From Gammaproteobacteria bacterium (GTDB taxonomy: Bacteria; Pseudomonadota; Gammaproteobacteria; Burkholderiales; Gallionellaceae): a DNA stretch of 64,000 nt. Made by a program: the position numbers and the translations under genes. The notes below the pieces were generated by a model. That model searched no databases. It saw nothing but the letters and a program-made list of their open reading frames with translations, and had not been told where the DNA came from. Where the stretch lies: the NCBI GenBank assembly GCA_018813765.1, contig JAHJBC010000007.1, forward strand, positions 124,001 through 188,000, given 5' to 3'. The stretch's first letter is position 1; each line of letters opens with the position of its first letter. Positions 1-64,000 of this stretch are shown here, piece after piece.

Positions 1-1281
1 CGCCTCGCCGTGTTCACGCCGCTGCCCAAGCTGGGCCTGATCCTGGTCGACGAAGAACACGATTCTTCGTTCAAGCAACAGGACGGACTGCGCTACTCGG
101 CTCGCGACGTCGCCATCTTCCGCGCCAACCAGCGCGGCGTGCCTGTCGTGCTGGGTTCCGCCACCCCCTCGCTGGAGAGCTGGTACAACGCACAGAGCGG
201 TCGCTACAAGTTGCTGAAACTCACCCGGCGCGCCGTGCAACCCGCCACCCTGCCCATCGTGCGCTGCTTCGACATCACCAAACTACCGCTGCACGAGGGC
301 CTGAGCGAGCCCCTGCTCACCGCGATAGGCGATCGCCTGCAACGCAAAGAGCAAAGCCTCATCTTCATCAACCGCCGCGGCTATGCGCCGGTGCTGATGT
401 GCACCGCCTGCGGCTGGCTGAGTGAATGCAAGCATTGCGCGGGCAAGCTGGTGCTGCACCTGAAGGACCGCAGCCTGCGCTGCCACCACTGCGGCTTCCA
501 GCAGCGCGTGCCGCATGCCTGCCCCACTTGCGGCGACGCCGACCTCAAGCCGGTCGGCATCGGCACGCAGCGACTGGAAGAAACCCTGCAAAGCCACTTT
601 CCGCAAGCGCGCATCCTGCGTGTCGACCGCGACAGCACGCGCAACAAGGGCGCGTGGGCTGCGATGCGCAAACTGATCCATGAAGGCGAGGCCGACATAT
701 TGATCGGCACGCAGATGCTCGCCAAAGGCCATGACTTCCCCAACCTCACGCTGGTCGGCGTCATCAGCCCCGACGGCGCGCTCTACAGCGCCGACTTCCG
801 CGCCTCGGAAAAACTCTTCGCTCAGCTCACGCAGGTCGGCGGCCGCGCCGGCCGCGCCGACAAGGCCGGAGAAGTCATCGTGCAGACCGCCTTCCCCAAC
901 CATCCGCTGTTCCAGGCACTGCGCGCGCACGATTACGACATCTGGGCGCAGACCCTGCTGGCCGAGCGCCAGATGGCCGGCTTCCCTCCCTTCGTCTATC
1001 AGGTGTTGCTGAGTGCGGAAGGCAAACAACTAAGTGAGGTGAATGCCTTCCTGCAGCAGGCGCGCAGCGCGGCGAAAGATTTGCAGATGCCGGTCGAAGT
1101 CTACGGCGTCGTCCCCGCCGCCATGCCCAAACGCGCCAACCACCACCGTGCGCAATTGCTGGTGCAGAGCGACAAGCGCAAGGCGCTGGGAGAATTCCTG
1201 CGCGCGTGGAAGCCGATACTGGATACGTTGCCCGCGCAGAAGTTGCGCTGGGTGGCGGATGTGGATCCGGTGGAATTCTGA
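1..1281 (+). CDS. priA: Primosomal protein N' (PriA helicase), C-terminal part; 5' end outside window
   Basis: Frame 1 open from base 1; DEEHDSSFKQQDGLRYSARDVAI, GSATPSLES, Cys-rich zinc-binding region CTACGWLSECKHC..CHHCG, GTQMLAKGHDFPNLTLV. Confidence 0.95.
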   Translation, partial: RLAVFTPLPKLGLILVDEEHDSSFKQQDGLRYSARDVAIFRANQRGVPVVLGSATPSLESWYNAQSGRYKLLKLTRRAVQPATLPIVRCFDITKLPLHEGLSEPLLTAIGDRLQRKEQSLIFINRRGYAPVLMCTACGWLSECKHCAGKLVLHLKDRSLRCHHCGFQQRVPHACPTCGDADLKPVGIGTQRLEETLQSHFPQARILRVDRDSTRNKGAWAAMRKLIHEGEADILIGTQMLAKGHDFPNLTLVGVISPDGALYSADFRASEKLFAQLTQVGGRAGRADKAGEVIVQTAFPNHPLFQALRAHDYDIWAQTLLAERQMAGFPPFVYQVLLSAEGKQLSEVNAFLQQARSAAKDLQMPVEVYGVVPAAMPKRANHHRAQLLVQSDKRKALGEFLRAWKPILDTLPAQKLRWVADVDPVEF

Positions 1282-1438
1282 GGACTGTAAACCGAAAGAT
1301 TGAGTATCATCGCCCATCAGGCGATAGATTCAAGTGTCATACCCAGGTTGTGCGCGCTGTTGCTGCAGTCGCCATCGGGAAGAATTCTGAAATGCCGAGT
1401 GCATGAACAATATTCAACCGCCAGGTCACGGAGGAAAT

Positions 1439-2020
1439 ATGAACAAGTCATTCTGTATCGTCGCCGCACTTTGCATGTTGATACTATCGGGATGCGCAAG
1501 TGATCGCGGCCTTATTCAACCTATCCTGCTTTCAACACAGGTTCCAGCCATGGATTCGGGCTACCTGGCCGGCAATTTCAGCCGAAAATGGGATTCGAAC
1601 AAATCCAGCTTCGGCCTCGGCATCCTCAATACCGTAACAGCCGAGGAATATGTCATTCCATTCGGCAAGGAAACCGATCTGCCAACCGACATCTCGGACG
1701 AATACGACATGATTCAAGTCCCGCCCGGTGAATACCGTATTGCGTACTGGATCACATATTCGATCAGCGAGCAGGTGCAAACTTCCAGAACCGATTTCCC
1801 CATCGATACGGTAACGAGCAAGGCGTTCACGCTTGATCCCGGAGGGGTGGTCTTTTTGGGCAGCTTTGTTCCGGAAATGAAAAACCACGAAGCCGATGGC
1901 ACGAGAACGTGGACCATCCAGCACTGGCGACATACACAGCGTTCGGCTCAGAAAGCGCTGGAGAAGAACTATCCGGAGTTCAAGGCGCAACCTTTGTTGT
2001 GCCCCAGCTGCATCGAGTGA
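1439..2020 (+). CDS. Hypothetical lipoprotein
   Basis: Signal peptide with lipobox MNKSFCIVAALCMLILSGCAS; ORF has an upstream alternative start at 1403. Confidence 0.6.
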   Translation: MNKSFCIVAALCMLILSGCASDRGLIQPILLSTQVPAMDSGYLAGNFSRKWDSNKSSFGLGILNTVTAEEYVIPFGKETDLPTDISDEYDMIQVPPGEYRIAYWITYSISEQVQTSRTDFPIDTVTSKAFTLDPGGVVFLGSFVPEMKNHEADGTRTWTIQHWRHTQRSAQKALEKNYPEFKAQPLLCPSCIE

Positions 2021-2253
2021 GCCTGGAGCTTATTCAGCGTACAATCCTTCCCATCACTTAGAGCATCCCGAATAGCAGCGATCGCTTTCGCAAAGGATGC
2101 CGAAGATGCAGGAGGAAGTATGAAGTCGTACCCGACCTTTCGCGACACTTGGCGGAAGCGATCTCTCATCCCGATGGAAGACGGTGCAGCCTTTTTTGGG
2201 TGCATCCCCGTCGCATTTGACGAACGTCCCCCCCCATTCACGGGCGGGTCATC

Positions 2254-5200
2254 ATGACGACCGTCCTGCATACGAAGCGCATCACCCTGCTCATCCTCCT
2301 GATCACGGCGGTATCGACCGCTTTGTACTGGTGGCAATTGACACGATCGGCGGACCAGCTGCGCTCGGAGACGCTCGCTCAGGCGGAACTGCGCGCCCGC
2401 CAGCTGAACGGCGCAGTGACCGAACAGGTCGCTATCCTGGTGCGGTTCGCCGACCAGGCTGCGCAGGAACTTGCGGAAGCTTATGTGCCCGGACGGCCAC
2501 ACGAATTCGACGCGCCGGTGCAAAGGGTAGAGCGGCGATTCCCGTACGGTTCCGTGCTGCAGATCGGCGTGATCGATGCCAGGGGCTATCTGGCCTATTC
2601 CAATCTGGGCATGAAGGAACGCGTTTATCTGGGCGACCGCGAACACTTCAAGGCCCACCTCGGCAAGACGGAACATAAACTGTTCGTCAGCTCCCCGGTC
2701 TTTGGCCGCGTTTCCAGGCAATGGAGCATCCAGTTCTCGCGTCCCATCCAGCGCAGGGGCCGCTTCGAGGGCGTGATGGTCGTCTCTCTGTCCCCGGCCT
2801 ATTTGCACCGCACGTTGGCGGCAACGACACTGGCTTCCGATGATGTGATTGCCATCTTCCGCCAGAGCGGGGAATATCTCGCGCGCAGCGTGGATAACGA
2901 CAAGGCGTTGGGCAAAAGCGTCGGGGCTAACCGCCCATTCATCGGTCCGGATGCTGCACACAGCGGCTCCTTCAAGACCGCCGCCAATTTCGACAAGGTC
3001 GTGCGTCTGTTCGAGTGGCAGCGCATCAGCGAGGCGCCGGTTGTCGTGGTCACGGGACTCAGCGAGACCACATTGCTGAAGCCGGTCGAGGATATCCTGG
3101 CCAGGGATCGCAGTCAGGCCATCGTGGCCACGTCGATACTCTGGCTGCTGGCGTTCAGTGCGGCAGCGTTGCTGCGCCGGCTAAACACCCAGCAGCGGGA
3201 GATCGTGGAGCGCGCCGAACAACTGGATGCCGCGGGCAAGAAACTGATGGCGAGCGAAAAGCGACTGCGCAGCATCTTTGAGACCGAGCCCGAATGTATC
3301 AAGGTTGTCGATGCCGGAGGCAAGCTGCTGGAGATGAATGCAGCCGGCCTGGCGATGCTGGAAGCAGGATCGCTGGCGGAAGTGCAGCGCAAACCCCTTA
3401 TCGAGTACGTCGCCCCGGAATTCCGGGATGCCTTCATCTCACTGCACAGGAAGGTGATGAATGGCGGGAGCGGCATGCTGGTGTTCAAAGCCACCGGACT
3501 GAAGGGGGCCTCACGCTACCTCAAGACCCATGCCTCGCCCATGCGCGACGAAAACAGCAACGTCACTTCACTGCTGGGCATCACCCGTGACATCACCGAG
3601 AGCATGCAGGCCGAACAGCAATTGCGCATCGCAGCGACCGCGTTCGAATCACAGGAGGGGATCATCGTCACCGACGCCGGCGGCACCATCCTCAGGGTGA
3701 ACCAGGCATTCACCCGCATCACTGGATATGAGCCTGAAGAAGTGATCGGCAAGAATCCGCGCCTGCTCAAATCGGGTCGCCATGACAACGGGTTCTACCA
3801 GACCTTGTGGGACAGCATTCGCCGGACCGGCGGATGGGAGGGCGAGATCTGGAACCGACGCAAGAGCGGCGACATCTATCCAGAACATCTCACCATCTCC
3901 TCGGTGCATGATGAGAAAGGCCGCGTCGCCAATTTCGTGGGGACGCTGACAGACATCACCGCCAGCAAGTCGGCGGAAGAAGCGATCCGCAACCTGGCCT
4001 TCTTCGACCCCCTGACCAAACTTCCCAACCGCCGCCTGCTGCAGGACCGGCTGCAGCAGGCGCTGGCTTCCAGCGGGCGCAGCGGCAAGGGCGGCGCCAT
4101 CCTGTTCATCGACCTGGACAATTTCAAGACCCTCAACGACACGCTGGGCCACGACACCGGCGACCTGCTGCTGGGGCAGGTCGCCCAGCGGCTGCTGGCC
4201 TGCGTGCGCGAAGGCGACACCGTGGCACGCCTGGGTGGCGACGAGTTCGTCGTGATGCTGGAAGACTTGAGCGAAGACGATCTTGAAGCGGCGGAACAGG
4301 CCGAGACCGTAGCCGCCAAGATCCACGATGCGCTTGAACAGCCCTATCAGATCGGGACGCACACCTGCAACAGCACCCCCAGCATCGGCGCGACCCTGTT
4401 CAACCGCAACGTCTCGATCGACGATCTGCTCAAGCAGGCGGACATCGCCATGTACCAGGCAAAGAAGGCCGGCCGCAACACCTTGCGTTTCTTCGATCCG
4501 CAGATGCAGGAATCGATCAACATGCGCGCCGCCCTTGAAGCCGAGCTGCGCGATGCCATCGCCATCCGGCAATTCGAACTGCATTTCCAGGTACAGATAG
4601 ACGAGACCGGCAACCCCTGCGGCGCGGAAGCACTCATCCGCTGGAACAGTCCCCAACGCGGCCTGGTGACGCCGGCCGATTTCATCCCGCTGGCCGAGGA
4701 GACCGGCTTGATCCTGCCCATCGGACAGTGGGTGCTGGAAACAGCCTGCGCCCAACTCAAGACCTGGGAGCAGGATATATCGACCCGCTATCTGGTGCTG
4801 TCGGTGAATGTCAGCGCCAGACAGTTCCACCAGAACGATTTCGTCGAGCAGGTGCGTTCGACCGTACTGCACCACGGTATCGACCCCACCCTGCTCAAGA
4901 TGGAACTCACCGAGAGCATGCTGCTGGAGGACATCGAGGACACCATCTCCAAAATGACCGCATTGAACGGGATCGGCGTCCGCATCTCGCTGGACGATTT
5001 CGGCACGGGCTATTCCTCCCTGCAGTACCTCAAACGCCTGCCGCTCGACCAGCTCAAGATCGACCAGTCCTTCGTGCGCGAGATCGTCACCGACAGCAAC
5101 GACAGGACGATCGTCAGCACCATCATCGCCATGGCACAAAGCCTGAACCTGGACGTGATTGCCGAAGGGGTGGAGACGGAGGAGCAGCGACAGCTTCTGC

Positions 5201-5304
5201 AAATGGCGGGATGCCTGCACTATCAGGGCTATCTGTTCGGCAGGCCCGTCCCGATCGCAGAGTTCAGAAAATTGCTGGAGCACGGTCTGGACAAACCGGC
5301 TTAG
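2254..5304 (+). CDS. Membrane sensor with periplasmic Cache-like region, PAS domains, GGDEF and EAL (c-di-GMP turnover)
   Basis: N-terminal TM, PAS-like segments, RLGGDEFVVML, GAEALIRW, DDFGTGYSSLQYLKRLPLDQLKIDQSFV. Confidence 0.93.
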   Translation: MTTVLHTKRITLLILLITAVSTALYWWQLTRSADQLRSETLAQAELRARQLNGAVTEQVAILVRFADQAAQELAEAYVPGRPHEFDAPVQRVERRFPYGSVLQIGVIDARGYLAYSNLGMKERVYLGDREHFKAHLGKTEHKLFVSSPVFGRVSRQWSIQFSRPIQRRGRFEGVMVVSLSPAYLHRTLAATTLASDDVIAIFRQSGEYLARSVDNDKALGKSVGANRPFIGPDAAHSGSFKTAANFDKVVRLFEWQRISEAPVVVVTGLSETTLLKPVEDILARDRSQAIVATSILWLLAFSAAALLRRLNTQQREIVERAEQLDAAGKKLMASEKRLRSIFETEPECIKVVDAGGKLLEMNAAGLAMLEAGSLAEVQRKPLIEYVAPEFRDAFISLHRKVMNGGSGMLVFKATGLKGASRYLKTHASPMRDENSNVTSLLGITRDITESMQAEQQLRIAATAFESQEGIIVTDAGGTILRVNQAFTRITGYEPEEVIGKNPRLLKSGRHDNGFYQTLWDSIRRTGGWEGEIWNRRKSGDIYPEHLTISSVHDEKGRVANFVGTLTDITASKSAEEAIRNLAFFDPLTKLPNRRLLQDRLQQALASSGRSGKGGAILFIDLDNFKTLNDTLGHDTGDLLLGQVAQRLLACVREGDTVARLGGDEFVVMLEDLSEDDLEAAEQAETVAAKIHDALEQPYQIGTHTCNSTPSIGATLFNRNVSIDDLLKQADIAMYQAKKAGRNTLRFFDPQMQESINMRAALEAELRDAIAIRQFELHFQVQIDETGNPCGAEALIRWNSPQRGLVTPADFIPLAEETGLILPIGQWVLETACAQLKTWEQDISTRYLVLSVNVSARQFHQNDFVEQVRSTVLHHGIDPTLLKMELTESMLLEDIEDTISKMTALNGIGVRISLDDFGTGYSSLQYLKRLPLDQLKIDQSFVREIVTDSNDRTIVSTIIAMAQSLNLDVIAEGVETEEQRQLLQMAGCLHYQGYLFGRPVPIAEFRKLLEHGLDKPA

Positions 5305-5522
5305 CGTCTGCCGGGTAAGCCAGGGCATTGGCGTGGCGATCCTTTCCGTCGCGCAACAGGCGAGCGAGGTGGCGAAGCTGTGCGCGACAGACAAGGTCGC
5401 GCCGAAACTTCGCTGAGTGGCGGAGTGGATTCGATGGGGTTTTGAGCCACATCAAGAAAGCACAACATGCCCCGTTTTTGGCGGGGCTATAATGGTCACA
5501 ACCTAAACACTGAGCGAATCCC

Positions 5523-6935
5523 ATGACTACCGATGCGAAGTTTCTTGAAGCCATCGCCGCCATCATCGGCGGCGATGCCGTTCTGACGGGTGAGGCGGCG
5601 AATCCGCATTTCAAGGACTGGCGCGGCCGCTATGCGGGCGAGGCGGTGGCCGTGGTGTTCCCCTCCGATACGGAGCAGGTCAGCGAAGTCGTCAAGCTGT
5701 GCGCGGCGAACAAGGTCGCCATCGTGCCGCAGGGCGGCAACACCAGCCTGTGCGGCGCTTCGGTGCCGCTGTCCAAGGACTTGAAGCAGATCGTCATCAA
5801 CCTCTCGCGCATGAACCGCATCCGCGCGCTGGATGCCGTCAACTACACCATGACCGTCGAGGCCGGCTGCAAGCTGGCGTCGCTATATGAAGCGCCGGAA
5901 CAGGCCGACCGCATCTTCCCGCTCGGCCTTACCGCCATCGCCCCGCACTGCGAGATCGGCGGCAACCTTTCCACCAACGCGGGCGGACTCAACGTGCTGC
6001 GCTACGGCACCGCGCGCGACCTGGTGCTGGGGCTGGAAGTGGTGCTGCCGGACGGGCGCATCTGGAACGGCTTGCGCAGCCTGCGCAAGGACAACAGCGG
6101 TTACGACCTCAAGCATCTGTTCATCGGCGCGGAAGGCACGCTCGGCATCATCACCGCCGCCGTGGTGAAACTCTTCCCGCGGCCCAAATCGGTTGCGACA
6201 GCCTGCATCGCGGTGCGCGACCCGGCTGCCGCAGTGGCGCTGCTGGCGCACCTGCGCTCCAAGTGCGGCGACAAGATCAGCGGTTTCGAGATCGTCTCGC
6301 GCTCTTGCCTCGACCTCGTGTTCCGCCACATCTCCGACACGCAGGAACCGTTCGCGAAACAATACGACTGGATCGTGATCACCCAGCTTGCCGATGTGCT
6401 GCCCATGCCGCTGGACACGGCCATGCGCGATGCCTTCGGCACCTTCGGCGAAGGCATCCTCGAATACGACATCACCACCGACAAGGACCACGCCGAACGC
6501 TGGTGGCGCTTGCGCAAGAACATCGCCGAAGCGCAGAAGACCGAGGGCATCAGCATCAAGCACGACATCTCCGTGCCCATCAGCCGCGCGGCCGAATTCA
6601 TCATGCTGGCCAACGCTGCCCTGCGCAGCGCCTTTCCCGGCATCCGCATCGTCGCCTTCGGCCACCTCGGCGACGGCAACATCCACTACAACGCCTCCAT
6701 GCCAGATGCGGCTGAGAACAAGACCTTCATCGAGCAGCACGAACCGGCCGTGCACCGCATGGTGTACGAAGTCGTGGCCAGGCTGGACGGCAGCATCAGC
6801 GCCGAGCACGGCCTGGGCCAGCTCAAACGCGACGAGATCACCCATTACAAGAGTCCGCTGGAACTCGAGATGATGCGCAACATCAAGCGAACACTCGACC
6901 CGCACGGCTTGATGAATCCGGGTAAAGTGATCTAG
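5523..6935 (+). CDS. FAD-binding oxidoreductase (GlcD / D-2-hydroxyglutarate dehydrogenase-like)
   Basis: VVFPSDTEQVSEVVKLCAANKVAIVPQGGNTSLCGASVP, GGNLSTNAGGLNVLRYG, GHLGDGNIHYN, SAEHGLGQLKRDEI. Confidence 0.9.
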   Translation: MTTDAKFLEAIAAIIGGDAVLTGEAANPHFKDWRGRYAGEAVAVVFPSDTEQVSEVVKLCAANKVAIVPQGGNTSLCGASVPLSKDLKQIVINLSRMNRIRALDAVNYTMTVEAGCKLASLYEAPEQADRIFPLGLTAIAPHCEIGGNLSTNAGGLNVLRYGTARDLVLGLEVVLPDGRIWNGLRSLRKDNSGYDLKHLFIGAEGTLGIITAAVVKLFPRPKSVATACIAVRDPAAAVALLAHLRSKCGDKISGFEIVSRSCLDLVFRHISDTQEPFAKQYDWIVITQLADVLPMPLDTAMRDAFGTFGEGILEYDITTDKDHAERWWRLRKNIAEAQKTEGISIKHDISVPISRAAEFIMLANAALRSAFPGIRIVAFGHLGDGNIHYNASMPDAAENKTFIEQHEPAVHRMVYEVVARLDGSISAEHGLGQLKRDEITHYKSPLELEMMRNIKRTLDPHGLMNPGKVI

Positions 6936-6976
6936 CAAAGCTTCATTCCCCAGCCACCGATTTATAAGGAGGCATC

Positions 6977-7249
6977 ATGATGCGCAATGGACTATTGATC
7001 CTGCTGCTCGCCCCGCTGCTAGCCTGTATGACACCGGCTGAGCGCATCGAAGCGGCAAAAGCCGAAGTCGACCATATGATCAAATTGTACGGCCCGGCAT
7101 GCGACAAGATGGGCTACACGAAAGACACCGACCCGTGGCGCGATTGCATCCTGCGCATGCGCGCCCACGACGACGAGAACTACCGCAACCGACCGGTAAC
7201 GACAACCTGTGTCGGGCAGCGTGGCTTCTTCAACTGCACCAGCTTCTGA
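6977..7249 (+). CDS. Small hypothetical lipoprotein
   Basis: MMRNGLLILLLAPLLACMTPAER lipobox-like N-terminus. Confidence 0.5.
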   Translation: MMRNGLLILLLAPLLACMTPAERIEAAKAEVDHMIKLYGPACDKMGYTKDTDPWRDCILRMRAHDDENYRNRPVTTTCVGQRGFFNCTSF

Positions 7250-7293
7250 AGTAAAGTGAACTTGCCGCAGTAAAATTCAAAGGGAGAGCGCAC

Positions 7294-8118
7294 ATGGCGA
7301 ACCAACCCGAGATCACCAACATGGCCCTGTTCTGCGACTTCGAGAACGTTGCGTTGGGCGTGCGCGACGCCAAGTATGCGCAGTTCGACATCAAGAAAGT
7401 GCTGGAACGTCTGCTGCTCAAGGGCAGCATCGTGGTCAAGAAAGCCTACTGCGACTGGGACCGCTACAAGGAATTCAAGGCCACCATGCACGAGGCAGCC
7501 TTCGAGTTGATCGAGATTCCGCATGTGCGGCAAAGCGGCAAGAACTCCGCCGACATCCGCATGGTCGTCGATGCACTCGACCTCTGCTACACCAAATCCC
7601 ACGTCGACACCTTCGTCATCATCAGCGGCGATTCCGATTTCTCTCCGCTGGTCTCCAAGCTGCGCGAGAACAACAAATACGTCATCGGCATCGGTGTGAA
7701 GGACTCTACCTCCGACTTGCTCAGTGCCAATTGCGACGAGTTCATCTTCTACGACGACCTCGTGCGCGTGCAGGAAGCGAAGAAGAAGCAAGCCGCCAAG
7801 AAAGCGCCTGCCAAGGTGAAGACCGAAGCCGCCAAACCCGCCGCACCGAAGAGCGAAGAAGACAAGAAGCAGGAAGCCATGGACTTCCTGGTCGAAACCG
7901 TCGAAGGCCTCATCTCCGAACGCGGCTCGGACGAAAAACTCTGGGGCTCCATGGTCAAACCCACCATGCAACGCCGAAAACCCGGCTTCAATGAAACCTA
8001 TTACGGCTACCGCTCATTCAAGGAGCTGATCGAGGATGCGCAGAAACACAAGCTGGTTGTGCTGGTGAAGGATGAGAAGTCGGGGCAGTACACGATTCGG
8101 TTGCCGGCGGGGGAGTGA
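7294..8118 (+). CDS. NYN domain (LabA/DUF88-like) protein with C-terminal OST-HTH/LOTUS-like domain
   Basis: ALFCDFENVALG, KNSADIRMVVDALDL, TFVIISGDSDFSPLVSKLRENNKYVIGIG; K/A-rich linker, then C-terminal winged-helix-like region. Confidence 0.8.
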   Translation: MANQPEITNMALFCDFENVALGVRDAKYAQFDIKKVLERLLLKGSIVVKKAYCDWDRYKEFKATMHEAAFELIEIPHVRQSGKNSADIRMVVDALDLCYTKSHVDTFVIISGDSDFSPLVSKLRENNKYVIGIGVKDSTSDLLSANCDEFIFYDDLVRVQEAKKKQAAKKAPAKVKTEAAKPAAPKSEEDKKQEAMDFLVETVEGLISERGSDEKLWGSMVKPTMQRRKPGFNETYYGYRSFKELIEDAQKHKLVVLVKDEKSGQYTIRLPAGE

Positions 8119-8206
8119 ATGGGGCGGTTATCGGCCAACATCGGACATTCAGGGGTATCCTCCCGAAGATTATGCGGACAACTGTTAGCCACAAACAAGG
8201 ATCGGT

Positions 8207-8659
8207 ATGACAGAAGAAATAGAATCAGCCAAGGAAGCTATGATCCGGTGGCAGGGCTACGCTAGAGAGAGCAGAACAGCCGTCAACTCTCATTTCTTGG
8301 CTTATGCAGCCGCAATTCTTGCCCTACAAACATCCATCCTTTTGAGTAAGGATGTTCAAACAATTGGGTGGGCATGCATCTTTACCGCCGGCGGATCTTT
8401 GGCGCTTACTTCGTTGATGCTGGGGAGTGCAATTGTATTGATCCGCCTGCGAGATGCACGGTTGACGGCGAGAATTGCGCGATATAGACACACTAGCAGG
8501 TCTCAGCAAGACATTGAACGCCTGCGCACCGTAACTGACTGCTTGGGAAAATGGACGAATAGATTAATTCCCTGGCAGGTGCTTTCGTTTTCCGTTGCGG
8601 CTCTGCTTTTCTGCATTTGGGTGATGGGTACGAATTGGAACAAATTGTATGTTCAGTAA
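8207..8659 (+). CDS. Hypothetical membrane protein (cassette-like ORF)
   Basis: 150-aa ORF with several hydrophobic helices; stop codon lies 2 nt before an attC-like site. Confidence 0.6.
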   Translation: MTEEIESAKEAMIRWQGYARESRTAVNSHFLAYAAAILALQTSILLSKDVQTIGWACIFTAGGSLALTSLMLGSAIVLIRLRDARLTARIARYRHTSRSQQDIERLRTVTDCLGKWTNRLIPWQVLSFSVAALLFCIWVMGTNWNKLYVQ

Positions 8660-8661
8660 GT

Positions 8662-8725
8662 GGCTAACCATTCGCTGCAGGCGCGACGGTCCCAACTGGC
8701 CGCAGCCTGAGCTCAAACGTTGGGC
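8662..8725 (+). repeat. attC-like (59-be) integron recombination site
   Basis: GGCTAAC-CATTCGCTGCAGGCGCGACGG ... CCGCAGCCTGAGCTCAAAC-GTTGGGC: R''-like GGCTAAC and R' GTTRRRY cores with imperfect inverted inner arms, placed directly after one ORF and 11 nt before the next. Confidence 0.7.
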
Positions 8726-8736
8726 GCATATCAAAC

Positions 8737-9531
8737 ATGGGTGATGGGAAGCGAAGGCGTAGCGGTATCGGGAGCTGCATATACTGTGGCGCCACCTCCA
8801 GCCTCAGCAGAGAGCATGTTCTCCCGTATGGACTAGGCGGAGACCTCGTTCTGAATGCCGCCAGTTGCGAGAGCTGCGCTAAAGAAACCGGGCGAGTTGA
8901 ATTGCGCCTTCTTCGAGGGCATTGGTGGCCTTATCGCTTGTGCCTTGGGTTGCCCTCGCGTAGAGCTGGGGAGCAGGTTCCTGATTTACCAGTGAAGGTG
9001 AAACGCCCGGACGGCACTGAATATCCTGCGCACATACCTATGGAAAGGCAAACTATTGCCATGGCGTTTGTCTTTGATCCCCCATCAATATTGACGGGGG
9101 TCGTAAAAACCGAACCGCCAAGTGGGCGCGTAAACGTAAGGGCTCTTGGAACCTCCCCTTCGTATGTAATAGTGGATGGCATTGAGAAGCTAGTTCCCGC
9201 TGAAGAGAAAATCGAGATCCCCGTGAATCTGGATGCAGCAGGCATGTGCCGTTTTCTCGCCAAGGTGGCCCAGGGCTATGCAATAAGTCGCCGCGGGCTT
9301 AGCGCATGTCGTGAGTACTTTCTTCCGGAAATAGTTCTTGGGAGAACCGACGGCGCACAGACCTATGTGGGCGGCGCTAACTCACAGATCCTTGGAGAAA
9401 GGCTTCCAGGCAATGGCCTTCATGCTTTGATGGATCGTGTAAATGGCGAGTTTTTGACGGTATATATCCAACTTTTTCGTGCGCGTGGGGGCAATGAGCC
9501 AATATATGAAGTTGTTGTCGGTCGCTTATGA
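8737..9531 (+). CDS. HNH-type zinc-binding/nuclease-like protein (cassette-like ORF)
   Basis: CIYCGATSSLSREHVLPYGLGGDLVLNAASCESCAKETG resembles the HNH core with CxxC pairs; C-terminal region unrecognised. Confidence 0.65.
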   Translation: MGDGKRRRSGIGSCIYCGATSSLSREHVLPYGLGGDLVLNAASCESCAKETGRVELRLLRGHWWPYRLCLGLPSRRAGEQVPDLPVKVKRPDGTEYPAHIPMERQTIAMAFVFDPPSILTGVVKTEPPSGRVNVRALGTSPSYVIVDGIEKLVPAEEKIEIPVNLDAAGMCRFLAKVAQGYAISRRGLSACREYFLPEIVLGRTDGAQTYVGGANSQILGERLPGNGLHALMDRVNGEFLTVYIQLFRARGGNEPIYEVVVGRL

Positions 9532-9661
9532 ATGGGCGGTGCCCCGGTGATTTTAACGCTGACTGACCGCCTCCTGGAATCTCGAATGGCCGTTGTGGGT
9601 TAGAAACGGTCTTTCAGACTCATTGCCGAATAGATTGAAAAATCGTTGTTCGCTTTAAGTC

Positions 9662-10212
9662 AAAACCGTCGGGGGTTGCCCGACAGCAAGTTACTTTACT
9701 TTTGCTTCGCCAAAAGAAAGTAACCAAAGAAAAGGCGACCCTGGTTTGCCGCCCCTTCGGGGTTCCCTGCGTTGCTCGGCAAGTCAGGCGGCTGCGGAAC
9801 TCGCGCTGCGCGCTCAGACAGTCCTCGCCGACTACCCCTGACTCGCCTGCGCTACTCGGCGGCGCTCAAGGGAGCGCAAATCTACTGCGGTTTTGTGTGC
9901 GCTTTGCGCACGTTCCTCTTTCTATTTTGGCGAGGCGGGCGTTGCCCGCCTCGCGGGTTTGGGGTTTCGGTTTTGAGTTTCTTTCCCCTGTGCGCCGCCG
10001 AGTAGCGGAGACCAGACAGGGGATGTCCGACGAATATGTCTGAGCACGTGACCGCGAAGCGGGTCGTGCGAGTTTATGAGGAGGCCTGTCTGGTTGAGCA
10101 ACGCAGGGAACCCCGAAGGGGCGGCGCGCTGGGGGCGCCCTCTTTTGGTTACTTTTCTCGGCAAGACGAGAAAAGTAACTAGCTGTCGGGCTACCCCCGA
10201 CGGTTTTGAATT
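9662..10212. repeat. ~550-bp non-coding inverted-repeat (MITE-like/structured) element
   Basis: Left AAACCGTCGGGGGTTGCCCGACAGCAAGTTACTTT...CGCCCCTTCGGGGTTCCCTGCGTTGCTC matches the reverse complement of the right end (10090-10210) over ~115 bp; no credible ORF inside. Confidence 0.7.
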
Positions 10213-10338
10213 TGAATTTAAAACCAGCGGTCTTCGCCCATCCTTCGATACGGCTGAGCCTACTCAGGACGAACGGTCATAGGCGCCCCCAGCCCCCCCA
10301 ATGCTATAATCCGCGCCTCTTTTGAAGGCGTAAAAGCA

Positions 10339-12015
10339 ATGTCCGCAGTCCTGAATTTCAAATCCCATCTCACCGATCTGTTCGCGCAGGCTTTGCGCGC
10401 CGTTGCCCCCGAACACGAAGGCGCGACCGTCCTGATCGAGCGTCCCAAGCAAGCCTCGCATGGCGATTACGCCTGCAACCTGGCGATGCAGTTGGCCAAG
10501 CCATTGCGCAAATCGCCGCGCGACATCGCCAATGCGCTGATCGCGGCCTTGCCGAAATCCGATGTCATCGAAAAAGTCGAGATCGCGGGAGCCGGTTTCA
10601 TCAACGTGTTCATCACCACGGCCGCCAAGCAGGACGTGGTGCACGGCGTGTTGCAGGCAGGCGCGGGTTACGGCCATGTGCATGTGGGCGCCGGGCGCAA
10701 GGTGGGTGTGGAGTTCGTCTCCGCGAATCCTACCGGCCCGCTGCATGTCGGCCACGGGCGCGGCGCGGCGGTGGGCGATTGCCTGTGCAATGTGCTGCAC
10801 GCGGCGGGCTGGAATGTGACGCGCGAGTTTTACTATAACGATGCGGGCGTGCAGATCGATAATCTGACCTTGTCGGTGCAACTGCGCTGCAAGGGCATCA
10901 CGCCGGACGATCCTTCCTGGCCGGAATCGGGCTACCGCGGCGATTACATCCTCGACGTGGCCAAGGCCTACATGGCGAAGGAGCCCGTTGAAGCGGACGA
11001 CCAGCACACGGTGGGCAAGGGCGATGCGGACGATGCGGAAGCCATCCGCCATTTCGCCGTGGCCTATCTGCGCCGCGAGCAGGATCTGGATCTGCGTGCC
11101 TTCCAGGTGGAATTCGACGTGTTCTCGCTGGAGTCGGCGCTGTACACCGACGGCAAGGTGGATGAGACGGTGAAGCGCCTCATCGCCAGCGGCCACACTT
11201 ACGAGCAGGACAATGCGCTGTGGTTGCGTACCACCGATTTCGGAGACGACAAGGACCGCGTGATGCGCAAGAGCGACGGCGGTTACACCTATTTCGTGCC
11301 GGATGTGGCCTACCATCTGGAAAAGTGGAAGCGCGGTTTCGTGCGCGTCATCAACGAGCAGGGTTCCGACCACCACTCCACGATTACGAGGGTAAGAGCG
11401 GGTCTGCAGGCGCTGGATGCGGGCATCCCCAAGGGCTGGCCGGACTATGTGTTGCACCAGATGGTGACGGTGCTGAAGAACGGCGAAGAAGTGAAGATAT
11501 CCAAGCGCGCCGGTAGCTATGTCACGCTGCGCGACTTGATCGATGAAGTGGGCTGCGACGCGACGCGTTATTTCCTTGCCGCGCGCCATCCCGATTCGCA
11601 ACTGGTGTTCGATATCGACCTGGCGAAATCGCAGAGCAACGACAACCCGGTGTATTACATCCAGTATGCGCACGCGCGCATCAGCACGGTGCTGGGGCAG
11701 TGGGGCGGTGAGCGTTCAGCGCTGCTGAATGCGGATGTGAGCGTGCTGGACAGCGAATATGAGACTGCGTTGTTGCAGCGCATGATCGACTATCCGCAAG
11801 TGATCGAGACGGCGGCGGAAGACCTTGCCCCGCATCTGGTCGCTTTCTACCTCAAAGAATTGGCAGCCGATTTTCACAGCTACTATAATGCCTCGCGCTT
11901 CCTGGTCGAGGACGAGAAACTCAAGCTGGCGCGGCTGGCGTTGATTGCCGCCGTGGCGCAGGTGATCAAGAACGGACTGGCGCTGCTCGGCGTGAGCGCG
12001 CCGGAAAAAATGTGA
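10339..12015 (+). CDS. argS: Arginyl-tRNA synthetase
   Basis: [64 protein letters not shown]. Confidence 0.97.
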
Positions 12016-12031
12016 AGCAAAGGATCAGGAA

Positions 12032-12595
12032 ATGAGCGGCGAAAAATCCAAGGTAGTGGCGGGACTGATCATCGGCATGGTGCTGGGGCTGGCAATCGCC
12101 GGCGGGGTGGCCTGGTATGTGGTCAACAAGAACCCGGCCGAATTTGTTGCCAAGGATAAAGCCAAGCCGGCCCCGACAGTTTCGTTGTTGCCCGCGAGCG
12201 CTCCTGCCGCAGTGCCCGCACCGACTGTCGGCGAAGCCGAACCCAAGCAGCAGTTTGAGTTCTACAAGGTGTTGACCGACAAATCGGACAGCACGGCCCG
12301 CAAGCCCACTACGAAACCGAAGAGCGCTACTGCGGTTAAGCCTCCTGCAGTTGCCGCGACTAAGGAGATGTACTTTGTTCAGGCAGGTTCTTTCCAGAAC
12401 GAGGGGGATGCCGAGAAACTAAAAGCCAAGTTGGCGTTCTCAGGCTTCGAGGCGTCCATCCAGACGGCGACCATCCCGGACAAGGGCATCTGGCACAGGG
12501 TCCGGCTTGGTCCCTATGACGGCACCGAAGCAGGCAAGACGATCACGGCATTGAGGCAGAACGGGATCATTGCCACCCAGGTACGCGCCCAGTAA
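12032..12595 (+). CDS. SPOR-domain membrane protein
   Basis: Single TM near N-terminus, A/P/K-rich linker, C-terminal YFVQAGSFQNEGDAEKLKAKLAFSGFEASIQ...RVRLGPYDG. Confidence 0.85.
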   Translation: MSGEKSKVVAGLIIGMVLGLAIAGGVAWYVVNKNPAEFVAKDKAKPAPTVSLLPASAPAAVPAPTVGEAEPKQQFEFYKVLTDKSDSTARKPTTKPKSATAVKPPAVAATKEMYFVQAGSFQNEGDAEKLKAKLAFSGFEASIQTATIPDKGIWHRVRLGPYDGTEAGKTITALRQNGIIATQVRAQ

Positions 12596-12625
12596 CGGGC
12601 GCAGCAAGTGAACAAGGAGAAGAGT

Positions 12626-13246
12626 ATGCGTTTTTTCAGGCAAATCATCGCAGTGTTGGCAATTTTGTGCGCAGGTTATGCGCAGGCGGGAGACGCCAAC
12701 GGCTACAAGGTGCTGAACCAGCCGCAACCGGTGAGCAGCGGAAACAAGATTGAGGTGATCGAGTTTTTCTTCTACGAATGCTCGCACTGCGACGATATGC
12801 ATGGCCCGCTGGACGAGTGGGAAAAACAGAAACCCAAGGATGTCGAACTGGTCATGATACCGGTCATCTTCCGCGATTCTCTGGAGCCGATGGCGCGTGC
12901 CTATTACGCACTGGAGGCGATGGGCGAGATCAAGCGCCTGCATTCTGTATTTTTTGACGCAATGCACAGGAAAGGCGTCGATCTGAGGGATGAAGCAAAG
13001 ATCACCGACTTCGTTGCGAAGAACGGTGTGGACCGGGCGAAATTCAGCGCCGCCTACAACTCCTTCTCCATCGGCAGCAAATTGAACAGAAGCAATCAGA
13101 TGGTGGGCAGCTACAGGATCATGGGCACGCCGACCATTGCGGTCGACGGCAAATACATCATCACCGGCCTGCATCCCCACGAGGCCATCCGCGTGCTGGA
13201 TGAGGTCGTCAAGATCGCGCGCAAGGAACGTTCAGGACGCAAATGA
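12626..13246 (+). CDS. dsbA: Thiol:disulfide interchange protein (DsbA-like)
   Basis: Signal peptide, EFFFYECSHCDDM active-site CxxC, cis-Pro region GTPTIAVDGKYIITG. Confidence 0.85.
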   Translation: MRFFRQIIAVLAILCAGYAQAGDANGYKVLNQPQPVSSGNKIEVIEFFFYECSHCDDMHGPLDEWEKQKPKDVELVMIPVIFRDSLEPMARAYYALEAMGEIKRLHSVFFDAMHRKGVDLRDEAKITDFVAKNGVDRAKFSAAYNSFSIGSKLNRSNQMVGSYRIMGTPTIAVDGKYIITGLHPHEAIRVLDEVVKIARKERSGRK

Positions 13247-14055
13247 AAGTCGTATTGAGTGGCGCGTCGAGCGGCATCGGCCTTGCCCTCGCGCGCCATT
13301 ATCTTGAGCGCGGCGCCACTATCGCCGCTTTCGCCCGCCGCGGCGAGTTGCTGCAGTCCCTCGCGGCGGAATTCCCCGGCAGAGTATTTCCCTATGCACT
13401 CGACGTGCGCGATGGCCCCGCCATTCAACAGGCAGCCGCCGATTTCATGGCGCGCTTCGGCGTACCGGACATCGTCATCGCCAATGCCGGCGTGAGCATC
13501 GGAACGCTGACCCGCCACGTCGAGGATAACGAAGTGTTCCAGCATGTGATGGACATCAACGTGCTCGGTGCGGTGAAAACCTTTCAGCCCTTCATCCATG
13601 CAATGCGCGAAGCGGCCAGCAGCAATCCCTCACCTCAATCCTCTCCCGCAAGCGGGAGAGGAGGCAATCGAGAAAAACAATTTACTCTTGTGGGCATCGC
13701 CAGCGTGGCGGGCTTCCGCGGCCTGTCCGGATCGGGCGCCTATTCCGCTTCCAAGGCTGCGCTGATCTCTTACATGGAAAGCCTGCGTGTCGAGATGCAC
13801 GGCAGCGGCGTCAGGGTTGTCACGGTATGCCCCGGCTACATCCGCACCCCGATGACCGACATCAATCCCTACCCGATGCCTTTCATGCTCGAAGTCGATG
13901 ATGCCGCGCGGCGCATCTCGCGCGTGATAGATCGCGGCAGTTCGTTCGCGGTGGTGCCCTGGCAGATGGCGTTGGTGGGGAGGTTGCTGAAACTGCTGCC
14001 GAACTGGCTGTATGACGAACTGTTCAGCCGCACGCCGCATAAACCGCGCAAGTAA
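13243..14055 (+). CDS. Short-chain dehydrogenase/reductase
   Basis: GASSGIGLALARHYLERGA, NAGVS, SGAYSASKAALISYMESLRVE; contains an in-frame palindromic repeat-derived insert. Confidence 0.85.
   Translation: MKVVLSGASSGIGLALARHYLERGATIAAFARRGELLQSLAAEFPGRVFPYALDVRDGPAIQQAAADFMARFGVPDIVIANAGVSIGTLTRHVEDNEVFQHVMDINVLGAVKTFQPFIHAMREAASSNPSPQSSPASGRGGNREKQFTLVGIASVAGFRGLSGSGAYSASKAALISYMESLRVEMHGSGVRVVTVCPGYIRTPMTDINPYPMPFMLEVDDAARRISRVIDRGSSFAVVPWQMALVGRLLKLLPNWLYDELFSRTPHKPRK
13631..13665. repeat. Palindromic repeat (CCTCTCCCGC AA GCGGGAGAGG) inside SDR gene
   Basis: Perfect 10-bp arms 13640-13649 / 13652-13661; same core recurs at 32096-32121 and 41590-41620. Confidence 0.85.
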
Positions 14056-14121
14056 TGGGAGCGCCGACGTCCCGTCGGCTGCTTTGTAACTTCATGCCGG
14101 CGAGACGCCGGCGCTCCCACA
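14056..14121. repeat. Inverted repeat GGGAGCGCCGACGTCCCGTCGGC...GCCGGCGAGACGCCGGCGCTCCC
   Basis: Direct reading; related copy at 30377-30449. Confidence 0.8.
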
Positions 14122-15573
14122 TCAACCTTCCAGCTTCTTCTTGAGAATATCGTTCAACTGCGCCGGGTTGGCCTTGCCTTTGCTGGCCTTCATGGCGAGC
14201 CCGACGAAGAAGCCGAACAGCTTGTCCTTGCCGCTGCGGTATTCCGCGACCTTGTCCGCATTGGCGGCAATGATCTCGTCCACCAGCGCTTCGATGGCAC
14301 CGGAATCCGAGACCTGCTTCAGCCCCTTGGCTTCGATGATCGCATCCGCTTCGCCGCCTTCAGCCCACATGGTACGGAACACTTCTTTCGCGCCGGAGTT
14401 GGAGATAGTGTTGTCGGCAATGCGTTGCAGCATGCCGCCAAGCTGCTGCGCGGTGATCGGACATTGTGTCATGTCCAGACCGTCACGATTCAATTGCGCG
14501 CTGACTTCGCCGATGATCCAGTTGGCGCAGATTTTCGCCTGTCCGATCGCGTTGCCGAGTGCGGCCTCGAAAAAGTCCGCCATTTCGCGCGAGCTGGTCA
14601 GCACGCTGGCATCGTAAGCCGACAGTCCGAGGTCGTTCACATAACGCGCCTGCTTGGCCTGCGGCAGTTCGGGCAAGGTGGCACGCATCTGTTCTATCCA
14701 CTCCGGAGATATCTCCAGCGGCAACAGGTCGGGATCGGGGAAGTAACGGTAGTCGTGCGCGTCTTCCTTGCTGCGCATGGCGCGCGTCTCGCCGGTATCC
14801 GGGTTGAACAGGATGGTAGCCTGGTGCACCTTGCCGCCGTTCTCGATGGTGTCGATCTGCCATTGCACTTCGTAGTCGATGGCCTGCTGCATGAATTTGA
14901 ACGAGTTCAGGTTCTTGATCTCGCGGCGAGTGCCCAGCGGCTGGCCGGGTTTGCGCACCGACACGTTCACGTCGCAGCGGAATGAACCTTCCTGCATGTT
15001 GCCGTCGCTGATGCCGATCCAGCGCACCAGCGTATGCAATGCCTTGGCGTAAGCCACCGCTTCTGCGGCGCTCACCATGTCCGGTTCGGAAACGATCTCC
15101 AGCAGCGGCGTGCCGGCGCGGTTGAGGTCGATGCCGGTCATGCCGTGAAAATCGCCATGCATGGACTTGCCCGCGTCTTCTTCCAGGTGGGCACGCGTGA
15201 TGCGTACCGTCTTTTCATAAGGCTTGGCATTACCCGAGAGCGGCTCGACCTGAATGGTCAGCGCGCCCTGTCCCACCACGGGCAGGTCGAACTGGCTGAT
15301 CTGGTAGCCCTTGGGCAGATCGGGATAGAAATAATTTTTGCGGGCGAATACCGAACGGTTCGCAATATGCGAACCGGTAGCCAGACCGAATTTGATCGCG
15401 CGCTCCACCGCGCCTTTGTTCAGCACCGGCAGTACGCCGGGCAAGGCGATGCTCACCGCATCGGCCTGTGTGTTCGGCTCGGCGCCGAACGCAGTCGATG
15501 CGCCGGAAAATATCTTGGTGTTGGTCGAGAGCTGTGTGTGTACTTCCAGCCCGATGACGATTTCCCACTGCAT
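14122..15573 (-). CDS. gatB: Aspartyl/glutamyl-tRNA(Asn/Gln) amidotransferase subunit B
   Basis: [42 protein letters not shown]; start trimmed from the ORF track to MQWEIV. Confidence 0.96.
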
Positions 15574-16382
15574 TATTTCTTGCTCCGTGCTTTCGCTTTT
15601 ACGGTGGATGGCAGCGCGGCATTTACGCCGCTCCAGAATGCGATACGCGCTTCGATGGCTTGGCAGCCCGCTTTGGAAGCTGCGCGCAGCCTGGTGTCGC
15701 TGCCTTTGCACAGGTGGCTCAGCAGCTTGAGCGAGAGCGGGCCGTGCAACTCATCGTCGAGGTGGATGTGGCGCTCGAGGTAGTAGTAGAACAGCGGCGC
15801 TTTGCGTTTGCTGATGTTCATGTCGGCCAGCAACGCGCGGAACATGCCGGGAATCACCTGTTCGCGACCCAGTGCGAAAGCGGCGGCCACGATGTGCGTC
15901 TTCTCCGTGCCGATGAAGCCGAAAGTGGTCTGCATGAACTGACGTGCGGGTTCGGGGATCTTCGCGATCTTCAGCGCCTTCTCGATGCCGTTGCGCTGCA
16001 CCGATTTGAGGAAGGCTTTGACCGGGGCCGTGTCGGCACCCACTTCTTCCATGGCGCCGATGTACAAATCGAAGTGACTGATGAAAGTCGGGTTGCCCTT
16101 GGCATCCGGCAGGCCGTCGTCGGTCTCTTCACCTACCACGATCTCGTTGATGAAGCGCTGTGCCGAAGTGACGGCCGCATCGCCGGTGGGCATCCATGGC
16201 ACGGCGGTGGGGGCCATGTCGCGTTGCAGGTATTTGAGCAGCGACATGAAATCCCACACCGAATAAACATGGTGTTCCATGAAAGTGCGCAGATCGTCGA
16301 TGTTGCGCACCGCGCCGTAAACCGGGTGGCGGTCGAGTTGTCTCTTGAGTGCGGGAACGCCGGTGAATTTGGTGATTTTCAT
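15573..16382 (-). CDS. DUF3050-like protein (putative heme-oxygenase-like fold)
   Basis: [38 protein letters not shown]...[21 protein letters not shown]. Confidence 0.75.
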
Positions 16383-16389
16383 GATGGCC

Positions 16390-17841
<1,452 letters not shown>

Positions 17842-17847
17842 GTTCGC

Positions 17848-18135
17848 TTACTCGATGACCTGCGGAACCAGGTAAAGACCCTGTTCCACTTGCGGGGCAA
17901 TGGCTTGGAAGGCTGCGCGCTGATCGGGCTCGGTGACCTTGTCCTCGCGCAGGCGTTGGGCCAGGTCCTGACTGTGCGACATGGGCGCTATGCCTTTGGT
18001 ATCAACGGCCTGCATCTCGGCGATGAGGCCGAAGATGTTGTTGAGCTGGGCCTGGGCGGCCTGGATTTCCTGATCGTTCATCGCCAGCCGGGCAAGGCGG
18101 GCGACTTTTTCGACATCGGCTGAACTGAGGGACAT
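17848..18135 (-). CDS. gatC: Aspartyl/glutamyl-tRNA amidotransferase subunit C
   Basis: MSLSSADVEKVARLARLAM...; directly upstream of gatA. Confidence 0.93.
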   Translation of the reverse strand: MSLSSADVEKVARLARLAMNDQEIQAAQAQLNNIFGLIAEMQAVDTKGIAPMSHSQDLAQRLREDKVTEPDQRAAFQAIAPQVEQGLYLVPQVIE

Positions 18136-18182
18136 AAACGGGTGTAAATCTTTATCAAATCGAGCGCGATAGGGTATCATAA

Positions 18183-19268
<1,086 letters not shown>

Positions 19269-19283
19269 TAGTCCGGCAGCACA

Positions 19284-20204
19284 GTGGACGACACGCGCAC
19301 CCTACGATTCTTCAATCGCGGCCCCAGCCCGGTCGCGCGTCTCGTTTTCTTCTGCGTCCTTTCCCTGCTGCTGCTGTTCGTCGATGCGCGCTACCGTTAT
19401 CTCGAATCCACGCGCAATGTCATTGCCGTGATGATCTATCCTTTCCAGCGCCTGACCGCCATGCCCGGCGAGATCGTGGGGCAGATCGGCGTCTACTTCG
19501 AGACCCAGAGTACGCTGCTGGAGGACAATGCGAAACTGCGCCAGCGGCACGAGACCGACTCTGCGCAACTGTCTCAATTGCAGGTGCTGCAGGCCGAGAA
19601 CGCGCATTTGCGCACCCTGTTCGAACTCAAACAGCGCATCGACTATCCGGTGCAACTCGCCGAGATCGTCTATGTCGAGCGCGATATCTTCAAGCGCAAG
19701 CTGTTCGTGGACAAGGGTTCCAACACCAGCGTCATTGAAGGACAGGTGGTGATGGACGAGAACGGTGTGGTGGGCCAGGTCACGCGCGTCTATCCCTGGC
19801 TGTCCGAGGTCACGCTGGTCACCGACAAGGATCACGCCGTGCCGATCCAGATCTTGCGTACCGGTCTGCGCGCCGTGGTGTTCGGCTCCGGCGACATCGC
19901 CGAGATGTCGCTGCGCTACATGCCCATCAGTTCGGACATCGTGGTCGACGACATCCTGGTCACTTCCGGCATCGACGGCACCTACCCGCCCAACCTGCCG
20001 GTGGCCAAGGTGCTGCGCATCGAACGCGATCCCGCGTATCCGTTCGCGCGCATCATCTGCGCACCGTTGGCCGGCGTGGACAGGCATCGCGCGTTGCTGA
20101 TCGTGTCGGGTCTACCCAGCCTGCCCGAGCGTCCCGCCATGCAGGAAAAGACCGGCGACGCCCCGGCGCAGGTAAAGAAACGCGGCAACCGGGGGCAGCC
20201 ATGA
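19284..20204 (+). CDS. mreC: Rod shape-determining protein MreC
   Basis: Position after mreB, N-terminal TM, coiled coil, GVVGQVTRVYPWLSEVTLVTDKDHAVPIQ. Confidence 0.95.
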   Translation: MDDTRTLRFFNRGPSPVARLVFFCVLSLLLLFVDARYRYLESTRNVIAVMIYPFQRLTAMPGEIVGQIGVYFETQSTLLEDNAKLRQRHETDSAQLSQLQVLQAENAHLRTLFELKQRIDYPVQLAEIVYVERDIFKRKLFVDKGSNTSVIEGQVVMDENGVVGQVTRVYPWLSEVTLVTDKDHAVPIQILRTGLRAVVFGSGDIAEMSLRYMPISSDIVVDDILVTSGIDGTYPPNLPVAKVLRIERDPAYPFARIICAPLAGVDRHRALLIVSGLPSLPERPAMQEKTGDAPAQVKKRGNRGQP

Positions 20205-20719
20205 ATCCGGAATACACCAAGGACCAGGAGTTCCTGCTGCCGGCCAACTTTGGCTTCATCGTCTTCAGCCTGTTCGTGGCGGTGATGCTTAACTGGCTGC
20301 CCTGGCACGGTTGGGCGCTGGTGTTGCGGCCGGACTTCGTGGCGCTGGTGCTGCTGTACTGGTGCACCCATAAACCGCATCGCGTCGGCATCGGCATCGC
20401 CTGGCTGGTAGGCATTTTCGCCGACGTGGCCGATGCCAGCCTGTTCGGCCAGCATGCGCTGGCTTACACGGTGCTGGCTTTCGGCGGCATCGTGCTGCAC
20501 CGGCGCGTGCGCATGTTCGACCTGCGCCAGCAATCCGTCCACGTGCTGCCTTTGCTGCTGTCGAGCTATGCCGCCTATGCCATCGTCCACTGGCAGGTGC
20601 GCGGCTATATTGCCTGGGAGTTTTTCCTTGGCGCGGTGACGTCGGCGCTGTTGTGGGCGCCAATGACGTTGCTGTTGCAGGCGATGCGCCGTCCGCGACG
20701 GGATCCGAACGAGTTATGA
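20201..20719 (+). CDS. mreD: Rod shape-determining protein MreD
   Basis: Small polytopic membrane protein overlapping mreC and mrdA. Confidence 0.92.
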   Translation: MNPEYTKDQEFLLPANFGFIVFSLFVAVMLNWLPWHGWALVLRPDFVALVLLYWCTHKPHRVGIGIAWLVGIFADVADASLFGQHALAYTVLAFGGIVLHRRVRMFDLRQQSVHVLPLLLSSYAAYAIVHWQVRGYIAWEFFLGAVTSALLWAPMTLLLQAMRRPRRDPNEL

Positions 20720-22614
20720 ACCGCAATATCGAGCTGAAGAACCATCAGCGCGAGATCTATTATTTCCGGCTGCGGCTGGTGTTGAGTCTGGTCATCGTGG
20801 CAGTGATGCTGCTACTCCTGCTGGCGCGCTTCTTCTATCTGCAAGTGGTGCGCCACGACTATTTCCACACGCTGTCGGATGGCAACCGTATCTACGTGCT
20901 GCCCATCGTACCCAACCGCGGACTGATCCTCGACCGCAACGGACTGGTGATGGCGCGGAACTATTCCGGCTACACACTGGAGATCGAACCGGCAAAAGTG
21001 AAAGGCATGGATGCGCTGATCGCCGAGCTGTCCAAACTGATCGAGATCACACCCCAGGACATCAAGCGTTTCAAGCGTCTGCTGAACGAACGCCAGGCTA
21101 CCGGAACGATCCCCATCCGCAGTCGGCTGAGCAATGAAGAAGTGGCTCGCATCGCCGCCCAGCGCTTCCGGTTTCAGGGAATCGAGATCAAGGCGCGCCT
21201 GTTCCGCGAATATCCCTATAACGATGTGACCTCGCACCTGATCGGCTATGTCGGCCGCATCAACCAGAAAGATATCGAACAGCTCGAGCGGCAAGGCATC
21301 GCATCCAACTACATGGGCTCCGATTACATCGGCAAGACTGGCGTCGAACAGCGTTACGAGAAGGAATTGCACGGCACGGCCGGATTCGAGCGGGTCGAAG
21401 TGGATGCGGGCGGGCGCGCGGTGCGTGTGTTGTCGCGTACGGCTCCGCTCTCCGGCAGCAATCTGGTGTTGACGCTGGATGCGAAATTGCAGGAAGTGGC
21501 GGAGCAGGCCTTCGGCGACTATCGCGGCGCGCTGGTGGCCATTGATCCCACCAACGGCGAGGTGCTGGCATTCATCAGCAAGCCCGGCTACGACCCCAGC
21601 CTGTTCATCGACGGCATCGATACCGAGACTTGGGACACGTTGAACAACTCCCCCGACACGCCGCTCAACAATCGCGCCCTGCGCGGACAGTATCCTCCCG
21701 GCTCAACCATCAAGCCGTTCATGGCGCTGGCCGGACTCCACTACGGAACGCGTTCTCCCGAGCGCACCATCAGTGATCCCGGCTATTTCACCCTGCCCGG
21801 CAGCCGCCACCAGTATCGCGACTGGAAGAGCGGCGGGCACGGCAGCGTGGATATGTTCAAGTCCATCGTCGTATCCTGCGACACCTATTACTACGGTTTG
21901 GCGACCGAAATGGGCATAGACAACATGCATGGCTACCTGTCGGGGTTCGGCTTCGGCAAGAAGACGGGACTGGACATGGATGGCGAGACTTCCGGCCTGC
22001 TGCCATCCAGCGAATGGAAATCGAAGCGCCACAACCAGATCTGGTATCCCGGCGATACTGTCTCGGCTGGCATCGGCCAAGGATACAACCTGGTCACGCC
22101 CTTGCAACTGGCTTTCGCCACAGCGACGCTGACCAACGACGGCATCGCCTTTCAGCCGCATCTGGTCAAGGAGTTACAGAACTCCCCCGGCGACACCGTG
22201 CCGACCGAGCCCACGCAACTGTTCGACTTGCAGATCCCGGCCGAGCACCTGAAGCTGGTGAAGGGTGCGATGGAGGCCGTGACCAGGCCGGGCGGCACGG
22301 CGGTAGGCGCAAACTACGGCGTCAAATATCGCGTGGCGGGCAAGACCGGTACCGCCCAGGTGATCGCCATGAAGCAGGGCGAAAAGTACGACGAGAAGAA
22401 AGTCTCCGAATACAATCGCGATCACGCCTGGTTCATCGCCTTCGCCCCGGCGGACAAGCCGCGCATCGCGATGGCGGTGCTGGTGGAGAACGGCGGACAC
22501 GGCGGTTCCACCGCCGCACCCATCGCACGCAAGGTGCTGGATTATTATCTGCTCGGCCAGACGCCCACTCCATTACAGGCGGTGGATGAAAGAGCCGGCC
22601 TGGAAAGCGACTAA
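20716..22614 (+). CDS. mrdA: Penicillin-binding protein 2
   Basis: RGLILDRNGLVMARN, PPGSTIKPFMALAGL, KTGTAQV; ATGA overlap with mreD stop. Confidence 0.96.
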   Translation: MNRNIELKNHQREIYYFRLRLVLSLVIVAVMLLLLLARFFYLQVVRHDYFHTLSDGNRIYVLPIVPNRGLILDRNGLVMARNYSGYTLEIEPAKVKGMDALIAELSKLIEITPQDIKRFKRLLNERQATGTIPIRSRLSNEEVARIAAQRFRFQGIEIKARLFREYPYNDVTSHLIGYVGRINQKDIEQLERQGIASNYMGSDYIGKTGVEQRYEKELHGTAGFERVEVDAGGRAVRVLSRTAPLSGSNLVLTLDAKLQEVAEQAFGDYRGALVAIDPTNGEVLAFISKPGYDPSLFIDGIDTETWDTLNNSPDTPLNNRALRGQYPPGSTIKPFMALAGLHYGTRSPERTISDPGYFTLPGSRHQYRDWKSGGHGSVDMFKSIVVSCDTYYYGLATEMGIDNMHGYLSGFGFGKKTGLDMDGETSGLLPSSEWKSKRHNQIWYPGDTVSAGIGQGYNLVTPLQLAFATATLTNDGIAFQPHLVKELQNSPGDTVPTEPTQLFDLQIPAEHLKLVKGAMEAVTRPGGTAVGANYGVKYRVAGKTGTAQVIAMKQGEKYDEKKVSEYNRDHAWFIAFAPADKPRIAMAVLVENGGHGGSTAAPIARKVLDYYLLGQTPTPLQAVDERAGLESD

Positions 22615-22616
22615 CA

Positions 22617-23714
22617 ATGAACGCGAGACAACTCAGACAGCGCTTCATGCTGCATCTCGATCCCATCCTGCTGGCGGGACTCGGCGCCTTCATGCTGGTC
22701 AGCCTGGCATTGCTCTACAGCGCCAGCGACGGCAGTTGGATGCGCATCCTGGCCCAGCTTTCCAATATCGCCGTTGGCATGCTCGCGTTATGGGTGGTCG
22801 CCAACATGCCGCTGCACTGGCTGATGCGCATCGCCGTGCCGATGTATGTGACCGGCATGGTGTTGCTGGTCGGCGTCGCGCTGTTCGGCGAGATCAGCCA
22901 CGGTGCGCGGCGCTGGATCAATCTCGGCGTGGCAACGATACAACCATCCGAACTGATGAAGATCGCCGTACCGCTGATGATGGCCTGGTATTTCGAAAAG
23001 AACGAGGCGACCCTGAGGCTGCGTAATTTCGTCGTCGCCGTGATCCTGCTGCTGTTGCCGGTCGGACTGATCCTGCGCCAGCCCGACCTCGGCACCTCCA
23101 TCCTCATCGCCGCCAGCGGCTTCTATGTGCTGTTCCTTGCCGGATTGAGCTGGCGCATCATGCTGGCCGCCACGCTGGCGGCCTTGGCCAGCGCTCCTTT
23201 CCTGTGGTCGATGCTGCACGAATACCAGCGCCACCGCATCCTGATGCTGTTCGACCCGGAGCAGGACGCGCTGGGCAAGGGCTACCACAGCATCCAAAGC
23301 ATGATTGCCATCGGTTCCGGCGGCGTCCTCGGCAAGGGTTTCATGAACGGCACCCAGACCCACCTCGACTTCCTGCCCGAGCGCACCACCGACTTCATCT
23401 TCGCCGTCTGGTCGGAAGAGTTCGGCCTGCTCGGCAACCTGCTGCTGCTGGGGCTGTATGCCTTCGTCATCGGACGCGGCTTCATCATTACCGCCAATGC
23501 CTCGACCTATTTCACGCGCCTGATGGCCGGCAGCATCACGCTCACCTTCTTCACCTATGCCTTCGTCAACATGGGCATGGTGAGCGGCATCCTGCCGGTG
23601 GTGGGCGTGCCGCTGCCGCTGATCAGCTACGGCGGCACATCGTTGCTTACGCTGATGCTCGGTTTTGGTATGCTGATGAGCATCAACTCGCACAAGCAAC
23701 TCGTTAAAACCTGA
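22617..23714 (+). CDS. rodA: Rod shape-determining glycosyltransferase RodA
   Basis: SEDS membrane protein; LRQPDLGTSILIAASG, FLPERTTDFIFAVWSEEFGLLG. Confidence 0.96.
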   Translation: MNARQLRQRFMLHLDPILLAGLGAFMLVSLALLYSASDGSWMRILAQLSNIAVGMLALWVVANMPLHWLMRIAVPMYVTGMVLLVGVALFGEISHGARRWINLGVATIQPSELMKIAVPLMMAWYFEKNEATLRLRNFVVAVILLLLPVGLILRQPDLGTSILIAASGFYVLFLAGLSWRIMLAATLAALASAPFLWSMLHEYQRHRILMLFDPEQDALGKGYHSIQSMIAIGSGGVLGKGFMNGTQTHLDFLPERTTDFIFAVWSEEFGLLGNLLLLGLYAFVIGRGFIITANASTYFTRLMAGSITLTFFTYAFVNMGMVSGILPVVGVPLPLISYGGTSLLTLMLGFGMLMSINSHKQLVKT

Positions 23715-23727
23715 CAGGGGACAGATA

Positions 23728-24690
23728 ATGAACAAGGAAGCTTTGTTGGCATGCATCGTCGCGCTTGCGGTGACCGGTTGTGCCACCTCACCGGGCAAGG
23801 ACCAGCAGCAAGGAGCAGCACCCATCGTCGATGCTGCTTCCGGCCCCAACGGCAAGTCGGCACGTGCGGCATCGACCCCCTCGACGGTCAGCGCACCCGC
23901 CAGTTCGGGCGGCGGCTACCTGCCCGGCGACGGCCCCGGCGGCGAGACCGTGGACCTCAACGCCATCCCCGACGCCGTGCCCAAAGCCGAACCGCTGCAC
24001 CGCTATGCCAACCGCCCCTATTCCGCACTCGGCAAGACCTACACTCCGCTCACCGAGACCGGAAAATACAAGGAACGCGGCAGCGCCTCCTGGTACGGAA
24101 AAAAATTCCACGGCCAGCGCACCTCCATCGGCGAGACCTACGACATGTACGGCATGACCGCCGCGCACCCCACCCTGCCCATCCCCAGTTACGCGCGCGT
24201 CACCAACGTCGCCACCGGCAAATCGGTCGTCGTGCGTGTGAACGACCGCGGCCCGTTCCTGCATGAGCGCATCATGGACCTTTCCTATGTCGCCGCAGCC
24301 AAACTCGGCTACATCAACACCGGCAGCGCCGAAGTCGAAGTCGAGAGCATTCGCGTGGACGGTAACGCTCCGGTCACTGCGCCGATTGGGACCGCCACAC
24401 TGACAGTCGCGCCGATTGCTGCATCGACCATGCCGGTCGAAACCGCTGGCACCGCCACCGGCCAGGTGTTCCTGCAACTCGGCGCGTTCCGCTCGCCGGA
24501 GGGAGCGGAAAGTTTCCTCTCCCGCATGCGCTCGGAACTGGGCGAAGGCAGCAAACCGCTCAGGCTGTATGAAAAAGATGGCCTGACGCGCGTGCATCTC
24601 GGCCCCTACGCCAGTGCAAGTGAGGCGCGCAGCGCAGCATCCAGACTGGAAGGCCAGCTTGGCTTCAAGCCTTTCGTGAGCAAGCACTGA
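23728..24690 (+). CDS. rlpA: Septal ring lytic transglycosylase RlpA with SPOR domain
   Basis: Lipoprotein signal; GSASWYGKKFHGQRTSIGETYDMYGMTAAHPTLPIPSYARVTN; C-terminal SPOR. Confidence 0.95.
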   Translation: MNKEALLACIVALAVTGCATSPGKDQQQGAAPIVDAASGPNGKSARAASTPSTVSAPASSGGGYLPGDGPGGETVDLNAIPDAVPKAEPLHRYANRPYSALGKTYTPLTETGKYKERGSASWYGKKFHGQRTSIGETYDMYGMTAAHPTLPIPSYARVTNVATGKSVVVRVNDRGPFLHERIMDLSYVAAAKLGYINTGSAEVEVESIRVDGNAPVTAPIGTATLTVAPIAASTMPVETAGTATGQVFLQLGAFRSPEGAESFLSRMRSELGEGSKPLRLYEKDGLTRVHLGPYASASEARSAASRLEGQLGFKPFVSKH

Positions 24691-25040
24691 TGAAGACGGC
24701 GGCGGCTCTCGCGGTTGGCTTCGTCGCCTTCATCCACATCAATATCCTGATCCTCGAAATGTTCCTGTGGGAAAAACCCGCAGGCCTGCGCGCGTTCGGC
24801 CTGAGCAGGGAATTCGCCGCACAGACCCGAGTGCTGGCCGCCAACCAGGGTCTGTACAACGGCTTCCTGGCAGCAGGGCTGATCTGGGGATTGTGGACCG
24901 GCACAATCTATGTGCAGCAGTTCTTTCTCGGCTGCGTGCTGGTGGCCGGCATCTATGGTGCGCTCACAGCGAATGTGAAGATACTCTGGATACAGGCGAT
25001 GCCGGCATTGGCAGGATTGGTGCTGGTGGGGTTGGTGTAA
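24690..25040 (+). CDS. DUF1304-like membrane protein
   Basis: ALAVGFVAFIHINILILEMFLWEKPAGLRAFGLSREFAAQTRVLAANQGLYNGFLAAGL. Confidence 0.85.
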   Translation: MKTAAALAVGFVAFIHINILILEMFLWEKPAGLRAFGLSREFAAQTRVLAANQGLYNGFLAAGLIWGLWTGTIYVQQFFLGCVLVAGIYGALTANVKILWIQAMPALAGLVLVGLV

Positions 25041-25067
25041 GCCAACGAGGCAGTGCCAAAACAAGAA

Positions 25068-25095
25068 AGCGGCCTGCAAGCCGCTCATATTTTAT
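25068..25095 (+). terminator. Candidate intrinsic terminator
   Basis: AGCGGCctgcaaGCCGCT followed by CATATTTTATT. Confidence 0.6.
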
Positions 25096-25204
25096 TGCGG
25101 AAGATGATCAGAAATTTTTGATCGAATACTTTGCAAATACACTACAGAATTGGTTTGAGAAAGTTATTCGAACACGAACATCCCTTTAGCTCCCTTGATC
25201 TTCC

Positions 25205-27679
25205 TTAAGGACTTTCGGAGGCACCGATATCGGCGGCATTGTTGGGTCTGCTCAACTGGAAGAAATCAGAAAACACTGGAACCGCTGATTCACCCTTGGC
25301 TCCAGCATCTCTGGCCGGATTGGTAAGCAGTGCATTCAGGCTGAAATCTCCAGGGGCAGCAGGCGTCGAGCTAACGAACAAATCGGATGTTTGGTTGTGG
25401 AGGAGATTATTCGACCCCACGAATCCCGATTCTCCGGTGCCGGATATCATGACCGGATTGGAGGCTAATGGAGCGGAACCCAAGTTGTTTATCACGGAGA
25501 CGTTGGTTGCTGTTGAGTCAATGGTGACGCCATACAGATCACCTGCAGAATTGCTGTAAAAGGTGTTGTTGTATACACGAACATTAGCGGGAGGGAATCC
25601 TGGGGTGCCCCATTGCGCAATGTCAACGCATAGAAAGTCGATACCGCCAGTCATATCGCATATGTTATTTCGTATTGTGGTATCTGATGAATTGATATGC
25701 ATGAACAAGCGCCCCCCGGAACCAGACTTGAACCAGTTGCGCTCAAGAATTACATCTCTCACGCGCTCATCGTGAGCCGCGCTTTGTGGTCCAATTGAAA
25801 AAGCCCAAGGTGCTGCGCCACCTATTATTTGGTTGTCGGAAATGACAACCTTTTCAGTATATCCACTAAGCGGCGTAGCTACTCCAAGGGGGTGCGTGTT
25901 GGTCGTGTAGGTATACGATGGACCTACCGATGCATTTTCTGGTGATATGCACTCGCCTGCAGGGCTGTTGACATCGCACCACGTTGGCCCGTGCAACTTG
26001 ATTACCAGTTGTGTGATTCCAGGGCGAGCCAAGGTGTTATTGCTAATAATCCCTTTGACCAAGTAGCCGGATCTAATAGTGTGCGTTCCACCATCATCCA
26101 AATTATCAATATAGTTGCCCATCGCCACGCTTCTAATACCAGCCAGGAAAATCCCCCAGCCGCATACGGGACCCGCGTCATTGCAACCTGGAATACCAGA
26201 AATTACGGAGTCCACTATAGCCATATCCTCATAAAGCGTATGCCCCGCATGTGACGGTACGCCATCATTAATCCACCAGTCCAGAATTGAAGTGCCTTCG
26301 ATAATGCCGCCGCCGGTATGGTGTACATGTAGTCGTAGTGCCAAAAAATTCTTGAACCCGCCATCCGCAACAATGCCATTAGTATTGGTGCCTGACATGC
26401 CATCAAGCTCCAGATCAATTACGCGCCAATCGCCAATTTCTGGCGTTGTTGCGCTTGAAAATTTTAGAATATTCGTATTCCCCGACATGCGTACGGCAGG
26501 GTTCGCCCCATTCCCAAACGCGCCCACGGTACCGGGGCCGTTGCTGGTTAGCGAAGCTGTTGTTGTGGTGCTAAACGTATCCCCCTTTCTAAACAGCACT
26601 CTTTTTCCAGTTTGCGCATAAGTACCAATTGCCTCAGCGAAATTTTGCTGTAGTACGGCAACGGCTCCTACAGGGCAGCCATCGCTGCCTGGAACGGGGA
26701 GCGGGGCCGCTGCGCCAATACAGATGGTATTGGCGCCCGCAAATACGTCGTCAGGGTTCTGGACCACGATTTTGGCGCACTCGTTTGTCACCGTGTTGGT
26801 GCCATCGGTGGCGGACAAGGTAACGATGTACGTGCCCGGCGTTTCAAATACGTGAGAAGCGACAGGGCCGGTTGCTGCGTTGCGGCTGCTGACACCAGCC
26901 CTGCTACCCGTGCTCCACGTTGTACCGCTGAGGGAGCCGGCGTCATCGCCGAAGTTCCAGCGGTATTCGAGATCATGGAAGGGTCGGGGTGTTGATGGTG
27001 TCGTGGCAGTCTCTGTAGCATCAAAAAATACTGCAAATGGTGCAACACCGTTAAACCTGCTCGGGATGTTTGATAGTGAGATGAAGTCGGTGTCGCCAGA
27101 ACTCGAGCATCCGGAGATCATACCGCCTGCCAGTTGCCAGGTGCCAGTCGCATCGTTGGCAACGAAGGGCGCGGCAATGGTGAAGCTCGTATCAGTCCGG
27201 GTCAGGACGGTGTACGTACCGTCGTAATTAGTAGTTCCACTTATGGAAATGACTGACCCGATAGTCAATGAGTTATCCGATGTGACGCGAACAATATTCG
27301 TGCCCCCACTTGCAAATGCAGTAATTGCTGCCGGGGCGACTGTAATCGTCAAGCTTTGACTTGCCGTACCACCCACACCAACACACGTTACGATATAACT
27401 AATAGAGGAAGTCAATGCCCCGGTATTAAATGAACCCCATGTGTTGGTTCCTCCACCACCTGATGATATGCATGAGGTGCTGTTGGTCGATGACCAAGTG
27501 ATGGTGGTACTACCGTTATAGGCAACTGAAACAGAAGCTGCAGAAAGGGAAACGGTAGGGGTGGTAGAGCCAGATGGAGGGGGAGAAGATACCCCACCAC
27601 CGCCGCTGCACGAGGTGATGCCGGAAAGCGCAAACACTAGCGCAGAAACTCTTAAAACGATAGCGCTGATGTTAGACAT
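25205..27679 (-). CDS. Large secreted lipoprotein with Ig/PKD-like domain and right-handed beta-helix-like region
   Basis: Lipobox FALSGITSCSGGGG; PKD-like HVFETPGTYIVTLSATDGTNTVTNECAKIVV; Asn-rich repeated NNT/NN patterns in the C-terminal half. Confidence 0.7.
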   Translation of the reverse strand: MSNISAIVLRVSALVFALSGITSCSGGGGVSSPPPSGSTTPTVSLSAASVSVAYNGSTTITWSSTNSTSCISSGGGGTNTWGSFNTGALTSSISYIVTCVGVGGTASQSLTITVAPAAITAFASGGTNIVRVTSDNSLTIGSVISISGTTNYDGTYTVLTRTDTSFTIAAPFVANDATGTWQLAGGMISGCSSSGDTDFISLSNIPSRFNGVAPFAVFFDATETATTPSTPRPFHDLEYRWNFGDDAGSLSGTTWSTGSRAGVSSRNAATGPVASHVFETPGTYIVTLSATDGTNTVTNECAKIVVQNPDDVFAGANTICIGAAAPLPVPGSDGCPVGAVAVLQQNFAEAIGTYAQTGKRVLFRKGDTFSTTTTASLTSNGPGTVGAFGNGANPAVRMSGNTNILKFSSATTPEIGDWRVIDLELDGMSGTNTNGIVADGGFKNFLALRLHVHHTGGGIIEGTSILDWWINDGVPSHAGHTLYEDMAIVDSVISGIPGCNDAGPVCGWGIFLAGIRSVAMGNYIDNLDDGGTHTIRSGYLVKGIISNNTLARPGITQLVIKLHGPTWCDVNSPAGECISPENASVGPSYTYTTNTHPLGVATPLSGYTEKVVISDNQIIGGAAPWAFSIGPQSAAHDERVRDVILERNWFKSGSGGRLFMHINSSDTTIRNNICDMTGGIDFLCVDIAQWGTPGFPPANVRVYNNTFYSNSAGDLYGVTIDSTATNVSVINNLGSAPLASNPVMISGTGESGFVGSNNLLHNQTSDLFVSSTPAAPGDFSLNALLTNPARDAGAKGESAVPVFSDFFQLSRPNNAADIGASESP

Positions 27680-27864
27680 GTGTCTTCCCTTTGAATTCAG
27701 GCAGCAATGGGAGCGGCATTCCAATTGTTCTGGAGCAAAGGCATGGCCTGAAACTTCTCCCCGGATATGGATGTCCGCAACCTACCCCGTCCCGTCGAGA
27801 GGGTCAATATGCCAAACGGCCTATACCTTTGAAGATGTGGAAGTTGAATTGATGCTGCACCTAC

Positions 27865-28758
27865 TCAGACCTGCGACTCGCTCAACAGATATCTCTCGAA
27901 CTCATGCGCGGCCACCGACGGCCGTTTGTCCTTTCGCTGCACGATGTACCAGTGGCGCACGATGGGGAAGCCGGCAACGTCGAGTATCGCGAGTCGCTTC
28001 GTCTCCAGTTCCAGTTCGATGCCGTGGCGCGAGATGATTCCCAGCCCCATGCCCGCCTGCACCGATTGTTTGATGGCTTCATTGGTGTCCATCTCCATAT
28101 GCGCGGGCAGCGCGAGTTTGTGGCTGGCGAAGAAGCGTTCCGCCACGCCGCGCGTGCCGGAGCCTTGCTCGCGCAGCAGGAAGGTCTCCTTCGCCAGTTG
28201 TTTTGCCTGTATCTTCTTTGCGCGCGCCAGCGGATGCGTGGGCGCGGCGATCACCACCAGCGGATTCTCCAGGAAGGCTTCGGCACGCATGTCGGCACCC
28301 TGCGGCGGCTGGCCCATGATGGCGAGGTCGGCGACGTTGTCGGCCACCTGCTTCACCACCGCGTCGCGGTTGGCCACCGAGAGGCTTACCTGTATCTTGG
28401 GATGCGCCTGCACGAACTTCGCCAGCAGTTGCGGCATGAAGTAGTTGGCGGTGCTGACCGCTGCGATGGTGAGGCGGCCGCGCTCCAGACCTTTCATCTC
28501 GTCGAAGGCAGATTCCATCTCGTTCATCAGTTGCAGCATGGCGCGGGCATAGTGCAGCAGCTCTTCCCCGGCGGCGGTAAGATGCAGCTTCTTGCCGGTC
28601 TGTTCGAACAGCGGCAGGCCGATTGCACCCTCGGCCTGCTTGATCTGCATGGACACCGCAGGTTGCGACAGAAACAGTTCCGCCGCCGCGCGCGAATGGT
28701 TGAGATGGCGGGCGACGCTCTCGAAGACCTGCAACTGGCGGAGGGAGATGGGCAGCAT
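27865..28758 (-). CDS. cbbR: LysR-type regulator, CbbR-like
   Basis: MLPISLRQLQVFESVARHLNHSRAAAELFLSQPAVSMQIKQAEGAIGLPLFEQ; divergent from cbbM. Confidence 0.9.
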   Translation of the reverse strand: MLPISLRQLQVFESVARHLNHSRAAAELFLSQPAVSMQIKQAEGAIGLPLFEQTGKKLHLTAAGEELLHYARAMLQLMNEMESAFDEMKGLERGRLTIAAVSTANYFMPQLLAKFVQAHPKIQVSLSVANRDAVVKQVADNVADLAIMGQPPQGADMRAEAFLENPLVVIAAPTHPLARAKKIQAKQLAKETFLLREQGSGTRGVAERFFASHKLALPAHMEMDTNEAIKQSVQAGMGLGIISRHGIELELETKRLAILDVAGFPIVRHWYIVQRKDKRPSVAAHEFERYLLSESQV

Positions 28759-28771
28759 GGGCGATTTATAC

Positions 28772-28820
28772 CATAAGTCTTGCTTATGATTCACATAAAA
28801 ACATTTGACTTTTATTTATG
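28772..28820 (+). promoter_or_regulatory. Candidate CbbR operator region
   Basis: CATAAG-TCTTG-CTTATG (28772-28788) and CATAAA...TTTATG (28794-28820), both in the cbbR-cbbM intergenic region. Confidence 0.5.
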
Positions 28821-28897
28821 GTAGCCGGGCGTATAGTGCGCTCCATCGCAAGAGAAACAACCGATTCAAATTCGATAAACCATATCAGGAGAGAACA

Positions 28898-30277
28898 ATG
28901 GACCAGTCCAATCGTTATGCCGATCTGACCCTCAAGGAAGAGGATCTGATCAAGGGTGGCAAGCACATTCTGGTGGCTTACAAGATGAAGCCCAAGGGCA
29001 GTTTGGGTTATCTGGAAGCCGCCGCGCACTTCGCTGCCGAGTCTTCAACCGGCACCAATGTGGAAGTCTCCACCACCGACGAATTCACCAAAGGCGTCGA
29101 CGCGCTGGTCTATTACATCGACGAAACCACCGAGGACATGCGCATCGCATATCCGTTGGAACTGTTCGACCGCAACGTGACCGACGGCCGCATGATGCTG
29201 GTGTCTTTCCTCACACTGGCGATCGGCAACAACCAGGGCATGGGCGACATCGAGCACGCCAAGATGATCGACTTCTACGTTCCCGAAGAAGTGGTCCGCC
29301 AGTTCGACTGCCCGGCCACCAACATCGAAGACCTGTGGCGCATCCTCGGCCGTCCGGTCAAGGATGGCGGTTACATCTCCGGCACCATCATCAAGCCCAA
29401 ACTGGGTCTGCGTCCGGAGCCGTTCGCCAAAGCGGCTTACCAGTTCTGGCTGGGTGGCGACTTCATCAAGAACGATGAACCGCAGGGCAACCAGACCTTC
29501 GCTCCGGTGAAGAAAGTGATCCCGCTGGTGTACGACGCAATGAAGCGCGCCATGGATGAAACCGGCGATGCCAAATTGTTCTCCATGAACATCACTGCCG
29601 ACGACCACTACGAAATGCTGGCGCGTGCCGATTTCGCACTGGAAACCTTCGGCCCGGATGCCAACAAGCTGGCCTTCCTGGTTGACGGCTTCGTGGGCGG
29701 CCCCGGCATGGTGACTACTGCACGTCGTCAGTATCCGAACCAGTTCCTGCACTACCACCGCGCCGGTCACGGCATGGTGACTTCACCGAGCGCCAAGCGC
29801 GGCTACACCGCGTTCGTGCTGGCCAAGATGTCGCGTCTGCAAGGTGCTTCCGGCATCCACGTCGGCACCATGGGCTACGGCAAGATGGAAGGCGAAGGCG
29901 ACGACAAGATCATCGCTTACATGATCGAACGCGACGAGTGCCAGGGTCCGGTCTACTTCCAGAAGTGGTACGGCGTGAAGGCCACCACCCCGATCATCTC
30001 CGGCGGCATGAACGCGCTGCGCCTGCCCGGCTTCTTCAAGAACCTCGGCCACGGCAACGTCATCAACACTGCGGGTGGCGGTTCCTACGGCCACATCGAT
30101 TCCCCGGCCGCCGGTGCGATCTCGCTGCGCCAGTCGTACGAGTGCTGGAAGGCCGGTGCCGACCCGATTGAATGGGCCAAGACGCACAAGGAATTCGCAC
30201 GTGCTTTCGAGTCCTTCCCCAAAGATGCGGACAAGCTGTTCCCGGGCTGGCGCGAGAAGCTGGGCGTGCACAAGTAA
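28898..30277 (+). CDS. cbbM: Ribulose-bisphosphate carboxylase, form II
   Basis: [60 protein letters not shown]; form II architecture. Confidence 0.98.
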
Positions 30278-30337
30278 GCTAGTAGCGGGTAGCCGGTAGC
30301 TTGTAGCCCTTTGCTGCAGGCTACACAAAACGCTTCG

Positions 30338-30366
30338 ACGCCCCCGCTTGCCGGGGGCGTTTTTTC
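30338..30366 (+). terminator. Intrinsic terminator downstream of cbbM
   Basis: ACGCCCCCgcttgccGGGGGCGT TTTTT. Confidence 0.85.
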
Positions 30367-30374
30367 TAAAGGGT

Positions 30375-30450
30375 TATGGGAGCGCCGACGTCCCGTCGGC
30401 ATGAATTCAGAAAATCAAAATCTGCCGACGGGGACGTCGGCGCTCCCACA
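30375..30450. repeat. Inverted repeat of the GGGAGCGCCGACGTCCCGTCGGC family
   Basis: GGGAGCGCCGACGTCCCGTCGGC ... GCCGACGGGGACGTCGGCGCTCCC, between cbbM terminator and cbbQ. Confidence 0.8.
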
Positions 30451-30486
30451 CCCCAAAGGGGCGGGAAACGCACTCTGGAGGTTGTG

Positions 30487-31290
30487 ATGAACGACAAAGA
30501 TCAATACAAGGTCCACAAGCAACCGTTCTATCAAGCGCAGGGCGACGAGGTCACGCTGTATGAGGCGGCCTACGCTGCGCGCCTGCCGGTAATGGTGAAA
30601 GGCCCGACCGGCTGCGGCAAATCGCGCTTCATCGAATACATGGCGTGGAAACTGAACAAGCCGCTGATCACCGTGGCCTGCAACGAAGACATGACCGCAT
30701 CCGATCTGGTCGGCCGTTACCTGCTCGACGCCAACGGCACGCGCTGGCTCGACGGCCCGCTCACCACGGCCGCGCGCATCGGTGCCATCTGCTATCTCGA
30801 TGAAATTGTGGAGGCGCGCCAGGACACCACCGTGGTCATCCACCCGCTCACCGACCACCGCCGCACGCTTCCGCTGGACAAGAAGGGTGAGCTGATCGAG
30901 GCGCATCCCGACTTCCAGTTGGTGATCTCGTACAACCCCGGTTACCAGAGCCTGCTGAAGGATCTGAAGCAATCGACCAAGCAGCGCTTCACCGCGTTCG
31001 AGTTCGATTATCCCGAGGCCGATATCGAAGCGGACATCGTGGGCAAGGAGACCGGCATCGAAAAGGAGCTGGCCGCGAAGCTGGTCAAGATCGGCCGCGC
31101 CGCGCGCAACCTCAAGGGCCACGGACTGGACGAAGGCATCTCCACGCGCCTGCTGGTGTACGCAGCGACACTGATCAAGGGCGGCGTGGAAGCGAAAGCC
31201 GCCTGCCGCATGGCACTTGTGCGTCCCATCACCGACGACGCCGACATCCGCGACACGCTGGATCACGCCATCGAGGCCACCTTCGCATAA
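30487..31290 (+). CDS. cbbQ: RuBisCO activase-type MoxR AAA+ ATPase CbbQ
   Basis: [67 protein letters not shown]. Confidence 0.95.
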
Positions 31291-31293
31291 GCC

Positions 31294-33624
31294 ATGAGCG
31301 CCGTCGTCGACATCCCGGAAGAACTGCAGGCCCGCTGGCAACAGCTGGACTGCGGTTTCCCGCGCGTGGCGACGGTGTTTCCCGAATGCATGCAGGAAGC
31401 GTTGCACACGCTTTCGGCACAAGGCGTGGAAGACTATGTTGAGAACGCGCGCTTCCTCGGCAAGATGGGGCGCGGCGCGGAACCCATCCTGATCTTCCTC
31501 GAAGAGTGGCCCGCGGTGGCAAAGTTGCTCGGCGAGGAAGCCCTGTCCGATGTGATGGGAGCCGTGCAGCGCATGACCCGCTCGCCCAACGGCAAGGCCA
31601 TCGCCCCTTTCCTGCAATCTCTGCCCACGGCGGCGCGGCGCCTGCACTCGCCGCAGGCCTTCCGCGAATATCTTTCGCTGGTGCTCGACCTCATGGAACA
31701 GACCACGGGCTCGGTGCACGGCATCCACCAGACCTTCCCCAGCCCCGGCCTGCCGGAACTGCTCAAACAACTGCCGGTATTGCTCGGGCAGCTTTCCCTG
31801 GGCGGACTGAAGAACTGGATAGCCTACGGCGTGCGTTACTACAGCGACCACCCCGAGCGGCAGGAAGAATATTTCGGGCTGAGATCGGCCGATTCCAAAG
31901 CCGTGCTGCAACGCGAGCGCCACGGCACCCTGCTGGTGGACAACGAGCGCAAGCTCAACCTGTATCTGCGCGGATTGTGGCAGGACGACGACCAGTTGGT
32001 GCCCTACTCCGAAACGTTCGACGCCATGAAGAAGCCGATGCCGTATTTCGATGCGCTCGGCATCCGTCTGCCCGACGCCTATGATGATCTTCTCTCCCCT
32101 CTCCCGCAGGCGGGAGAGGGGCAGGGGGTGAGGGTCTCCACAGGAGATGCGGGAGAAAAACAACAGCGGGTCTCGGGCCTCGACCGCTATCGGGCAGCGC
32201 TGGCCCACATGGCCGCGCACCGCCGCTGGAGCAAGCCGGTGGTGGCCGACAACCTCAGCCCCTTCCAGCGCATGGCGGCGGAATGTTTCGAGGACATCCG
32301 CGTCGAACAACTGGCGATGCTGGAATATCCCGGCCTGCGCCGCATCTTCAGTGCGTTGCATCCGGTGCCGGTCGAAGACGCCTGCGACCCGGACAAACAA
32401 TCGGCAGTGCGCCATCGCTTGGCGATGGTGTCACGCGCCATGCTCGAACCGGAATGCCGCTATCGCAACCCGGACATCTGCGGCATGGCGCAGACGCTGC
32501 TCGGCCTGCTCGCGGAGAGAGAATCTTCCACACAGGAGATGACCGACCTTGCGGTGACCTTCATCGCGCGCACGCGCCGTCAGGCCGACTCATCGCCCGA
32601 CGTGTATTTCGACAACACCGAAGTGAGCTACCGCGACGACAACCGCCATATGTGGATGTTCATCGAGGAAGGCGACGAGGAAGAGGCGTTCGACAAACCG
32701 GAGCAGCCTCCGGAGGAACAGCGATCAGGCCTGCCGCCGCGCCACTATCCGGAGTGGGACTACCAGGCGCAGAGCTATCGCCCGGACTGGGTCAGCGTGT
32801 ACGAGAGCCTGCACCCCTCCGGCAATGCGGCCGACATCGACCGCCTGCTGCAGAAACATGCCGCGCTGGCCAAGCGCCTGAAGAAGATCCTCGACCTGCT
32901 CAAGCCGCAGGACAAGGTGCGCATCCGCTATCAGGAAGAAGGCAGCGAACTCGACCTCGACGTCGCCATCCGCTCGCTCATCGATTACAAGGCGGGCTGC
33001 CAGCCCGATCCGCGCATCAACATGAGCCACCGCACTGACGGGCGCAACATCGCGGTGATGCTGCTGCTCGATCTGTCCGAATCCCTGAATGAAAAGGTTG
33101 AAGGCAGCGGCCAGACCATCCTCGAACTGTCGCAGGAAGCCGTCTCGCTGCTGGGCTGGGCGGTGGAGAAGCTGGGCGATCCGCTGGCCATCGCGGGCTT
33201 CCATTCCAACACGCGCCACGACGTGCGCTACCTGCACATCAAGGGTTTCAGCGAAGGCTGGGGCGACGAGGTCAAGGCACGCCTCGCGGCGATGGAGGCG
33301 GGTTATTCCACGCGCATGGGCGCGGCGATGCGCCATGCCGCGCATTATCTGGAGAAGCAGCAGGCCGACAAGAAGCTGATGCTGGTCCTGACTGACGGCG
33401 AACCCGCCGATATCGACAGCCGCGACGGCCGCATCCTGATCGACGATGCCCGCCAGGCGGTGAAGGAACTCGACCGGCAGGGCATTTACAGTTACTGCAT
33501 CAACCTCGACCCCAAGGCCGACGAGTACGTGCAGGACATATTCGGCAAGCAGTACACCATCGTGGACAACGTGGCGCAGTTGCCGATCAAGCTGCCCGAA
33601 CTGTTCATTTCATTGACCAAATAG
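31294..33624 (+). CDS. cbbO: CbbO, VWA-domain RuBisCO activation protein
   Basis: Follows cbbQ; VWA region [17 protein letters not shown]...[14 protein letters not shown]; carries an in-frame palindromic insert at 32090-32135. Confidence 0.93.
32090..32135. repeat. Palindromic repeat inside cbbO
   Basis: CCCCTCTCCCGC AG GCGGGAGAGGGG, perfect 12-bp arms 32096-32107 / 32110-32121. Confidence 0.9.
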
Positions 33625-33679
33625 CCGTAGAGAGCAAAGAGTAATACCTGTAAAATCACATAGTCCAAGGAGAGCAGTA

Positions 33680-34681
33680 ATGAGCAAGAGTCTGATCCAG
33701 TTCATCATCGAAGAACAACGTCACATCCCCGGCGCCACCGGCGATTTCACCGGCCTGCTGAGCGATGTCATTTCCGCCTGCAAACAGATCGCGCACGACG
33801 TGAACAAGGGCGCGCTGATCGGCGTGCTGGGAAGCGCGGGCAGCGAGAACGTGCAGGGCGAGACCCAGAAGAAACTGGACATCATCACCAACGAAGTGTT
33901 CATCAAGGCCAACGAGTGGAGCGGCCATCTGGCGGCGATGGCTTCGGAAGAGATGGACGACATCTACCCGATACCGGCTCGATATCCCAAGGGCAAGTAC
34001 CTCATCACCTTCGACCCGCTGGACGGCTCTTCCAACATCGACGTGAACATCTCCGTCGGCACCATCTTCTCCATCCTGCGCTGCCCCGAAGGCGTGACCA
34101 ACCCGACCGCCGCCGACTTCATGCAGCCCGGCACCAAACAGGTGTGCGCGGGATATGCGCTGTACGGCCCGAACACCATGATGGTGATCACCAGCGGCCA
34201 CGGCGTGAACGGCTTCACACTCGACCGCGATGTGGGCGAGTTCTTCCTGACCCATCCGAACATGACCATCCCGGAAGACACGGCCGAGTTCGCCATCAAC
34301 ATGTCCAACCAGCGCTACTGGGAAAAGCCAGTGCAGCGTTATGTCGACGAGTGCATGAAAGGCAAGGACGGCGGCCGCGAGAAGAACTTCAACATGCGCT
34401 GGGTCGCTTCCATGGTGGCAGAAGTTCACCGCATCCTGACCCGCGGCGGCATCTTCATGTACCCGTTCGACACCAAGGACGCCACCAAGGCCGGCAAGCT
34501 GCGTTTGATGTACGAAGCGAATCCGATGTCGTTCATCGTCGAACAGGCGGGCGGCGCCAGCTCGACCGGGCGTGAGCGCATCATGGAACTGCAACCAACC
34601 GGCTTGCACCAGCGCGTGCCTGTCATTCTGGGTTCGAAGAATGAAGTTGAACGTGTAGTGGGTTATCACAAGGGAGTGTAA
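33680..34681 (+). CDS. fbp: Fructose-1,6-bisphosphatase class I
   Basis: [62 protein letters not shown]. Confidence 0.97.
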
Positions 34682-34686
34682 AAACA

Positions 34687-35181
34687 ATGTCCAAACCGCT
34701 CGTTTCCATTGTCATGGGCAGTTCGAACGATTGGGAGATCATGCAGCAGGCCGCGCGCGCGCTGCAGGATTTCGGTGTCGCCTTCGATTCGCGCGTCATC
34801 TCGGCGCACCGTTCGCCCGACCTGTTGTTCGACTACATCAAGGAAATGAGCGCGCAGGGCGTGCAATGTTTCATCGCCGGCGCGGGCGGTGCGGCGCACC
34901 TGGCTGGCGTCATCGCCGGCAAGACCGCGCTGCCGGTGCTGGGCGTGCCCATTCCCTCCAAATACCTTAAGGGCATGGATTCGTTGCTGTCCATCGTGCA
35001 GATGCCAAAAGGCATTCCGGTCGCCACCTTCGCCATCGGCGAGGCGGGCGCGGCGAATGCGGGATTGTTCGCGGTTTCCATGCTGGCGTTGAACGACAAG
35101 GCGCTGGCCGACAAGCTGGCGGCGTATCGCAAGAAACAGGCGGAGCAGATCGCAGCAACTACGCTGCCCGCATTGAGCTGA
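34687..35181 (+). CDS. purE: N5-carboxyaminoimidazole ribonucleotide mutase
   Basis: SIVMGSSNDWEIMQQAARALQDFGV, SAHRSPDLLFDY, GAGGAAHLAGVIAG. Confidence 0.97.
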   Translation: MSKPLVSIVMGSSNDWEIMQQAARALQDFGVAFDSRVISAHRSPDLLFDYIKEMSAQGVQCFIAGAGGAAHLAGVIAGKTALPVLGVPIPSKYLKGMDSLLSIVQMPKGIPVATFAIGEAGAANAGLFAVSMLALNDKALADKLAAYRKKQAEQIAATTLPALS

Positions 35182-35182
35182 G

Positions 35183-35230
35183 CTAACCCCTCCTAACCTC
35201 CCCTGACAAGGGGAAGTTAGGAGGGGTTAG
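35183..35230. repeat. Nested palindrome between purE and purC
   Basis: CTAACCCCTCCTAAC-CTCCCCTGACAAGGGGAA-GTTAGGAGGGGTTAG; perfect 15-bp outer arms. Confidence 0.9.
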
Positions 35231-35255
35231 AATTTTGAAGAACCAAGGAAACATC

Positions 35256-36140
35256 ATGTCCGCCTTACACGAATCCAACCTGACCAGCCTGAAATTCCTG
35301 CACCGTGGCAAGGTGCGCGACCTGTATGAAGTGGATGCCGACCATCTGCTCATCGTGCAGACCGACCGCCTCTCCGCCTTCGACGTGATCCTGCCCACAC
35401 CCATCCCCGGCAAGGGCGAGGTGCTCACCGCCGTGTCAAACTTCTGGTTCAAGAAACTGGCGAACGTGATCCCCAACCATCTTTCCGGTATCGACCCGGA
35501 ATCGGTGGTGAAGACAGAAGCGGAAAAGGCACAGGTGCGTGGCCGTGCCTTCGTCACCAAAAAACTGAAGCCGCTGCCCATCGAAGCCATAGTGCGCGGC
35601 TACTTGGCTGGTTCCGGCTGGAAGGACTACAAGAAGACCGGGGCTGTGTGCGGCATCCAGTTGCCTGAGGGCATGCAGGAAGCGCAGAAACTGCCCGAGC
35701 CGCTATTCACGCCTTCCACCAAGGCTGCCGCCGGGGCGCATGACGAGAACATCCCGTTCGAGGAAGCGCAGAAACTGCTGGGCGCTGACATGGCCGAGCA
35801 GGTGAAGAAGGCCACGCTGGCGCTGTACACCCAGGCCGCCGATTACGCGATCACCCGCGGCATCATCATCGCCGATACCAAGTTCGAGTTCGGTACCGAT
35901 GCGGCTGGCAAACTGTATCTCATCGACGAAGCGCTCACGCCGGATTCATCGCGCTTCTGGCCCGCCGACCAGTACAAGGTCGGCAGCAACCCGCCCAGCT
36001 TCGACAAGCAGTTCGTGCGCGACTGGCTGGAATCTTCCGGCTGGAACAAGAAGCCGCCCGCGCCGCAGGTGCCTGCCGACGTGCTGCAGAAGACCGCCGA
36101 CAAATACCGCGAAGCGCAGCGGCTGCTGACGGGGGCATGA
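35256..36140 (+). CDS. purC: SAICAR synthetase
   Basis: [39 protein letters not shown]. Confidence 0.97.
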
Positions 36141-36769
36141 AGTCCGTCGAAAACCTCGTCGAGGGATTCAAACGTTTTCGCGGGCAGCATTTCGAAAGCC
36201 ACGACAACCTCTACCGGCAACTGGTGAACCAGGGGCAGACGCCCAGGATACTGGTGGTCGCCTGCTGCGATTCACGCGTCGATCCGGCGCTGGTGTTCGA
36301 TTGCGATCCCGGCGACCTGTTCGTTATCCGCAACGTCGCCAACCTGGTGCCGCCACTGGAAGATCATCACGGCCACCACGGCACCACCGCCGCTATCGAA
36401 TACGGCGTAAATCTCCTCGGCGTCAGGCACATCATCGTGCTGGGTCATGCGCATTGCGGCGGCATCAACGCCCTGGTCAGGGCTGGTGGCGTTTGCGCCC
36501 AAGGGTCATATATCGACGACTGGATGTGCCTGGCGGAAAGCGCACGTACCGAGGTGATGGCGGAATTGCCTCATGCGCCGCTGGCAGAGAAGGTACACGC
36601 CTGCGAGCAGCGCTCCATACTGGTCTCGCTGGGTAACCTGGTGACATTTCCGTGGATACGCGAACGCGTGGAGAATGGTTCGCTGGCACTGCATGGCTGG
36701 TACTTCGACATCGAACGCGGGCAGTTGCTGCGCTATGACGCCGCTGCCCGCGACTTTGTGGCTCTTTGA
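36137..36769 (+). CDS. Beta-class carbonic anhydrase
   Basis: [37 protein letters not shown] overlap with purC stop. Confidence 0.95.
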
Positions 36770-37387
36770 CTATTGCGCCGGAGGGGGGGCGAAACCCTTC
36801 AACTCGCGATAACGTTGCTTGTCCGCCGCGTAGCGCGCTTTCACCGCTTCCATCTCCTGCTTGCTGTTCTCCAATTCCATTTTACGCTTGGCGACCAGCG
36901 CCTCGCCTTCGGCAATATCCGATGTCAGTGAAGCCGGGATCTTGCGTCCCTTTTTGGTGAACTCTTCCTGCTCCTTGTGCAGATCGGCCAGCGTCGTTTC
37001 GGCCGACTTCAGTAGGGTGGTATAGCTGTTGACGCGCGCCTCCACCTGCAACAGGTTGCGGTCGCGCGCGAGATCGATCTCCTTCTCGTTGCTGTAGGTG
37101 TTGAGCAGTGCATTGTCGCGGCGTTCGACCTCTTTGGCGGCCCGGATTTCTTCAGGGCTTCCCTGCGGAGCAGCTTTCATTTTGGGGTCGAAAGTAGCAT
37201 CGCGGTCCTTGATACGTCCCTTGTCCAGCGTCTGGGTGTCGCGGTTGGCATACTCGGGCGGGATGGTCTCGCCGTAATGGGTGGTGCCTTTGTCGTCCAC
37301 CCACTTGTACAACTTGGCCTCGGCGTTCACGGAAAGCATGGCCGCACACAACGCTGCCGCACCAATCAAAATCCTGGAATCGATCAT
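36770..37387 (-). CDS. DUF4124-domain periplasmic protein
   Basis: Signal peptide, KLYKWVDDKGTTHYGETIPPEYAN. Confidence 0.85.
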   Translation of the reverse strand: MIDSRILIGAAALCAAMLSVNAEAKLYKWVDDKGTTHYGETIPPEYANRDTQTLDKGRIKDRDATFDPKMKAAPQGSPEEIRAAKEVERRDNALLNTYSNEKEIDLARDRNLLQVEARVNSYTTLLKSAETTLADLHKEQEEFTKKGRKIPASLTSDIAEGEALVAKRKMELENSKQEMEAVKARYAADKQRYRELKGFAPPPAQ

Positions 37388-38028
37388 TATTTCACTCCGT
37401 AACGGTCACGATAAGTTTGCACCGCATGCAGATTCTGCACCAGTTCAGCCTGCCCCTGCAAATAAGCCAGCAGGTCATCCAGCGCTGCGATTGATATAAC
37501 GGGCAACCCGTAATCGCGGTTGACCTCCTGCACCGCCGACAACTCGCCCTGCCCGCGTTCCATACGATCCAGCGCGATCACCACGCCGCACGGTGTGGCA
37601 CCGGCCGCGCGGATAAGTTCGATGGATTCGCGCACCGAGGTGCCGGCCGAGATCACATCGTCGATGATCAGCACCTTGCCCTGCAGCTTCGCGCCCACCG
37701 TGTTGCCGCCCTCGCCGTGGTCCTTGGCCTCTTTACGGTTGAAGCAATACGGCACGTTGCGACCCTGCTCCGCCAGCGCGATGGAAGTACCCGCTACCAG
37801 CGGGATGCCCTTGTAGGCTGGGCCGAACAGCATATCGAACTCAACACCCGAGGCGAGGATGGCCTGTGCATAGAACTGGCACAGCTCGCGCAAGGCAGCG
37901 CCGTCCTGGAACAACCCGGAATTAAAGAAATAAGGTGACAGACGACCTGCCTTGGTCTGGAATTCGCCGAAGCGCAATACATTTTGCGCGACGGCGAAAC
38001 GGATGAAATCCTGGCGGTAAGCGTGCAT
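37387..38028 (-). CDS. pyrE: Orotate phosphoribosyltransferase
   Basis: [59 protein letters not shown]. Confidence 0.96.
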
Positions 38029-38058
38029 GGAATCCTCAAACAGCGACTGAATGTTGAT

Positions 38059-38180
38059 GCCGTCATTCCGGCCCTTCGGCAGGCTCAGGATAAACTGACC
38101 TGCGGTCAGGCCGGAATCCAGCAAGACAAAAATGCATTTTATTTAGAACCACTGGATTCCGGCCTTCGCCGGAATGACGA
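38059..38180. repeat. Paired GTCATTCCGGC...GCCGGAATCCAG repeats; left copy interrupted by a second repeat type
   Basis: GCCGTCATTCCGGC | CCTTCGGCAGGCTCAGGATAAACTGACCTGCGGTCA | GGCCGGAATCCAG ... CTGGATTCCGGCCTTCGCCGGAATGACG. Confidence 0.75.
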
Positions 38181-38242
38181 AGTCGAGAAGCTTCATGGAG
38201 CGCGCCCATTATAATGCGCGGGCATATTCAACGAGAGACAAC

Positions 38243-39010
38243 ATGAGAATCATCACCCTCAACTTCAACGGTATCCGCTCAGCCTATAACAAAGGCTTCC
38301 TGAAATGGTTCGGCAAGCAGGATGCCGACATCCTCTGCGTGCAGGAACTCAAGGCCCAGCTGCCGGACATGACTCCGGACATGCTCTCCCCGCACGGCTA
38401 CCACGGCTATTTCCACTATGCCGAGAAGAAGGGTTACAGCGGCGTCGGCATCTACAGCAAGGCCAAGCCGGACAAGGTCATCGTCGGCCTCGGCATCCCC
38501 GAGTTCGACGCCGAAGGCCGCTACATCGAAGCGCAGTTCGGCAATCTCAGCGTGGTGTCGCTCTACCTGCCCTCCGGCTCCAGCGGCGAAGAACGCCAGG
38601 CCGTGAAATTCAAGTTCCTCGATGCTTTCATGCAGCATATGCAGCAACTCTTCAATAGCGGTCGCGACATCATCGTCTGCGGCGACTGGAACATCGCCCA
38701 CACCGAAAAGGACCTGAAGAACTGGAAAGGCAACAGGAAGAACTCCGGCTTCCTGCCCGAAGAACGCGCCTGGCTCACCCAACTGTTCAACGAAGTCGGT
38801 TTCGTCGACGTGTTCCGCAAACTGCATCCCGAGCTCGAAGCCTACACTTGGTGGTCGAATCGTGGACAGGCCTGGGCAAAGGACGTGGGCTGGCGGCTGG
38901 ACTACCATGCCGTCACGCCGGGCATGGCGGAGAAGGCCATATCCACAGGCATCTACAAGGAACAGCGCTTCAGCGACCATGCGCCGTTCATGGTGGATTA
39001 CGCAGACTAG
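38243..39010 (+). CDS. xthA: Exodeoxyribonuclease III
   Basis: MRIITLNFNGIRSAYNKGFLKWF, CVQELKAQ, VCGDWNIAHTEKDLKNWKGN, RLDYHAVTPG. Confidence 0.93.
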   Translation: MRIITLNFNGIRSAYNKGFLKWFGKQDADILCVQELKAQLPDMTPDMLSPHGYHGYFHYAEKKGYSGVGIYSKAKPDKVIVGLGIPEFDAEGRYIEAQFGNLSVVSLYLPSGSSGEERQAVKFKFLDAFMQHMQQLFNSGRDIIVCGDWNIAHTEKDLKNWKGNRKNSGFLPEERAWLTQLFNEVGFVDVFRKLHPELEAYTWWSNRGQAWAKDVGWRLDYHAVTPGMAEKAISTGIYKEQRFSDHAPFMVDYAD

Positions 39011-39016
39011 AAAAAT

Positions 39017-39135
39017 CCCGTCATTCCGGCGCAGGCCGGAATCCAGTGAGGTTTCAAATATGCTTTTGAAGTTGTCCTTGATGCGCAAGGGCCAATTTAA
39101 CTGACTGTATCCCGGCCTGCGCCGGGATGACGGGA
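39017..39135. repeat. Inverted pair of ATTCCGG(N)CCGGAAT repeats
   Basis: CCCGTCATTCCGGCGCAGGCCGGAATCCAGT ... CTGTATCCCGGCCTGCGCCGGGATGACGGGA. Confidence 0.85.
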
Positions 39136-39143
39136 GACGTGAA

Positions 39144-39755
39144 ATGAAAGCGCTTAACGAACCTTTGATCCTGCTGATACTGGGCACAGCCCTGCTTGCC
39201 CTCACCGCCCTCCACCCCCACGACTACCCCACCTGGTGGATGGAAGTCGCACCCATCTTCGTCGCCGTCCCCATCCTCGTCGCCACCCACAAGAACTACA
39301 CCCTCACCCCGTTGCTCTACCGCCTGCTGTTCCTGCACGCCCTCATCCTCATGGTCGGGGGCCACTACACCTACGCCGAAGTGCCGTTGGGCTACTGGAT
39401 GCAGGACTGGTTCGGCTTCGCGCGCAACAACTACGACAAGATCGGCCATCTCGCCCAAGGCTTCATCCCCGCCATGCTGTTCCGCGAACTGCTGCTGCGC
39501 AGCTCACCGCTGAAGCAGGGCAAGCTGCTGTTCACGCTGGTGGCCGCCTGCTGCCTCGCGGTAAGCGCCACTTACGAACTCATCGAATGGGCGGCGGCGG
39601 AGATGATGGGCCAGGGCGCGGATGCCTTCCTCGGCACGCAGGGTTATGCATGGGATACACAGTCGGACATGTTGATGGCGTTGATCGGGGCGATGATGGC
39701 GCAGGTGTTGCTGGGGAAGGTGCAGGCCAAGCAGCTTCGAGTTAGGGTGCAGTAA
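39144..39755 (+). CDS. DUF2238 (YjdF-like) membrane protein
   Basis: VGGHYTYAEVPLGYWMQDWFGFARNNYDKIGHLAQGF, ATYELIEWAAAEMMGQGADAFLGTQGYAWDTQSDM. Confidence 0.85.
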   Translation: MKALNEPLILLILGTALLALTALHPHDYPTWWMEVAPIFVAVPILVATHKNYTLTPLLYRLLFLHALILMVGGHYTYAEVPLGYWMQDWFGFARNNYDKIGHLAQGFIPAMLFRELLLRSSPLKQGKLLFTLVAACCLAVSATYELIEWAAAEMMGQGADAFLGTQGYAWDTQSDMLMALIGAMMAQVLLGKVQAKQLRVRVQ

Positions 39756-39834
39756 CGCTCTCCTGAGCCTGTCGAAGGGCAACGGGCATGCGCCGCATGG
39801 GGAGAAAACAATCGGTGCTACGCGGGCTATTCAG

Positions 39835-40245
39835 TTAGGAATGTCTCACCCAGTTCAACCAACAGATCAATGCCCAAGCGACAGCGAACAATACAGGCAT
39901 CGCAAACCAGGGATAAAATATCTTCTCGAATAATGTCGCGCGTCGACCGATAACCATACCGCCTTTGTGCAACTCCTCAATCATGGAAAGCCTTTCGATT
40001 GCGGCAGCCCCGCCCCACAGGATAGTGGCGGTTGAAATTGCACTGAGTATTCCCAAGCCGCAAAAAACAAAAACAAGACCACGTGCATCTGTTTTATCCC
40101 ACGCGAAACCCAAAGCAGCCATCAGCAGTCCCTGAAGCGTGATAAACCATGTCAATCGATGGTTGATCAATTCGTTTTCATGTGCAATCAATTCACGCGC
40201 CACAGAGGTATCAAAATCGGATTGCGCCTTGACTGTCGTTGCCAT
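39835..40245 (-). CDS. Hypothetical membrane protein
   Basis: 136-aa ORF with 3-4 predicted TM helices. Confidence 0.6.
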   Translation of the reverse strand: MATTVKAQSDFDTSVARELIAHENELINHRLTWFITLQGLLMAALGFAWDKTDARGLVFVFCGLGILSAISTATILWGGAAAIERLSMIEELHKGGMVIGRRATLFEKIFYPWFAMPVLFAVAWALICWLNWVRHS

Positions 40246-40312
40246 AAGTATTCCCCGAATTAATAAAACCTAACAACAGCAAACTGGATATTCCTGTTTG
40301 GCTGACAAATTA

Positions 40313-41572
40313 TCAACCCAGTTCTGAGGATTGTAATTGTTTCCACGGTGCGACTTTAAGCAACAACAACATCCCCGGCACCGCCAGCACCGCACACAGT
40401 AAAAAGAACATCGTCCATCCCATCCCTTCCACCAGCCACCCCGTCGCTGCATTGGCAAACGTGCGCGGGATCGCCATCAGGCTGGTGAACAGCGCGAACT
40501 GGGTGGCGGTGTAGGCGGGGTGGGTGGTGCGGGCGATGAAGGCGACGAAGGCGACGGTGCCCAAGCCCACGCCGAGGGCTTCGAGGCCGATGACGATGGC
40601 GAGCTGGGTGCGTTCGGCGACGCCGATCTCGGCGAAGGGGCCGTGCGAGGCGAGCCAGGCGAAGCCGAAGATGGACACCACTTGCACCACGCCGAACAGC
40701 CACAGTGCGCGGTTGATGCCGATCTTCACCATCCACAATCCGCCGAGCATGCCGCCGATGATGGAGGGCCACAGGCCGGCATTCTTGGCGATGAGGCCGA
40801 TGTCGGTTTTGGAGAATCCCATGTCGAGGTAGAACGGCGTGGCCAGCGCGGTGCACATGCTGTCGCCGAGTTTGTAGAACAGCAGGAAGGCCAGCACCAG
40901 CAACGCGCTGTTCCAGCCCTGGCGCGTGATGAACTCGTGGAACGGCTCCACCACCGCTTCGCGCAGAGTCTTGGGCGGCGAGGCGCGGTGCGGCTCGGTC
41001 ACCATCAGCGTCATGGCGACGCCGGGTAGCATGAACAGCGCGGTGATGATGAACACCGTGCTCCACGGCAGGAAGTCGGCGAGGATGAGCGACAGAGAAC
41101 CGGGCACCAGCCCGGCGATGCGGTAGGCGTTGACGTGGATGGCGTTGCCCAATCCCATCTCGACATCGTTCAGCAGTTCGCGGCGGTAGGCGTCGAGCAC
41201 TATGTCCTGCGTGGCGCTCAGCACTGCAAGCAAGGTCGCGATCCAGGCAATGGCGACAAGGTCGCTGGTCGGCGAGAAACCGCCCATGACGGCGATGGTC
41301 GCGAGGAGTCCGATCTGCGTCAGCAGCATCCAGCCTCGGCGGCGACCGAGAAAAGGTATGACATAACGGTCAAGGAACGGCGACCACATGAACTTCCAGG
41401 TGTAGGGAAACTGGATCAGCGCGAACAGGCCGATGGTCTTGAGATCCACCTGCTCGCTGCGCAGCCAGGCGGGGACGAGATTGAACAGCAGGAACAGCGG
41501 CAGGCCGGAGGCGAAGCCGGTGAAGACGCAGATGAGCATGCGTTTGGTGAAGAGTTGTTGCCAGACGGTCAT
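40313..41572 (-). CDS. ampG: AmpG-family MFS transporter
   Basis: MTVWQQLFTKRMLICVFTGFASGLPLFLLFNLVPAWLRSEQVDLKTIGLFALIQFPYTWKFMWSPFLDRY; N-terminus trimmed to exclude repeat-encoded extension. Confidence 0.88.
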   Translation of the reverse strand: MTVWQQLFTKRMLICVFTGFASGLPLFLLFNLVPAWLRSEQVDLKTIGLFALIQFPYTWKFMWSPFLDRYVIPFLGRRRGWMLLTQIGLLATIAVMGGFSPTSDLVAIAWIATLLAVLSATQDIVLDAYRRELLNDVEMGLGNAIHVNAYRIAGLVPGSLSLILADFLPWSTVFIITALFMLPGVAMTLMVTEPHRASPPKTLREAVVEPFHEFITRQGWNSALLVLAFLLFYKLGDSMCTALATPFYLDMGFSKTDIGLIAKNAGLWPSIIGGMLGGLWMVKIGINRALWLFGVVQVVSIFGFAWLASHGPFAEIGVAERTQLAIVIGLEALGVGLGTVAFVAFIARTTHPAYTATQFALFTSLMAIPRTFANAATGWLVEGMGWTMFFLLCAVLAVPGMLLLLKVAPWKQLQSSELG

Positions 41573-41660
41573 GCTTACCCTCTCCCCAACCCTTCTCCCG
41601 CAAGCGGGAGAGGGGCTACAGCTTCCCTCCCCCTCCGGGAGAGGGTTAGGGTAAGGGAGC
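41573..41660. repeat. Inverted CCCTCTCCC/GGGAGAGGG repeat element upstream of ampG
   Basis: CTTACCCTCTCCCC...CTCCCGCAAGCGGGAG...GGGAGAGGGTTAGGGTAAG. Confidence 0.85.
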
Positions 41661-41671
41661 ACTCTTGAAAT

Positions 41672-42274
41672 CTATGCCGCATGTTCGAAGCGATACACCG
41701 CCGTGCTGCCGCGCAGGTTGGGCAGCACCTGCACGTCATGTCCACCGCACATCACTTGGCGGCCGAGGATGCGGATGTCCAGGTGTGCGCAGAGGATCTC
41801 GAAATCGTCCAGCGTACACAGGTGCACGTTCGGGGTGTCGTACCACTGGTACGGCAGTTCCTTTGAAACAGGCATGTTGCCGAGCATCACCTGCAAGCGG
41901 TTCTTCCAGTAGCCGAAGTTGGGGAAGCTGATGATGCCCTCGCGGCCGACGCGCACGATCTCCTTCATCAGCGCCTCGGTGTGGCGCGTGGCCTGCAGCG
42001 TCTGCGACAGGATGACGTAGTCGAATGATGCATCCTCGAAATCGGCGAGGCCGGAGTCGAGGTCGTTCTGGATGACGTTGACGCCATTGGCGATGCAGGT
42101 GGCGATCTTCTTGTCGTTGATCTCCACGCCGTAGCCGCGCACTTCGCGCGTCTCGCGCAGGTAACGCAACAGGCTGCCGTCGCCGCAGCCGAGGTCGAGC
42201 ACGGAGGAGCCTTGCGGTATCCACGATGCGATGGCGGCGAAGTCGGGGCGGGATTCGATGATTGAGGTATTCAC
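41672..42274 (-). CDS. metW: Methionine biosynthesis protein MetW
   Basis: [31 protein letters not shown]; overlaps metX. Confidence 0.94.
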
Positions 42275-43404
42275 AGGGAACCCTCCGCTGCCACGTTATT
42301 CAAATAATTGCGCATCACCGCAACATACTGCTCATCCTGCATCAGGAAGGAATCGTGGCCGTGCGCGGAGGTTATCTCGGCATAGCTCACGTCGCGTTTG
42401 TTGTGCAGCAATGCATGCACGATCTCGCGCGAGCGCTCGGGCGCGAAGCGCCAGTCGGTGGTGAATGACACAACCAGGAATTTCGCTTTTGCCACGGCGA
42501 AAGCGCGGTTCAGGTTGCCGCCGAGTTCGCGCGCCGGGTCGAAATAGTCCAGCGCCTTGGTCATCAGCAGATAGGTGTTGGCGTCGAAATACGCGGCGAA
42601 CTTGTCGCCCTGGTAGCGCAGGTAGGACTCGATCTGGAATTCGATGTCATAGCTGAAATTCAGTTTGCCGTGGCGCAGCTCGCGACCGAACTTGTCCGCC
42701 ATCGCGTCGTCGGAAAGATAGGTGATGTGTCCCAGCATGCGCGCCAGGCGCAGGCCGCGGGTGGGCACCACGCCGTGCTGGTAGAAATCGCCGCCGTGGA
42801 AATCGGGATCGGTCAGGATGGCATTGCGCGCCACGTCGTTGAAAGCGATGTTCTGCGCGGTCAGATGCGGCGCCGAGGCGATGGCCAGCACATGACGCAC
42901 GCGATCGGGATAAGACAACGCCCACTGCATCGCCTGCATGCCGCCCAGACTGCCGCCGATGACTGCGGCGAACTGTGTGATGCCGAGCTGCTCGGCCAGG
43001 CGCGCCTGCGATGTCACCCAGTCTTCGACCGTCACCACCGGAAAGCTCGCGCCGTAAGGCTTGCCGGTCTGCGGATCGATGCTGGCGGGGCCGGTGGAAC
43101 CGTGACAGCCGCCGAGGTTATTGAGGCCGACGACGAAGAACTTGTTGGTGTCGATAGGCTTGCCCGGCCCCACCATGTTGTCCCACCAGCCGATGTCCTC
43201 GGTGTCGTCCTCGTAGTAGCCCGCGACATGGTGATGACCGGACAGCGCGTGACAGATCAGGATGGCGTTGGACTTGTCGGCGTTGAGCACGCCATAGGTC
43301 TCGTACCACAGCTCGTAGCACGGCAATACCGCGCCGCTCTTGAACGTGAGCGGCTGGTCGAAGGTGGCGCGTTGCGCCTGCACGATTCCAACTGAGTTAT
43401 TCAT
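42271..43404 (-). CDS. metX: Homoserine O-acetyl(acyl)transferase
   Basis: [50 protein letters not shown]. Confidence 0.96.
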
Positions 43405-43412
43405 TTCGTCCC

Positions 43413-43509
43413 AAAAACAAAACCCGCACAGCCTGAAGCTAGAGCGGGTCGACTCGCTTTAGCTGGAATATTTAACGTGCCCCGCAAGCTGAACTCAAAT
43501 CGGCACGGG
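43413..43509 (-). promoter_or_regulatory. SAM-II (SAM-alpha)-like riboswitch with candidate terminator in the metX leader
   Basis: RNA CCCGUGCC-GAUUUGAGUUCAGCUUGCGG-GGCACGUUAAAUAUUCCAGCUAAAGCGAGU: P1 CGUGCC/GGCACG, pseudoknot GCUUGC/GCGAGU, SAM-II-like GAUUU, GUUAAA and GCUAAA; followed by ACCCGC...GCGGGU-UUUGUUUUU. Confidence 0.8.
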
Positions 43510-43551
43510 ATGGAGTGTCCGTGTTTTGCTGAAAGCTGTCAACCGCAGGCG

Positions 43552-45279
43552 TTAAGCGGCATTCAGCTTGTCCAGCAGATCGCGTATCTTCAATGGGTCG
43601 TCCGCGCGCATGATCTTTTGCACGATGGGCGCGATCTCCGGCAGGCTGGTGGTGAGCACGCGCTGCTTGGTGCCCAGCAGTTGCGCGGGGTGCATGGAGA
43701 ACTGGCGCAGGCCGAGGCCGAGCAGCAGGCGCGTGTAGGCCAATTCGCCGGCCATTTCGCCGCACACCGAGACTGGCACGCCGACCTTGTTGGCGCCGCT
43801 GATGACCAGCGCCAGCAGTTGCAGCACGGCGGGGTGCAGCGGGTCGTACAAGTGCGCGACCTCTTCGTCGGTACGGTCGATGGCCAGCGTGTACTGGATC
43901 AGGTCGTTGGTGCCGATGGAGAGGAAGTCCAGCCGCTTGATGAAGGCGTGCAGCGCCAGCGCGGCGGCGGGTATCTCGATCATGCCGCCGATCTGCACGT
44001 TGGGATTGTAGGCAATGCCGTGCGTTGCCAGATCCGATTTGACGCCATCGATCAGGTGCAGGGTCTGGATGATCTCGGATGCGCCCGACAGCATGGGCAC
44101 CAGGATTTTCAAATTGCCATAGGCCGATGCGCGCAGCAGCGCGCGCAGTTGGGTGCGGAAAAGTTGCGGCTCGGCCAGACACAGGCGGATGGCGCGCAGG
44201 CCCAGCGCCGGGTTGCTGGCCACGCGGGTGACGCCCTTGAGCTGCTTGTCCGCGCCGAGGTCGTAGGTGCGGATGGTGACCGGCAGTCCGTCCATGCCCT
44301 CGATCACGTCGCGGTAGGCCTTGAACTGCTCTTCCTCGTCGGGCAGGTCGTCGCGGTTGAGGAACAGGAACTCGCTGCGGAACAGGCCGATGCCGGTGGC
44401 GCCGTTCTCCTTCACCTCGGCGAGGTCGTTCGGCATCTCGATGTTGGCGTGCAATTCGACATGGGTGCCGTCCAGCGTATCGGCGTGCGCGGTCTTGAGG
44501 CGCTTGAGCTTCTGCCGTTCCAGTTCCCACTGGGTCTTGCGCAGCTTGTATTCGGCCAGCAGGTTCTTGTCTGGATCGACGATGACCACGCCCTGCTCGC
44601 CGTCGACGATGAGCATGTCGCGATCCTTGATCATTTCGCGCGCATGGTGCAGGCCGACCACGCAGGGGGTGTTGAGGCCGCGCGCGACAATGGCGGTGTG
44701 CGAGGTCGCGCCGCCGAGGTCGGTCAGGATGGCGGTGAACTGGTGCGGCTTGAGCTGGATCAGGTCGGCAGGGCTCACGTCGTGCGCGACCAGGATCATC
44801 TCGACATCGTGTTTCCCCGCGGGCGGCACATGGCCGGACTGGCCGTTGAGCGCCTTGAGCACACGCTCCACCACCTGCATCACATCGGTCTTGCGCTCGC
44901 GCAGGTAGACATCCTCGAACGCCTCGAACTGCGCGACCAGCTCGTCCATCTGCGTCTTCAATGCCCATTCCGCGTTGCAATGCTCGCGTCTCACCATCTC
45001 GCGCGCGGCCTTGCTGATGTGCTCGTCGCCCAGGATCATCAGGTGCAGGTCGAGGAAAGCGTCGAATTCGGCGGCGGCCTGCTGCGGACGCAGCTGGCGC
45101 AACGCGGTCAGTTCCTTGCGTGTCGCTTCAAGGGCGGCATCCAGGCGGTCCACTTCCTCGTCCACCAGCGCTTTGGGCAGCACATAGTGCGACACTTCGA
45201 GAGAAGTGTGCGACACCAGATGGGCATGGCCGATGGCGATGCCGCTGGAGACGGGAAGTCCATGTAATGTAAAACTCAC
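43552..45279 (-). CDS. ptsI: Phosphoenolpyruvate-protein phosphotransferase (PTS enzyme I)
   Basis: GTG start, VSFTLHGLPVSSGIAIGHA, LGGATSHTAIVARGLNTPCVVG, GLFRSEFLFLNR; GTGA overlap with HPr stop. Confidence 0.95.
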   Translation of the reverse strand: MSFTLHGLPVSSGIAIGHAHLVSHTSLEVSHYVLPKALVDEEVDRLDAALEATRKELTALRQLRPQQAAAEFDAFLDLHLMILGDEHISKAAREMVRREHCNAEWALKTQMDELVAQFEAFEDVYLRERKTDVMQVVERVLKALNGQSGHVPPAGKHDVEMILVAHDVSPADLIQLKPHQFTAILTDLGGATSHTAIVARGLNTPCVVGLHHAREMIKDRDMLIVDGEQGVVIVDPDKNLLAEYKLRKTQWELERQKLKRLKTAHADTLDGTHVELHANIEMPNDLAEVKENGATGIGLFRSEFLFLNRDDLPDEEEQFKAYRDVIEGMDGLPVTIRTYDLGADKQLKGVTRVASNPALGLRAIRLCLAEPQLFRTQLRALLRASAYGNLKILVPMLSGASEIIQTLHLIDGVKSDLATHGIAYNPNVQIGGMIEIPAAALALHAFIKRLDFLSIGTNDLIQYTLAIDRTDEEVAHLYDPLHPAVLQLLALVISGANKVGVPVSVCGEMAGELAYTRLLLGLGLRQFSMHPAQLLGTKQRVLTTSLPEIAPIVQKIMRADDPLKIRDLLDKLNAA

Positions 45280-45545
45280 TCGCCTTCTCCGAAATAATCC
45301 GCGATCAAAGCGATGATCGCCGTCATCGCTTCCTGTTCCTTGTCGCCGTCCGTTTCTATGCCTATGGTCGTGCCCTTCGCCGCAGCCAGCATCATCACGC
45401 CCATGATGCTCTTCGCGTTCACGCGCCTGCCGTTGCGCGACAGCCACACCTCGCAGGGATATTGCGTGGCGAGTTGGGTGAGTTTGGCCGAAGCGCGGGC
45501 ATGCAGCCCGAGCTTGTTAATGATCTGCGCATCCTGCTTTTGCAT
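45276..45545 (-). CDS. ptsH: Phosphocarrier protein HPr
   Basis: IINKLGLHARASAKLTQLATQYPCEVWLSRNGRRVNAKSIMGVMMLAA. Confidence 0.94.
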   Translation of the reverse strand: MQKQDAQIINKLGLHARASAKLTQLATQYPCEVWLSRNGRRVNAKSIMGVMMLAAAKGTTIGIETDGDKEQEAMTAIIALIADYFGEGE

Positions 45546-45939
45546 CTGTCCCATCCATATGAATCTTCACAATACAGTCCCGCCCGCCTTCCACCGCACG
45601 CTGCACCAGTTCTTCCAGCGGCAGGTTGCAATAACACGCCACGCGCAACAGCATGGGCAGGTTCACCCCCGCCACGCCTTCGACACGGTCCGGTATGCAG
45701 AGTCGGCGCGCGATATTGCAGGGGGTCGCGCCATACACATCGGACAGCAGCAACACGCCGTTGCCGCTGTCGAGCTGCGCGATGAGCGCGCGCGCCTCGT
45801 TTTCTTTTTGCGCCGGGTCGTCGTTCGCCAGCACGGAGAGCGTCTTGAGGTGAGGCGGCACGCTGCCGATCACATGTCGCACGCAGTCGACCAGACTGTC
45901 GCCCAGACCGTTATGCGTGATGAGCAGGATACCGACCAA
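45517..45939 (-). CDS. PTS EIIA component, mannose/ManX-like
   Basis: MVGILLITHNGLGDSLVDCVRHVIG...VLLLSDVYGATPCNIARRL; overlaps ptsH. Confidence 0.92.
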   Translation of the reverse strand: MVGILLITHNGLGDSLVDCVRHVIGSVPPHLKTLSVLANDDPAQKENEARALIAQLDSGNGVLLLSDVYGATPCNIARRLCIPDRVEGVAGVNLPMLLRVACYCNLPLEELVQRAVEGGRDCIVKIHMDGTDAKAGCADH

Positions 45940-46140
45940 TCAATACACTCCCGTTAAACGCGCCAGCACTGCCGCGATCAGCAGCAGCACCAGCCAGCCG
46001 TAACGCAGCATCCAGCGCAGGACATGAGCCTTCGCCGCTTCGTTCCGGTTGTCTTCTTCCACGATGTCGCCGATCTGCTTCAGGGCATGCAGCCCCGTCG
46101 TGCGGCGGATGTTCTGCTGTAACGGGTCGTCGGTATTCAC
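45940..46140 (-). CDS. Small hypothetical membrane protein
   Basis: 66 aa, C-terminal TM helix. Confidence 0.5.
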   Translation of the reverse strand: MNTDDPLQQNIRRTTGLHALKQIGDIVEEDNRNEAAKAHVLRWMLRYGWLVLLLIAAVLARLTGVY

Positions 46141-47237
46141 TGTTCGATCTTTCGCGGTGTGGATTCGTCGGTGAATTTTAGCCGTTTCTGCATGTTCGCG
46201 GTGAGATGCACCACGCCTTGACCGTCTATCAACAGAGCTTCCCCGATCTGCATGCTGCGGGCCGCTTCCAGCCAGCCCTGCTCGCCGGAGACGAACAGCG
46301 GCTTTGAGTGCGAGTCCGAGCGCAGACCCGCCCTCTCACCGCGCGTGAGGATGGTGACCGCCTGCACGCCCTGCACCGGATAACCGCTACGCGGGTCGAT
46401 CAGGTGGCAATAGCGTTTCCCGTCAAGCTCGAAATAGCGCTGGTAATCGCCCGAGGTGCCGATGGCCTCGCCGTCATGCAATTCCAGGATCGCAATCGGC
46501 CCCGGCCGGCGCGGGTGCTGGATGCCGACCACCCAGGGACGCGTACCGTGCGTACCCAGCGCCATCACGTTGCCGCCGATGTTGATGAGCGCGTTGTGGA
46601 TGCCCTGTTCATTGAGAATGGCGGCGGCGCGGTCCAGCGCGTAGCCTTTGGCGTAACCGCCAAGGTCGAGTTTGACGGCGCGATTTCTACTGCTAACTGC
46701 AACCCACCCCAACCCTCCCTTGTCAGGGAGGGAGCCGTCCGCCCCTCCCCTGACAAGGGGAGGCTGGGAGGGGTTGGAGATTTTCAAATCGCTCATCCGC
46801 GGCTTCGCCTTCACCAGCGCGGCGATCTTCTTCGCGTCCGGCAACTCGGCTTTGAATTCCTCGGCCTGAAAACCCCAGGCCTTGATCAATCCGCCAATGG
46901 CCGGATTGAACGTTCCGCCCGATTGCGCCGAGACCTGCGCGGCATCCTGCAGCATTGCCGCCAGCTCGGGCGAGACGCGCTTGCGCTTGCCCTGCACGAT
47001 GGCGGCATTGAGTTCGCTCAATTCGGAAGGACTCCATGCGTGCAGCATGTCGTGCAGGCGCTGGAACTCATGCATGACGGCAACAGTCGCTTGCCGCGCT
47101 TTTTCTTCGTCCGCGCCGTAGATGCTCACATCCACCTGCGTGCCGAACACATAGGCCTGCTCCTGGTAGAACGGCTCTTTGCCGCAGGCGGACAACAACA
47201 GGGCGAGTAGCAGGGCAAGGACGCGGAAGAAGCTCAC
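46137..47237 (-). CDS. apbE: FAD:protein FMN transferase (ApbE)
   Basis: VSFFRVLALLLALLLSACGKE lipoprotein signal (GTG start), FGTQVDVSIYG, AVKLDLGGYAKGYALDRAA, LINIGGNVMALG; in-frame repeat-derived insert NPSQPPLVRGGADGSLPDKGGLG. Confidence 0.9.
   Translation of the reverse strand: MSFFRVLALLLALLLSACGKEPFYQEQAYVFGTQVDVSIYGADEEKARQATVAVMHEFQRLHDMLHAWSPSELSELNAAIVQGKRKRVSPELAAMLQDAAQVSAQSGGTFNPAIGGLIKAWGFQAEEFKAELPDAKKIAALVKAKPRMSDLKISNPSQPPLVRGGADGSLPDKGGLGWVAVSSRNRAVKLDLGGYAKGYALDRAAAILNEQGIHNALINIGGNVMALGTHGTRPWVVGIQHPRRPGPIAILELHDGEAIGTSGDYQRYFELDGKRYCHLIDPRSGYPVQGVQAVTILTRGERAGLRSDSHSKPLFVSGEQGWLEAARSMQIGEALLIDGQGVVHLTANMQKRLKFTDESTPRKIEQ
46700..46778. repeat. Double palindrome inside apbE
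   Basis: CCTCCCTTGTCAGGGAGG and CCTCCCCTGACAAGGGGAGG flanked by CCCACCCCAACC / GGGAGGGGTTGG. Confidence 0.9.
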
Positions 47238-48505
47238 TGCTGCATCTCTTCGATCTCGATGGCGGCCGCCAGCATCGCCAGCCTGCCCACCACGCCGTAG
47301 GCATAGAAACGGTTGGGCGTATCGTCGGGGGCACAGGCCGGGTTGGGGAAGGCACAGCAGGACTCGAACGCCAGCGGTTCGAAGCGCATGCCGGGCGCAT
47401 TCAGGTTCTCGTCGACGCCGCGCTCGGTGTGCACGCGGTAGAAACCGCCCACCACATAGCGGTCTATCATGTACACCACCGGCTCGGCTATCGCGCCGTT
47501 CAGGTCTTCGAAGGTGTACACGCCTTCCTGCACCAGCACGTCGGAAACTTGCAGACCTTCCTTCACCACGGCCATCTTGTTGCGCTGCTTGCGGTTGAGA
47601 TCGCGCACTTCGCGGCCGTCCTTCACCGTCATGATGCCCATGCCGTAAGTGCCCGCGTCCGCTTTGACGATGACGAAAGGGTCGTCCTTCACGCCATATT
47701 GCTCGTACTTGTCGGCGATACGTTCCAGCACCAGATCCACCTGCGCCACCAGACAGTCCTCGCCGGTACGCGCGTGGAAATCCACCTTGTCGCACACCGC
47801 GAAATACGGATTGATGAGCCAGGGATCGATATCGAGCAGCTTGGCGAAATCGTCGGCCACCTTGTCGTAAGCGCGAAAATGCTGCGACTTGCGGCGCTGG
47901 TACCAGCCCGCCTCCAGCGGCGGCAGCACCGTCTGCTCCAGGCCCTTCACGATGTCGGGCACCCCGGCGGAGAGGTCGTTGTTGAGCAGCACCATGCAGG
48001 GGTCGAAATCGGCCACGCCGAGGCGATTGCCGCTGCGCACCAGCGGTTCCAGCGTGAGCGAATTGCCGTTGGCCAGTTGCAGCGTGGTCGGCTGCGTGAT
48101 CTCCGGCAGCAGCGAACCGATGCGCACGTTCAACCCGGCCTGGCGCAGGATGAGGGCAAGTTGCGCCACGTTCTGCAAATAGAACTGGTTGCGCGTGTGG
48201 TTCTCCGGGATCAGCAGCAGGCCGCGCGCCTCCGGGCAGATCTTCTCGATGGTGCTCTGCACCGCATGCACGCACAGCGGCACGAACTCGGGATTGAGGT
48301 TGTTGAAACCGCCGGGGAACAGGTTGGTATCCACCGGCGCCAGCTTGAAACCGCTGTTGCGCAGATCGACCGAAGAATAGAACGGCGGCGTGCGTTCCTG
48401 CCACTGGGTGCGGAACCAATGCTCGATCTGCGGCTGTGCGGTGAGGATGCGCTGCTCCAGATCGAGCAGCGGGCCTTTGAGTGCGGTAGTGAGACGGGGG
48501 ACCAT
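47234..48505 (-). CDS. gshA: Glutamate-cysteine ligase (GshA, Acidithiobacillus-like type)
   Basis: DLRNSGFKLAPVDTNLFPGGFNNLN, FVIVKADAGTYGMGIMTVKDG. Confidence 0.87.
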   Translation of the reverse strand: MVPRLTTALKGPLLDLEQRILTAQPQIEHWFRTQWQERTPPFYSSVDLRNSGFKLAPVDTNLFPGGFNNLNPEFVPLCVHAVQSTIEKICPEARGLLLIPENHTRNQFYLQNVAQLALILRQAGLNVRIGSLLPEITQPTTLQLANGNSLTLEPLVRSGNRLGVADFDPCMVLLNNDLSAGVPDIVKGLEQTVLPPLEAGWYQRRKSQHFRAYDKVADDFAKLLDIDPWLINPYFAVCDKVDFHARTGEDCLVAQVDLVLERIADKYEQYGVKDDPFVIVKADAGTYGMGIMTVKDGREVRDLNRKQRNKMAVVKEGLQVSDVLVQEGVYTFEDLNGAIAEPVVYMIDRYVVGGFYRVHTERGVDENLNAPGMRFEPLAFESCCAFPNPACAPDDTPNRFYAYGVVGRLAMLAAAIEIEEMQQ

Positions 48506-48561
48506 GGGATGCCTGCGGAAAACGATGCAGGCATTCTAGCCGATTTGGCGCGGTCAAAACG

Positions 48562-48588
48562 AAACCGCCCGCGCGGAGCGGGCGGTTT
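48562..48588 (-). terminator. Strong hairpin terminator between gshA and the upstream lipoprotein gene
   Basis: AAACCGCCCGCgcgGAGCGGGCGGTTT. Confidence 0.7.
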
Positions 48589-48608
48589 GTATTGCCGATA
48601 AACCGCGA

Positions 48609-50306
48609 TCAGGGCGAGGTGATCGTGAACTGAAGTCCCCCGGCGACATACAGACTGCCGCTCCCGGCGCCGCAGCTCACGGCCTGGGTCGGTGTCGAGG
48701 TCTGGGATGTCCAAGTGATCGCATCTGCGGAAGTCCAGATCTTGATGCTGGTTCCGCCGCCACCCGTGAAGCCGACATACTCGGTTCCGGTCCAGTCGAC
48801 AAAATCCAGACCGATAATGGGACTACCAATGTCGGTCAGATTGTGGTTTGTCCCCGCACTCCAGGTGATGCCGTCAGTGGAAGTGTATTTCTTGGTACTC
48901 GATATCATCACGAACTGAGTCCCATTCCAGATCACTCTGCCGGCGTCGCTGGTATTGGTTCTGGTCCAGTTGATGCCATCGGCCGAAGTCAGCACAAAAT
49001 TGCTGAAGGTGTACGGGAGGACGGTTGTGTCCCACGAATAGCCGGAGATGAGGAACGTCGAGCCGTTCCAGACGGGTTTGAAACTGAAGACAGCCTCGTT
49101 CGCTGCGGCCGTGACGGTATGGCGCGTGGTCCAGGTGATGCCGTCGGCGGACGATTTTATGTCGAGCGATTGTCCCGCGCCGACGTTGGAGCCGCCGCTG
49201 AATCCCACAAACAGGCTGTCGTTGCCGACTGCTTTTTCGATCCCGACGACGACACCGGGATTCGGCCAATTGACCGTGTCGGTGGAAGTGCGAATGTCGC
49301 TGCCCGTTGCGGCCGCGACGCCGACCACGAGATAGGTGCTGCCCGATTTGGCGATGCCGGAACCGTTGAACATGGTGCGCAGCGTCCAGCTGACACCATC
49401 GGTGGAAGTACCGACGACCCCGGCGCCGCCGCTGGCATTGGTCACGCCGACAAACTGCGCGCCGTCCCACAGCATATCGGAGAAGAACCAGCCAGTTTCC
49501 GTGTGCGGTGTCCAGACCGAAGGTGTTCCGCCTCCGCCGCCTGCCGCATCGGTCGTTGCACTGACTTCGGTCGAAGCCGCGCTGTCGCCGGTGGCGTTCA
49601 CCGCCACGATCTTGTAGTAGTAGGCCGTGCTGGCTGTGAGCCCGGTGTTGCTATAAGTAGTGCCAGCCTGAGTCGATCCGCCGAGTACATCGGTCATCGA
49701 ACCGACCGCCTGGCCGGAAGTCGTGGAGCGGTAGATGCGATAACCGGTCGCGCCGGAGACGGCGGACCAGCCCAGGTCGACCTGCGAAGTGCTGGCCGCA
49801 GTCGCGGTCACGCCGGTCGGCGCGTCGGGAACTGTCGCAACGGGCGTGGTGCCGCTCCTGATGATCGTCGTCCCGTCGGGGCCGACGCCGGTGAAATCGC
49901 CATTGGTGTCGAGATCGACATGGCCTGACGCACCGTAGTGGACCACCAGTTGCGGAACAGCCGTTTCATAACAGATCGAAGTCACGGTCTGTGCAGCGCC
50001 GTTGTAGGACAGGGAACCGTTCGCACCGAACACCAGCGTCAGCGCAGCGTCCGGTATGAAGTTGAAGCTGCCATCGAGCGATCCGGTGTTGCCGGTATAG
50101 GTCTGGTCATAGGTCATCAGTTCGGCACTGGTCGCATCGCGCACGCCACCGGAGAAAAGGGTGGTGTCGCAGGAAGCGGCTCCGCCGCCACCGCCAGCAG
50201 CATCCGCGCTCGTCCCGCCGCCCCCTCCGCACCCGGTGAAAACAAGTGCACACAGGGCGAGCAGAACCACCCCCGATCTATTGCTTCTGAAACGAATGAC
50301 TCCCAT
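48609..50306 (-). CDS. Secreted lipoprotein with FN3 domain and repeated S-x-D-G-x-x-W-T motifs (beta-propeller-like)
   Basis: Lipobox-like LCALVFTGCGGGGG; FN3 PDAPTGVTATAASTSQVDLGWSAVSGATGYRIYRS; STDGVSWT, SADGITWT, SADGINWT, STDGITWS repeats. Confidence 0.75.
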   Translation of the reverse strand: MGVIRFRSNRSGVVLLALCALVFTGCGGGGGTSADAAGGGGGAASCDTTLFSGGVRDATSAELMTYDQTYTGNTGSLDGSFNFIPDAALTLVFGANGSLSYNGAAQTVTSICYETAVPQLVVHYGASGHVDLDTNGDFTGVGPDGTTIIRSGTTPVATVPDAPTGVTATAASTSQVDLGWSAVSGATGYRIYRSTTSGQAVGSMTDVLGGSTQAGTTYSNTGLTASTAYYYKIVAVNATGDSAASTEVSATTDAAGGGGGTPSVWTPHTETGWFFSDMLWDGAQFVGVTNASGGAGVVGTSTDGVSWTLRTMFNGSGIAKSGSTYLVVGVAAATGSDIRTSTDTVNWPNPGVVVGIEKAVGNDSLFVGFSGGSNVGAGQSLDIKSSADGITWTTRHTVTAAANEAVFSFKPVWNGSTFLISGYSWDTTVLPYTFSNFVLTSADGINWTRTNTSDAGRVIWNGTQFVMISSTKKYTSTDGITWSAGTNHNLTDIGSPIIGLDFVDWTGTEYVGFTGGGGTSIKIWTSADAITWTSQTSTPTQAVSCGAGSGSLYVAGGLQFTITSP

Positions 50307-50376
50307 GACATCCCCCTGGAAATTGAAATTGATGATCCGAACTGCCGTTGTTGATTATCTGCATGGCGCGCGTCTC

Positions 50377-50400
50377 AACAATCCCGCGTTTACGGGGGGT
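50377..50400. promoter_or_regulatory. Candidate regulator-binding motif CAATCCCGCGTTTACGGGGGG
   Basis: 21 bp matching 54325-54345 with one mismatch; located between divergent genes. Confidence 0.5.
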
Positions 50401-50455
50401 GGTTTTCGGGGGGACTTTTGTTACAGTTGCACCGCCAAGACTGATAGAGAATAAA

Positions 50456-52564
50456 GTGAACTCATTTTCGAGAAGGCCGGCCTACACCCTGTTGCTGATC
50501 GCGCTGTGCAGCCTGCTGTTGATGGGCGGCGCGGCGAGGTTCGCCCAGCAGCAGCCGTGGCCGGGCATCCGCCTTGCGGCGATGGCCGGCAAGGCGCGGG
50601 TGGTCGAGGATGCCGCACGTCAGCTTCCACCCGGCGCGGAGGTCCGCCGCATCGCGGGGATCGAGTTGCTTGCTTCGGACCTGATCGACAACACCGATAC
50701 CTTCCCCAGCTATGCGGACAAGCAGCAGTTCTTCGAACGCCAGGATGCCCTGGCCGCTGCGCTGCGATCCGATTCAGTGACACTGCACTGGGTCGCGGAG
50801 GACAACCGCGAACAGGTCACTACGATCACACCGCGACCGCGCACCCTGGCGGAACTCTCGACGATGTTCTGGTTCACACTGTCCGTCGCTTATCTCTGCT
50901 TCATCATTTCCTGCTGGGTGTTCCTGATGCGTCCGCAGGACTGGGGGTCGCGCATGTTTGCGCTCACCGGACCGCCGCTGCTGATCGGATGCCTCACCTC
51001 GGCGCTGATCAGCGAACGGGCGCTGGCACTGGATGCGCACTGGTTCGGCATCCTGGACAAGACCAATTCGCTGGCCGGCAGTCTGCTCGGCGCATCCCTC
51101 GTTGCATTGTTCCTGAGCTATCCGCGCCGGCTGGTGGCCCCCGGGAAGCTGCTGTGGCTGCTGGTGTTGTATGTCCCGTGGTGGTTGTGCGACCAGCTCC
51201 GGTTGTTGCCCGGCCCTGACTGGGGAGTCATGGCGATCATCCTGAGCCAGTTGATCGTTGCTTTTGCCTGTTCCGTTTTGCAATGGTGGGCGACCGCGGA
51301 ACAACCGCTGGAGCGCGCCGCGTTGCGCTGGTTCGCGCTGTCAGTGCTGCTGGGCAGTTGCCTGTTCGCGTTTACCAACATGATGCCGCGCCTGTTCGGC
51401 ATGCCCGAACTGATGACGCAGGGCTATGCCATCGGCTTCTTCCTCATCATGTATGTCGGCATTGCACTCGGCCTGCGCCGCTACCGCCTGTTCGACATGG
51501 ACGAATGGTCCTATCGCGTTCTGCTGTGGGTGGTGGGCGCCGTCTCGGTGATCGCGCTGGATGGCGTGCTGATCCTCTCCGGCCTTGCCGAGGCCACTTC
51601 GCTCGGCATCAGCCTGTTGCTGATCGGCTGGCTGTATTTCCCGTTCCGCCAATGGCTGTGGCGGCGCATCGTGAGCAAGCGCAAGCCGAACTTCGAAAGC
51701 CTGCTGCCGGAACTCTCCGCCATCGCCTTCTCGCCGACCGGCAATGCCCAGCGCGAACGCTGGGAAGCACTGCTGCGCCATCTGTACGATCCGCTGGAAC
51801 TCAGGCCCGGCGAGACGGAGGGTGGCGGCATCCGCGAAGAAGGGCTTGCGATGCAGGTGCCCGGCTGCGGCAACCTGCCCTCGTACCTGCTGCGCTATGC
51901 AGGACACGGCGCGCGTTTGTTCTCCTCACGCGATGCCACTTTCGCCGCCTCGCTGAGCCATCTGCTGGAACAGGTGCTGAGCGGGCGCAGCAGCTACGAA
52001 CAGGGCGTGGCGCAGGAACGCCTGCGCCTCGGACGCGACCTGCACGACAACATCGGCGCACGCCTGCTCAAGCTCATCCATCACCTGCGCGGCACGCCAG
52101 ATGCCGAGATCGCCCGCGACGCGATGAAGGACCTGCGCACTTCGATCGCCGCGATGGACACCCAGCCGGTGCCGTTGTCCAATGCGCTGGCCGACTGGCG
52201 TGCCGAGACCGGATCGCGCTGCGAAGCGGCGGCATGCCAGCTGCACTGGCGGCAACCGGAGGAGCTGCCTGCCATCCAATTCGCCCCGCGCACCAAGGCC
52301 ATGCTGGAATCGGTGATGCGCGAGATCGTCACCAATGCGCTCAAGCATGCTGCCCCCAAACTCATCGAAGTGGAGATCGCCGCGGATGAACACAGGCTGC
52401 GCGCGACAGTGAGCAATGACGGCGCCATCGCCGATCCGCTCACCTGGAAAAACGGCTACGGCCTGCGCAACATGCGCGGACGGCTGGAAGAACTGGGCGG
52501 GCACCTGCAGATCGCCGCCACCGCCAACAAGGTCCAACTCATCGCCGAGGTGCCCCTCACATGA
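50456..52564 (+). CDS. Membrane sensor histidine kinase, NarX/HisKA_3 type
   Basis: Multiple TM helices; QERLRLGRDLHDNIGARLLKLIHHLRG; HATPase region NGYGLRNMRGRLEELGG; GTG start. Confidence 0.88.
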   Translation: MNSFSRRPAYTLLLIALCSLLLMGGAARFAQQQPWPGIRLAAMAGKARVVEDAARQLPPGAEVRRIAGIELLASDLIDNTDTFPSYADKQQFFERQDALAAALRSDSVTLHWVAEDNREQVTTITPRPRTLAELSTMFWFTLSVAYLCFIISCWVFLMRPQDWGSRMFALTGPPLLIGCLTSALISERALALDAHWFGILDKTNSLAGSLLGASLVALFLSYPRRLVAPGKLLWLLVLYVPWWLCDQLRLLPGPDWGVMAIILSQLIVAFACSVLQWWATAEQPLERAALRWFALSVLLGSCLFAFTNMMPRLFGMPELMTQGYAIGFFLIMYVGIALGLRRYRLFDMDEWSYRVLLWVVGAVSVIALDGVLILSGLAEATSLGISLLLIGWLYFPFRQWLWRRIVSKRKPNFESLLPELSAIAFSPTGNAQRERWEALLRHLYDPLELRPGETEGGGIREEGLAMQVPGCGNLPSYLLRYAGHGARLFSSRDATFAASLSHLLEQVLSGRSSYEQGVAQERLRLGRDLHDNIGARLLKLIHHLRGTPDAEIARDAMKDLRTSIAAMDTQPVPLSNALADWRAETGSRCEAAACQLHWRQPEELPAIQFAPRTKAMLESVMREIVTNALKHAAPKLIEVEIAADEHRLRATVSNDGAIADPLTWKNGYGLRNMRGRLEELGGHLQIAATANKVQLIAEVPLT

Positions 52565-53205
52565 AAGTCGCACTCATCCTCGAAGACATGCCCGAATCGC
52601 AGGAGATGTTGCGCGAAGTCGCGCAGACCGCCTATCCCGGCATCCGCGTGTGTTGTGTAGCCGATGTGGCCAGCGCGCTGAAGATGCTCGACCAGTTCCA
52701 GTTCGACCTCGCGCTGATCGACCTGTCGCTGCCCGACGGCGAAGGCAAGACGGTGATCGAGGCGATGAGTGCTCGCTTTCCGCACAGCGTGATCGTGGTC
52801 GCCACCATCTTCGACGACGACGACCATCTGTTCCCGGCGTTGCGCGCAGGCGCACAGGGCTATTTGCTCAAGGACCAGTCGCCGGAACAACTGGTGCAGC
52901 AACTGCGCGGCATCAGCGAAGGCCATCCGCCGCTGTCGCCCTCCATCGCACGCCGTCTGCTCGACCATTTCCGCGAGGACAAGGAAACGATCAGGGCCGA
53001 AGCGCCCGAGGAGGCTCTGCTCACCCCGCGCGAACGCGAAGTGCTGGTGCAGCTCACGCGCGGCATCAGCATCGCCGACATCGGCACCGTGATGAACATC
53101 TCGCGCCACACCGTGGGCGACCATGTGAAGAACATCTACCGCAAGCTCAACATCTCATCGCGCGCCGAAGCGACGATGCAGGCGAGGAATATGGGCCTGG
53201 TGTGA
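52561..53205 (+). CDS. LuxR/NarL-family response regulator
   Basis: Receiver domain then LTPREREVLVQLTRGISIADIGTVMNISRHTVGDHVKNIYRKLNISSRAEA. Confidence 0.94.
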   Translation: MKVALILEDMPESQEMLREVAQTAYPGIRVCCVADVASALKMLDQFQFDLALIDLSLPDGEGKTVIEAMSARFPHSVIVVATIFDDDDHLFPALRAGAQGYLLKDQSPEQLVQQLRGISEGHPPLSPSIARRLLDHFREDKETIRAEAPEEALLTPREREVLVQLTRGISIADIGTVMNISRHTVGDHVKNIYRKLNISSRAEATMQARNMGLV

Positions 53206-53230
53206 TCCAGGCCCGGAGAGGGGCATACGC

Positions 53231-54205
53231 TCAGATGTTTTCCTTCATCTTGGCGAGGAATTTCGTCAGGGTGTGATCGACGACCTTGGGGATCATCTCC
53301 TCGTACGTATCCATCTTCAGACTCCACTCCATTTCGCGGCCGGTCACCTTGCCGAACAGGTTGGTCGTTTCCTTGATCATCTTTGCATCGGTGATGCCCT
53401 TGATCATCACGTCTTCCGTCAAATAGATCTTGGCGATGTCGCCTTTGTGCCCGACCGCAAGGCGCGTGAAGCGCTCGCCGAGCCGGACGGCAGCCATCGA
53501 CCCGTTGGTGTAATGCGTCCACGGACCGGCGTAGGATTTTCCGGACCACACGTAGGCGATCGGGATGAACACGCGGACATGCAACGTCGCCGCGCCCAGC
53601 GCATCCTGCAGGTCTTCGTCGTAGTAAGGCCAGTTGATCGCAGCCTGTCCGATGCGCCCGGTGAAAGTCAGTGTGTCATCACCCAGATTGCTGAAACCGC
53701 TGTAGCCCTTTTTATGGTTCTCGTATTCGTCACCCTTGAGATTGAGGATGATGCCTTTGGGCGTGTAGAAGTAACTCCGGTACATCCCGGATTTGGAGCC
53801 CGGCGATCCGGTCTCCATCATGAGCGGCGTCGCCGAGGACTTTTCCTGCATCGTCTTGTATTCGGGCGTGGCAAGCAGCGTGTCGTGGCTGACCAGCTCG
53901 AATCCCGCCGCCTTGATGCCCGTCTGAAAGTCCTGGTACATCTTTTCGGTGAGCGCCTGCAGTTTTGCCGGATCGGCGTTGAGCGTGGCGTCGAAATTCA
54001 CCTGCGCGCCGCCGTCAGTGGTGTTTTGTATGGTGACGTACTGGACGACAAACGAAGCGATTGCCACTTTCTGGACGCCTTTCAGGTCATCCAGATCGTT
54101 GTCGCCGATGACCGGCTGGGAAAAGGCCACGCCTTCGAGGTCGTCTGCCAGGGCCGGACCGACAGCCAGCAGGAGTGCCAACGCCAATATGATTCTTCTG
54201 AACAT
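53231..54205 (-). CDS. Hypothetical periplasmic protein
   Basis: MFRRIILALALLLAVGPALADD signal peptide; no recognised domain. Confidence 0.7.
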   Translation of the reverse strand: MFRRIILALALLLAVGPALADDLEGVAFSQPVIGDNDLDDLKGVQKVAIASFVVQYVTIQNTTDGGAQVNFDATLNADPAKLQALTEKMYQDFQTGIKAAGFELVSHDTLLATPEYKTMQEKSSATPLMMETGSPGSKSGMYRSYFYTPKGIILNLKGDEYENHKKGYSGFSNLGDDTLTFTGRIGQAAINWPYYDEDLQDALGAATLHVRVFIPIAYVWSGKSYAGPWTHYTNGSMAAVRLGERFTRLAVGHKGDIAKIYLTEDVMIKGITDAKMIKETTNLFGKVTGREMEWSLKMDTYEEMIPKVVDHTLTKFLAKMKENI

Positions 54206-54322
54206 GATTGCTCCCTGTGAGTTTGGTTGTGCCGGATGACATGCCAACCCATGTGGCGTACTTGATCCGGCGAATGGCTGAGGCTGTTGCCGGATCGATT
54301 CTATGAAGACAAAGCGGACAGG

Positions 54323-54350
54323 CCAATCCCGCGTTCACGGGGGGGTAAAC
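54323..54350. promoter_or_regulatory. Candidate regulator-binding motif CAATCCCGCGTTCACGGGGGG
   Basis: One mismatch over 21 bp to the motif at 50379-50399; upstream of the 53231-54205 gene. Confidence 0.5.
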
Positions 54351-54419
54351 GATGTCAGAAAGGTGTGGGAGTTGTGCCGTTTTGGCTTATGCAGCCGGGA
54401 TAACGGGTTGGTTGCGGGA

Positions 54420-55124
54420 CTAATCCGGCAGGCGACGGCGCAGTTCGTCGCGCTCGAACCACCACTTGCCGGCAACGATGGTCTCGACCTCTTGTGACAG
54501 GCGCGGCAGGAACACCTGCGGCTCGCGCAGTTGCAGCCGCTCCAGCCAGCGATCCATCGCCGCCTGGTCCTGCACGTTGCTGTGGCGCTTCGCCACCATG
54601 GAGATGAGGTTGTCGGCGAGGAAGCTCAGGTTCTCATGCGCATCATCGGAGGCGCGCAGGTCGATCACGTAGCGTGTCGTGATCGCGGCCAGCGCGCCGG
54701 TATCGGAAGCATCGGGCGTCTCTTCCACCAAATGGATCAGCATCGCCGCCGTCAGTTCGGGATCGACCGGAAAAGTGACGGCCAGCCAGATGCCCATGCC
54801 CAGCGCTGCCATCGCATCTGCCTGCTGCGATTGGAACAACACATCACACGCCTCCACCGCATCCGCCCAGGACTCGTGTCTCATGGCGGTGACAAAGGCT
54901 TCGCGCGCGATATCCCATGCTTCTTTCTTGCGCTCCAGCGCGTTCAGCAGCTCGGCGATGTCGAGTTGCAAGCGGGCGTGCTGCAAGGGATCGCCGCTGC
55001 CCAGCGCGGCGAGCGCCTGCAGTTTCTCTGCCAACTGCCGCTTCATGTTGCCGAGCTCTGCGGTGGTCAGCCCATCATTGGGGTTGTTGATCAGTGGACC
55101 GCGGTAGGGGATGCTGTCACTCAT
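54420..55124 (-). CDS. Hypothetical cytoplasmic protein
   Basis: MSDSIPYRGPLINNPNDGLTTAELGNMKRQLAEKLQAL; helical. Confidence 0.7.
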   Translation of the reverse strand: MSDSIPYRGPLINNPNDGLTTAELGNMKRQLAEKLQALAALGSGDPLQHARLQLDIAELLNALERKKEAWDIAREAFVTAMRHESWADAVEACDVLFQSQQADAMAALGMGIWLAVTFPVDPELTAAMLIHLVEETPDASDTGALAAITTRYVIDLRASDDAHENLSFLADNLISMVAKRHSNVQDQAAMDRWLERLQLREPQVFLPRLSQEVETIVAGKWWFERDELRRRLPD

Positions 55125-55229
55125 GGTGGTCGTGCGAACCGTGTTTACGAAGGGCGGCAGTTTAAACCAGGCAGCGTTCTGCGGGCACAGCGGTGGTAGA
55201 ATGCGCGCCTTCAAAAATAAGGCAGTCCC

Positions 55230-56825
55230 ATGTTATCCACAGCAAATATCACCATGCAGTTCGGCGCCAAGCCGTTGTTCGAAAACGTTTCCGTCAAATT
55301 CGGCGATGGCAATCGTTACGGCTTGATCGGCGCCAACGGCTGCGGCAAGTCCACGTTCATGAAGATTCTGGGCGGCGATCTGGAACAATCTTCCGGTGAA
55401 GTCATGCTGGACAAGACCGAGCGTCTCGGCAAGTTGCGTCAGGACCAGTTCGCATATGAAGACCAGCGCGTGCTGGATGTGGTGCTGATGGGCCATACCG
55501 AGATGTGGGAGGCGATGAGCGAGCGCGATGCGATCTACGCGAACCCCGATGCCTCCGAAGAAGACTACATGCGCGCCGCCGATCTGGAAGCAACCTTCGC
55601 CGAATACGACGGCTACACCGCCGAGGCGCGTGCGGGCGAGCTGTTGCTGGGTCTGGGCATCGCCATCGAACTGCACCAGGGCAACATGAGCGCGGTGGCA
55701 CCCGGCTTCAAACTGCGCGTGCTGCTGGCGCAGGCACTGTTCTCCGACCCGGATATCCTGCTGCTGGACGAGCCGACCAACAACCTGGACATCAACACTA
55801 TCCGCTGGCTGGAAGACATCCTCAACGCGCGCAATTCGACGATGGTGATCATCTCGCACGACCGCCACTTCCTGAATAGCGTGTGCACGCACATGGCCGA
55901 CCTGGATTACGGCAAGATCACCGTGTATCCGGGCAACTACAACGATTACATGCTGGCCTCCACACAGGCGCGCGAACAGCAGTCCGCCGACAACGCCAAG
56001 GCCAAGGAAAAGGTCGCCGAACTGAAAGCCTTCGTGGCGCGTTTCTCGGCCAACGCTTCCAAGGCCAAGCAGGCCACTTCGCGCGCGCGCCAGATCGACA
56101 AGATCAAGATCGAGGACATCAAACCCTCCAGCCGCCAGTACCCCTTCATCCGCTTCGAATACGACGAGCGCGAAAAGCTGCACCGCGTCGCGGTGGAAGT
56201 GGAGAAGATGGCGAAGGGCTACGACCGCATGCTGTTCTCGAACGTGAATTTCCGCATCGACGCGGGCGAGAAGGTTGCCATCATCGGCCCCAATGGTATC
56301 GGTAAAACCACGCTGCTGCGCTGCCTCGCGGGCGATCTCGCGCCCGACACCGGCACGATCAAGTGGGCGGAGAAGGCCAAGCTGGGCTACTACGCACAGG
56401 ATCACGCTGCCGATTTCGCCGAGCCCAAATCCATGATGGAATGGATGACCGACTGGCGCGGCCCGCACGACGACGACCAGGTGGTGCGCGGCACATTGGG
56501 ACGCCTGCTGTTCTCCGGCGACGACGTGAAGAAGATGGTTAAGGTGCTGTCCGGCGGCGAGAAAGGCCGCATGCTGTTCGGCAAGCTGATGCTGGCCAAG
56601 CCCAACGTGCTGCTGATGGACGAACCGACCAACCACATGGACATGGAAGCGATCGAGTCGCTCAACACCGCGCTCGACTTGTTCAAGGGCACATTGATCT
56701 TCGTGTCGCACGACCGCGAATTCGTGTCGTCGCTGGCCACGCGCATCATCGAGATATCGGCCAAGGGCGTGAACGACTACCATGGCACTTATGAAGAATT
56801 CCTGCGTGACCAGATGGTGGAATAA
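55230..56825 (+). CDS. ABC-F family ATPase (YbiT-like)
   Basis: Two Walker A ([18 protein letters not shown]), two LSGGE/GFKLR-type signature regions, [30 protein letters not shown]. Confidence 0.95.
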
Positions 56826-56831
56826 TGATAT

Positions 56832-56958
56832 GCCGTCATTCCGGCGCAGGCCGGAATCCAGTTGATTCGCAAACCCCGCTTGGCGGGACGACTGCTGACT
56901 TTGTCCGCTTCGCGGAATTGTTTCAAAGCTGGATTCCGGCCTGCGCCGGAATGACGGG
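56832..56958. repeat. Inverted pair of ATTCCGG(N)CCGGAAT repeats
   Basis: GCCGTCATTCCGGCGCAGGCCGGAATCCAG ... CTGGATTCCGGCCTGCGCCGGAATGACGGG. Confidence 0.88.
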
Positions 56959-56967
56959 AATTTAAGA

Positions 56968-57780
56968 GTGACGACTTCATCCAGAACCATTGGTGTATTC
57001 GATTCCGGCGTGGGCGGCCTCTCGGTGCTGCATCACATCCGCTCTGCATTGCCCGATGCGGACCTGATCTATATCGCCGATTCCGGCCATGTTCCCTACG
57101 GCGACAAATCGCCCGCCTTTATCGAAGCGCGCTCGCTGGCGCTCACACGCTTCCTGGTCAGCCAGGGCGCCGAAGCCATCGTCATCGCCTGCAACACCGC
57201 CACTGCCGCTGCCGCCTCTTCCCTGCGCGTCAGATTCAACAAGATGCCCATCGTAGCGATGGAACCCGCAGTCAAGCCCGCCGTCGCGGCCACCAAGAGC
57301 GGCGTAGTCGGTGTGCTCGCCACCGTCGGCACACTGGAGAGCGCGCGCTTCGCCGCGCTGCTCGGCAAGTTCGCCAACGGTGTGAAGGTGGTCACCCAGG
57401 GCTGCCCCGGACTGTGTGAAGTAGTCGAGCGCGGGGACCTGCACAGCAACGAAGCACGCCGCCTCATCGAGCGCTACACAGCCCCGTTACTCAAAGAGAA
57501 AACCGACGCCATCATCCTCGGTTGCACCCATTACCCGTTCCTTTCCCCGCTCATCCGCGAAGTGGTGGGCGAAGGCGTCGCCCTAGTGGATACCGGCGCG
57601 GCGGTAGCGCGCGAACTGAAACGCCGCGTCGAAGTGGAACTGCCGCCGCGGGTAACCGCAGGCGTACTCGGCAGCGAAGCTTTCTTCACCAGCGGCGATG
57701 CCGAACAGGCCGCGCGCATCATGTCCTTGCTGTGGGGAAGGGAAGTCGCGGTGGCGCAACTCCCCGAGGAATTCCTCTAG
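56968..57780 (+). CDS. murI: Glutamate racemase
   Basis: IGVFDSGVGGLSVLHHI, IACNTATAAAAS, ILGCTHYPFL. Confidence 0.96.
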   Translation: MTTSSRTIGVFDSGVGGLSVLHHIRSALPDADLIYIADSGHVPYGDKSPAFIEARSLALTRFLVSQGAEAIVIACNTATAAAASSLRVRFNKMPIVAMEPAVKPAVAATKSGVVGVLATVGTLESARFAALLGKFANGVKVVTQGCPGLCEVVERGDLHSNEARRLIERYTAPLLKEKTDAIILGCTHYPFLSPLIREVVGEGVALVDTGAAVARELKRRVEVELPPRVTAGVLGSEAFFTSGDAEQAARIMSLLWGREVAVAQLPEEFL

Positions 57781-57783
57781 CGA

Positions 57784-57844
57784 GACGCTGAAAAAATTCT
57801 TTCACCCTTCGACGGACTCAGGGCGAAAGGATTTTTTCAGCGTC
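57784..57844. terminator. Bidirectional hairpin between convergent murI and GGDEF gene
   Basis: GACGCTGAAAAAATTCTTTC ... GAAAGGATTTTTTCAGCGTC, 20-bp arms with one mismatch. Confidence 0.75.
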
Positions 57845-59131
57845 ACCCTGGCAGTCCCCGGCCAGCATCACGCTGTTGCGCCCCGCGTTCTTGGCGCAGT
57901 ACAACGCCTCATCCGCCTTCCTGACCAGCATCTCCGGCTGCTGCCCGTTCTCGGGCTGCATCACCGCCACGCCGATGCTCACGGTGACTTGGCCCTGCGG
58001 CGCGTCCGCATGGGTGAATTCGAGTGACTCGATCGATTGGCGCACCACATTGGCCAGATGCATCGCCCGCTCGGTGTCGGTGTGTGACGCAAGCAGCACG
58101 AACTCTTCCCCGCCGTAGCGCGCGGCCAGGTCGCTGGAGCGACGCGAGTTCGCTTCCAGTATCCGGCCCACGCTGCGCAGGCATTCGTCACCCGCCTGGT
58201 GGCCGTAGTGGTCGTTGTAGTTCTTGAACAGATCGATGTCGAGCATCAGCAATGCGAGCGGCTGGCGCACGCGCAAGGCGCGGTTCCATTCGTTCTCCAG
58301 CGCTTCGTCGAAACGGCGGCGGTTGGCGATGCCGGTGAGGCCGTCAGTGGTGGAGAGCGCTTCGAGGCGGCGATTGGCCTCTTCCAGTTCACGCGTGCGT
58401 TCCGCCACCTTGTGCTCAAGTTCGCGATGCGAGACGGAAAGCCGCACGCGCATGTCGTTGAGCGAGGCGACAAGCGCGCCGATCTCGTCGCGGTGCGGAT
58501 ATTCGATCAGTACCGGATCGCCATCGTCGAACTTGGCGTCCAGGTTGGAAACCGCATCGGACAGCTCGGTCAGCGGGCGCGACAGCCGCCAGGTGATTGC
58601 CCAGTAGAAGATCAGCCACAAGCCGGCCGTCTTGATGATGGAGTTGATCAAGATGATCACGAAGCTGTTCTTCACCCGCTCCAACACCACACTGCGGTCG
58701 GAATAGAGCGTCATCTTGCCCAGCACATGTGGCGGGTGGCTGCTGGCGAGCGCGGCGGACTGCAGCGGCACGACATGCATCTGAAAGGGCGCAAACAGGG
58801 CATCGGAGACGATCTCGCCCGCTGCCGGGATATTGCCCTGTACGGACACAGTCTGACCATTCTCCTTTTCCAGCCTGACCCCGGTGATGATCGCCGTCTG
58901 CGCGATCCCCTTGGTCAATGAATCCAGCAGAGACTGGTCATAAGTCCACATCGCGTCGGACACGCCGGGCGCGAATGAGCGGCCCAGTGCGACCAGATCG
59001 GAAGTGATGGTGTTCTTGATGGTCGAATATTCGATGCCGAGCTGCACACCGGTGACCAGGATGGCCAGCAACAGATACCAGCTGAAGACGATCTTGAACA
59101 GCCGGTTGGCGAGGTTCTTCAAGTCAGGCAT
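57818..59131 (-). CDS. Membrane diguanylate cyclase (periplasmic region, HAMP-like, GGEEF)
   Basis: N-terminal TM, second TM, STTDGLTGIANRRRFDEAL, ARYGGEEFVLL. Confidence 0.92.
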   Translation of the reverse strand: MPDLKNLANRLFKIVFSWYLLLAILVTGVQLGIEYSTIKNTITSDLVALGRSFAPGVSDAMWTYDQSLLDSLTKGIAQTAIITGVRLEKENGQTVSVQGNIPAAGEIVSDALFAPFQMHVVPLQSAALASSHPPHVLGKMTLYSDRSVVLERVKNSFVIILINSIIKTAGLWLIFYWAITWRLSRPLTELSDAVSNLDAKFDDGDPVLIEYPHRDEIGALVASLNDMRVRLSVSHRELEHKVAERTRELEEANRRLEALSTTDGLTGIANRRRFDEALENEWNRALRVRQPLALLMLDIDLFKNYNDHYGHQAGDECLRSVGRILEANSRRSSDLAARYGGEEFVLLASHTDTERAMHLANVVRQSIESLEFTHADAPQGQVTVSIGVAVMQPENGQQPEMLVRKADEALYCAKNAGRNSVMLAGDCQGDAEKILSP

Positions 59132-59140
59132 CGCGCGTCC

Positions 59141-60034
59141 CTAGCGGTCCTGTTCCAGCAGCTTCGGGTAATAGCCGCGGATCCGTTCCTGATCCACTGC
59201 GGGATACCAGCGTTCCGAGTAACTGCGGTATTCGGGCTTGCCGCGTTCCGTGCGGATAACGGTATTGATCCGCGCGATCATTGCGCGACCCCAGTCGTTA
59301 CCGCTACAGGCGACATGCGTGAAGATATAGGGCGGCGTGCCATTGATCGGCAGATTGGCGATGCGTCCGCTCGCCCCGAAGCGCTCCGCCAGATAGGCGG
59401 CCTCGTGCGGGAACAGCAGCAGGTAGTCGATGTCGCCGCTGAGCAGCATCTGGAACAGTTGCGCGGTGCTCAGTGGCCGCTTCATCAACTGGGGATGGTC
59501 ATGCGCATGCGCGATGACCGCATCGATGTTGGGCGCGTAGGAGCGTCCCGGGATCACCGCGCCGACCAGATCCTCGCGCAGGAACAGCGACTCCAGGTCG
59601 ATGCTGCTATCCCTGCCGAACAGCGTAGCCTTGTCCTTGAGGAAGATGACGCGGTTGTCTAGGTGCACCAGCGCGGGGATGGAGATGGCGAGGCCGAGCG
59701 CGGCGGCGTTCGACTTGAAGATGCCTGGGGTGCACAGATTGGCGCCGGAGAGGAACTCTTCCTTGCGGCGCGCGAAACTCATGGTCACGATGTGGTGGTC
59801 GAATCCCTCCATGCGGGCGACGAGTGTGGCCAGTTCGCCGTCGAAGCTGCCGCTGCCCTTGTGCGCCTCATCGAGGATCTGGAACGGCGGGAAATCGAGC
59901 ACGCCCCAAGTCAGTTCATCCTGGGCGGTCGCGGACAGGGGCAGCCATGCCAGAGCGGCACAAAGATATGACCACAGGCGATTCCCGTGTCCGGAGTAGC
60001 TCAAGCTAGAATCCCCCTTTGGATGTGGCAGCAT
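59141..60034 (-). CDS. Periplasmic substrate-binding-like protein (TIGR02285-like)
   Basis: LTWGVLDFPPFQILDEAHKGSGSFDGELATLVARMEGFDHHIVTMSFARRKEEFLSGANLCTPGIFKS; start codon uncertain. Confidence 0.7.
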   Translation of the reverse strand: MLPHPKGDSSLSYSGHGNRLWSYLCAALAWLPLSATAQDELTWGVLDFPPFQILDEAHKGSGSFDGELATLVARMEGFDHHIVTMSFARRKEEFLSGANLCTPGIFKSNAAALGLAISIPALVHLDNRVIFLKDKATLFGRDSSIDLESLFLREDLVGAVIPGRSYAPNIDAVIAHAHDHPQLMKRPLSTAQLFQMLLSGDIDYLLLFPHEAAYLAERFGASGRIANLPINGTPPYIFTHVACSGNDWGRAMIARINTVIRTERGKPEYRSYSERWYPAVDQERIRGYYPKLLEQDR

Positions 60035-60121
60035 TGTACCTGCCTCCGGCGCGGATGCACGAGCCCTGCCCGGCAGCGCGTTATCCGTTAGAATTCGGGT
60101 CTTATTTCAAGGTAACCAGGC

Positions 60122-60976
60122 ATGACTAACACCCATCGCTACACCCTCACCATCTCCTGCCCGGACCGCTCCGGCATCATCGCCGCCGTCACTGGCTTCA
60201 TCGCCGAGCACGGCGGTTTCATCGTCGAGGCGAGCTACCACACCGAGCAGGAGGCCCAGCGTTTTTTCATGCGCCAGGAGATCCGCGCCGATTCGCTGCC
60301 GTTCGATGCGGCCGAATTCCGCAAGCGCTTCGGCAAACTGGCACAGGATTTCGGCATGGACTGGCAGCTCGCCGATTCCGCCATCAAAAAACGGCTGGTG
60401 GTGCTGGTGAGCAAACAGGACCACTGCCTCGACGACCTGCTGCACCGCTGGCGCAGCGGCGAGTTGCAGGTGGACATTCCCTGCGTGATCTCCAACCATG
60501 AGGATTTGCGCAGCTTCGTCGAATGGCACGGCATCCCCTTCATCCATGTCGACATGACCGACAAGGCTGCCGCGTTCGAAAAGATCGCGACACTATTCGA
60601 AGAGCATCACGGTGACAGCATGGTGTTGGCTCGCTTCATGCAAATATTGCCGCCCATGCTGTGCCAGCGTTTCCCCGGTCGCATCATCAACATCCACCAC
60701 AGTTTCCTGCCGTCCTTCGTCGGCGCCAAGCCCTACCACCAGGCCTACCTGCGCGGCGTGAAACTCATCGGCGCGACCTGCCACTATGTCACCGAAGAAC
60801 TGGATGCGGGCCCCATCATCGAGCAGGACACGGTACGCATCGACCACGGCGACGCGGTGGAGGATCTGGTGCGTTACGGTCGCGACATCGAGAAGACGGT
60901 ATTGGCACGCGGCTTGCGCTACCATGTCGAGGATCGCGTGCTGGTGTGCGGCAACAAGACCATCGTGTTTCGCTGA
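60122..60976 (+). CDS. purU: Formyltetrahydrofolate deformylase
   Basis: ACT-like N-terminus, PCVISNHEDLRSFVEWHGIPFIHV, IINIHHSFLPSFVGAKPYHQAYLRGVKLIGATCHYVTEELDAGPIIEQD. Confidence 0.96.
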   Translation: MTNTHRYTLTISCPDRSGIIAAVTGFIAEHGGFIVEASYHTEQEAQRFFMRQEIRADSLPFDAAEFRKRFGKLAQDFGMDWQLADSAIKKRLVVLVSKQDHCLDDLLHRWRSGELQVDIPCVISNHEDLRSFVEWHGIPFIHVDMTDKAAAFEKIATLFEEHHGDSMVLARFMQILPPMLCQRFPGRIINIHHSFLPSFVGAKPYHQAYLRGVKLIGATCHYVTEELDAGPIIEQDTVRIDHGDAVEDLVRYGRDIEKTVLARGLRYHVEDRVLVCGNKTIVFR

Positions 60977-61022
60977 GTCGGTGATATTTTCAATCGTTGC
61001 GCAATAAACAGGAGAAATATAA

Positions 61023-61565
61023 ATGAGCAGAATATTGATCATCGCCCTGGCTGCATTGTTTGCCGGCAGCGCCATGGCATTCGAACTGTCCAGCCCGGAC
61101 CCGGAGGTGACGAACGGCCGCCCGATGCCCAAGGCGCAGGAATTCCGCGGCATGGGCTGCAACGGCGACAATCTATCTCCCGAACTGGTCTGGAAGGATC
61201 CGCCTGCGGGCACGCTGAGCTTCGCGGTCACGGTGTTCGATCCGGATGCGCCTACCGGCAGCGGCTGGTGGCACTGGGTGGTGTACGACATTCCGGCTAC
61301 CGCCACCGGACTGCCTGCCGGCGCGGTGATCAAGGCTGCATTGCCGACGGGGACAAAACAGGGACGCAACGATTTCGGCCTGCGCAATTTCGGCGGCGCC
61401 TGTCCGCCGGTGGGTGACAAACCCCACCACTATGTATTCATGATCCATGCGCTCAAGGTCGAGAAACTGAACGTGCCGGATGACGCCAGTCCGGCGCTGA
61501 TCGGTTTCATGCTGCACAGCAACAGGCTGGGGCTGGCCAAGATGACCACGACCTATTCGAGGTAG
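61023..61565 (+). CDS. YbhB/YbcL family Raf kinase inhibitor-like (PEBP) protein
   Basis: Signal peptide; CNGDNLSPELVWKDPPAGTLSFAVTVFDPDAPTGSGWWHWVVYDIPA. Confidence 0.92.
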   Translation: MSRILIIALAALFAGSAMAFELSSPDPEVTNGRPMPKAQEFRGMGCNGDNLSPELVWKDPPAGTLSFAVTVFDPDAPTGSGWWHWVVYDIPATATGLPAGAVIKAALPTGTKQGRNDFGLRNFGGACPPVGDKPHHYVFMIHALKVEKLNVPDDASPALIGFMLHSNRLGLAKMTTTYSR

Positions 61566-61612
61566 CACTGCGGCATACGCTATCCCGCGTCAATCGGGAG
61601 ACAGGAGGCAGC

Positions 61613-62560
61613 ATGAACCAGCAGGATCGTGCACTGATCGAACAGAACAGCCTGTTCGCAGGGATGGACTTCGCCGCTGTCGAGTACATGCTGGAACGCA
61701 GTACGCTGCGCGATCTGGCCGCAGGCGACAAGCTGCTGCAACCCGAGCTGGCCAACCATCACCTTTTTCTGATCCTGGATGGCGAGTTGCGCGTCAACCT
61801 GATCGGGCAGGCAACCCTGGAGCATGCCTCGCTGAACGCCGGAGAATGCGCGGGCGAGATCTCGCTGGTGGACGGGCAGAACCCTTCGGCGTTGGTGGTG
61901 GCCGCCAAGCCCACGCGCGTGCTGGCCGTGCCGCACGACACGGTGTGGTCGCTGGTCGACCAGTCGCACGAGGTCGCGCGCAACCTGCTGGCCATCATCG
62001 CCGGGCGCATGCGCCGTGACAATTCCGCCCTCATCTCCTCGCACAGCAAACGCGCGCAATACGAACATCAGGCCACGGTCGACACGCTGACCGGCGTGCA
62101 TAACCGCCGCTGGATGAACGAGGCCTTTCCCAGGGTGCTGCACCGCTGCGCGCTGGATCACACGGCCAGCACGCTCATGGTGCTGGACATCGACCATTTC
62201 AAGCGCGTCAACGACAGCTACGGCCATCTTGTCGGCGATGTGGCACTGAAAGCGCTGGCAAACATCATGCAGCTCAACCTGCGGCCGCATGACCTGCTGG
62301 TGCGTTACGGCGGCGAGGAATTCGCCATCCTGCTGCCCGGCACCGGGGCCGAGGAAGCGCACTCCATCGCCGAACGCCTGCGCACCATGGTCGCCGCCAA
62401 CGAGATAAACAGCGGCGATGCGACGTTCAAGATTACCGTTTCCATCGGCATCGCGGCGGTCCACCATGAGGGCAAGCTGGAGGACTTCTTCGGCGCGGCA
62501 GATCAGGCGCTGTACCGCGCCAAAGAGAACGGGCGCAACCGCGTCGAGGTCGCGAGCTGA
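61613..62560 (+). CDS. Cyclic-nucleotide-binding-like domain + GGDEF diguanylate cyclase
   Basis: N-terminal cNMP-like ALIEQNSLFAGMDFAAVEYMLERST...; VDTLTGVHNRRWMNEAF, VRYGGEEFAILLPG. Confidence 0.92.
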   Translation: MNQQDRALIEQNSLFAGMDFAAVEYMLERSTLRDLAAGDKLLQPELANHHLFLILDGELRVNLIGQATLEHASLNAGECAGEISLVDGQNPSALVVAAKPTRVLAVPHDTVWSLVDQSHEVARNLLAIIAGRMRRDNSALISSHSKRAQYEHQATVDTLTGVHNRRWMNEAFPRVLHRCALDHTASTLMVLDIDHFKRVNDSYGHLVGDVALKALANIMQLNLRPHDLLVRYGGEEFAILLPGTGAEEAHSIAERLRTMVAANEINSGDATFKITVSIGIAAVHHEGKLEDFFGAADQALYRAKENGRNRVEVAS

Positions 62561-62580
62561 GTCTGCAACAGCTTCCCCGC

Positions 62581-62616
62581 AAGGACACAGGGCGCCAAAT
62601 GGCGCCCTGTGTCCTT
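62581..62616. repeat. Perfect 16-bp inverted repeat, 4-nt loop
   Basis: AAGGACACAGGGCGCC AAAT GGCGCCCTGTGTCCTT. Confidence 0.9.
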
Positions 62617-62637
62617 CATGCCGGAACGATCCGACTA

Positions 62638-62913
62638 TCAGCGTAACGTCGTCATGTATTTCTGTTCCGCTGCCGGGCGCAACGGCGCGGCAGGGTACTC
62701 GACATGAGGCAGCAGCGGATGCACTTCCTCCACCCGCTCCGCCAGCCGGTGCAACTCGTCGGAGCTGGCACTGTATGCCAGCTTGACAACTTCCCGCGCA
62801 TAGGCCGCGTCGGCGCACATCCACTCGACATCGATGATGCGATTGAATTCGCGCCGCAGCAGGACGTGCATGCGCCCGGCCAGTGAAAACATGATCTCCA
62901 TCTCTCCAGACAT
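62638..62913 (-). CDS. Small hypothetical protein
   Basis: 91-aa ORF in a gap between convergent/tandem genes. Confidence 0.5.
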   Translation of the reverse strand: MSGEMEIMFSLAGRMHVLLRREFNRIIDVEWMCADAAYAREVVKLAYSASSDELHRLAERVEEVHPLLPHVEYPAAPLRPAAEQKYMTTLR

Positions 62914-62949
62914 CGTTTGCTCCAGACTTGCTTGTTAGGTCTCTAATGA

Positions 62950-62973
62950 AAAGGGCATCCGAAGATGCCCTTT
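62950..62973 (-). terminator. Intrinsic terminator downstream of amtB
   Basis: AAAGGGCATC-cgaa-GATGCCCTTT; T-rich on minus strand. Confidence 0.8.
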
Positions 62974-62994
62974 CCTGTTGCTTGCAGCAAGAAC

Positions 62995-64000
62995 TTACTG
63001 GTTGTAAGCGCGCTCGCCGTGAGTCGCTGTGTCCAGACCTTCACGCTCGGCTTCTTCCGAAACGCGCAGACCCATGACCATATCGACGATCTTGAAGCAG
63101 ACATAGGCGACCACACCGGACCACACGATGGTGATCGCGACGCCGGTTGCCTGGGTGATGACCTGCCCCATCATGGAGTAGTCGTCCACACCCACGCCGC
63201 CCAGTGCCGGGGAGACGAAGATGCCGGTGCCGATGGCGCCGATGATGCCGCCGACGGCGTGGATACCGAACACGTCGAGCGAGTCGTCATAGCCCAGCGA
63301 CTTCTTCAGGCCGGACACCGCCCACAGGCAGATCGGACCGACGATCAGGCCGAGGATGATGGCGCCCATCGGGCCGACCAGACCGGCAGCCGGTGTGACG
63401 GCGACCAGACCGGCGACCGCGCCGGAAGCGATACCCAGCATCGAAGCCTTGCCGCGCATCATCTTTTCAGCAGCCATCCAGCTCAGTGCCGCAGCAGCGG
63501 TGGCGACGATGGTGTTGAGCAGCGCCAGTGCTGCACCGCCGGTGGCTTCCAGGTTGGAACCGGCGTTGAAGCCGAACCAGCCCACCCACAGCAGCGAGGC
63601 GCCGATCATGGTCATCGGCAGGTTGTGCGGAGCCATCGGCTCCTTGCCGTAACCGATGCGCTTGCCGATCACGATGGCACCGACCAGAGCGGCCACACCG
63701 GCGTTGATGTGCACCACGGTACCGCCGGCGAAGTCCAGCGCGCCCTTCTCGAACAGGTAACCGCCGGTTGCCCACACCATGTGTGCGATCGGCAGGTAGG
63801 AGAAGGTGAACCACAGTGCGGAGAACACCATCAGCGAACCGAACTTGATGCGCTCGGCGAAGCCGCCGATGATCAGCGCGGTGGTGATCGCCGCGAAGGT
63901 CAGCTGGAAGGCCACGAAGGTGAACTCGGGGATCACCACGCCGTCGGTGAAGGTGGCGGCTGTGCTGTCACCGGTCATGCCGGCCAGGAACAGCTTGGAG
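62995..64000 (-). CDS. amtB: Ammonium transporter AmtB, N-terminus outside window
   Basis: FAERIKFGSLMVFSALWFTFSYLPIAHMVWATGGYLFEKGALDFAGGTVVHINAGVAALVGAIVIGKR, DDSLDVFGIHAVGGIIGAIGTGIF; frame open to window end. Confidence 0.96.
   Translation of the reverse strand, partial: SKLFLAGMTGDSTAATFTDGVVIPEFTFVAFQLTFAAITTALIIGGFAERIKFGSLMVFSALWFTFSYLPIAHMVWATGGYLFEKGALDFAGGTVVHINAGVAALVGAIVIGKRIGYGKEPMAPHNLPMTMIGASLLWVGWFGFNAGSNLEATGGAALALLNTIVATAAAALSWMAAEKMMRGKASMLGIASGAVAGLVAVTPAAGLVGPMGAIILGLIVGPICLWAVSGLKKSLGYDDSLDVFGIHAVGGIIGAIGTGIFVSPALGGVGVDDYSMMGQVITQATGVAITIVWSGVVAYVCFKIVDMVMGLRVSEEAEREGLDTATHGERAYNQ

Follow-up and report, generated by a model that had tools for sequence, protein, structure and literature searches.

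SAM-II riboswitches are known from α-proteobacteria and from a small number of other lineages, Bordetella among them (PMC1273637), and published work on them has concentrated on one translational example (PMC6061858). In S. meliloti, the SAM-II copy on metZ is predicted to terminate transcription and yields an sRNA, and its partner copy on metA is translational (PMC9373788). The SAM-V core superposes on that of SAM-II; in SAM-V, the uridines of UUGC have the first two adenosines of GCUAAA as their partners, and the U of this segment binds the adenine of SAM (PMC6061858). For β-proteobacteria, Leyn 2014 describes a novel 'metXZ' RNA that precedes metXW or metZ, contains a pseudoknot formed by regions 1-4 and 2-6 and is followed by a terminator, with a speculative antiterminator, and gives SAM_alpha as reported solely in Rhizobiales and Rhodobacterales (PMC4239095). 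For the Burkholderia sRNA family RF02424 (Bp2_287), cis regulation of methionine metabolism was suggested by its authors (PMC3521395). Both the riboswitch kind itself and the existence of SAM-II elements with terminators in β-proteobacteria are already known.

The locus considered here lies in a 64-kb window, by which the whole analysed stretch of DNA is meant. It resembles the α-proteobacterial SAM-II elements (Corbino 2005, PMC1273637) in its P1 helix and H-type pseudoknot, in the segments GAUUU, UUGC and GCUAAA, in its association with met genes, and in having a promoter adjoining P1 and a terminator downstream; however, P2a comprises about 2 bp (GC/GC) here and 5 GC-rich bp in the α-proteobacterial examples. 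As in S. meliloti, the genome has a SAM-II element with a terminator before metZ and two copies on successive pathway genes, although the partner copy is on metX here and on metA in S. meliloti (PMC9373788). Its SAM-binding core is nearly identical to that of SAM-V, which differs in being translational and in having an extra P3 helix (PMC6061858). Judged from its sequence, the metX leader carries a genuine SAM-II riboswitch, with SAM as the probable ligand by homology. We place at roughly 0.87 the probability that it is a transcriptional OFF switch of this class, in which SAM would lead to formation of the terminator and metX-metW would be turned off. The features of the locus are listed in Table 1.

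Table 1. Features of the metX leader and adjoining genes (window coordinates).
Feature	Coordinates	Strand	Basis
-35 promoter element TTGACA	43537..43542	(-)	conserved spacing in relatives
-10-like element GACACT, 17-nt spacer	43514..43519	(-)	conserved in metX leaders
SAM-II (RF00521) match	43442..43516	(-)	38.6 bits vs gathering score 36
P1 5' strand CGUGCC	43502..43507	(-)	changes on both sides in all 6 pairs
L1 GAUUU, predicted triplex third strand	43497..43501	(-)	conserved in alignment; role by homology (PMC6061858)
P2 5' strand GCUUGC	43484..43489	(-)	invariant; canonical pairing complete in 108/108 leaders
P1 3' strand GGCACG	43476..43481	(-)	pairs with CGUGCC 43507-43502
P2 3' strand and predicted SAM pocket GCUAAAGC	43456..43463	(-)	GCUAAA invariant; role by SAM-V homology
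Antiterminator 5' strand AGCUA-A-AGCG, A43459 in 1x1 mismatch	43455..43464	(-)	lowest-energy nascent-leader fold, -10.5 kcal/mol
Antiterminator 3' strand CGCU-C-UAGCU	43437..43446	(-)	folding of window leader and relatives
Intrinsic terminator hairpin ACCCGC/GCGGGU, inner UAGCU/GGCUG	43422..43449	(-)	about -14.6 kcal/mol
U tract UUUGUUUUU	43413..43421	(-)	directly after terminator stem
metX, homoserine O-succinyltransferase type	42271..43404	(-)	NF047916 683.8 bits, cut-off 560
metW, overlaps metX	41672..42274	(-)	TIGR02081 267.2 bits, cut-off 189.5

The SAM-II class had been proposed in a sequence-only reading of this DNA, all of whose strings and coordinates were recovered on the minus strand, and the check with Rfam covariance models agrees with it: RF00521 (SAM_alpha/SAM-II) exceeds its cut-off with an E-value of 3.6e-05 over the 64-kb window and of 1.2e-07 over 221 nt, and the aptamer match is beyond chance since RF00521 is the sole Rfam family to pass its own cut-off within the 64 kb. 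The next gene downstream is metX, as that reading had stated (NF047916, 683.8 bits); a MetX search in viral contigs found no relatives. A second SAM-II copy precedes metZ (O-succinylhomoserine sulfhydrylase) elsewhere in the genome, scoring 35.6 bits, slightly below the RF00521 cut-off, and the copies on metX and metZ therefore stand before the genes for two successive steps between homoserine and homocysteine. In the 3.14-Mb genome of origin, a model constructed here from 42 aptamers, the window aptamer being one of its 42 rows, detects the metX copy (2.2e-11), the metZ copy (3.2e-14) and no others, the next match having E = 0.15. Matches to RF00521 occur in 112 of 158 Gallionellaceae genomes (above the cut-off in 51), and promoter, aptamer and terminator are common to about 110 Gallionellaceae leaders; the 110 that were extracted fall into a metX and a metZ group.

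The promoter is well conserved among these leaders. In 40/42 metX and 55/59 metZ leaders, GAUUU is preceded by TTGAC(N) at a distance of about 41 nt, GACACT, GAAACT or GATACT occurs at equal spacing in nearly all metX leaders, and the complete arrangement of TTGACA, 17 nt and one of these hexamers stands at a constant distance before P1 in 40 of the 42 members of the metX group. Because of this constant distance, the transcription start is predicted near 43507, at the base of P1, where it has also been reported for SAM-II (PMC1273637). A simple promoter scan missed the promoter and a simple terminator scan missed the terminator, both owing to their fixed rules; the terminator loop exceeds the 3-8 nt limit of the scan.

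The sequences and their comparison show the aptamer with its covarying P1, the promoter, the terminator, the potential for an antiterminator and the gene context; we infer the SAM response, the direction of the switch and its kinetic ordering as follows. The RNA would start at a sigma-70-type promoter ending just ahead of P1. With SAM, loop UUGC and GC-(U)-AA in the GCUAAAGC strand would pair and close the ligand pseudoknot; with that strand occupied, the segment ACCCGC...UAGCU would be free, the ACCCGC/GCGGGU terminator and U tract would form, and metX-metW would be off. Without SAM, the strand AGCUAAAGCG, made just earlier, would capture CGCUCUAGCU upon its emergence and hold the terminator 5' arm, so that polymerase would reach metX. 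The outline of this mechanism was right in the sequence-only reading, with one pairing wrong, as GCUUGC has GCUAAAGC and not GCGAGU as its partner. Mutually exclusive terminator and antiterminator structures are supported both comparatively and energetically.

The predicted antiterminator is well supported by comparison and folding, if not proven. The entire ligand-binding strand (AGCUAAAGCG) can pair with CGCUCUAGCU, and as this pairing overlaps the terminator 5' arm, SAM pocket and antiterminator would be mutually exclusive. The small hairpin suggested earlier (AGCGAGUCGACCCGCU, 43458-43443), using the pseudoknot strand and the terminator 5' arm, is supported by folding, but its extent was underestimated: the helix is AGCUA-A-AGCG / CGCU-C-UAGCU, reaching beyond AGCG/CGCU, and therefore consumes the entire SAM-binding strand. 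For the window leader alone the fold (-10.5 kcal/mol, z -1.2, p 0.12) is not significant against shuffles, so relatives were used, and the case is built on non-independent relatives and mononucleotide shuffles. Among 94 assigned leaders, the antiterminator is formable in 41/41 metX and 53/53 metZ leaders, in all of which at least six of the nine bases of GCUAAAGCG pair downstream; the mean number of paired pocket bases is 8.2 for metX and 8.0 for metZ, as against 3.4 and 3.6 in shuffles, and the mean z is -2.8 and -3.6, respectively, relative to mononucleotide shuffles and for non-independent relatives. For L033, L080 and L108 the scored fold extended beyond the terminator, and their numbers are less clean. 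In four leaders with a changed terminator arm (L007, L048, L054, L063) the pocket strand has a new complement, the antiterminator being kept in L048/L054 as GCUAAAGCGACU/AGU-CCGCUUUAGC. The growing window transcript folds into the antiterminator at 75-83 nt and into the terminator at 92 nt or more, and with the pocket strand blocked, which mimics the SAM-bound state, the full leader folds into P1 and the terminator. The conserved UAGC is partly shared with the terminator inner stem, which counts against the antiterminator reading.

The same tendency was noted outside Gallionellaceae, where most of 123 loci (90 named loci, among the matches listed, and 33 further ones) can form the antiterminator: pairing averages 6.4 vs 3.5 shuffled in the 90 named loci, among the matches listed, and 6.7 vs 3.2 in the 33. 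The named loci, at least 118 in number, were collected by means of a pattern with a fixed core, and the sample is therefore no measure of core conservation or total spread. In α-proteobacteria the pairing falls mostly on the P2a strand (4.4 vs 2.7 shuffled), whereas the antiterminator here engages the strand of the SAM pocket. Two narrower tests were set aside: one starting at UAAA underestimated the pairing by leaving out the outer GC pairs, and one for an uninterrupted complement of CUAAAGCG gave only modest enrichment in the named loci among the matches listed (24%, as against 4-5% for two control words of matched composition), so that folding was used in its place.

It is conceivable, if rather unlikely, that an additional or alternative antiterminator is formed by the free aptamer loop CAGCUUG with CAGGCUG in the terminator 3' half. 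The window allows seven such pairs, and metX leaders frequently have CAAGCUG at the CAGGCUG position; however, this antiterminator is absent from several leaders (L007, L027, L048), its CAGGCUG segment emerges later than the terminator 5' arm, and the conservation of that segment is also explained by the inner AGC/GCU stem.

The terminator, also foreseen in the sequence-only reading, is present in the window as a hairpin with a U tract, ACCCGC (43449-43444) being able to pair with GCGGGU (43427-43422) on the minus strand, and is conserved in relatives. Automatic detection recovered it in 102 of 108 distinct leaders, with a median of -14.6 kcal/mol and a median of 6 U among the 8 nt that follow the stem, and the outer stem shows compensatory variants among relatives (CCCGC/GCGGG, CCCGT/ACGGG, CCCGG/CCGGG, CCCAG/CTGGG). 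The hairpin is still possible in the remaining six leaders, and in five of these its loop contains an inserted repeat. A repeat (GCATAGCCAATCGGCTAGGCTGTCAAAAGACGACAGCC...) sits inside the metZ terminator loop of L032, L036, L039, L079 and L104 and leaves outer stem and U tract intact. Repeats were also noted in the window itself: a palindromic one at about 46700-46790 (-) lies in frame inside an apbE-like gene and adds about 30 residues (SNPSQPPLVRGGADGSLPDKGGLGW...), with a related copy at 35188-35236, and the CTGGATTCCGGCCTGCGCCGGAATGACG repeat occurs in direct and inverted orientation at 38152-38182, 39015-39047, 39105-39135, 56830-56862 and 56929-56959.

These terminator data bear on whether control is mainly translational, the metX ribosome-binding site being hidden either by the terminator hairpin or by the fold with SAM bound. 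With about 17 nt between its end and the AUG, the hairpin could crowd the ribosome, and translational action is described for the crystallised Sargasso SAM-II as well as for the metA riboswitch of S. meliloti (PMC6061858, PMC9373788). Against this stand the U-rich tract after the hairpin in the 102 leaders, the retention of the terminator stem through compensatory changes and the position of the SD-like GGGA outside P2, which leave translational control a slim chance.

In a covariation check of 42 diverse aptamers, the P1 pairing CGUGCC/GGCACG, already recognised in the sequence-only reading, shows compensatory changes at 6/6 pairs, with 92% of its cells paired across the alignment; over the whole structure, 29 cells have changes on both sides vs 8.8 shuffled. 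The pocket nucleotides GAUUU and GCUAAA are both present in the window and conserved in the alignment. By SAM-V homology, U43487-U43486-G43485-C43484 would pair with G43463 C43462 (U43461) A43460 A43459, a register extended by C43488-G43457 and G43489-C43456, and U43461 is expected to pair with the adenine of SAM. All 42 aligned aptamers and all 108 leaders (42 metX, 66 metZ) keep the UUGC / GC-U-AA complementarity, and P2, being invariant, offers no covariation test. The earlier proposal of a GCUUGC/GCGAGU pseudoknot, which would make the linker and not the pocket strand the switching element, has six possible pairs in the window leader. However, these are complete in 22/108 leaders (7/42 metX, 15/66 metZ), whereas GCUUGC/GC-UA-AAGC is found in all, and they conflict with the UUGC/GC-U-AA core of the SAM-V structure (PMC6061858). 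The GCGAGU register was rejected on conservation in favour of pairing with GCUAAAGC, intact in 108/108, and appears very improbable. Least credible is a degenerate or decoy aptamer acting as a constitutive attenuator without ligand response, for although the RF00521 score is modest (38.6 vs about 80-90 bits in α-proteobacteria), all SAM-contacting positions known from SAM-II and SAM-V are intact and invariant and a model including β-proteobacterial sequences gives the window aptamer 61.7 bits.

As described in Leyn 2014, the metXZ element (PMC4239095) agrees with the elements found here in position, taxa and topology, and metZ copies in Methylophilales and Nitrosospira belong to both (here among the matches listed); metXZ is very probably of the SAM-II type. 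Among the papers searched, none besides Leyn 2014 was found to mention metXZ and riboswitch together. RF02424 (PMC3521395) represents the same genomic element upstream of metZ/metX, but is modelled on the opposite strand. In 200 Burkholderiales genomes, 25 of 42 RF02424 matches overlap RF00521, all 25 on the opposite strand, and the SAM-II core lies on the opposite strand in 27/30 RF02424 loci (L280-L309), 19 of these 27 having a recognisable metX, metZ/Y, metH or metK downstream. This suggests that RF02424 was modelled on the antisense strand of β-proteobacterial SAM-II. The weak RF02424 match in the window (43428-43503 (+), 17.7 bits, cut-off 70) is accordingly the antisense of the SAM-II aptamer, and a chance origin was rejected. 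Both links, of metXZ with SAM-II and of RF02424 with its opposite strand, appear new. It seems likely that metXZ and RF02424 together represent a β/γ-proteobacterial SAM-II whose antiterminator captures the whole ligand-binding strand, unlike the P2a platform of α-proteobacteria.

Variants of the element were observed among these loci. Burkholderia-type copies have a hairpin inserted between P1 and GCUAAA (L280 1536-1605, L298, L307, L309), which is probably why RF00521 misses them. The same aptamer type precedes metK and metH in other Burkholderiales genomes (L287, L290, L292, L298, L307), so the regulon is wider than metX/metZ. Tandem aptamers occur in γ- and some β-proteobacteria (L222 2420-2600, where they precede metK; L152, L179, L181, L244, L248), where the copy with the terminator comes first and a variant carrying GAUUUAAG and CAACUUGC second; in the variant, the loop and the P2 strand change from G to A together.

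The model built here detects the element in 146 of the 200 Burkholderiales genomes, RF00521 in 87 and RF02424 in 40, at cut-offs that differ (0.01 vs 0.001); current Rfam models thus miss many β-proteobacterial SAM-II elements. The finding explains the probable control of entry into methionine synthesis in many β-proteobacteria. If the proposed mechanism is true, SAM and the antiterminator would compete for the same nucleotides, and this proposal of strand competition is simple and directly testable.
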